A stretch of DNA of 36,363 nt from Planctomycetaceae bacterium (GTDB lineage: Bacteria > Planctomycetota > Planctomycetia > Planctomycetales > Planctomycetaceae), in assembly GCA_020426395.1 (NCBI GenBank), contig JAGQQC010000002.1:1-36363 (forward strand). The letters run 5' to 3'. Position 1 is the stretch's first letter; every line of letters begins with the position of its first letter. The notes beneath the pieces were generated by a model, which worked only from the letters and a program-made list of their open reading frames with translations, made no database searches and was not told the DNA's origin. This document shows positions 1 through 36,363 of this stretch, piece by piece. Both the position numbers and the translations under genes were made by a program.

Positions 1-1076
1 ATAACCTGCGTGTTGGCCATTACATTCCCTTGTTCGAATTCATCGAGCGTGGCCAGCACCGCAGCACAGGCGATTGGGGAGGCGGACCAGGTGTCGGAAG
101 CTTCGCCGTATTTGAGGCTCGCCATGATATCTCCCCGACCGGCGACCGCGGCCACGGGAATCCCGTTCCCCAGCCCTTTGCCCATGCAAACGAAGTCGGG
201 AGTGATGCCGTATTTTTCGAACGCGAAGATTTTCCCGGTCCGGCCGAAGTTCGCCTGCACTTCATCAAGGATGAACATCACATCTTTTTCATTACACCAT
301 TCGACGAGCATCTGCAGGTATTCTGCAGGAGGATGATAACTTCCTCCGCCACCGAGATAGGGTTCAGTGATCAGACAGTTGAGCCGGGAACCGTATTCTT
401 CATACAGGGCATCGAGTTCCGCTTTGTATTTGGACAGGTCAATCGGCTGACCATATTTGGAAACGTCATCACATTCTTCGCGGGGAAAACTGATGAACTT
501 CACGCGGGGGTCGCGGTCGGCATCTTTTTCGGAACCGGTGACGGCTCCGGCCAATCCTTTTTTGCCGTGGAATCCGTAACGGGTGGCGATGATCAGGTCG
601 CGATTTTTGTCCCGATGCAGACAGGCCCAGAGTGCTTTCTGCACCGCTTCAGATCCGGAAGCGGCCCACATGATCGTGTCGAGTTTCTCACCCCCGGTTG
701 TTTTGCCGAGATGGTTGATCAGACGTTCGACGGCGGCCGCTTCGATTTCGGTGATTGCGTTATAAGCGGTTAAGGTAACTGCCTCGAAATAATCACCCGT
801 TCCCTCACCGGTCAGATGTTCCGGTTTCCAGCCCATGTAACCGGCGAACCGTTTCATCCAGCTCCGGGGGTTATGGCCCAGGTTGGCGACGAGGACCCCG
901 GCGGAGTAGTCGTACAGGCGACGTCCTTCGGGAGTCCAGTGAAAGCAACCGGCTGATTTCGCGAAGACCGCTTGCGACGGAGTGTAGGTTCGCAGGGCAA
1001 TTGGTTCCTGATTGGTGATCGTCGCTCGGACTTTGTTGGATTGGTCTTCACCGGTGTATTGGATCGGAGTCGCCAT
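1..1076 (-). CDS. Class III PLP-dependent aminotransferase (partial, C-terminus beyond window)
   Basis: A continuous minus-strand reading frame starts at ATG 1076 and runs off the left edge, giving about 358 residues of a family that is usually 420-450 long. It reads as a fold-type I pyridoxal-phosphate aminotransferase. An N-terminal segment ends in a typical glycine-rich cofactor region (ASGSEAVQKALW), followed by LDEVQANFGRTG with the pyridine-nitrogen Asp near residue 271, and MGKGLGNGIP with the Schiff-base Lys at residue 300. These enzymes move an amino group between an omega-amino compound or amino-aldehyde and a keto acid in the cytoplasm; the substrate cannot be read from the sequence. 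AGG lies 8 nt upstream of the start. The dehydrogenase gene lies 158 bp upstream on the same strand, and both have the same GTATAC promoter motif, so joint regulation is likely. The plus-strand frames in this stretch are shadows. Confidence 0.9.
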   Translation of the reverse strand, partial: MATPIQYTGEDQSNKVRATITNQEPIALRTYTPSQAVFAKSAGCFHWTPEGRRLYDYSAGVLVANLGHNPRSWMKRFAGYMGWKPEHLTGEGTGDYFEAVTLTAYNAITEIEAAAVERLINHLGKTTGGEKLDTIMWAASGSEAVQKALWACLHRDKNRDLIIATRYGFHGKKGLAGAVTGSEKDADRDPRVKFISFPREECDDVSKYGQPIDLSKYKAELDALYEEYGSRLNCLITEPYLGGGGSYHPPAEYLQMLVEWCNEKDVMFILDEVQANFGRTGKIFAFEKYGITPDFVCMGKGLGNGIPVAAVAGRGDIMASLKYGEASDTWSASPIACAAVLATLDEFEQGNVMANTQV

Positions 1077-1148
1077 AGTTTCTACCTGTCTTGAGATACC
1101 TGACCGCGAAAACGCGGAGAAGAAGCAGGGCGGGTCAGCCCCTAAAAG

Positions 1149-1176
1149 TGTATACAGAATAGCCAAATCCTCTGAA
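1149..1176 (-). promoter_or_regulatory. Possible promoter and operator of the aminotransferase gene
   Basis: On the minus strand TTCAGA (1171-1176) and TATACA (1149-1154) are spaced by 16 bp, a weak -35/-10 pair. The -10 lies inside the near-palindrome GTGTATACAG (1148-1157), which matches 9 of 10 bases of the motif in front of the neighbouring dehydrogenase gene. Its position about 73 nt before the start codon suits transcription control. The call rests on that similarity; no regulator is encoded in view. Confidence 0.35.
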
Positions 1177-1234
1177 TGACGCCAGCATTCCCTCTCGGTT
1201 CGGCTCGTAATTGAAAAACTTTTCAGCAACCGGA

Positions 1235-2515
1235 TTATACCGTTCCCTCGTAGAGGACTTCAGGCTCGGCCACTCCCGGTCGATAGAGAACCAGCCCACC
1301 ATTGGGATCGTTCACCCGGACAATACAGTCCGGCTCTCCTGCCGCGGCCCGTTCCAGAATCGCTTCGAGGGCCTGAACCGTTGCGACTGTTTGTCGATCC
1401 GCAGCGAGTTCGTTGTAATGGAGCCCCCGCATTTCTTCCAAACGTTGGGCGCGATCCGCAGCGCTCCCCCCCAGTTCGACATAAGCGACTTCGCGAGCAA
1501 AACGTTCGATCACTTCGATTCCGTACCCACGCTGGGAACGTTCGCCCCAGGGTTCGAGGAATGAACCGTTGTAATGATTGTTGATTGAGTTTTTCATCGT
1601 AATAGGGGTTTTGTCTTCAACAGTGCACTCGACACCCCGCTTCCGGGAATGGCCATTCCACAGACCGTTATCAAACCGGAATTGGACTTCCTGTTCCACG
1701 TACCCGGGGAAGTTATCGGGGGTGACCCAGGAGGTATGAATATCGAAGGCTGCCTCGCGACCGGAATCGTATTCGTAGATCATCCGCAGTTGCGTACTGT
1801 CCCAGGTATTCCCATCCTCCGGGCCGACCAGTCCACGTTGGCCGCTCGCGGTGAGAGTCTTCAGTTTTCCGGGGAAAGTGAAGTCGATCAGCTTGATGTA
1901 ATGGCAAGCGACATAGGTACCCGGGTTGCGTTCCTTGATCCACTCGGCGAACTGGCTACCTGAAATCGACTTTGGTTCAAGGAGCGTGCAGTAACCGTTA
2001 TTCACATGCTGGAGCACCTGATCATGATAGAGTGTCCGCAACTTTTTATGATCCGGATCGAGTAACTTGTGATAGACCACCTTCGCCAACACGTTTTTCT
2101 CTTTGGCGAGCGCCACTAACTCATCCAGTTCCTGCAGTTTGAGAACGGACGGTTTCTCGATGATGACATGCGTTCCCGATTCCAGAATCGCTTTCGCTGC
2201 GGAAAAGTGTCGGTCATCGGGAGTCGCCACACAGGCGAAATCGAGTCCGGCTTCCAGCATTTTCCCAACCGCGTCCTCTCCGGCGTAACTGTGGAAATCG
2301 GCGATTTTCTCTCCGGCAGCGGCCTTGTATTTCTCCGCACGAGAACCGGTCCGGGTCGCGACCGCTGCCAGCTCAACGGAGACTTCACCAAACCGACGAT
2401 CAAAGAGGCCTTCTTGATGGGCCCTCTCGAAGAAGGGGCAGTAGGTTTCATCGAAAATCATCCCCATCCCGACCATACCGGCCTTGATGGTGGAGCAATC
2501 TGCTTGCGGACTCAT
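1235..2515 (-). CDS. Gfo/Idh/MocA family oxidoreductase
   Basis: The 426-residue protein has a Rossmann-type N-terminus (AGMVGMGMIFDE, residues about 12-23) and the family signature EKP at residues 120-122, in IEKPSVLKLQELDELV, whose Lys is the usual catalytic residue. The family oxidises or reduces sugars, inositols and their derivatives with NAD(P). The length is slightly above the usual 330-400. I see no Tat or Sec signal, so it should be cytoplasmic, unlike the many exported planctomycete members of this family. AGGGA five nt upstream supports ATG 2515. It lies upstream of the aminotransferase on the same strand and diverges from the TIM-barrel isomerase gene; an oxidation followed by transamination on a sugar-like compound would fit, but this is inference. 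Confidence 0.92.
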   Translation of the reverse strand: MSPQADCSTIKAGMVGMGMIFDETYCPFFERAHQEGLFDRRFGEVSVELAAVATRTGSRAEKYKAAAGEKIADFHSYAGEDAVGKMLEAGLDFACVATPDDRHFSAAKAILESGTHVIIEKPSVLKLQELDELVALAKEKNVLAKVVYHKLLDPDHKKLRTLYHDQVLQHVNNGYCTLLEPKSISGSQFAEWIKERNPGTYVACHYIKLIDFTFPGKLKTLTASGQRGLVGPEDGNTWDSTQLRMIYEYDSGREAAFDIHTSWVTPDNFPGYVEQEVQFRFDNGLWNGHSRKRGVECTVEDKTPITMKNSINNHYNGSFLEPWGERSQRGYGIEVIERFAREVAYVELGGSAADRAQRLEEMRGLHYNELAADRQTVATVQALEAILERAAAGEPDCIVRVNDPNGGLVLYRPGVAEPEVLYEGTV

Positions 2516-2561
2516 GAGTTCCCTATCCTGTGGGTTGAAGTTATCAGTCGTGTAGACTAGG

Positions 2562-2589
2562 TGTATACACTAATGTAGAGCCAATGCAA
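2562..2589 (-). promoter_or_regulatory. Possible promoter with GTGTATACAC operator before the dehydrogenase gene
   Basis: On the minus strand TTGCAT (2584-2589) and TATACA (2562-2567) are 16 bp apart, about 46 nt before the start codon. The -10 is embedded in the perfect 10-bp palindrome GTGTATACAC (2561-2570), a shape typical of GntR-type operators with a GTATAC core. Occupation would block the -10. A small hairpin (2583-2605, nine paired bases with one bulge) overlaps the -35. The same motif occurs in front of the aminotransferase gene. Confidence 0.4.
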
Positions 2590-2761
2590 GGGCCAGCCCT
2601 GCATTCCTGCCCGAAAGTACGAACCCGAGTCACCAACAGTCGCAAGATTTTTCCATTTCCAACGAACTTCGTTAAGAAAGCCTGTTCTCCACCCGGGTTA
2701 CAACCTGTGACACTGGCATCGCGCCGGAGACTCACGCATAATGGGCACTCTTGAACAAAGT

Positions 2762-2796
2762 GGGTGGCACTGCTGGACAAGCCAGCAGTGCCACCC
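2762..2796. repeat. REP-like perfect hairpin
   Basis: GGGTGGCACTGCTGG (2762-2776) and its exact complement CCAGCAGTGCCACCC (2782-2796) enclose a five-base loop, ACAAG. A 15-bp perfect GC-rich stem with no following T-tract on either strand is unlike a rho-independent terminator, and it lies between two divergent genes where no terminator is needed. It has the size and shape of a REP-type dispersed palindrome. Confidence 0.6.
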
Positions 2797-2890
2797 TGGT
2801 TTCTAGATAGTATGCATGGAAAACTGAGAAGCTTGCTGACCTGATTCTATTTCCAATCCTACACAACAATCACAGATCGATACCTCCACC

Positions 2891-3910
2891 ATGTCTGACA
2901 AACCCAAAGTGATTATCAGTGCCTTTGCCGATGAGGCCGCGAATCGTAAGACTGCCCTGGAACAGATGGTTGCCCTGTCGGCGATCGGGCTGAAATATTA
3001 TTCCCCCCGGTTTATCGATGTCTTCGGAGACGGGAACGTCAAACATGTCGTCGAGCTGAATAAAAAAGAACTCACCGAACTCAAAAAGCTGCACGCCGAA
3101 TTCGGAATGTCGGTCACCAGTATCGGAGCCCGGATCGGGAAGGTGAAGTTGCTGGATATTGATGACGGTTCACACAACAAATACATCCCCATTGAGAAAT
3201 ACCTGAAAGGGGAAGTGGCCGACACCATCAAAGTGGCCAAGGAACTGGATTGTAAACTGATTCGTGGATTCTCGTTCTATCACCCACGCGGAACCGATCC
3301 TCGGGAACATATTCCACAGGCGGTTGAACTTCTGAGAAAAATCGTCGAAGCCTGTGCCGCGGAAGGCATCGTCTATGGTCTCGAAATTGAGCCGAATTTG
3401 ATCGGCGAAACTGGCCCGCTGCTTGCTGAACTTTGCAAGAAAGTGAATCATCCGAACATTGTCTGCATTTATGACGGCGGTAACGTCGCCGCGCAGAATA
3501 AACGGCCCGATGTCGTGTTTGATGAATACGTTGCCATGCGGAAATACATGGGCTGGATGCATATCAAAGATTACAAAATCGATCCGAAACTGACCTGGGA
3601 TGGAGCCGTTGATGAAGAACGGCTGAAAAACTTCGTGCCGGCAAACGAAGGGGACGCCGGCCACGAACAGATGCTGCGCGACTTGCGTGACCATGTCGAG
3701 AAACTGGATCGCAAGATGAAAAAACTGGGAGCCCCCGGTTTCTTCCTCGAAACCGAACCTCACCTCAAAGGGGGAGGACAGTTCGGCGGGTTCAGCGGCC
3801 CCGACGGAATGGGTGTCGCCGTGCGAGCTCTTTGTAGCGTGCTCGATTACGTCGGGATCGATTACGATCTCCGCAATTTCGATGACATCCGCGAGCTACG
3901 CGGTTTCTGA
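2891..3910 (+). CDS. Sugar phosphate isomerase/epimerase-like TIM-barrel protein
   Basis: This 339-residue protein matches the xylose-isomerase-like TIM-barrel (AP endonuclease 2) family. The expected metal-binding sites appear in order: Glu in GLEIEPN (residues 165-167), Asp in YDGGN (195), His in WMHIKDY (224) and Glu in FLETEPH (287-289). Members isomerise or epimerise keto-sugars or open inositol-type rings using a divalent metal. There is no signal peptide, so the protein should be cytoplasmic. It is divergent from the Gfo/Idh dehydrogenase, a common pairing in sugar or inositol catabolism, which supports a role in the same pathway; the actual sugar is unknown. No Shine-Dalgarno sequence is visible before ATG 2891. 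Confidence 0.9.
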
Positions 3911-3941
3911 AATTCGAGATCACAAATCTATTTCAGTTTTT

Positions 3942-4115
3942 AACCACGAAATACACCAAACACACGAAAAAAATATCAGCGGCACATAGCGACAAGCAAA
4001 TCCGGGTGCATGGCTGATAGAATTTCTTTTTCCATAAATACACGCTCCGTTTGAGTCTTCAGTAAGCATGCGGAAGCCATCTCATATTTTCGTGTCTTTC
4101 GTGTATTTCGTGGTT
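3942..4115. repeat. Inverted CACGAA-type dispersed repeat
   Basis: A 28-nt arm at 3942-3969, starting AACCACGAAATACAC, is matched at 26 of 28 positions by the complement of 4088-4115. The arms flank about 118 bp of non-coding DNA between the TIM-barrel gene and the Trm112-like gene. Related fragments occur at 10030-10055 and 13492-13510. I infer a non-autonomous dispersed repeat; no protein is encoded inside. Confidence 0.55.
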
Positions 4116-4144
4116 CCCAAACAACACTCCCCGGATTCACACAC

Positions 4145-4381
4145 ATGACTTTTCAACTGGATTCGTTAAAAGATATCCTCGTTTGTCCGCAATGTCGGTC
4201 CAAGCTGATTCAAGATGACAGCCGGCTTGTCTGTCGAGATGATTCGTGTCGGCTCGCGTTTGAAATCCTGGAGAACATTCCGGTGATGCTCGTCGATGAA
4301 GCGAAACAACTTGAAACGGAAGAATGGCAGACAGTCATACAGAAACTCGACCATCCGGCGGAAGCAAACGGCGAAGCCTGA
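4145..4381 (+). CDS. Trm112-like zinc-ribbon protein (UPF0434/YcaR type)
   Basis: This 78-residue protein has the Trm112/UPF0434 layout: a four-cysteine zinc site (C14-P-Q-C17 and C30-x4-C35) followed by the conserved tail segment IPVMLVDEA. In eukaryotes and archaea Trm112 stabilises and activates several RNA and protein methyltransferases; the bacterial short form is widespread, and its role is less clear. The gene directly downstream is a methyltransferase, but that protein carries a signal peptide and a terminator separates the two, so a partnership is doubtful. There is no Shine-Dalgarno sequence before ATG 4145. It begins just after the right arm of the dispersed inverted repeat. Confidence 0.85.
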   Translation: MTFQLDSLKDILVCPQCRSKLIQDDSRLVCRDDSCRLAFEILENIPVMLVDEAKQLETEEWQTVIQKLDHPAEANGEA

Positions 4382-4418
4382 GTGGGCAGTTGACTAAACA
4401 ATAATGTCAAACATATCT

Positions 4419-4475
4419 GGACGCAGGAGCCCGGCACTCTCACAATAGGAAGTGCCTCCTACGTCCTGTTTTTTT
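4419..4475 (+). terminator. Rho-independent terminator after the Trm112-like gene
   Basis: GGACGCAGGAG...GGCACT (4419-4438) pairs with AGTGCC...CTCCTACGTCC (4451-4466) with one mismatch and a small bulge, enclosing a 12-base loop. It is followed by TGTTTTTTT (4467-4475). The T-tract is on the plus strand, so it should stop transcripts from the Trm112-like gene 38 bp upstream. Confidence 0.6.
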
Positions 4476-4501
4476 AGACTCGTTCACAGGGAGTATTCCC
4501 G

Positions 4502-5248
4502 ATGCGCCGGCTTCCTTTTTTCTCGATATTCGTTCTGTTGGTGGGACTGATTAGCGTCCCCTCCTATTTAAGGGCCGCCGAAGAAGAAGCTGAAAGCGAG
4601 CATTACAGTTTTAAGGAAGAACATAACCGGTACGGTATCGGCAAGTTCTACCAGGGGCGGGAAATTGCCCGCGTGATGAGCTGGCATGGAATCGACTGGC
4701 TCGAACGGGATGAACGGGAAGAAGAAGAGAAACTTTCCCTCCTAATCGAAGCCCTTCAATTCAAACCGGGCATGATGGTCGCCGACATTGGGGCCGGTTC
4801 CGGGGTCATCACTCGTAAGGTCGCCCCACTGGTGAAACCGGAAGGAAAAGTTTTCGCCGTCGATATTCAAGAACAGATGCTCGAAGCTCTCGAAAAGAGC
4901 ATGAAGAAAGAGAGCATCGATAATGTCGTGACGGTTCTGGGTGAGGAAGATTCCCCGAAACTTAAACCGGGAAGTATCGATATCGCCTTTATGGTCGATG
5001 TCTACCATGAGTTCAGTTACCCGTATGAGATGACGTTGGAGCTGGCGAACTCACTTAAACCGGGTGGACGGCTGGTTTTTGTGGAGTATCGGAAAGAAGA
5101 TCCCAAGGTTCCGATCCTGGAAGTCCACAAGATGTCGGTCATGCAGGTGAAGAAGGAGATGGCCCAACCCGAATTCAAACTGAAATGGAAAGAAACGATT
5201 GATGTTCTTCCGCGTCAACACATTATTGTTTTTGAACGTGTGAAGTAG
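4502..5248 (+). CDS. Exported class I SAM-dependent methyltransferase-like protein
   Basis: This 248-residue protein begins with a Sec-type signal peptide: MRR, a hydrophobic core, and a likely cut after YLRA near residue 25. The rest is a class I methyltransferase fold with motif I VADIGAGSG at residues 93-101 and an acidic motif II, FAVDIQ, around residue 121. YQGREIARVMSWHGIDWLERDERE before motif I belongs to a family of methyltransferases often predicted to be exported. The substrate is unknown. AGGGAG eight nt upstream supports ATG 4502. The odd point is the compartment, because S-adenosylmethionine is not known to be plentiful outside the cytoplasm. The CPBP gene follows 41 bp downstream and is probably co-transcribed. 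Confidence 0.87.
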   Translation: MRRLPFFSIFVLLVGLISVPSYLRAAEEEAESEHYSFKEEHNRYGIGKFYQGREIARVMSWHGIDWLERDEREEEEKLSLLIEALQFKPGMMVADIGAGSGVITRKVAPLVKPEGKVFAVDIQEQMLEALEKSMKKESIDNVVTVLGEEDSPKLKPGSIDIAFMVDVYHEFSYPYEMTLELANSLKPGGRLVFVEYRKEDPKVPILEVHKMSVMQVKKEMAQPEFKLKWKETIDVLPRQHIIVFERVK

Positions 5249-5289
5249 TTCTTTCGTTGGAACGGTCGACCAGGAAATGGATTTAGGCG

Positions 5290-6003
5290 ATGTCTGAGCA
5301 AGAATCAGAGCCCGTGCAGGAAACGGTTGAGGAAATAGAGACTGGGGACATTACGGTTGAAACCAGTGCTGATCCAGTATTGCCCGACTTAACCGAAGCC
5401 AATCGAAATTTTCTGGGAACGGCTTACCGTATTCAGGTAGGAATGATTTTAATCGCTCTGGCGATCGGAGGATTTCTCACAACGCCTCCGTGGAAGTTGT
5501 TCGAGTGGAGTCAGCCAGCATTACTCCTCGGCACACTCGGTACCTTGCCACTAGCGCTCTTTATGCTGTTCCTGGAACTGCTCCCCTTTGAAGGGTTACG
5601 ACGTATCCAGGATCTGCTAGTTCATAAAGTCGCCCCACTGGTCGCAGACGCCACTGTAAAAAAATTATTCGTGCTGGCCCTATTGGTCGGTGTGGGAGAA
5701 GAACTGATTTTTCGTGGTATCGTGCAGAACTTTCTGATGGTTCATATCGACGTACATCTCGCGATACTTATCTCCAGCATCATCTTCGCGTTTTGTCATT
5801 TCATTTCGCCGACGTACATCATTCTGGTCTTTGGCATCAGTTTGTATCTCGGTTATTCCTCCATCTGGTTCTCAAACAACGCCGAGATGAACCTTGTACC
5901 TCCGATTCTGATTCATACGTTTTACGACTTTTTCGCGTTTCTTTACATCCTGCACAAGTACAAGGTAAAGCTACGCGAAGAGGAAGAACGGACTAAGACT
6001 TAA
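5290..6003 (+). CDS. CPBP family intramembrane metalloprotease
   Basis: A 237-residue membrane protein with an acidic soluble N-terminus of about 45 residues and several hydrophobic segments. It carries the CPBP/Abi (type II CAAX prenyl endopeptidase-like) motifs: EELIFRG with E137, E138 and R142; FCHF with H170; and a third motif HTFYD with H209, where the usual HxxxN reads HxxxD (D213). Family members cleave or process membrane-bound peptides, or act as immunity and maturation factors. The substrate here is unknown. The stop codon overlaps the convergent symporter stop by three bases in a shared TTAA. It may form a two-gene transcript with the exported methyltransferase. Confidence 0.87.
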
Positions 6004-7493
6004 GTTTCTTTGATAACCGGCGATGGTTCTTCCGCTGGTCGCCCCCATTGAATTTTCCACGGCGGAGCCACTATGAAGTAAGCAACCAGTGCACATGCTG
6101 TTACACAAAGAGAGAGTGGTAACTCTAACGCTGCCAGCGACTCAACCGGTTCCAGGAAAAATTCCCAGTCCGCAACAAAGTGGATGAGCCACAGGGCAGT
6201 TCCCGTGAGCATACTCGCCAATGCGGCGGAACCGGTTGTTGGTTTCGAATAGATTCCAATCATAAAGGGGACGAACATCCCCACCAGCGGCAGCAGGTAG
6301 GCTTCTTCCAATAGTTCATAGGCGTTCTTCCCATAATAAGCGAGCCCCAAACTGCAGACAGCCACTCCCAGAACGGCAAAACGATTGCTGCGGAGCGTAT
6401 CGGTGCTTCCCAGGAAGGGAAAGACATTCTGAGCGAGGACACTGGCCGGGGAAAGAATCGCGCTGTCGATCGTCGAAAGTACTGCTGAGAGAATGGCGAC
6501 GAGAAAGATAACGGACACTGCGGGATGTAAAAACGCATGCGCAAGCATGGGCAAAATGGGGGACTCCAGTTCATTCGGGAACAGCAAATTGCCCGCCAGT
6601 GCCAGAATGATCGGGATCGCTCCAAACAACAAATACAACCCACCAGCAAGCAAGCAGGCCTGTTGGGCCGTTCGTTCTGATTTCGCTGCGAAGACACGCT
6701 GCATCAGATCCTGACCAGGCAAATTGCCGAGCGCTCCAATCGCGAAGACACCGAGCCACCCCACCAGTTGTGTCCAATTTTCGCGCGGGATAAGCGTAAA
6801 CATTTCTGGATCCGTTTCATTTCCGAGACGTGCCAGGCCTGTCCCCATACTTCCGTTTCCAAGTTCCCATAAAACAACTCCGAGCAGAACAATCAACCCG
6901 CCCAGCACGAGAGAGATTTGTACGGCATCGGTAAGGGTAACCGACCACATGCCTCCCATCAGGGTGTAACCCGTTCCCACAATCGCCACGAGCAGCAAAC
7001 CCCAGGCAACGGGAATTCCGAAGAAAAGCTGTAACACTTCTGCCAGCGCCATGAACTGGGCGGCGATCCAACCGAAGTAACTGGGAACGAGAATCAAGGA
7101 TGCCAGTAACTCGGCATTGCGACCGAATTTTCGTCGGAAGAAATCGGGAACAGTTAACAACTGCATCCGCCAGAGAGGAGCCGCCACAAAAAAGCCTGCG
7201 AGCAAGAGACAGAATCCAGCGCCCAATGGATCGAGTGCGGCGGCCTGCAAGCCCTCTTTGCGGACTTCATTAGCAGCAGTGAGCATCGTCCCCGCGCCAA
7301 ACCAGGTTGCAAGCAACGTCATCCAGGCCAGTGAGAGAGGCAACCGGCGACCAGCAACGAGAAAATCTTCTACGTTGTGAATTTTCCGTTCCGCGACAAA
7401 TCCAATGATGTACATGATGACTAAGTACACCACGATCGTACCGGCCAGCAACCATTGCAAGGAAGGATCAATTGGCACGTAATGGGCTCCCAC
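6000..7493 (-). CDS. Sodium:solute symporter family protein
   Basis: A 497-residue protein of the SSS transporter family, with about 13 hydrophobic segments starting at residue 12 and the typical early motif [30 protein letters not shown]. These proteins couple uptake of a sugar, amino acid, vitamin or organic acid to sodium entry at the inner membrane; the solute cannot be told from sequence. The start is GTG 7493 and no Shine-Dalgarno sequence precedes it, but the first TM segment begins shortly after, so no later start fits. It is convergent with the CPBP gene (stops overlap) and divergent from the prenyltransferase-repeat gene. Confidence 0.92.
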
Positions 7494-7551
7494 AGGAGGG
7501 AACAGAGACAGAAAAAGAAGTCAGCAGCATGAATTGGGTCCAGACTGGTAA

Positions 7552-7565
7552 TTTTTGTACAAAAA
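7552..7565. promoter_or_regulatory. 14-bp palindrome in divergent promoter region
   Basis: TTTTTGTACAAAAA is a perfect palindrome midway between the symporter start and the prenyltransferase-repeat gene. Direct repeats CTGGTAATT at 7545-7553 and 7575-7583 flank it, exactly 30 bp apart, about three helical turns. This looks like a regulator binding region. Which gene it controls and by what protein is unknown. Confidence 0.4.
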
Positions 7566-7700
7566 ACGGGATTTCTGGTAATTACGACGGTCCGAAAACG
7601 AATGTAACTCGTCAGTATAGAGGGACACTCCGCGAGACAGTCTGTCCGTACACTTGTGGTTGAATTTCCCCTCACCAAATTCACTCAAGATTCTGTTTAC

Positions 7701-7706
7701 AGAAGG
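7701..7706 (+). promoter_or_regulatory. Ribosome binding site that decides the start of the prenyltransferase-repeat gene
   Basis: AGAAGG lies 9 nt before ATG 7716. The frame is open further upstream to GTG 7656, but that start has no such site and would put about 20 extra polar residues before the signal peptide. Confidence 0.5.
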
Positions 7707-7715
7707 CAAAATTGG

Positions 7716-8888
7716 ATGCGGACCGTTCAGAGCCCACCGAATGCCTGTTTCTCGGGGATGTCCCCCTTTCTCAGATTATCCGTAACAAGCCTGTTTCTAT
7801 CCACGGCTCTCTTCTGTTTGATCTTCACCAGTGGCTCCACTGTATCGGCTGCGGAAGGGAGCGACAATCCGTCGGATCGGTTGACTCCTGCACAATGGCA
7901 GAAGATTGATACCGCGGTTGATCGCGGACTCAAATACATCGCCGCGAACCAACAGGCCGATGGTTCGTTTATGGCCCCCCGTTCCGGTCAACCCGGAATC
8001 ACGTCGATTGCCATCATGGCTTTTCTCTCCCGGGGTTACACACCGCAACATGGACCGTATGGTAAGCAACTCGACAAGGCGATCAGCTTTGTCCTCGCCA
8101 GCCAACAAAGTTCGGGCATCATTTCGACAGGAGGCTCTCGACCGAATTATCATCATGCGATATCCAGTTTAATGCTCGGGGAAGCTTACGGTCAAACCAG
8201 TGGACCCATGTCGGATCGGATCAAAACGGCGATTGAAAAAGCGCTCGCCTATTCACGCATGCGGCAAACACTTCCCAAACGAAACGCGCAGGACAAAGGA
8301 GGCTGGCGATATCATCGTCCGTATGGACCAAACGATTCCGACCTGACCGCCTCTGCCTGGAACCTGATGTTCTATCGCTCGGCCAAGAATGCCGGGTTCG
8401 ATGTTCCCCAGGAATATGTTGAAGATGCAATGGGATACATTAAACGCTCCTTCGATCCAGAAATCGGAGGATTCGTCTACACCCTCAACAAAAGCTGGAC
8501 GGAAGAGTATTACGCCAGCGGGGCCACCGTGGCCGGCGGGATTGTCTCGCTCGCGATGGCGGGAGAACACAACACGCCGATGGCTCGCGAAGCAGGGGCC
8601 TGGATCTTGAAACACCCCTTTACCAGTTATAACCGTCGCCAGCATCCAGATGACCGTTACCACTACAGCGCTTATTACTGTAGTCAGGCAATGTTTCTCC
8701 TGGGAGGTGATTACTGGGACAATTTTTTTCCGGAATACCTGGAAGTCATCACCTCACACCAACGGTCTACCGGTGCCTGGGACCGGGAGGCCCGGCATGA
8801 ATCGAATATGGGCGATGTTTATACAACATCACTCATGGTTTTATCGCTGACTCCTCCCTACCAGATGCTTCCGATCTACCAGCGATAG
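7716..8888 (+). CDS. Exported prenyltransferase/squalene-oxidase-repeat protein
   Basis: From ATG 7716 the protein has 390 residues (410 if GTG 7656 is used; ATG 7758 is a third possible start). A hydrophobic stretch followed by STVSA-AEG forms a signal peptide, so the protein is exported. The mature part consists of alpha/alpha-toroid repeats of the squalene-cyclase/prenyltransferase type, for example QQADGSFMAPRSGQPGITSI, GGWRYHRPYG and GVVGGIV-like segments. I do not see the DxDD acid motif of squalene-hopene cyclases (the nearest is NDSDLT), so cyclase activity is doubtful. A binding or scaffold role is more likely. It ends 44 bp before the MoxR gene and reads in the same direction, so it probably belongs to that cluster. 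Similar proteins often stand beside MoxR/VWA genes in planctomycetes, as far as I recall. Confidence 0.82.
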   Translation: MRTVQSPPNACFSGMSPFLRLSVTSLFLSTALFCLIFTSGSTVSAAEGSDNPSDRLTPAQWQKIDTAVDRGLKYIAANQQADGSFMAPRSGQPGITSIAIMAFLSRGYTPQHGPYGKQLDKAISFVLASQQSSGIISTGGSRPNYHHAISSLMLGEAYGQTSGPMSDRIKTAIEKALAYSRMRQTLPKRNAQDKGGWRYHRPYGPNDSDLTASAWNLMFYRSAKNAGFDVPQEYVEDAMGYIKRSFDPEIGGFVYTLNKSWTEEYYASGATVAGGIVSLAMAGEHNTPMAREAGAWILKHPFTSYNRRQHPDDRYHYSAYYCSQAMFLLGGDYWDNFFPEYLEVITSHQRSTGAWDREARHESNMGDVYTTSLMVLSLTPPYQMLPIYQR

Positions 8889-8932
8889 CTTTTCTCTTTA
8901 CAAACATTAACCTCAAATTTGATGAGTCACCT

Positions 8933-9985
8933 ATGAGTTCTGAACCTGAAGTTTCTCCTGAAGAACTGGCTGCCGTTACTAAGCTGCATGACCAATACCA
9001 ACAATTGATTCAACAAATGCAGGGAGTCATCGTCGGCTTGGACGACGTCATGGAGCAAATGCTGATCGCCGTCCTCTGCCGCAGTCACTGCATTCTTCAG
9101 GGGATGCCGGGACTGGCCAAGACACTATTGATCTCCACACTGTCGCAATTGCTCCACCTGGATTTCAAACGGATTCAGTTTACCCCTGACTTGATGCCGG
9201 CGGACATCACCGGAACGGACGTGCTTGAAGAAGATCGCACAACGGGCAAACGAGCATTCCGATTTGTCAAAGGGCCACTCTTCGGCAACATCATCCTCGC
9301 CGATGAAATCAACCGGACTCCTCCGAAAACACAAAGCGCCTTGCTCGAAGCAATGCAGGAACGGCAACTGACCGTCGGAGACGAAACGTATCCACTGCCC
9401 GATCCTTTTTTTGTCCTCGCGACTCAGAACCCGATTGAACAGGAAGGAACCTATGCTCTTCCCGAAGCGCAACTTGACCGGTTTATGTTCAAGCTGCATT
9501 TGGGCTATCCCGATTTTCAGAGTGAAATCGAAATCTGTCGCCGGGCCACCACGGATTACCTGTTCGATCTGAAACCCGTCATCACAGGAGACGACATCCT
9601 GCAAATGCAGAAAGTCGTGCGTAGGGTGCCAGTGGCAGACCATGTGTATGAATTCGCCGTCCAACTGGCACGCATGACACGTCCCGAGGAAGGCCAACTT
9701 CCAGACGGCATGGCCGAAATGGTGCAATGGGGAGCGGGACCTCGTGCAAGTATCTACCTGTTAATGGCCGCGAAAGCACGCGCGATTTTGCATAAACGAT
9801 ATCATGCGACAACCGCCGACCTGGAAGCCGTCGCGCTCCCCGTTTTACGGCACCGCATTATCCCCACATTCAATGCCGAAGCAGCAGGCATCAGCACTGA
9901 CCAAATCATTGAGGCGATCATCGCCAACCTCAAACAAAAAGGCCGTACTGTTGCAAACGGGAGGCGTGCCGCACAGCGTGTTTGA
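8933..9985 (+). CDS. MoxR family AAA+ ATPase
   Basis: A 350-residue MoxR-type AAA+ protein of normal family length. Walker A is GMPGLAKT (residues 57-64), Walker B is ILADE (121-125), sensor 1 is the Asn in ATQNP (166), and the arginine-finger region is LDRF (181-184). MoxR ATPases act as chaperones that insert metals or cofactors, or remodel complexes, together with VWA partner proteins. The next gene encodes such a partner (DUF58), which is the classic pairing. No clear Shine-Dalgarno sequence precedes ATG 8933. The protein should be cytoplasmic or bound to the inner face of the membrane through its partners. Confidence 0.95.
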   Translation: MSSEPEVSPEELAAVTKLHDQYQQLIQQMQGVIVGLDDVMEQMLIAVLCRSHCILQGMPGLAKTLLISTLSQLLHLDFKRIQFTPDLMPADITGTDVLEEDRTTGKRAFRFVKGPLFGNIILADEINRTPPKTQSALLEAMQERQLTVGDETYPLPDPFFVLATQNPIEQEGTYALPEAQLDRFMFKLHLGYPDFQSEIEICRRATTDYLFDLKPVITGDDILQMQKVVRRVPVADHVYEFAVQLARMTRPEEGQLPDGMAEMVQWGAGPRASIYLLMAAKARAILHKRYHATTADLEAVALPVLRHRIIPTFNAEAAGISTDQIIEAIIANLKQKGRTVANGRRAAQRV

Positions 9986-10275
9986 TGAATGAAGAATTCC
10001 GGGTGACAGACATTTGTCGTTTCATGTTTAACACCAAGACACGAAGGCACCAAGGATTGAGCCTTTGATGTTAACTCCCCGAAGCATTCATAAAATCAAA
10101 CTGATTTATGGATTTAATTTTTAATATTTAAGAAGGAAAAAGCCAAATTGCCATTTGCAGTTGGTGTGATGAAAACTCATTAAAGCAATTCACCAGTCCT
10201 TGGTGTTTCAAATAAAACAGCCTTCTTCCTGACGATAAAGAATTCTCTCTTAACAACCTCACTGAATCGACTTCC
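9986..10275. other. 290-bp gap inside the MoxR cluster with repeat remnant
   Basis: No gene is visible. A fragment of the CACGAA/CACCAAG-type repeat lies at 10030-10055, and a short inverted match (AAACACCAAGG complement) lies at 10198-10208. An AT-rich stretch around 10095-10135 could hold a promoter for the DUF58 gene, but I cannot pick convincing boxes. The gap is unusually long for an otherwise compact cluster, and may mark a repeat insertion. Confidence 0.45.
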
Positions 10276-11247
10276 ATGAAATTCTCCATCCTCAAAAAAG
10301 CGACGTGGATTAATCGATCCACCGCTCAAACGAAGCAACCGCCCCGGCAGAAAGACCACGGGTTGCTCGATCCGGAGGTGCTGCGGCAGATTGGGCATCT
10401 GGAGTTGTTGACGCAGAGGGTGGTAGATGGATTTCTAACAGGCAAACATCGTTCGACTCACAAAGGAGGCTGCTTCGAGTTCGCGCAGCACCGACCTTAT
10501 ACCGCGGGAGATGAAATCCGGTTGATTGACTGGCACGTCTTCGCAAAATCGGACCGGTATTACATCAAACAGTTCGAAGAAGAAACCAACCTGCAAGCGA
10601 TGATGGTCGTCGACGCGAGCGGCTCGATGAATTACCGCGGCTCGACGATCAGCAAATTCGACTACGCCCGTCTGGCGGCCGCCTGTCTTTCCCGGCTCGT
10701 GCTGCGACAACGAGACTCCGTCGGATTATCGCTGATTGATCAGTCCATCCGCAAATATATTCCTCCCCGTTCGAGTGCAACTCATCTGCGATCGTTGCTA
10801 CACACCCTGTTAAACGAACAAACCAGCGGAATGACTTCCCTTTCCGGAGCGCTCCATGAATTGGGTAAACGGATGAAACGGAAAGGCATGATCCTACTAT
10901 TCTCCGATTGTTTTGAAGAACTCGAACCTCTCATGCAGGCGCTCCATCATTTGCGGTTACGAGGACACGAAATTCTGATTTTTCAAACGGTTGCCCCGGA
11001 GGAACTCTCGTTTCGCTTCGACAAGATGTCCAAGTTTGAATGTCTGGAAGAAGAGAATTTGATTCTTGATGTCGACCCACAGGCCGTTCGCAAAGGATAT
11101 CTGAAACGGCTTAATGAATTCCAGGAACAACTTCAGCAGCGATGTGTCGAACTGGGTTGTGAGTATTTTCAACTGAATACGGGTGACGAATTGGGCACGG
11201 TCCTTTCACAATATCTCTCTCGTCGTAATGCCGGTATCAAAGCTTAG
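10276..11247 (+). CDS. DUF58 domain / VWA-like protein, MoxR partner
   Basis: A 323-residue soluble protein with the DUF58 signature RPYTAGDEIRLIDWHVFAKS (73-92), followed by a VWA-like core. The metal-ion-dependent adhesion site reads DASGS (D113, S115, S117), and a later strand reads ILLFSDCFE. DUF58 proteins are the usual direct partners of MoxR ATPases. There is no transmembrane segment, so it should be cytoplasmic. No Shine-Dalgarno sequence precedes ATG 10276; the 25-30 residues before the conserved LLDPEVLRQI part are variable, so a later start is possible but none looks better. The stop codon overlaps the TAGGAG ribosome binding site of the next gene, which indicates tight translational linkage. 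Confidence 0.92.
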   Translation: MKFSILKKATWINRSTAQTKQPPRQKDHGLLDPEVLRQIGHLELLTQRVVDGFLTGKHRSTHKGGCFEFAQHRPYTAGDEIRLIDWHVFAKSDRYYIKQFEEETNLQAMMVVDASGSMNYRGSTISKFDYARLAAACLSRLVLRQRDSVGLSLIDQSIRKYIPPRSSATHLRSLLHTLLNEQTSGMTSLSGALHELGKRMKRKGMILLFSDCFEELEPLMQALHHLRLRGHEILIFQTVAPEELSFRFDKMSKFECLEEENLILDVDPQAVRKGYLKRLNEFQEQLQQRCVELGCEYFQLNTGDELGTVLSQYLSRRNAGIKA

Positions 11248-11256
11248 GAGTCACGT

Positions 11257-13485
11257 GTGAGTTTTCTCGGTTCCCTTTTTCTCTGGGCATTACCCCTTGT
11301 TGCCGTGCCGGTGATTCTACACCTGCTGCGCCGACGTCAACGGGAAATCGTCCCTTGGGGAGCGATGCAGTTTCTGGCACCGGAAATCATCCACCAGCGG
11401 AAGATGAAACGGATCGACGAGCTATTACTGATGATTCTGCGAACGTTGGCCATCGCCGGGATCATTCTTGCCATGGCTCAACCCATGATCTCCGGCAGTC
11501 TGTTCGGCTTCGGTTCCGTGCAGGAAGAAGTTGTGTTAGTAATCGATGTTTCACTCTCGACAGATCTGGCAACGAAAGAACAGTCATTGTTTGACGAGTT
11601 GCGCGAAGCCGTTCGAGAAGAATTAGAAGAACTGGAAAACGGCACGCAAGTACGGCTGTTACTGGCGGGGGAACGTCCTGAGTGGATGTACCCAACCGCA
11701 CTGGAACTTTCGGCCGATTCTCGGGCACGGATCAATGAGGATCTCAACCAACTGGAGCCAACACTCGCGAGTGCGCAACTCGGCTCGGCACTTCTACTCG
11801 CATTAGAATCGAAGCCCGATCAAAACATTTATTTGCGACGGATCGAGCTGTTTACCGATGGCTTTGCAGAAGGCTGGGAAGCGGACTCAAGTTCACTCTG
11901 GCAGAAGATCCGCAAACAACAGGAACAAGCTTCAGTTCCGACCTCGATAAAAGTGTGGACACCCAACAAACAAACCGAAGTAGCACACACGAATATCTCG
12001 ATCGAAGAGATCCGCAGCCTGCGGACGCATGTTGCGCTAGATGAACTCATTACCTTTACCGCAGTCGTGCGGAACCGGGGAAACCAGCCTGTCCAAAACA
12101 TATCACTAGACTGGTCAGCAAACGGAACAGACATTGGTAGTTCAAGTATCTCAAATATTGAACCGGGTGAAACCGCGGAAGTTGATTTTGATTACGCCAC
12201 CACCGAACAGGGAATCGTGCGTATTGAATGCAAAACTCCTTTGAATGATGAATTGCGTCTCGACAATCGGAGTGAACGATTGCTTTCCGTCGTCGAACGG
12301 ATTCCCCTGCTCATCGTCAGTCGTGTCGAGAACCTGCATCCACCTAAAGGGGATGTCCGACTCGTTCTTTCAGCCCTGGGGCAATCACAACTCGCCCGCG
12401 AGATCAATCACTGGAAGTCAGTCTTTGTTCCGAAGGTCATTAGCTGGGAAGAACTCGAAGGAGAAAACCTGGACACCTTCGACTGTCTCTTATTAACCGA
12501 AGTCCCGAATGTCTCCGAATCGGCCATTCAAAACCTGACTCGCTTTGTGCGTAACGGAGGAGGGTTGTGGATCATCCCCGGACCGGGAACGAATTTTGAC
12601 AGTTTCAACGCATCGTTTCATCGGGGAGGAGCAGGGCTCGCACCGCTCCCCTTGTCAGGCCTTCGGAGTGAAAGTCCGACCGAACAACCGTATGACGTAC
12701 TCATTCCTCCCGAGCGATCTCACCCCGCGCTGAATATCATTGGCGATCTGGAACGGCTTGATATTCATGAAGTTCGATTGACGGAATACATTCGCCAATC
12801 AGCGCCGGACAATTTTCCGGGTAATCGTATCTGGCTGCAAACCGCCTCCGGTGATCCGCTCGTTGTCGAAAATTACCTCGGGCGTGGTCGAGTGATCGTG
12901 CAATCAATTCCGCTCAATCTCGATTGGTCGAACTTGCCGATTTGTCGCTTGTATGTAGCCATGGTACAGGAATGGCTACTTTACCTCGCACAGCCATCGG
13001 CCTCCCAACTCAATCTGGAACCGGGAGAAACCTTCCGTTTCAGCACAACCGCTGCACTTAATCTCAATCAACTGGAAGTCGAAACACCATTGCACCAAAT
13101 GAAGCGCCCAGCGCTTTTGAACCAGGAAGGGGAAAGTCGGCTCTTCTTTGCCGAGACGAACTGGCCCGGTGCTTACCAACTCAACTCAATCAAAGAGGAT
13201 GGGCAACCCGAGTTATTAGCCCCTTTTTATGTGGCCCGAAACCGGGAGGAATCCAATCTGACTCCGCTGAATGAACCAGCACGTCAACATCTTGCCGAGT
13301 TAGGAGGACTTCAATTCGGCGAACAATCCACCACCGACCTCACCCGATACGAACAGGCCGAACCTCCCCAAACTCCCTTCTGGACTCAACTGTTGATGCT
13401 CGCCCTGATTTGTTTCGCTGCTGAAATGATATTAACCCTGTTCATCGCCCGCCGCCGATATGCCGGCAGCCTGGGCCCCGAGTGA
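11257..13485 (+). CDS. BatA-like membrane protein with VWA and amidotransferase-like domains
   Basis: A 742-residue protein starting at GTG 11257, with TAGGAG six nt upstream. The first 80 residues match the N-terminal BatA domain: a TM segment at about 2-24, LHLLRRRQREIVPWGAMQFL, and a second TM at about 55-78. A VWA domain follows with DVSLS (D97, S99, S101) and a later FTDGF strand. Then come a beta-rich CARDB/Ig-like part (ITFTAVVRNRGNQPVQNISL) and a segment resembling the class I glutamine amidotransferase fold (residues about 406-452, FDCLLLTEVP...VRNGGGLWIIPG) without an evident catalytic Cys. The last TM is at about 707-728. The large loop is predicted to face the periplasm. It is the likely membrane partner of MoxR/DUF58, and is shorter than but similar in layout to the next gene product. 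Confidence 0.88.
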   Translation: MSFLGSLFLWALPLVAVPVILHLLRRRQREIVPWGAMQFLAPEIIHQRKMKRIDELLLMILRTLAIAGIILAMAQPMISGSLFGFGSVQEEVVLVIDVSLSTDLATKEQSLFDELREAVREELEELENGTQVRLLLAGERPEWMYPTALELSADSRARINEDLNQLEPTLASAQLGSALLLALESKPDQNIYLRRIELFTDGFAEGWEADSSSLWQKIRKQQEQASVPTSIKVWTPNKQTEVAHTNISIEEIRSLRTHVALDELITFTAVVRNRGNQPVQNISLDWSANGTDIGSSSISNIEPGETAEVDFDYATTEQGIVRIECKTPLNDELRLDNRSERLLSVVERIPLLIVSRVENLHPPKGDVRLVLSALGQSQLAREINHWKSVFVPKVISWEELEGENLDTFDCLLLTEVPNVSESAIQNLTRFVRNGGGLWIIPGPGTNFDSFNASFHRGGAGLAPLPLSGLRSESPTEQPYDVLIPPERSHPALNIIGDLERLDIHEVRLTEYIRQSAPDNFPGNRIWLQTASGDPLVVENYLGRGRVIVQSIPLNLDWSNLPICRLYVAMVQEWLLYLAQPSASQLNLEPGETFRFSTTAALNLNQLEVETPLHQMKRPALLNQEGESRLFFAETNWPGAYQLNSIKEDGQPELLAPFYVARNREESNLTPLNEPARQHLAELGGLQFGEQSTTDLTRYEQAEPPQTPFWTQLLMLALICFAAEMILTLFIARRRYAGSLGPE

Positions 13486-13491
13486 TTCCTT

Positions 13492-13510
13492 ATCGTGTAT
13501 TTCGTAGTCC
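13492..13510. repeat. Short remnant of the CACGAA-type repeat
   Basis: The segment CGTGTATTTCGTAGT (13494-13508) matches 14 of 15 bases of the right arm of the inverted repeat near 4100. It sits in the 49-bp gap between the two VWA membrane-protein genes. It is short, so chance cannot be excluded. Confidence 0.35.
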
Positions 13511-13534
13511 ATAAGATTTTTTACAAGAAAACCC

Positions 13535-16354
13535 ATGCCCGCCGATCAAGTACAAGTCATTCAGGAAGCCGCCTTTGAGGGGCCATTTTCGCCGACGCAG
13601 ATTTTGGTGATCGGAATGGTGATTATTGCTCTCTTTTCGGTGACCTTATATACGGAGTATCGTCGGTCCGGAAAAAAAGTTGTCTGGCTCTTTTGGGGAT
13701 TCCGATTTCTGGCGCTGGCGGCATTGCTCTGGATGCTGCTCGGCCCCACGTTGCGCACGACGATCCGACAGGAAACTCCTAAAACGATCGCCGTCGTCAC
13801 CGATATTAGCCAGAGCATGGAAACCATCGACCCCCACAATCCGACTCAAGATGATCGCTGGGAACTGGCCGCGCAAATGGGGACCGACATGGATATGGTC
13901 ACCCTCCTGGACCGACTGCAACTTGACCTGCAAACATTGGAAGCTGAATTTTCTCGCACAATTCAATCGATGCAACAGGCTGATTCAGCAGAACAGGTCC
14001 TGGAACGACTCAGTCGTCTACCGGCGATTATCAACCGAGCGCAAACACAACTGCAGCAAATACAAACCGCAGAAAACCTCTCCAACGGGGCCGATCTGAC
14101 AGATCTGGACCGTCTGTTGGAAAACCAGATGTTGCCGCATGTGGAGGAAATGCAGGAACAGTATCAGAACTCCGAGGCCGTCGTCGATTATGCGCAAATC
14201 AGCCTCTTTGCTGATCTGCAACCGGAGCTGGAAAAGGAGCTTCGTGTTGTTCGACAACTGGCACAGGACATCATTCCTCCTACGCAAGAGGCTTTCTCCA
14301 GTAACACTTCAGGCAAACGTTCTCGACTGGACAAAATTGGCGCAGCCCTGGAGAGCGCCGAAGGGAACTGGCTTCAGGACATTTCAAAAACGGTGCAGAT
14401 CAAACGATATGTTTTCGACTCGAATCCGCTCGCACTCGCGGAAGCTGATTGGAAAAATCATCTGAACCAGGAGCCAGAAACAACTTCTTCTCTTCTCCAG
14501 ACCGAGCAGGATGCCCCCACACCAAAAGCGACGAATATCTCCGCAATGCTGGATCTATTGAACCGGGAAGCGGGGCAGCAATCACTGGCCGCAGTGATCA
14601 TGCTTACGGACGGCAAACAGACGATCGCCAGCGATCGCCAACCGGAGCGGGTTGCCAATGGACTCGGCCAACTTCCAATTTATCCGGTTCCAATCGGGAA
14701 CGTCCGCAAAATTCGCGATGTGATCCTACATAATCCAGAAGTTCCCGCAGCCGTGATGAAGGAAGACGAAATCAACTTCGACGTGATGATCGACACCATC
14801 GATTGTGAGGCCGAATTACTGCTGGTTCGTCTGAAAAAAGGAGATGAAGTCATCGACAGCCAGACGGTAGATATTCTCTCTGAGCGTTCACATCATCGGC
14901 TCTCGTTCGTGGCCCCGAAACAGGACATCGGGCGTCATGAATTCACCCTCTCTGTCGATCCCTTGGAAAACGAGGCTCGCGAAGACAATAACCAGATTTC
15001 ACTTTCGGTGGATGTCGTTGATGATGAGTTGCATATTCTGCTAGCCGATCAGAACTGGCGATGGGAATATCGCTATCTGGTTAATCTGTTTGGCCGTGAT
15101 GAAAAAGTGACTTTCGATCAACTTGTTTTTGACCCCAAAGTGACCGCCACGGGATTCCCTTCGCTCACCAACAATCTTCCCCAGACAGTCGAAGAATGGG
15201 CCCGCTATCGGGTCGTAATCCTGGGCGACCTTGAACCGACGAAATTTTCCCTGCAATCTCAAGAGGCTCTTTACGAATACGTGACGCGACGAGGTGGAAA
15301 CTTGATCCTGATTGCTGGAACAGAATCGATGCCACAGCGGTATGTCAACGGGCCTATCGGAGAGATTCTGCCGGTGGAAACATCTCCCTTCCCTGTCAAA
15401 AACAATCAGGGGTATGCCCTGCGATTGACCCCCGCCGGGCAAAACATGAACGCTCTGCAACTGACGGGCAACAGCGGAAAAAGTAACGAACAACTATGGG
15501 ACGAGACGAGCCGGGCGATGCCGATCTTTTATCTCTCTCCCTTCTCCTTACCGAAACCGACCAGTCACAATTTGATCTCGACGGTCAGCCTGGCTGGCTC
15601 TTCCATGTTGACCAAGGCTTCTGAGGCGCCCTCGTTTCTGTGTTGGCATCTGGTAGGGAAAGGGTCGGTCACCTACATTTCATCTCCTTCCACTTATCAT
15701 CTCCGGGCCCGCAAAGGGGATCTATACCATCACCGGTTCTGGGGACAGTTGCTACGAAACGTGGTCGCACGTGATATTTCCAGCGGTTCTCAATTCGTAA
15801 AAATTCGCACGGATAAAGAAAACTATCAGAGTGGGGAGACTGTTGAAGTCGAGGTCACCTTAAGTGATGCTCAAAACCGGCCAGTCACCGACGGTGAGCT
15901 GACTGCAATCGTCCAGCAAGAAAATCAGACAACGTCGCAGGTCATCCTGAGAGCGGATCCTCAACAGCCTGGGCGGTACCGGGGAGAATTCGCCCCATTG
16001 CCTCCCGGGAATTATGAAGTCCATGTAGAAGGAAACCGGGCACAGGAACTCCTCGACGCAGAGGGATTTACAGGCACGCTTTCTGTACCAATTCGAGTTG
16101 AGGCGCCCCTTTCCGGGGAACTTGTTGATACTCGCTGCGATCTAACGACTTTAGAGCAAATCGCAGAACTGACCGGCGGTGTTGTGATTCCGCCCACTTC
16201 GATGAGCGAGATCCCCCATCTGACCAATCTTGATCCCCTCGTTACGGAAGAAGTCCAGCGACAGGCAACCTGGCCAAGTTGGTATATTCTGGGATTGATT
16301 TGCGGTTGCCTGATTGTCGAATGGGGTATTCGAAAACGGGTCGGATTAGCCTGA
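13535..16354 (+). CDS. Large VWA / amidotransferase-like membrane protein
   Basis: A 939-residue protein with two N-terminal TM segments (about 22-40 and 51-70) and then the first VWA strand with DISQS (D90, S92, S94). Unusually, about 245 mostly helical, Gln/Glu-rich residues separate this from the next VWA strand, AAVIMLTDGKQT (about 351). A beta-sandwich region and a glutamine-amidotransferase-like segment follow (about 555-610, VVILGDLEP...VTRRGGNLILIAGT). The C-terminal TM is at about 913-930. No amidotransferase catalytic triad is evident, so this is probably a non-catalytic fold. It resembles the preceding 742-residue protein in layout and probably works with it in the MoxR machine. 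The start is ATG 13535, 49 bp after the previous stop, with no clear Shine-Dalgarno sequence. Confidence 0.85.
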   Translation: MPADQVQVIQEAAFEGPFSPTQILVIGMVIIALFSVTLYTEYRRSGKKVVWLFWGFRFLALAALLWMLLGPTLRTTIRQETPKTIAVVTDISQSMETIDPHNPTQDDRWELAAQMGTDMDMVTLLDRLQLDLQTLEAEFSRTIQSMQQADSAEQVLERLSRLPAIINRAQTQLQQIQTAENLSNGADLTDLDRLLENQMLPHVEEMQEQYQNSEAVVDYAQISLFADLQPELEKELRVVRQLAQDIIPPTQEAFSSNTSGKRSRLDKIGAALESAEGNWLQDISKTVQIKRYVFDSNPLALAEADWKNHLNQEPETTSSLLQTEQDAPTPKATNISAMLDLLNREAGQQSLAAVIMLTDGKQTIASDRQPERVANGLGQLPIYPVPIGNVRKIRDVILHNPEVPAAVMKEDEINFDVMIDTIDCEAELLLVRLKKGDEVIDSQTVDILSERSHHRLSFVAPKQDIGRHEFTLSVDPLENEAREDNNQISLSVDVVDDELHILLADQNWRWEYRYLVNLFGRDEKVTFDQLVFDPKVTATGFPSLTNNLPQTVEEWARYRVVILGDLEPTKFSLQSQEALYEYVTRRGGNLILIAGTESMPQRYVNGPIGEILPVETSPFPVKNNQGYALRLTPAGQNMNALQLTGNSGKSNEQLWDETSRAMPIFYLSPFSLPKPTSHNLISTVSLAGSSMLTKASEAPSFLCWHLVGKGSVTYISSPSTYHLRARKGDLYHHRFWGQLLRNVVARDISSGSQFVKIRTDKENYQSGETVEVEVTLSDAQNRPVTDGELTAIVQQENQTTSQVILRADPQQPGRYRGEFAPLPPGNYEVHVEGNRAQELLDAEGFTGTLSVPIRVEAPLSGELVDTRCDLTTLEQIAELTGGVVIPPTSMSEIPHLTNLDPLVTEEVQRQATWPSWYILGLICGCLIVEWGIRKRVGLA

Positions 16355-16423
16355 CGAAACTTTTCACAAAACATTCCAGCGAACATAATTTTGTAGAGAG
16401 AGCCTCTCAACTTAAGGACCAGA

Positions 16424-19400
16424 ATGATGGCCACGAACCTGACCGCCACAAGTCTGCCTGCTGAAATCCATCAGAAGCTAAGCGATGTCGAACGACGCAC
16501 GTTGATCACCCGCATGCAGACGGGGTTACTGAAAACAGCCGCCTGTTTTCTGGCTTTGCTTTTATTAAGCATGTTGATTGATGGCTCATTCGTGTTGTTC
16601 GATACCACCATTCGACTGACGCTTACATTAGCAGTACTTGGTCTCACAGCAGTTGTGCTTGTTCTCAAAGTGGTACAACCTTTCTTGAAACGGGATTCCC
16701 TGGACGATGTCGCCTATCAAGTCGACCGCTCCGTTCCGGCGCTCGAGGAACGTTGGTCCACAGTTCTGAATCTTTCCGGTCGCCAATCCACAGAAACCGG
16801 TTCGACCGCGATGTTGGATCAGGTTCGGACGGAAGCAACCGCTTACGAGTCTCTGGTACAACCCAACGAAATTGTCGACCGGCAAGAGTTGGTTCAATGG
16901 CGGAACATTACACTTGGGTGCGTGGCTCTACTACTGCTTCCATTCCTGTTTGCTCCAATGCAGATGCTCGTCCTGTTTGCTCGCTTCTGGCTGCCGCTTT
17001 CCGACATTAGCCTGGTCAAACTGGAGGCGGTAAACAAAAACACGATTGTCCCTATTGAAGAAAGCCTGACTCTCACGGCTCTGCTAACTTCTGGAGAGGT
17101 GGAAGAAGGGACTTTATTTATCAACCGAGAGGGAAAGGAAGAACAGCTTTCACTCAGCCTGGTCTCGGAAGGGGTCGAAAGCCCCCGATTTCTGCATCAA
17201 ATCAAATCCGTTGAGGAACCTTTTACCTATCGCTGGCGAGCGGGCGATGGTCAAACCGAGGTTCACAAAATCGATATCGCCGAACGACCTGCTTTCGAAC
17301 ACATCAAATTCAAACTCACGCCCCCAGCTTACACAAAATTGCCTGCCGAAAACTTGAATGAATTACCACCGCGCGTACGGGCAGTTAAGGGAAGCCAGCT
17401 CACAGTGGAATTTCGAATTTCACAGCCACTCGATACCTTGACCCTGAAAATGGGAGAAGAGGAAGAATTAGTCCTGAATGCGGTCAACGAACGAACATTT
17501 CAGTTCGAGGTCGAGTTGGAAAAATCATTTTCCTTTTCTCCGCATCTCACCAATGAATACGGCCTTTCAAATCGAAAACCTCCTCTGTGCCGCGTGACCG
17601 TTTACGAAGATCGGGCCCCCGCTGTCAGCATTATCACTCCAGACGATGAAATCGCCGTCCCGGGAGATGATGAAATTGACATCGAATTTATGGCACGAGA
17701 CGACTTCGCCATCACAAAGGCAGAACTGGTGCTCTACAAGGAAAACCCGGAGGACCCTTATGGAAAACCGGTCGAATTCAAAACGGTCGATATCCCATTG
17801 GATGAGCAACAGGACAAAACCTATCTCAACGCATCGACTAAGCTGGATTTGAATGAGTTAAATCTGCAAAACGACGATGTCCTCTCCTATGCAGTTCGCG
17901 TGTATGACTCCAAAGAGAATGTTTCTAATCCTGAATCAAACTCGGAATGGAACCCACAGGACCCCAACAGTAGCCCCTCGAATCAGTCCTCGAAAAACGA
18001 GAACCAAAACAGTCCGAATTCTCAAAACCCAAAGAATCAAACTTCCGGGAATCAGAATCAAAATAGTTCGGAGCAAAGCAACTCTTCACAACAACAGAAT
18101 CCAAACCAGGAAAGCAGTTCTCAACAACAGAATTCGCAATCGCAAGCCAGCTCACAAAGCAACTCGACTCAACAAAATAGTGCCCAACAAAACAGCAATC
18201 CGCAAAACAATAGTCAACCGAACAACTCGGAGCAAAATCCCTCTGCACAAAACAATTCCGAGCAGAATTCGAATCCTTCAAATCAGAACTCCTCACAAAA
18301 CGATTCAACGAATTCATATTCCAGTTCTTCCAATTCCAATCAGAACAGTTCGAGTAGCCAGAATTCGCAAAGTAGTAATTCGGGTTCGAACTCCGGTTCA
18401 AATTCTGAAGGCGAAGAATCGGAACAGGATCTGCGTAAAATTCGCATCGGCGACCAACAGGATAATCCCGAACAAAAGCCGAATGAGAATTCGTCTTCGA
18501 ATTCCAGTCCAAATTCAGGGCAGCCTGGTAACCCGACCTCAGAGGGAAAACTGGATGTTCCACCCTCGAACCAAGAATCCAGCTCGCCCCCTTTCTCTCC
18601 AACAACGAACGATCAGGGTGAATTTGAACCGTTACCATTCACTCCAGATGAGAAAGAAGGCCAGAATGCGGCCAACCGGAAGTCTCCAGAGGATGCCGAA
18701 CCGGGAGCAACTCCCCCTCCCAATGAAATGGGCAAACGGATGCTGGACATCGAAGGACAAAATTCCACTTCGTCACAACAACGCATCGTGATCGACGAAT
18801 TTGCCAGTCGGTTTGAAGGTCAACGGCGCAAAAAATATCAGATGGCAATCGATCCGGTTCTCAAAAAACTAAAAGAACTTCTCACCAATGCCGAAAAGAA
18901 CTCCCGACTTTATCACGACTTTTTGCAGTCCGAGTCTGAATCCGTCGCCTCGATTCCACAATCGTATAAATCGACCGCGGCGCAATTGAAACAATCGTTG
19001 AGCGCCGTTCAGGAGCTGAAACAAAAAAGTACGGGGACACCTTACGCTTTCATCGGACTTCAACTCGATTCCATTCAGGAACTACACATAAACCCGGCCG
19101 CCGATTTATGGGCAGATTTACTTAAACTGGAATCGAAAGTAGAACGACAGCCGGTCACCGAAAAAACGATTTTTCACATTCAGCGTGCACTGATCCTGCT
19201 CGATCAACTGACGCGGAAATACGAGAACATCAAACGGGATGAAGAAATTGCGGATAAACTCCACCGGATTGACAAGCTATACCAGGTTTACCTGGAAGAC
19301 TCGTTCCAGATGTTGGGCAACCCGAAACCAATCAACAACGTGACCGAAGGTAAACCGGTTGAATATGAAGACGTCAGTGAGGAGTACCTGAAGAAGCTCG

Positions 19401-20767
19401 AAGAGATTTTGAAAAAACGTCAGGAGCTGTATGCTGAACTGGCGAAAATATTGGCGGAAGATCCGCGACTGCTCAAACGGTTTATGGATTCGGTCGAAAG
19501 CAAGACAACTATCCTTCGGGAAAAGCTGTCTGAAATGAACGTCTTACAACAACGCATCACCCAGGAAGGGGAATATTGGCAGAAGTACCAGGCACAGATT
19601 AAAGCCGAGAAGGAAACGTCTTCGAGCGACGAACCGAAATCTCGTCCTTTCCCCACTCCTTTACTGGAACGACATCAGCAGGAAGTCTACAAGCTGGTGG
19701 AATACTCGGGTTCGATTCATGACAAGTTTGTCACCTGGTTACCGAAAGAAATCGAAGGGCTCGAAACCGAAGTCCAGGAACTCAATGATCGATCCGCTCA
19801 GTTGACGAACGCCGCGAATGCACTTTTACAGAAAGAAACCACCAATAAGTCTGAGGTTGCGAAAGAACTGATCGAGTCGTACGAAAAGTTCGAAGAACGG
19901 ATCAAGGAAGTTTATCCTGAAGCCAGCAATGAATTCAAAGAACATTTGAATCATCGGGTCGACCAGATCAATGAACTGCAACGTGATCTGGAAAGCTGGA
20001 TTGAACTGGCTGAAGTTTATGAGGAAGGAGATTACCTGGCCGCCGCGGAAATTGATCAGTTCAATTTGCTGGATGATTTATATGTTTTCGTCAGTAAGTT
20101 TCAATCGATGGAATCCGAATTGACCGGGTTTCCAATCGACATCCGACGGACCGCTTTCGATCTTAAGCGAAAACTGCAAATTGATGCTTCCAGCGCCATG
20201 ACGAACAGCGAAGCAGAATTGCATCGGGACAATCTGGAAAAAGCCCTTGAACATCAGCGAAAAGCTCACGAGGAACTGGATTCGGCTGAAAAGTTATTTG
20301 ACCAAATGCTCAAACGAATGATGGAGGAAATCGAAAAAGCTCCGGTACCGGAACTGAATCCGGATGACCTGCAATTCAATTTGACATTGGAAGATCTGCT
20401 GGCCATGTTAGAGCGGGAAGGGGCCTTGCAGGAAAGAACATTGCTGGCGATTTTGAGGCGGCAGTCCAACCTCCAGATCGTCTCCGACTGGATCCAACCT
20501 GGCCCCGGCGGGGGAGGGGGAATGTCGGGAGTTGTGAGCGCCCAGTTGCAACAACAGCAATTGAACCGACTGCAAGACGATCTGTTGAAAAAAGCTCAAG
20601 TGCAAATGAACAAGCCAGGTGCTCGCAAGGAAGACTGGAACAAGCTTATCTCAACTTTGGAAGAAGGAATGAAACAGAACCAGGGTAAGTTAACCCCCGA
20701 ACAATACCGGGCAGCAATCGACCAGTATTTTGAAGTTCTGGCACGGGAACTGGCCGAAGAACGGTGA
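16424..20767 (+). CDS. DUF4175-like giant membrane protein with Asn/Ser/Gln-rich segment
   Basis: A 1447-residue protein. Three TM segments lie near the N-terminus (about 35-56, 63-86 and 160-185), then Ig-like beta domains (about 190-500). A low-complexity stretch made almost only of Asn, Ser and Gln follows (about 505-665), with a second Asn/Ser/Pro-rich part to about 715. The long C-terminal half is mainly helical and coiled-coil, and ends near a Pro/Gly run, PGPGGGGGMSGV. The topology puts everything after TM3 outside the cytoplasm. The order resembles DUF4175 (low-complexity) proteins known to me from other bacteria; I am moderately sure of that link. AAGGA lies five nt before ATG 16424 and eight before a second ATG at 16427. 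The gene ends directly against the stop codon of the opposing DUF1559 gene, with no intervening base. It is the last gene of the MoxR cluster. Confidence 0.8.
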   Translation: MMATNLTATSLPAEIHQKLSDVERRTLITRMQTGLLKTAACFLALLLLSMLIDGSFVLFDTTIRLTLTLAVLGLTAVVLVLKVVQPFLKRDSLDDVAYQVDRSVPALEERWSTVLNLSGRQSTETGSTAMLDQVRTEATAYESLVQPNEIVDRQELVQWRNITLGCVALLLLPFLFAPMQMLVLFARFWLPLSDISLVKLEAVNKNTIVPIEESLTLTALLTSGEVEEGTLFINREGKEEQLSLSLVSEGVESPRFLHQIKSVEEPFTYRWRAGDGQTEVHKIDIAERPAFEHIKFKLTPPAYTKLPAENLNELPPRVRAVKGSQLTVEFRISQPLDTLTLKMGEEEELVLNAVNERTFQFEVELEKSFSFSPHLTNEYGLSNRKPPLCRVTVYEDRAPAVSIITPDDEIAVPGDDEIDIEFMARDDFAITKAELVLYKENPEDPYGKPVEFKTVDIPLDEQQDKTYLNASTKLDLNELNLQNDDVLSYAVRVYDSKENVSNPESNSEWNPQDPNSSPSNQSSKNENQNSPNSQNPKNQTSGNQNQNSSEQSNSSQQQNPNQESSSQQQNSQSQASSQSNSTQQNSAQQNSNPQNNSQPNNSEQNPSAQNNSEQNSNPSNQNSSQNDSTNSYSSSSNSNQNSSSSQNSQSSNSGSNSGSNSEGEESEQDLRKIRIGDQQDNPEQKPNENSSSNSSPNSGQPGNPTSEGKLDVPPSNQESSSPPFSPTTNDQGEFEPLPFTPDEKEGQNAANRKSPEDAEPGATPPPNEMGKRMLDIEGQNSTSSQQRIVIDEFASRFEGQRRKKYQMAIDPVLKKLKELLTNAEKNSRLYHDFLQSESESVASIPQSYKSTAAQLKQSLSAVQELKQKSTGTPYAFIGLQLDSIQELHINPAADLWADLLKLESKVERQPVTEKTIFHIQRALILLDQLTRKYENIKRDEEIADKLHRIDKLYQVYLEDSFQMLGNPKPINNVTEGKPVEYEDVSEEYLKKLEEILKKRQELYAELAKILAEDPRLLKRFMDSVESKTTILREKLSEMNVLQQRITQEGEYWQKYQAQIKAEKETSSSDEPKSRPFPTPLLERHQQEVYKLVEYSGSIHDKFVTWLPKEIEGLETEVQELNDRSAQLTNAANALLQKETTNKSEVAKELIESYEKFEERIKEVYPEASNEFKEHLNHRVDQINELQRDLESWIELAEVYEEGDYLAAAEIDQFNLLDDLYVFVSKFQSMESELTGFPIDIRRTAFDLKRKLQIDASSAMTNSEAELHRDNLEKALEHQRKAHEELDSAEKLFDQMLKRMMEEIEKAPVPELNPDDLQFNLTLEDLLAMLEREGALQERTLLAILRRQSNLQIVSDWIQPGPGGGGGMSGVVSAQLQQQQLNRLQDDLLKKAQVQMNKPGARKEDWNKLISTLEEGMKQNQGKLTPEQYRAAIDQYFEVLARELAEER
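17936..18565 (+). repeat. Low-complexity coding segment (AAC/AAT/CAA/TCG/AGC codons)
   Basis: About 210 codons dominated by Asn, Ser and Gln, with irregular short motifs such as SSQQQNS, NSQPNNSEQN and GSNSGSNSEGE. No exact long tandem unit is visible, and codons vary within each amino acid, so it is maintained at the protein level and is not a simple DNA microsatellite. Long open frames in other frames on both strands (for example 17877-18791 plus, 17925-18638 minus) follow from this composition. Confidence 0.75.
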
Positions 20768-22042
20768 TTATTCCACCTTGAATTTCGCCGACGACTCTGC
20801 TCCGTTTGACTTAAGTTCCAAAATCACTTTCGGACGGGAGGTTGGTTGTTCGTCACTTACAAGAGGCTCCTGGCCGTCGCTGGTTAGAAGAGATTCAAGA
20901 CGGCCTTCGTTCAATTTTTCGGCAGTATAAGAGACTACTTGCCCATCCCCCATTGCGGCCAGCAGCACTTGGGATTGGTTTTGGCTATAAGGGGTGGCAA
21001 AACCTCCGGCACTGTTCAAGGGAGGAGCTTCTCCATCCAACAGGACATCGCGAGGTTCGGTCCAATTAATTTTGGCTTCGGGAGATATCGTCGCCACTAA
21101 AATTGTGTTTGACGTTCCATCCGAAATTTGGGCGAAAGTGCCCCCCTGTTTCAGAGCGGCCTTAAACCCTTCTTTTGTTCCGTCGAATTCAACCTTCCTG
21201 AACGGCGTGTGATCCCCAATCGCCACACCGTAGGCGGTGTGATGACTCTCCAGTTCATCATAAACCGGATCACTGAATTCCGGGATGCCAATTTCCTGGA
21301 CTGTTTTATTCGCGCTACTATCCCAAGGTCGGGTGACATCGTAGAGATCGTAGACTGTTCGTTGATCGAGATAAGGCAGCAGTAAGGTCCGCCAACTATG
21401 CCAAGGTTTACCATCCGGCCCCACCAGTATTCCCGGAGGAAGGCAACCATGCTCAGCGGCATAATTGTGCATGGCCAGTACAATCTGTCTGAGATTATTA
21501 CGCGAATGCTCAAACAGCGCGGCCTTTCTTGCGTCCTCCAAAGTTTGTTCACCCTCGTCTGGGCGAGAAGGGGTCGGATCTTCCAGCGGGATCGTTGCCA
21601 GAAAATGATCGACAAACTCATCCGAAACCTGAGACGGACGGAAGATCAGCAAGACGTGGTCCGTCGTGAGCTTCTCTGCACCTTGATTCAATTTGAGCTT
21701 GGTCCGATCGCCGTGGGGGAGTTGAGTGAAACGGCCCGTCGTGAGGTAACTTTCGTTTCCCTGGCGTTCGCGAAAGATCACGAAATAGTTTTTCTGTTTA
21801 TCTATTTCCGTAGAGTGCTCATCCCAACCATCGATTTGGACTTCTCCACCATCGCTGATATCGGCCACTTTACCATCACCGATGGGCCCCATTTGTGATT
21901 CTTCGATCAGGAGGGTCTCGTTCGCAGTCACTTGAGTGGAGTCAGAATTATTAATCGCATCTGGTTTTTCTTCCGCCGGCCCACAACCGGGGAAAAAATG
22001 AATGACGAGCCCCAACCAGAGCAAAAACGGCAAGCGCGGCAT
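20768..22042 (-). CDS. DUF1559 lipoprotein (downstream copy)
   Basis: From ATG 22042 the protein has 424 residues. It begins with MPRLPFLLWLGLVIHFFPGC, a lipoprotein signal whose Cys (residue 20) would be lipidated, followed by an acidic linker. The C-terminal half has DUF1559 marks: RNNLRQIVLAMHNYAAEHGCLPPG, PWHSWRTLLLPYLDQ, ISDGTSNTILV and the closing AAMGDGQVVSY. Most DUF1559 proteins start with a type IV pilin-like methylation signal; this one does not. An upstream in-frame start at 22087 would overlap the preceding gene's stop and give a poorer signal. AAGG lies about 8 nt before ATG 22042. The gene is 35 bp behind its paralogue and probably co-transcribed. Function is unknown beyond an envelope location. 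Confidence 0.85.
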   Translation of the reverse strand: MPRLPFLLWLGLVIHFFPGCGPAEEKPDAINNSDSTQVTANETLLIEESQMGPIGDGKVADISDGGEVQIDGWDEHSTEIDKQKNYFVIFRERQGNESYLTTGRFTQLPHGDRTKLKLNQGAEKLTTDHVLLIFRPSQVSDEFVDHFLATIPLEDPTPSRPDEGEQTLEDARKAALFEHSRNNLRQIVLAMHNYAAEHGCLPPGILVGPDGKPWHSWRTLLLPYLDQRTVYDLYDVTRPWDSSANKTVQEIGIPEFSDPVYDELESHHTAYGVAIGDHTPFRKVEFDGTKEGFKAALKQGGTFAQISDGTSNTILVATISPEAKINWTEPRDVLLDGEAPPLNSAGGFATPYSQNQSQVLLAAMGDGQVVSYTAEKLNEGRLESLLTSDGQEPLVSDEQPTSRPKVILELKSNGAESSAKFKVE

Positions 22043-22077
22043 AACGTGGGCCTTATGGAAAAGGTTTACGAAGAGAA

Positions 22078-23475
22078 TTATTCCCACACTCTTTTTAACA
22101 CGGCAGTAGAGTTTTCGCCATCAGCAGTGATCGTGAAATAAGTGACGGGCCTTGTTGCGAGAGGGGTTTCCTCTGGTGTTTCACCTCCCTGTGCCGTGAC
22201 CAACGACTCGATAAATTTTTGCCCGAGTATCGGTTCTTCAAACGTTTGAACAGATCCATCACATAAAGCAACCATCAATCGTTCGGTTCCATTGATGGTG
22301 TACGTGGAGAAGCCATCTTTCGAATTCAGTTCGGGAATATTCTTATTCGTAAAGACATCTCGCGGTTCCGTCCATCGAATTTTTTGATCAGACGAGACCG
22401 TGGAAACCAAGAGTGTGCTGGAGGAACCATCGGAGATATCCTGAAACCGGGTTCCCTGATTTAACACTGCTTCAAAACCAGCCTTTGTACCATCGAATTC
22501 GACACCGTTGAGCACGGCATCTTTACCGATCGCCGACAGATAGTGCGTGTAATTCTCCGGGTTTTCACCTCGCAAAGGGTCGGAATAAACGGGCATGATC
22601 ATTACCGCCAGTTTTTTATTGGCTTCACTGTCCCAGGGCTGAGTGACATCGTACATCTCATACATATTCTGCATTTCCAGGTACGGCAGAATCAGCGTTC
22701 GCCAACTGTGCCACGGTTTGCCATCGGGTCCATAAATCACTCCCGGGGGAAGACAACCATGAACGTCATTGTACATGTGAAACGCTAACGCAATCTGCTT
22801 GAGGTTATTCCGGGATTGGGTTATTTGTGCCTGCAACCGGGCCATATCAATTGCCGAGTTTTCACTCCAGTCTTCTTTTTTGGGATCATTGAATTTGACG
22901 ATCCCTTGAAAACGTTTCATGAACTCATCGGTCGCCGCTTTTGGCCGCATTACGACAATCGGAGTTTTCTCTTGCAACTCCTCAAGCTTCACTTCAATTT
23001 TCAGTGTGGCAACCCCCTCCGTCGGCAGTTCTTTGAATTGACCTTTCAGTAAATATCCAGGGGCCTCTCGCCCCATCGTTATTATAAAATACTCTTTCTC
23101 TAGTTCCGGTTTGACTGAATTGTCCGGCGATCTCCACTCTCCGACTTGCAACTCACCCTCTTCACTCAAAGAAACATTCATTCCGGCGCCGATCACATTC
23201 ATCTCTTCCGGAGATTCACCAACCGTTAAAGTCATTGCGTCACCCTGGATCTCCACCTTGCCGGTGACGACCATGTTCTCCGTTGGTTTACTTTCCGACT
23301 GGGAATTCTCTACCTGATTTATTGCTGCAGTCTCTTTTGGAACAACCGGCTGCTCCGAATTGGGTGCCGGAGTGTTCGCTGACTGGGTTTGGCTGGGGCT
23401 TTCTGGCTCGGAACTGCAGCCAATCAACATCAATAATGTCAGGACACAGAGAGCAGAACGCGAGAAAAGAGTCAT
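22078..23475 (-). CDS. DUF1559 lipoprotein (upstream copy)
   Basis: From ATG 23475 the protein has 465 residues; the frame is open to 23553, but the lipoprotein signal MTLFSRSALCVLTLLMLIGC and a GGAGA five nt upstream fix this start. A Ser/Thr/Glu/Pro-rich linker follows, then a middle domain unique to this pair (DNSVKPELEKEYFIITMGRE) and the DUF1559 part: RNNLKQIALAFHMYNDVHGCLPPG, PWHSWRTLILPYLEMQNMYE, ISDGSSSTLLVSTVSS, ALCDGSVQTF. It shares nearly all of these with the next gene, so the two arose by tandem duplication. It is likely anchored in a membrane by its lipid and not assembled as a pseudopilin. Function unknown. Confidence 0.86.
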   Translation of the reverse strand: MTLFSRSALCVLTLLMLIGCSSEPESPSQTQSANTPAPNSEQPVVPKETAAINQVENSQSESKPTENMVVTGKVEIQGDAMTLTVGESPEEMNVIGAGMNVSLSEEGELQVGEWRSPDNSVKPELEKEYFIITMGREAPGYLLKGQFKELPTEGVATLKIEVKLEELQEKTPIVVMRPKAATDEFMKRFQGIVKFNDPKKEDWSENSAIDMARLQAQITQSRNNLKQIALAFHMYNDVHGCLPPGVIYGPDGKPWHSWRTLILPYLEMQNMYEMYDVTQPWDSEANKKLAVMIMPVYSDPLRGENPENYTHYLSAIGKDAVLNGVEFDGTKAGFEAVLNQGTRFQDISDGSSSTLLVSTVSSDQKIRWTEPRDVFTNKNIPELNSKDGFSTYTINGTERLMVALCDGSVQTFEEPILGQKFIESLVTAQGGETPEETPLATRPVTYFTITADGENSTAVLKRVWE

Positions 23476-23480
23476 GGCAT

Positions 23481-23485
23481 TCTCC
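23481..23485 (-). promoter_or_regulatory. Ribosome binding site that decides the start of the upstream DUF1559 gene
   Basis: GGAGA on the minus strand lies five nt before ATG 23475. It selects this start over the open frame to 23553, and gives a clean lipoprotein signal. Confidence 0.6.
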
Positions 23486-23538
23486 GATGAAGAGATTTTA
23501 TGAGCGTAAGCATCGCAACAGGAAATGGCTATTATATT

Positions 23539-23565
23539 AGCATCTCTAAGCATCTCTAAGCATCT
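23539..23565. repeat. AGCATCTCTA tandem repeat, 2.7 copies
   Basis: Two perfect 10-bp units (23539-23548, 23549-23558) and a partial third, AGCATCT (23559-23565), lie 64 bp upstream of the DUF1559 start. A 10-bp period puts every copy on the same helix face. This may be a regulator site or a slippage product. Confidence 0.65.
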
Positions 23566-23601
23566 GCCACCTGATCAGTTAACCTATTTCTTAATTGAAT
23601 C

Positions 23602-23638
23602 AAAAAAAGCGAAACGAGGACTCCCTCATTTCGCTTTT
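23602..23638 (-). terminator. Rho-independent terminator after the UPF0173 gene
   Basis: Read on the minus strand, AAAAGCGAAATGAGG (23624-23638) pairs with CCTCGTTTCGCTTTT (23605-23619) across a four-base loop. All 15 positions pair, including one U-G wobble, and the arm continues into a seven-T tract (23602-23608). On the plus strand the wobble becomes a mismatch, so it acts mainly for the minus-strand operon that ends at 23665. Confidence 0.85.
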
Positions 23639-23664
23639 GATAACGTTTCTTCTGGAAGGAACTG

Positions 23665-24348
23665 TCAGACGGTAATGACGTCCCCGGATTGCATGACATG
23701 GGTTTTGGCTTCCGTTTCCGCATCAACCTTCTTCGCCCAGGAGTGTGCATCCTGCTCAATGGGAGGCCAGGTATTGTAATGACAAGGAACAACCTGCTTT
23801 GGTTTCAGAAACTGCACTGCCCGCAGTGCGTCATCCGGTCCCATGGTGAAGTTGTCGCCAATCGGTAGGATCGCGAGATCGATCCCCGCTTCACCGATCA
23901 ACTGCATATCGGAAAACAGGGCTGTATCACCGGAGAAATAGATCGTCGCCTCTGGAAGCTCAAACAACAAACCACAGGGGTTTCCACCGTTACTACCATC
24001 AGGCAACATGGAACCATGAAAGGCAATGGTCAACTTCAATCGTCCAAAGGGATGTTGAAAGCCGCCTCCCTGATGTTGCCCATGCACGTTTTCAACACCT
24101 TGCTCGCTTAACCAGGTGACGATTTCATAATTCGCAATAACAAGTGCACCAGTGCGTTTCGCAATAGCGATTGTATCACCGACATGATCACCGTGACCGT
24201 GGGAAAGCACAATCGCCGTGGGATTCAACTCATCCGCACTTTTTTTTGCCTGCGGATTCCCTGTGAAGAAGGGATCGATCAAAATGCGATGCTCTCCGGA
24301 GTGAATTTCAAACGTACTGTGCCCCAGAAACTCGACTTCTACACTCAT
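23665..24348 (-). CDS. UPF0173 metal-dependent hydrolase (metallo-beta-lactamase fold)
   Basis: A 227-residue protein, the usual length for the UPF0173 (YtkL-like) family. It has the metallo-beta-lactamase zinc motif SHGHGDHVGD with H50, H52, D54 and H55, then a His in IAFHGSM, an Asp in FSGDTALF and a His in VPCHYNTWP, which together form the dinuclear metal site. The physiological substrate is unknown in this family. There is no signal peptide. The gene follows glucose-6-phosphate isomerase by 42 bp and is followed by a strong terminator, so the two probably form one operon. I see no mechanistic reason linking them. Confidence 0.92.
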   Translation of the reverse strand: MSVEVEFLGHSTFEIHSGEHRILIDPFFTGNPQAKKSADELNPTAIVLSHGHGDHVGDTIAIAKRTGALVIANYEIVTWLSEQGVENVHGQHQGGGFQHPFGRLKLTIAFHGSMLPDGSNGGNPCGLLFELPEATIYFSGDTALFSDMQLIGEAGIDLAILPIGDNFTMGPDDALRAVQFLKPKQVVPCHYNTWPPIEQDAHSWAKKVDAETEAKTHVMQSGDVITV

Positions 24349-24390
24349 GATGTCACACTCGATTTCAGTCTCAGAAATTTTTGTGGAAGA

Positions 24391-25791
24391 TTACTTCCCG
24401 TAGAGAATTTCGCCCATGTTCTGCTTATAGGCTTCGACACCCGGCTGCCCATACGGATTGATCCCGATGAGCCGCCCTTCAACCACGGTGGCCAGCATCA
24501 ACATCTGCAGCGCCTGCCCCAAGGTGTAAGCGTCCAGTTTCGGGAACAACAGATCGGCCGTGGGGCGATCCACCTCCGCGTACGCTTTATTTGTCCCTTT
24601 AATGGCCGCGTCCAACAGATTCGGCAACGCTTTTCCATTGAGGCGGTTTAATTGATCCTGGTCACGATCAGCATTCACCTGCGGTACCGGAACGGGTTTG
24701 GTGCCAGGTTCTTCAACGATGACGTTGGTGATCAGTTTGTCACGAACGCCTTCCTGGTGCTGTTGCCCTCGGCTATGCAAGTCGCGTGTGTTGACGACGG
24801 TCAGCGGCAATGCTCCTTTTTCCTCCTTGCCAATACTTTCCGCAAGCAGTTGATCGTACCACAATCCAAAAGCTTCCAGCCGGGAGCCCCACGTCGAAAG
24901 AATGCGTGCTGAAAGCCCTTTGTTCTTTTCAAGTAAATGACAGACACCTGTGTAATCGAGAACTGGATTTTCGCCAATCGGAGCCGTTCGAAACTGCTCG
25001 GTCATATCGGCCGCTCCTTGCAGAAGGGCATCGATATCAATCCCCATGACTGCCGCAGGAAACAAACCGACTGCCGTAAACACGGAGAACCGACCACCGA
25101 CTCCATCCGGAATCGGAAAAATGGCAGGGTATCCCGAGGCATTCGAGAGATCGCGAAGTTTTCCTGTTTCGCCCGTGATGGGGACTACCCACTCGGTCGC
25201 CGCTTTGGAATCGGCTCCATAACAGTTCTCTAGTGCCTCGCGAAACAATCGGAAGGCAACCGCCGTTTCGAGTGTTCCGCCCGATTTGCTAATGACGGTC
25301 ATCCCCCAGTGCGAATCTTGCGCATCGGCCTGAAGAATTTCCAGCAAAGCTGCTGTCTCATCATTATCCATGTTATTCCCCGCGAAGTAGAGCCGGGGAA
25401 TATTTCCACGACTGGAACGAGGAAGGTCATTGTGATACGGATGACAGAGCGCTTCAAAGAGCGCCCGCATGCCCATATAAGATCCGCCGATACCCAGCAC
25501 AACGAATCGATCAATTTGCGGCTGCAGTTTACCGGCCGTCTCTTTCATTTGTCCCAGGAGACTCTCTGCTCCTTTGGCTTTCTGTTCCTCCAGCAGATTC
25601 GCCGGCAACATTATGAACCCGGAATCGAGCGGTTGCTTCTGATCGGGGATGCTTTCGCCGGAGGTGAGCAGGTCCACATCGGCAAGCGTCTCCGCACGGG
25701 CCGCTTCCAGATCAGGCTTCAGATCATTCCAGTCGGCGGAGGGAATTTGTGAAATCGCGGGTTGGGGTTGGTACTTGAGCGAAGTGCCCAT
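24391..25791 (-). CDS. pgi: Glucose-6-phosphate isomerase
   Basis: A 466-residue protein of the shorter (Bacillus-like) phosphoglucose isomerase type. Visible marks are the sugar-phosphate loop FVVLGIGGSYMGMRALFEAL, the SIS-like motif VISKSGGTLETAVAFRL, the GSRLEAFGLWYDQLLAESIGKE block and LHSRGQQHQEG with a His near residue 339. It interconverts glucose 6-phosphate and fructose 6-phosphate in the cytoplasm for glycolysis and gluconeogenesis. I prefer ATG 25791 to the adjoining in-frame TTG 25794. No strong ribosome site is visible. It is the first gene of a likely two-gene unit with the UPF0173 gene. Confidence 0.95.
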   Translation of the reverse strand: MGTSLKYQPQPAISQIPSADWNDLKPDLEAARAETLADVDLLTSGESIPDQKQPLDSGFIMLPANLLEEQKAKGAESLLGQMKETAGKLQPQIDRFVVLGIGGSYMGMRALFEALCHPYHNDLPRSSRGNIPRLYFAGNNMDNDETAALLEILQADAQDSHWGMTVISKSGGTLETAVAFRLFREALENCYGADSKAATEWVVPITGETGKLRDLSNASGYPAIFPIPDGVGGRFSVFTAVGLFPAAVMGIDIDALLQGAADMTEQFRTAPIGENPVLDYTGVCHLLEKNKGLSARILSTWGSRLEAFGLWYDQLLAESIGKEEKGALPLTVVNTRDLHSRGQQHQEGVRDKLITNVIVEEPGTKPVPVPQVNADRDQDQLNRLNGKALPNLLDAAIKGTNKAYAEVDRPTADLLFPKLDAYTLGQALQMLMLATVVEGRLIGINPYGQPGVEAYKQNMGEILYGK

Positions 25792-26022
25792 CAATTCGGT
25801 TCCAGTTCTGCAGATAGAGGAGCAGGGAAAGCCAGGTGGGGAAAATCAAACGGCGCTAGCTTCAATATTACAGAACTTGACTTCAGGTATGAAGGTTTTC
25901 GTGACCGAATTTCCAATCGACTTCTGCGTAAATTTGAAGTGATCCTAAAACCCTCTGATGGCTCACATTCTCCTTTATATTACTGATTGTAGAACAACCA
26001 CACCCCAGTTTTAGGCGAGGTT

Positions 26023-26493
26023 CTACTCCGACGCCTGCTGCGAAGTCTGTGTGCGAAAAAGCCCGCCACGCATAAGAGCATAGCGATGCGACAGAAAATT
26101 TCGCCCATAATGTTTCAACATCTGCTGGTAGCTGATCATGAGACCATATCCGAAACTGACCCCCAACAAATTCGCGAGCATGTCGTATGGGTCACAAGTT
26201 CGATTGGGTACCCAAAATTGCAAACACTCTGTAATAAATGCAAAAGCGACTGCCGACCCCAAGCCCGTCGCCCGCCGCAAAGGGGTACATAAACTCAGAA
26301 TGAAAAACGTCACCATACTAAATACGACCAGATGAATCACCAAATCGCCACGCAAGGTCTGTTCCTGCAACTGTTGCAGGTTTTGCGGAGGGTGAGGCGT
26401 TAACAGGCACCATGTGACCATCAACAGTAATAGCGCACAACAAATCCGAGCCCATGGCGCGCGAAGTTCTGGCAAAGGGAGATTTTGCTCCAT
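26023..26493 (-). CDS. VanZ-like family membrane protein
   Basis: A 156-residue protein with four hydrophobic segments and the VanZ-like pattern: a first TM, then GDLVIHLVVFSMVTFFILS, AFAFITECLQFWVPNRTCDPYDMLANLLGVSFG and a short charged tail. The ECLQ...PNR...D..D...N core is the family hallmark. VanZ homologues confer low-level teicoplanin resistance in enterococci, but most family members have no assigned role. GAGG about five nt before ATG 26493 supports the start. The gene stands alone: 228 bp separate it from pgi, and it diverges from the FHA coiled-coil gene. Confidence 0.85.
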   Translation of the reverse strand: MEQNLPLPELRAPWARICCALLLLMVTWCLLTPHPPQNLQQLQEQTLRGDLVIHLVVFSMVTFFILSLCTPLRRATGLGSAVAFAFITECLQFWVPNRTCDPYDMLANLLGVSFGYGLMISYQQMLKHYGRNFLSHRYALMRGGLFRTQTSQQASE

Positions 26494-26853
26494 GGAATCC
26501 TCATTTCGCGTGAAAGCGGGAAGTTTGGGGAACTATTGTCAGTCGGACAACATGCAAAAAGCTTGCCGAACAAAGCGGATGTTTCGCCTTCTAGGATCGT
26601 CCAGTATCTATTCGTCCGGTTTCAGAGTTTGGACAAATTTGGACCACTCTTCCATGCCGAGAATAACAGACAGCGAGACTCTCTGCGGTCAAAATATGTC
26701 TATTGTCCAATGGGATCAGAAGATCGGCAAACAGCCTAACCCGGTTCTGACGATTTCGTTGAGTTTTCAGGCAACAGATCTAGAACGAAATCATCTCCTT
26801 GACCAACTTCTCGTTGAACAGGTAATTCCCCAAAAAGATTGGAGCGACTTGGG
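26494..26853. other. 360-bp divergent intergenic region
   Basis: No convincing gene. TTTGGAC occurs twice with a 10-bp period (26628-26634, 26638-26644). TTGACC at 26799-26804 followed 18 bp later by TAATTC (26823-26828) is a weak promoter candidate for the FHA coiled-coil gene, with the start codon 25 bp further on. Nothing else stands out. Confidence 0.4.
26841..26844 (+). promoter_or_regulatory. Ribosome binding site that decides the start of the FHA coiled-coil gene
   Basis: GGAG lies nine nt before ATG 26854. An upstream in-frame TTG at 26839 would place this site inside the coding region, so ATG 26854 is preferred. Confidence 0.5.
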
Positions 26854-29800
26854 ATGTCGAACCGCTCTGACAATTCAGACTTTTCGATGGAAGACAATGA
26901 TGTCGTACTGGTATTAATGCCAGTCGATCATTCTTCCGATATACCGGCGCTGGCTGCCCGGCAAGGTGTCTCCACGATTGGAAGCACAGATGACAATACG
27001 CTCGTCGTGCAGGCCAAAGGGATTGAACCTTACCACTGCTCGATTCTGGTAGAAGATTCTAAAGTTCTGGTTGAAGCCCATGGCTCCCAGACAATGATCA
27101 ATCAGAACAGCATTGAAAAAGCAGAATTAAAAGTCGGAGATGTCTTAACCTTAGGTTCTGTGGAGTTTTCCGTCGTTTCGAATGAGGAATTTCTGGAAAA
27201 CGGAAATACCGCTTCGCTGGTCATTAATTCCCCGGAAGGTTTTGAGCATGATTCCGCTGAAGAACTTGCGGAGGACTTGAGTTTAGATGGTCTACTGAGT
27301 CCCGAGGAACTGTTCGGGACTGCCACGGACGAACCGGAAATTCCTACAGGGGTCAATCTCTCCGAACAAGCTTCTGCAGTTGAACCTGCTGATGAGGACT
27401 CCACCGAGAACGATCTGGAGATCGATGAAAACCTGCTCGCAAGTATTCTGACCGACGCGGAAGAGGAAGAAACCGCTCACTCCGACCTGGATGGTGAAAC
27501 GGAAGCAGACCTTGAAGCGAAATTACTGGCCGATCTTAACTTGCTCGATGAAGCCTCCTCTTCATCCACAGAGGAAGAAGCACCCCTCCTTTCTGTTGAA
27601 CAAGACCTGGAAACAGAAAATGATGAACCGGCTGAAGCCGCCCTGAACGAAGAGGCTATCGAGGAAGAAGAGACTTCTCCTGCACCAGTATCCACAGAGA
27701 CTCTTGAGTCAGTACTGACTGCGGAACTCGAAGCCGATGAAGAAACTGCCGTTACGGATGAACTTGAGAGCCCTGCTGAAGAGCTTGACGAAGTAAGCGA
27801 CCCGGCAATGGAAATGGACGCCTCTGAGGATCTGCTCTCCAATCTGCCCAATATGGAAGAACTCTCGATGCAGCCAGAAGAATCTGCGGAACTTCTGGAA
27901 GAGGAAGAGACGGAAGCAGACACACCCGAAATAGAGCTGATTGAACAAGACAGCTTTGAAGAAGAGGTTGTAGAAACAGACGTCCCGGAAATGTCTGATT
28001 CCCTTCCCAGTTCACCAGCATTTGAGCTGAACGATGAAATGAATGCTCTGCTCGATTCTGTAGCGGAACAGAAAAAGCGAACCGAGCCGAGCGGTGAAGA
28101 AGTATCTCTCGAAGAACTGGAACAAATTTACGAAGAACATCGGCAGAGCGAATCTGATAATGCAGATACTGCCGCCGCAATAGAAGAATTAATGGCCGCG
28201 GAAATCGCAGATGAAGAGCCCGATTCAGACGACGTGGATATCCAAGCCGCGCTTTCCGATCTGGATGCCGCTTTAGAAGTTTCGGAATCCTTAGGAAAAC
28301 CGGAAACGGACTCTACTGAAGACGAAGCAGAACCGCAGGAAGAATCCCTTACAGATTCTCTCGAAAATATTCTGCTTGAAGAAGCTTCGTCCCTCAGCGC
28401 AGAAGTCGAGGAAATTCTCGAACCGGCTGCCCCTGCCGAAGAACATGCTGAACTGGAGGATCTGGATGAATCTCCGGAAACAGAAATGGCGATGGCTTCT
28501 GTTTCTGAACCAGAATTGACCGCCGAAGCTGATTTCGGTTTATCGGAAAGCATGGACTTGTTCGGAGCCTCTGAAAGTGATGCTGAACAAGCAGACGGAT
28601 CCGTCGGCGGTGGAGAAGACACAGAGCATTCCAGCTTGATGATGTTGGCTGAAGATGAACCTGCGGATTCTGAAGATTCTGGTTCTGGTTTGAATCCCGA
28701 AGCAAATCGAGAAACCGTCGAAGAACATTTCACAACAGCGGTCTCAACAGAACGAGAAGGGCACACAACCACGAAGACGGAATGGGAAACGGATCTTACT
28801 GAGGAGGACAATTACTCAGAAGATGAACCCACTCAGTCAGTGACATCGAAGCAACATCGTTCTCAGACAGATGAAGACGCGGTTCAGACAATCAAGCAGG
28901 AACTGGAAAAACAACTGGCTGCCTTACAGAACCAGCTTCTGCTCCAGCAATCGAAGATTGAAGAAAACCTGAACGAGCAATCCGAGCGAGTGAACGCCGT
29001 AGCCCATTGGCAACAACGCTCTGCTGAAGCGATTACCCGTGTTCAGGAAGCAGATGAAAAAGAGAAACTGATTCAGGAGCAGTTAGCCGCTCTACAAGAA
29101 GAGACCGAAAGAGCCCTCGCACGTCGACAACAAATCGATCGCGAAATCCGCCTGGAACAAGATCAACTGGCTCGCCATCGCAATCAAGCGGCGATGGAGG
29201 AAGCACTGACCCGCGAGAATCTGAAAAAGCTGGAAGCAGAAGAACTTCGTCTGCAAGCGGTCCAGAAAGAGATGGAGGCAAATCGGAAGACCTTCCAGAT
29301 TCAACAAGAGAAAACGGAACAGTTACAACAAAAACTGAAAGAACGCGAACAGGATCTGACATCGCGCCGTTCTGAAGTTGAAGAACTGCAACAAGACCTG
29401 GATTCCCGCGAAAAACAACTTGCGGAACAGGAATTCGCTCTGAAATTGCAGCGGGAGGAGTACGAACTTGCCCGCAAAGGTTGGGAAGCGGAACGTGCCG
29501 CACAAAATGAACAACTGAAAGCCCGCTTAAAGGGAGCCGTCCATTGGGAAGAAGCTCTCACGGCCCGGGAACAAGAAATTGAAACACGTTCTTCCGATAT
29601 CGAAGAAAGCATCGTTGCTGAAAAGAACCGGTTGCAGGCCACCCGAGAAGAATTACAGCAGTTAAAAGAGGAAGTCCAGTCCCTCGAAGGTCAGAAACAG
29701 CAACTTCTGAATCGAGAAGAATTACTGCAATCCGAATCCGCCGATTGGGAAGAGCGTACGCAGTTGCTGGCGCAACGGGAAACTTATCTGGCCGAACAGG

Positions 29801-32187
29801 AAAACTCCCTCCGTATTCGTGAGGAAGAACTCACCGAGGCAATCGACAAGCTGGCAGAAGAACAAGCCAATCTGAAAAACAACACGATTGAAGAAACAGA
29901 TCGCCTGGAAAAACGGCGGGAGGATCTGGAACACCAGATCAAATCCCAGAAAGCTGAACTGAACGATCTTCAGGATCAACTCGCGGATGATCGAAAAGAA
30001 TTCGAGCAGGCACGAACCGCGCTGGAAACCGAACGTCAGCAACTTGCCGAAGAAAAAGAGTCTCTTGACGATGAACGAACACGACTCCAGAAATGGGAAG
30101 AGTCGATTGAGGCACATATCGCCGAAGAACTCACCCGTCGCCTGGCCACCGACCGGGAAACGCTTGAAGCGGAACGTCTGCATTTCGAAGAGCAAACGGG
30201 CGAGTTAACAGAAAAAGAACATCAGATCGCGGCCGCCGAACGCAAACTTTCCGAGGCGATGGTCCGGCTAGAAAAACTGGAGAAGGACAACTCACGGCTC
30301 CAGGAAGAAAAAGAACGTCTCGAAAAAGAACTGGAATCTTCCGAATCGCGGAGAGAGCAAGTTCAGTCGATGCTCAATCAGAATCTGGATCAACTGGATA
30401 ACCTGAAAGAGAAAATCGAACTGGAGCGAAGCGCGCTGCTCGAAGCCGAAATGAAACATATGGAGAGCGAACACCAACGCACTGAGCAGTTGGAACAACT
30501 CTCCGATAGCTTGCTCACCTCACAGAAACAGTTGGAACAACTGGAATCTCGCTACGAGGAACTGGAAGAGCAACACCAGCAATTGTCAGACGAAAAAGAG
30601 AAGCTGCAGCACACCTACCATGACTTACTGGAGCAGCAGGAAGAACTTGCCAATCAACTGGAAACGCTACAAGCCAATCACGAAGAATCGTCTGAACGGG
30701 CGGCTGAAGCGCAATCTCTTCTGGACACTGAGCGTACTGCTCAAGCGGAACTAGAGGCCGCCCGCGCTGAAATCGAAACACTGCAAAGTGATTTGCAAAA
30801 CGAGCGCAATCAACTCGAAGAGCAAGAAACCGCTCTGATGTCCGAACGGAACCAGTTGGAAGAAGAACGAAATCAACTGGTTGAAAACCGGGACGAACTC
30901 AGTGCAGAGCGGGAAGAGCTGGAGACATTACGTTCGACCCTGAAACAGCAACAACAAGAAATTGAAAAGCTGGAAGTACAACTTCGGGAACGTTTGTCGA
31001 AAACGGACACCGCCGCCTCCTACAGCGATAGTCAAGCACAGAACTCGCTTGACCGGGAGGACGTCAGCGAACTTGACCCTCTGCTCGCCACAAATGATGA
31101 CATGGCCATGATTGCAGGCTTGGATACTTCATCCCTCCTGGATGAACCCGATGAATTCGAGCCGGTTAACGAATCGACCGCCGAGGAACCAGAGAGCGAG
31201 CTACCAGAAGACCAACATATCCAGGACACAAATGACTTCACCGAGGAACCTGCTGCGACCGCAGAAGAAAATGTTGCCGCTCCCTCACATATCAAAGAAT
31301 CAAGCAGTGGGCAATTGAACTCACTCCGTTCCCAACTGGCTGATTTATTTGACATGCACGAAGAGCAACACGCACAGGGAAAAGAGAATATTTCCCCTGA
31401 AACAGCCGCTCTACCAGATTTCGACGACGATGAATTGAACTCGTTGGAAACCGCTCAAGAACTCGACTCATCCCCAGAAGACATGGCAGCGGAAGCATCC
31501 GATGAATCTCTGGACTCGGAAGAAGGCTCGGAGGGTGGAGGCGATGAAGACAGCATCGAAGCCTACATGCGTCGCCTGATTGCACGCACAAAGCGGGGTA
31601 CAGCTGGAGAAGAGTTTGAAGCGTCCAAAACGAAAAGCTCCTTCCTCAATAAACCACTCCCTACGGCGGCCCCCAAACCAAAAGAAATTGCACCCGAACA
31701 ATCTGTTTCAGCAGAACCAGAGCCTCCCTCCCGACCCGTTCGGGAACGGGCCAAGATAGATGCGAATGAAGTGCGGGCCAACTTGAATACTCTACGAGAG
31801 GTTGCAAACGCCAATGCCCGCACGGCTCTGGCAACTCACTCGACGAAGCAACTTCGTGAAACGTTGATGCTCAAACTGATTGTCACCGTCGTCGCCATGG
31901 TGATTACGGCCATCTTTGCTTTCAGTGGGCTCTGGAGCGAAGAATCTTACACTTGGCAGACAATCGCCGCCGCTACCATTGCCTGTGGTATGTTGTACGA
32001 ATACTTCCGTTCATTCATGAAGATCAAGCAAACAGAATCGATCAGTCGAATCAAAGATCGCATGGAAGAAGGACGGGATATGACCATCGAAAAAACAGAC
32101 GACCTCGTCGAGGAATTCCAGGAGGAAGAAGCCCCCGAGCTGGAATTAGAAGACGAGAACCTGGATGAAAACTCGACCAAATCCTGA
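26854..32187 (+). CDS. Giant FHA-like / coiled-coil / two-TM protein
   Basis: A 1777-residue protein. Residues about 17-108 look like a forkhead-associated domain: TIGSTDDNTLVV at 41-52, H61, MINQNS at 81-86, and VGDVLTLGSVEFSV. The Arg and Ser that bind phosphothreonine in most FHA domains are replaced (GS at 43-44, PYHC at 59-62), so phosphopeptide binding is uncertain. Residues 110-660 are extremely rich in Glu, Asp and Ser. About 677-1385 is a near-continuous coiled coil, rich in Gln, Glu, Leu and Arg. A second acidic linker leads to two TM segments (about 1671-1694 and 1700-1718) and an acidic tail. The protein should be membrane-anchored at its C-terminus with the rod and FHA end in the cytoplasm. 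No family I know has this whole layout. Role unknown; a structural or tethering function fits best. Confidence 0.85.
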   Translation: MSNRSDNSDFSMEDNDVVLVLMPVDHSSDIPALAARQGVSTIGSTDDNTLVVQAKGIEPYHCSILVEDSKVLVEAHGSQTMINQNSIEKAELKVGDVLTLGSVEFSVVSNEEFLENGNTASLVINSPEGFEHDSAEELAEDLSLDGLLSPEELFGTATDEPEIPTGVNLSEQASAVEPADEDSTENDLEIDENLLASILTDAEEEETAHSDLDGETEADLEAKLLADLNLLDEASSSSTEEEAPLLSVEQDLETENDEPAEAALNEEAIEEEETSPAPVSTETLESVLTAELEADEETAVTDELESPAEELDEVSDPAMEMDASEDLLSNLPNMEELSMQPEESAELLEEEETEADTPEIELIEQDSFEEEVVETDVPEMSDSLPSSPAFELNDEMNALLDSVAEQKKRTEPSGEEVSLEELEQIYEEHRQSESDNADTAAAIEELMAAEIADEEPDSDDVDIQAALSDLDAALEVSESLGKPETDSTEDEAEPQEESLTDSLENILLEEASSLSAEVEEILEPAAPAEEHAELEDLDESPETEMAMASVSEPELTAEADFGLSESMDLFGASESDAEQADGSVGGGEDTEHSSLMMLAEDEPADSEDSGSGLNPEANRETVEEHFTTAVSTEREGHTTTKTEWETDLTEEDNYSEDEPTQSVTSKQHRSQTDEDAVQTIKQELEKQLAALQNQLLLQQSKIEENLNEQSERVNAVAHWQQRSAEAITRVQEADEKEKLIQEQLAALQEETERALARRQQIDREIRLEQDQLARHRNQAAMEEALTRENLKKLEAEELRLQAVQKEMEANRKTFQIQQEKTEQLQQKLKEREQDLTSRRSEVEELQQDLDSREKQLAEQEFALKLQREEYELARKGWEAERAAQNEQLKARLKGAVHWEEALTAREQEIETRSSDIEESIVAEKNRLQATREELQQLKEEVQSLEGQKQQLLNREELLQSESADWEERTQLLAQRETYLAEQENSLRIREEELTEAIDKLAEEQANLKNNTIEETDRLEKRREDLEHQIKSQKAELNDLQDQLADDRKEFEQARTALETERQQLAEEKESLDDERTRLQKWEESIEAHIAEELTRRLATDRETLEAERLHFEEQTGELTEKEHQIAAAERKLSEAMVRLEKLEKDNSRLQEEKERLEKELESSESRREQVQSMLNQNLDQLDNLKEKIELERSALLEAEMKHMESEHQRTEQLEQLSDSLLTSQKQLEQLESRYEELEEQHQQLSDEKEKLQHTYHDLLEQQEELANQLETLQANHEESSERAAEAQSLLDTERTAQAELEAARAEIETLQSDLQNERNQLEEQETALMSERNQLEEERNQLVENRDELSAEREELETLRSTLKQQQQEIEKLEVQLRERLSKTDTAASYSDSQAQNSLDREDVSELDPLLATNDDMAMIAGLDTSSLLDEPDEFEPVNESTAEEPESELPEDQHIQDTNDFTEEPAATAEENVAAPSHIKESSSGQLNSLRSQLADLFDMHEEQHAQGKENISPETAALPDFDDDELNSLETAQELDSSPEDMAAEASDESLDSEEGSEGGGDEDSIEAYMRRLIARTKRGTAGEEFEASKTKSSFLNKPLPTAAPKPKEIAPEQSVSAEPEPPSRPVRERAKIDANEVRANLNTLREVANANARTALATHSTKQLRETLMLKLIVTVVAMVITAIFAFSGLWSEESYTWQTIAAATIACGMLYEYFRSFMKIKQTESISRIKDRMEEGRDMTIEKTDDLVEEFQEEEAPELELEDENLDENSTKS

Positions 32188-32223
32188 TTGAGGTTGCGTG
32201 CAAACATGCTCAACCTGAACCAA

Positions 32224-34215
32224 TCACTCGCTTGATCGACTCCAGATGGCAGAATACCGGTCGTGAACTGTTTCGCAGTCTGGCAAACTTTCCACAAACA
32301 ACCGGCCATAATGGCGACCCAGAATTCGGGGGTCGAGAATCACAACCTGACCTGAATCCTGTTGCGTCCTGATCAACCGCCCGAATCCTTGCTTCAGCTT
32401 GATAATCGCCTCAGGTACCTGATACTCCATGAATGGATTTTGACCGTTGGCCTTGAGCGCTTCGATACGTGCTTCCAAGAGAGGATGATCGGGAACACTA
32501 AACGGCAATCGGGTAATAATTACGTTTTGGAGCGCTTCGCCCGGGACATCGACTCCCTGCCAGAAACTATCTGTACCGAACAAGACAGCCCGCGGATCCT
32601 TCTTAAACCGGTCCAGCATTGCCGACCGTGGCAGCCCATCTCCCTGACAATATAATGTCAGTCGATTGGCAATAAGAAAATTCTGTACCTGCTGTGCCGT
32701 TCGTTGAAGCATGCGATAGCTGGTAAAGAGCACAAACGCCCGTCCTTCGGTCTGGGCAACATAATGCTCAATACATCGGGCGACTGCCGTTTCATACTCA
32801 CGGGAATTCGGATCGGGCATCTCCTCCAGTAAAATTAAGCGGGCCTGTTCACGATAGTTGAACGGACTCCCCAGTTTTTTCTCGATGGCGGAAGTCAAAC
32901 CGAGCCGGCTCTTCGCATAATTAAAATCATTCTTTCCGACGGCGATCGTGGCACTCGTCAGAATGACACTGTTCTGTTGATGAAATAACTCTTCCCTTAG
33001 TTGTGGACCGACATTAACCGGAGCACTTACTAATCGCGTATTCTGCTTCCGACTACCGGAAAGTTCCATCCAGTACACTGCCTCGTCGATATTCTGCGAC
33101 ATCCAGGCCTCTAGTGCATCAGCCTGCCCCTGGCAACGCTCGGCAGCAGCCAACAATTCCACCCGGTCTTCTTCGCTTAAATGTTCGGTCCCCAACACCA
33201 GGCGCCCTGCCAATTGACGCAAATAGTGACTCAATTCCTCCCGCAGGGGAGGGGCCGTGTGGATACGCCCGTTTTCTTTACCGGTTTGCTCCTGCCAGGT
33301 GCGCAAGTCGTAAAAGAATTCCTTCGCCTGAAGCCGAATTGCGCCGACCAACTGTTTCAGTTCATCAAGTTGGTATTGCTCCAATAACCCTTTCCGGGCG
33401 CGATCGTTATAAAGTCGATTGAGTAGATACTCCACCTGACCGCTGGAAAACGTGATTCCCAGATATTCACTCGCCACCGATTCAATCGTATGCGCTTCAT
33501 CCAGAATGACGACATCATAGTCGGGTATCAGACTGGCTCCTTCCCGGCGGAGAGCCAGATCGGAAAAGAACAAAGCATGGTTCACCACCAACAGATCCGC
33601 ATTCCAGATACGCCGGCGATCCTTGTAATAGAAGCACTTGTCATACGTCGGACACTTTTTGCCCAGGCAGTTCCCGTGTTCACTCTGAACTTCCGCCCAA
33701 ACCTGCGGTTGCGGTGCAAAAGAGAGATCCGAACGACTCCCATCATGCGTTTCCAACGACCAGTCAAGAATACTTTGCAGATCCTGTAATTGATCTGAAT
33801 CGTTAAACAGAGAATGCGCCTTCTCCATCGCCCCCTTCATACGGCGGAGCGAGAGATAATTTGTGCGTCCCTTAACTAATACGGCGGAAAATTCGAGAGG
33901 CAAAACCGCATTTAAGAATGGGATATCTCGCTGAATCAACTGCTCCTGCAAACTGATCGTATGCGTGGAAACAACGATTCGCTTCCGTTTATTCCCCTCA
34001 TGACGACGTCCATAAGCAGCCAGGATGGCGGGCACCAGGTAGGCAAAGCTTTTCCCGACCCCCGTTCCAGCCTCAATCAGCGCATGCTCCCCTTCGACAA
34101 TGGCCCGGGCAACTTCATCCGCCATTTCCAGTTGTTCGGGACGTTCTTCGTACTGCTCCAACCGCCGTGCAATCGGTCCCGAATTTCCTAATACTTCCCG
34201 TGGAGTCAGTTCCAC
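32224..34215 (-). CDS. DinG-type ATP-dependent DNA helicase
   Basis: A 663-residue superfamily 2, XPD/DinG-like helicase that unwinds DNA 5' to 3', or R-loops, during repair and replication restart. It has Walker A EAGTGVGKS (residues 48-56), DEAH box ILDEAH (237-242) and motif VI QGFGRLIRT near the end. The Fe-S domain keeps three cysteines (C183, C188, C194) at the spacing of E. coli DinG, but the first one is Ser in GRTNYLSLRR (S122). The start is GTG 34215, with only a weak AGTAGA upstream. It lies 45 bp behind the FHA-GAF-phosphatase gene in the same direction, probably in one transcript. There is no exonuclease domain. Confidence 0.92.
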   Translation of the reverse strand: MELTPREVLGNSGPIARRLEQYEERPEQLEMADEVARAIVEGEHALIEAGTGVGKSFAYLVPAILAAYGRRHEGNKRKRIVVSTHTISLQEQLIQRDIPFLNAVLPLEFSAVLVKGRTNYLSLRRMKGAMEKAHSLFNDSDQLQDLQSILDWSLETHDGSRSDLSFAPQPQVWAEVQSEHGNCLGKKCPTYDKCFYYKDRRRIWNADLLVVNHALFFSDLALRREGASLIPDYDVVILDEAHTIESVASEYLGITFSSGQVEYLLNRLYNDRARKGLLEQYQLDELKQLVGAIRLQAKEFFYDLRTWQEQTGKENGRIHTAPPLREELSHYLRQLAGRLVLGTEHLSEEDRVELLAAAERCQGQADALEAWMSQNIDEAVYWMELSGSRKQNTRLVSAPVNVGPQLREELFHQQNSVILTSATIAVGKNDFNYAKSRLGLTSAIEKKLGSPFNYREQARLILLEEMPDPNSREYETAVARCIEHYVAQTEGRAFVLFTSYRMLQRTAQQVQNFLIANRLTLYCQGDGLPRSAMLDRFKKDPRAVLFGTDSFWQGVDVPGEALQNVIITRLPFSVPDHPLLEARIEALKANGQNPFMEYQVPEAIIKLKQGFGRLIRTQQDSGQVVILDPRILGRHYGRLFVESLPDCETVHDRYSAIWSRSSE

Positions 34216-34260
34216 TCTACTTCACATTCCCTTATCACAATGAACGATTTCGCTTCTCAG

Positions 34261-36018
34261 TTACCCGCTTATCTTTTCCCGACGGAGAGCGACGAGGCAC
34301 ATATCATCACTTTGAGACAATTTTCGTGCGAACTGATCAACTTCCTGCACCACTTGCTCGATTAGTTCGTCCATACTCTCGAAAGAGTTTTCCAGCGATT
34401 TAATGAGACGTTTGGTCCCGAATAACTCTTTTTCTGGATTCAATGTCTCCGTGATTCCATCCGTATAAAGAACCAGCGATTCGCCCGGTTGCAGTTCAAA
34501 TTCCAGTTCCTGGAATTTTTGTTCCGGGTTAACCCCAAGCGGCATGCCAGAGATTTCCTTGCCCAGCGGACGAACCTTCGCTTCCGCGTCAATTAACAAC
34601 GGGGGCATATGTCCGGCATTCACGAGACTGATTTTATTCGTTTTCAGATCAAGCACCAGCATCACGAGTGTAATAAATCGAAATCCGATTTCGACCGAGG
34701 AAAGTTCCGCATTCATTGCCCCTAACGTGGCTGAGGCGGTCGCTTCCGTCATCAAGTGGTTTCGTGTTGACGAGAGGAGCCGCGCCATGAACAAAGCCGC
34801 CGGAACGCCCTTGCCGGCAACATCTCCCAACACAATCGCCAGACGATCATCAGGCAATTTGATGTAATCGAAATAATCTCCCCCTACATGTTTGGCGGCT
34901 TCGTAATAATCACAGAAGGTGTATCCCGGAATTGCCGGACGTTCGGAGGGCAAGAAGCCAAGTTGTACCCGCATGGCGAATTCCAGTTCCCGCTCCAGCT
35001 CATGTTGCTTGAGCAACATTTCATGCTGATGCGCATTCTGAATCGCCAGACTGACCTGCGATGCTACACTGAGTAAAACATCCAGATCCTCTTCGGAATA
35101 ACTTTCTCGCAAATCGCTGGTGATCAACTGCAAAGCCCCGAGCACGGTTCCGGAAGTTTCCACCAGGGGAACACACATCGTGGCTCCCGGATCCATATCC
35201 TGTATGGAATCGCTTGAAGAAAAGCGACTGTCCTCCATCGCATTGCGACTCAAAATCGCTTCTTTGGAATTCATAGCCAGTTCAACAATCGTGCGGCTGG
35301 CGCGAGCCGCTTGTGGATCGATATGCGATTGATGCTGACGAGCCGGAATCGTTAATTCGCCTGTTTGGCGATCTTTCATGATCAGAAAGACGGAATCGGT
35401 TTGCGGAAAAAGCTTGAAGCTTTGTCGCAAGATCGTCTCCATCACGGTTTGCAATCTTAACGTGGTCCCCAGAGCTTTACTGATTTCCAGAATCGCCTGC
35501 AGTTTGGTCTCCGCACGGGCCCGGTCTGCCTCTAGACTTTCGCTTGACCTTTTCACCTTCAGGCTTTGGATCACGGCGGTATCGTTTTCAAACTTTCCAT
35601 CATTCAATAACGCACGTTGAATTTCCTTCGCGGAGGGGATCTCTTTATCGATCAGCGAAGGAACAGCCAAAGCCATCGTTTCCTGTCCAGCAGGATCCAG
35701 GGAAGTGGGTAGCATGGCCGAACTGGCTTCGGATCGCATGAACCGGAAGGAAAATCCGCAGACCTTAATGCAATCCTTATTTCTTAACCGGACTTTTCCC
35801 TGAATCGGCTGATCATTGAGCAACGTTTTATTCCGGCTGTGTAGATCTTCCAGATAATAATTCCCCTGTTGTTTCATAATCCGGGCGTGTTGGCGACTGA
35901 CGGAGATGTCATTCAACCGGATTTGACAATCGGGGTGCCGACCGAGCAAAACCAGATCGGAATCGATGTCAATTCGTTCCGGACCGGACAGCCCCTCTTC
36001 AACAATCAGGTACGGCAC
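34261..36018 (-). CDS. FHA-GAF-SpoIIE (PP2C-type) serine phosphatase
   Basis: A 585-residue protein with three domains. Residues 1-95 form a well-kept FHA domain (G26, R27, S41, R42, H44, N63) that should bind phosphothreonine. About 170-340 is a GAF sensor domain (ending LLSVASQVSLAIQNA). About 370-585 is a SpoIIE/RsbU phosphatase with the metal-binding Asp motifs GGDYFDY, LGDVAGKG and LYTDGITE. Such proteins usually dephosphorylate anti-sigma-factor antagonists or other Ser-phosphorylated partners. There is no TM segment, so it is cytoplasmic. The start is GTG 36018 with an excellent GGAGG six nt upstream. It heads a probable operon with the helicase; no cognate anti-sigma gene is in view. 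Confidence 0.93.
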   Translation of the reverse strand: MPYLIVEEGLSGPERIDIDSDLVLLGRHPDCQIRLNDISVSRQHARIMKQQGNYYLEDLHSRNKTLLNDQPIQGKVRLRNKDCIKVCGFSFRFMRSEASSAMLPTSLDPAGQETMALAVPSLIDKEIPSAKEIQRALLNDGKFENDTAVIQSLKVKRSSESLEADRARAETKLQAILEISKALGTTLRLQTVMETILRQSFKLFPQTDSVFLIMKDRQTGELTIPARQHQSHIDPQAARASRTIVELAMNSKEAILSRNAMEDSRFSSSDSIQDMDPGATMCVPLVETSGTVLGALQLITSDLRESYSEEDLDVLLSVASQVSLAIQNAHQHEMLLKQHELERELEFAMRVQLGFLPSERPAIPGYTFCDYYEAAKHVGGDYFDYIKLPDDRLAIVLGDVAGKGVPAALFMARLLSSTRNHLMTEATASATLGAMNAELSSVEIGFRFITLVMLVLDLKTNKISLVNAGHMPPLLIDAEAKVRPLGKEISGMPLGVNPEQKFQELEFELQPGESLVLYTDGITETLNPEKELFGTKRLIKSLENSFESMDELIEQVVQEVDQFARKLSQSDDMCLVALRREKISG

Positions 36019-36363
36019 CTTTCACCTCCAGCCCACTGGAAACCTGGAAAACCAATCACTACGAGACAGCATAAACGGAGTTTTGAATGGGTTCGAACCC
36101 CTGTTTTGTCTGCAATAATCTAATGACTCCTATTATCGAGGGAAGAACACGACTTAAAAAGGGTACTCTCGCTCATTCCCCCCTGTTTTTCCGTTTCAGC
36201 TAGAAATTCAAGGTGAATACATCCGCAGGAGATCCGCTATTCCCGGCTGATCCAATCCGGACAGGAGGCCAGTTCAGGCATTCGACATCTAGGAACTGCT
36301 TTTCTCTTGCGATATGATTACAATAATCCGTATTAGATCTTGTCCAAGATAAGTGTGGCGGCT
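36019..36363. other. 345-bp region upstream of the FHA-GAF-phosphatase gene
   Basis: No gene is evident up to the right edge. It contains the perfect 12-bp palindrome GGGTTCGAACCC at 36089-36100, 71 nt upstream of the phosphatase start, which could be an operator. I found no convincing promoter boxes or terminator. Confidence 0.45.
36025..36029 (-). promoter_or_regulatory. Ribosome binding site for the GTG start of the FHA-GAF-phosphatase gene
   Basis: GGAGG on the minus strand is six nt before GTG 36018. It is one of the few strong Shine-Dalgarno sequences in the window and supports the non-ATG start. Confidence 0.7.

Follow-up and report, generated by a model that had tools for sequence, protein, structure and literature searches.

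A planctomycete protein family with a non-canonical FHA head, a coiled coil of variable length and a C-terminal membrane-anchoring module

Positions 26854 to 32187 of the window, the whole 36,363-nucleotide stretch of Planctomycetaceae DNA analyzed here, encode a member of a planctomycete protein family that may act as cytoplasmic tethers or scaffolds anchored in the inner membrane, with a non-canonical FHA domain capturing a protein partner without phosphothreonine. This reading is given a probability of about 0.5. It is based on the order of the parts, on the conservation of both ends of the protein and on a C-terminal module recurring in many planctomycetes. A family with such a tether-like layout, otherwise familiar from eukaryotic membrane proteins, is spread over two planctomycete groups and could provide a concrete gene for the question of how planctomycetes organize a flexible inner membrane or a polar life cycle.

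Layout of the protein

The reading frame is open throughout, from an ATG at 26854 to the stop at 32187; an in-frame TTG at 26839, if used as the start, would add five residues. From sequence, the parts are arranged in the order FHA domain, acidic part, coiled coil, C-terminal module, two transmembrane (TM) segments and tail. This agrees with an earlier note on the same DNA, which described a 1777-residue open reading frame (ORF) with an FHA-like head, an acidic part, a coiled coil and a membrane anchor; the ORF check, Pfam, composition, coil scoring and structural modeling all confirm that layout. The features are as follows.

26854 to 32187, forward strand: coding sequence, 1777 aa (ORF and translation)
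26962 to 27180, forward strand: degenerate FHA domain, residues 37 to 109 (PF16697, PF00498, structure match)
27190 to 28830, forward strand: acidic part, residues 113 to 659, poorly conserved (composition)
28831 to 31068, forward strand: predicted coiled coil, residues 660 to 1405 (COILS-type scoring and a 3.5-residue period, both compared with shuffles)
31324 to 31350, forward strand: motif 1, LRSQLADLF, residues 1491 to 1499 (recurrence in orthologues)
31540 to 31608, forward strand: motif 2, DSIEAYMRRLIARTKR, a short predicted helix (conservation, one match per genome, model)
31750 to 32043, forward strand: juxtamembrane helix (RANLNTLREVANANARTALATH) and predicted two-TM hairpin (profiles A1 and A5, model, charges)

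The FHA head matches PF16697 (the YscD cytoplasmic domain, its top Pfam match) with 41.6 bits and PF00498 with 32.0 bits, both exceeding the Pfam cut-offs, and 35 to 37 of 39 homologues have an FHA-type Pfam match. The AlphaFold2 model of residues ~15 to 110, whose input alignment comprised 39 homologous N termini, has a block-mean pLDDT of >90 across most of the FHA domain. Its predicted beta-sandwich matches FHA crystal structures in Foldseek (best E value, 7.5e-8; TM-score, 0.86 by target length), and the best matches are the FHA domains of FhaA (Rv0020c) and GarA. FhaA and GarA bind phosphothreonine (pThr), whereas the clamp residues are missing in the planctomycete head. In the window protein, the clamp Arg is replaced by S and the Ser by E, and the Asn position is a gap, so that the domain is rightly called degenerate. 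Among the 39 homologues aligned to FhaA, the pThr-binding Arg is found in two, the Ser in one and the Asn in none (a gap in all), while the structural Gly and His are retained in 39 and 36, respectively. Judged by these residues, the head does not read phosphothreonine in the classical way and lies outside the pThr-binding FHA domains; with the clamp lost, any binding by it is likely phospho-independent.

The acidic part of ~550 residues is borne out by composition (24% E and 10% D at residues 111 to 659), and comparison with homologues indicates that so acidic a part is peculiar to the window's genus. Within residues 660 to 1405, coiled-coil probability exceeds 0.5 for 93% of residues in the unweighted score (67 ± 5% in same-residue shuffles) and for 74% in the a/d-weighted score (22 ± 6% in the shuffles); with the COILS-type matrix used, these absolute scores are approximate, and their contrast with the shuffles is firmer. 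Hydrophobic periodicity peaks at 3.52 residues with a power of 2.99, against a shuffle 99th percentile of 1.61. The longest uninterrupted a/d-weighted run (272 residues, 1112 to 1383) is the best part of the coil. Where the register breaks, it mostly shifts by 3 or 4, and periodicity is weak over the first ~250 residues. A length of about 700 residues, as proposed previously, is therefore fair by score, but the register breaks and weak first part mean that the coil is not one perfect rod. Helices rise 0.15 nm per residue, and a fully helical coil of 745 residues would reach ~110 nm; its unambiguous part is shorter.

Between the coil and the anchor, motif 1 recurs in many orthologues, mainly of the window's family, with the consensus LR(S/A)xLAx(M/L)F (e.g., LRSQLAEMF). 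Motif 2 has the consensus DSIxxYMxxLLxR, in which M and R are invariant in 45 sequences, and the model places a short helix at residues 1568 to 1582. Used alone as a query in 11 member genomes, motif 2 gave one match per genome, always a family member (E values, 1.7e-9 to 4.5e-6). The juxtamembrane consensus RanLxSLREVANxSARxAxA, followed by the hairpin, is kept across the class, and the window protein has the combination of motif 2, LREVANxSAR helix and TM hairpin by which the family is recognized.

The model contains continuous helices at residues 1637 to 1694 and 1700 to 1742, predicted to form one helical hairpin that contains the TM segments. TM1 (1671 to 1689) is clear, with a KD value of 2.55, and TM2 (~1700 to 1722) is weak in the window protein (KD, 1.0) but exceeds 1.3 in 43 of 47 relatives; the two TM segments expected from the sequence are thus upheld, the second through its relatives and the modeled hairpin. 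K+R values before, between and after the TM segments are 4.0, 0.5 and 2.9 over 47 rows. This positive-inside pattern would place the rod and the FHA domain in the cytoplasm, and the hairpin is predicted to have both ends inside. Searching Pfam, NCBIfam and the PDB for the C-terminal module returned nothing convincing, no Pfam or NCBIfam model covers it, and a Foldseek search with the hairpin gave no match at an E value of ≤0.001. The module, consisting of motifs 1 and 2, the juxtamembrane helix and the hairpin, appears to be new.

Distribution and conservation

Orthologues with the same layout, for which the earlier note recommended a search, are present in many planctomycetes. With the last 162 residues as the query, relatives were found in 30 of 59 related genomes, and two same-genus orthologues (in G002 and G001) share 76% and 69% identity, respectively, with the C-terminal region. 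Anchor profile A1 found relatives in 135 of the 170 genomes sampled from the window's family and detected no member in about one-fifth of them. In a sample of the class, the same profile found relatives in at least 130 of 298 genomes, and among the matches listed for a sample of the phylum, every one was in the window's class; the large searches score fewer candidates per genome, which makes the class and phylum counts lower bounds. A broader profile, A5, found members in 60 of 80 genomes of a second family (that of G040), apparently a Pirellulales-type family; in both families, almost all of the relatives are long ORFs. In one genome (G027, locus L056), the orthologue is divided into an FHA ORF of 332 aa, a middle ORF of 857 aa and an anchor ORF of 191 aa, through either assembly frameshifts or a real split.

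Two genomes were identified by 100% identity to named plasmids as those of Planctopirus limnophila (G124) and Isosphaera pallida (G042). P. limnophila, which is cultured and used for genetic work, has a member of 1169 aa with an FHA match above the cut-off, encoded at 1668112 to 1671621 on the 5,423,075-bp chromosome contig of strain DSM 3776. Only weak profile hits and no member were found in 45 genomes of the I. pallida family and in 61 genomes of the family of G047, probably the Gemmata family; very divergent members may escape the profile, and several genomes are drafts. The weak hits that were opened in these two families were, by eye, ABC-transporter-type, peptidase-like or kinase-like membrane proteins or chance frames. 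Families with the gene and these two families without it would form an evolutionary contrast.

Among the three sequences of the window's genus, the FHA domain (70 to 73% identity) and the juxtamembrane and TM region (77 to 80%) are almost gap-free, the coil has few indels at 55 to 60% identity, and the acidic part has 38 to 41% identity and a deletion of ~100 residues. Such comparisons indicate that both ends are conserved and that the middle varies freely. Among homologues, the number of a/d-weighted coiled-coil residues varies from near zero to >700, and several members (e.g., those of G214 and G298) have a very short coil. Since rod and acidic part vary freely, a length of ~100 nm belongs to the window's genus, and a spacer fixed at ~100 nm, as suggested previously, is unsupported. 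In a tree built from a small alignment (99 columns, with many open forks), a branch supported at 100/99 sets the members from other families apart from those of the window's family, as vertical descent predicts. On these sequence data, the family is common to two large planctomycete groups.

Proposed role and alternatives

A rod anchored at one end is naturally read as a tether or scaffold, as the earlier note had it. In the proposed mechanism, the hairpin of the C-terminal module would fix the protein in the cytoplasmic membrane, where the module probably organizes it, either by self-association or through a partner that the members share. A coiled coil, whose length depends on the lineage, would project into the cytoplasm, and the non-canonical FHA domain at its far end would hold a protein partner for which phosphothreonine is not needed. 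Because rod length differs by lineage, no fixed distance would be measured across the family, and the very short coil of several members argues that a long reach is no general requirement.

Golgins are long coiled-coil membrane tethers. They and the bacterial magnetosome Mad coiled-coil proteins (PMC12748827) are comparable in working only, as coiled-coil proteins positioning membranes or particles in the cell, and no kinship is claimed. The eukaryotic protein SLMAP has an N-terminal FHA domain, a coiled coil over most of its length and a C-terminal tail anchor, and its authors propose tethering (PMC2712456). The previous statement that no described family has the full layout must be qualified accordingly, as SLMAP shares the order FHA domain, coiled coil and C-terminal membrane anchor (PMC2712456), although the likeness is one of layout. 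The planctomycete protein is bacterial, has lost the pThr residues, carries motifs 1 and 2 in addition and reaches up to ~2000 aa, and its two-TM hairpin with a cytoplasmic tail differs from the single tail anchor of SLMAP; the hairpin and the lost pThr residues place it outside that family. No chain named SLMAP was among the PDB hits at an E value of ≤1e-3, and the likeness rests on layout and FHA fold. By analogy, the family may work like SLMAP. A short literature search covering FHA, coiled-coil and cadherin proteins of planctomycetes brought up no paper on the family described here, and the main text of the P. limnophila essentiality paper is silent on FHA and coiled-coil genes (PMC10632474).

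Planctomycetales and Pirellulales share polar budding and switching between sessile and motile cells (PMC7716846). A role in cell polarity would fit the distribution of the family, and a link of the proposed partner capture and tethering to this polar-budding, dimorphic life is conceivable; the correlation follows the tree and is inseparable from common descent. The connection with unusual internal membranes that the earlier note found attractive is unsupported, as searches of the Isosphaera family and the probable Gemmata family yielded no member. P. limnophila, R. baltica and G. obscuriglobus have all been studied for membrane organization; P. limnophila has strong membrane invaginations, and those of Gemmata obscuriglobus, with its similarly complex cell plan, have also been studied (PMC5394234). 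That the probable Gemmata family lacks the gene speaks against its being generally required for membrane organization there. This bears on the proposal that the protein is a fixed-length spacer or cytoskeletal rod shaping inner-membrane invaginations. The long rod with its membrane anchor, the steady coil length within the genus (few indels at 55 to 60% identity) and the presence of a member in strongly invaginated P. limnophila (PMC5394234) agree with such a spacer, but its length is not conserved between genera and the two families lack members despite the cell plan of G. obscuriglobus (PMC5394234), making the proposal quite improbable.

A phospho-signaling scaffold, whose head would read pThr marks of planctomycete Ser/Thr kinases and recruit signaling proteins to the membrane, would be suggested by the structural proximity of the head to pThr-dependent FHA domains such as those of FhaA and GarA and by a gene for an FHA-GAF-SpoIIE phosphatase, which lies two genes from the tether gene and keeps this place in G001 and G002. 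It is nevertheless rather unlikely given that the three pThr-binding positions are not retained in the homologues (Arg, 2/39; Ser, 1/39; Asn, 0/39). Service in a secretion-type machine, as an inner-membrane part related to type III YscD/PrgH/EscD, would account for PF16697 as best Pfam match and for YscD chains among the profile hits; the YscD/EscD cytoplasmic domain likewise belongs to a protein of the inner membrane and has a divergent FHA fold. In YscD, however, the FHA domain adjoins a single TM segment, followed by a periplasmic ring part. The planctomycete FHA domain (37 to 109) is instead separated by >1500 residues and a long coil from the TM segments (1671 onward), there is neither a periplasmic domain, such as the ring part of YscD/SctD, nor any further Pfam domain, and no secretion gene was found among the neighboring genes scanned; such a role is very improbable. 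Slighter still is the chance of an SMC/Rad50-like chromosome protein without ATPase heads that ties DNA to the membrane: NCBIfam SMC models match the coil weakly, but their scores (48 bits) are roughly a tenth of the 567-bit cut-off and come from the coiled coil alone, and the scans turned up neither an ATPase head nor a DNA-binding domain. As identities, SMC-like and type III secretion-like proteins are rejected on scores and layout. A tether or scaffold with a phospho-independent head is the reading preferred here.

Cadherin-type relatives and gene neighborhood

In several genomes of the window's family, the same C-terminal module occurs on proteins with a signal-peptide-like start and cadherin repeats (PF00028 matches of up to 169 bits, at loci L060, L176, L178, L180, L184, L186 and L188), in which the repeats are followed by a TM segment and then by a short coil or none. 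Two further proteins (L110 and L181) resemble the cadherin type; repeats are Pfam-backed in the other seven. At least two changes between FHA and cadherin heads are needed in the tree. The swap of heads on a shared module suggests the module as the functional core, and its occurrence with cadherin heads fits an anchoring and assembly unit. An FHA-type protein occurs alongside the cadherin type in G067, G144 and G160, with divergent heads that reach the Pfam cut-off only in G067.

A bolder and unlikely extension is that the C-terminal module is a membrane-assembly unit specific to two planctomycete orders, with cytoplasmic non-phospho FHA or periplasmic cadherin heads and changeable rods, and that, where both types occur, a joint complex formed via the module would link periplasm to cytoplasm and organize the cell pole or envelope. 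If this is true, FHA- and cadherin-type proteins would coassemble across the inner membrane through their common module.

The neighboring genes are conserved within groups but differ between the two groups and give no pathway clue. In Pirellulales-type genomes (L132 to L171), the upstream divergent genes resemble those for a DksA-type zinc finger protein and an HtrA/DegP-type protease, and several members of the window's family lie opposite genes for a TM protein with a Zn ribbon and for a secreted protein that matches no Pfam family. In the window, the FHA-GAF-SpoIIE phosphatase (585 aa; 34261 to 36018, reverse strand) has an FHA match of 70 bits. A 1447-residue protein (16424 to 20767, forward strand) has a partial DUF4175 match and is followed by two adjacent DUF1559 proteins of 439 and 491 aa (20768 to 23553, reverse strand), DUF1559 being a large planctomycete paralogue family (PMC10632474). 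In I. pallida, ~85 bases at the start of plasmid pISOP01 match ~60 places on both contigs of the genome with ~72 to 95% identity, often as neighboring runs, and thus form a dispersed, partly arrayed repeat.
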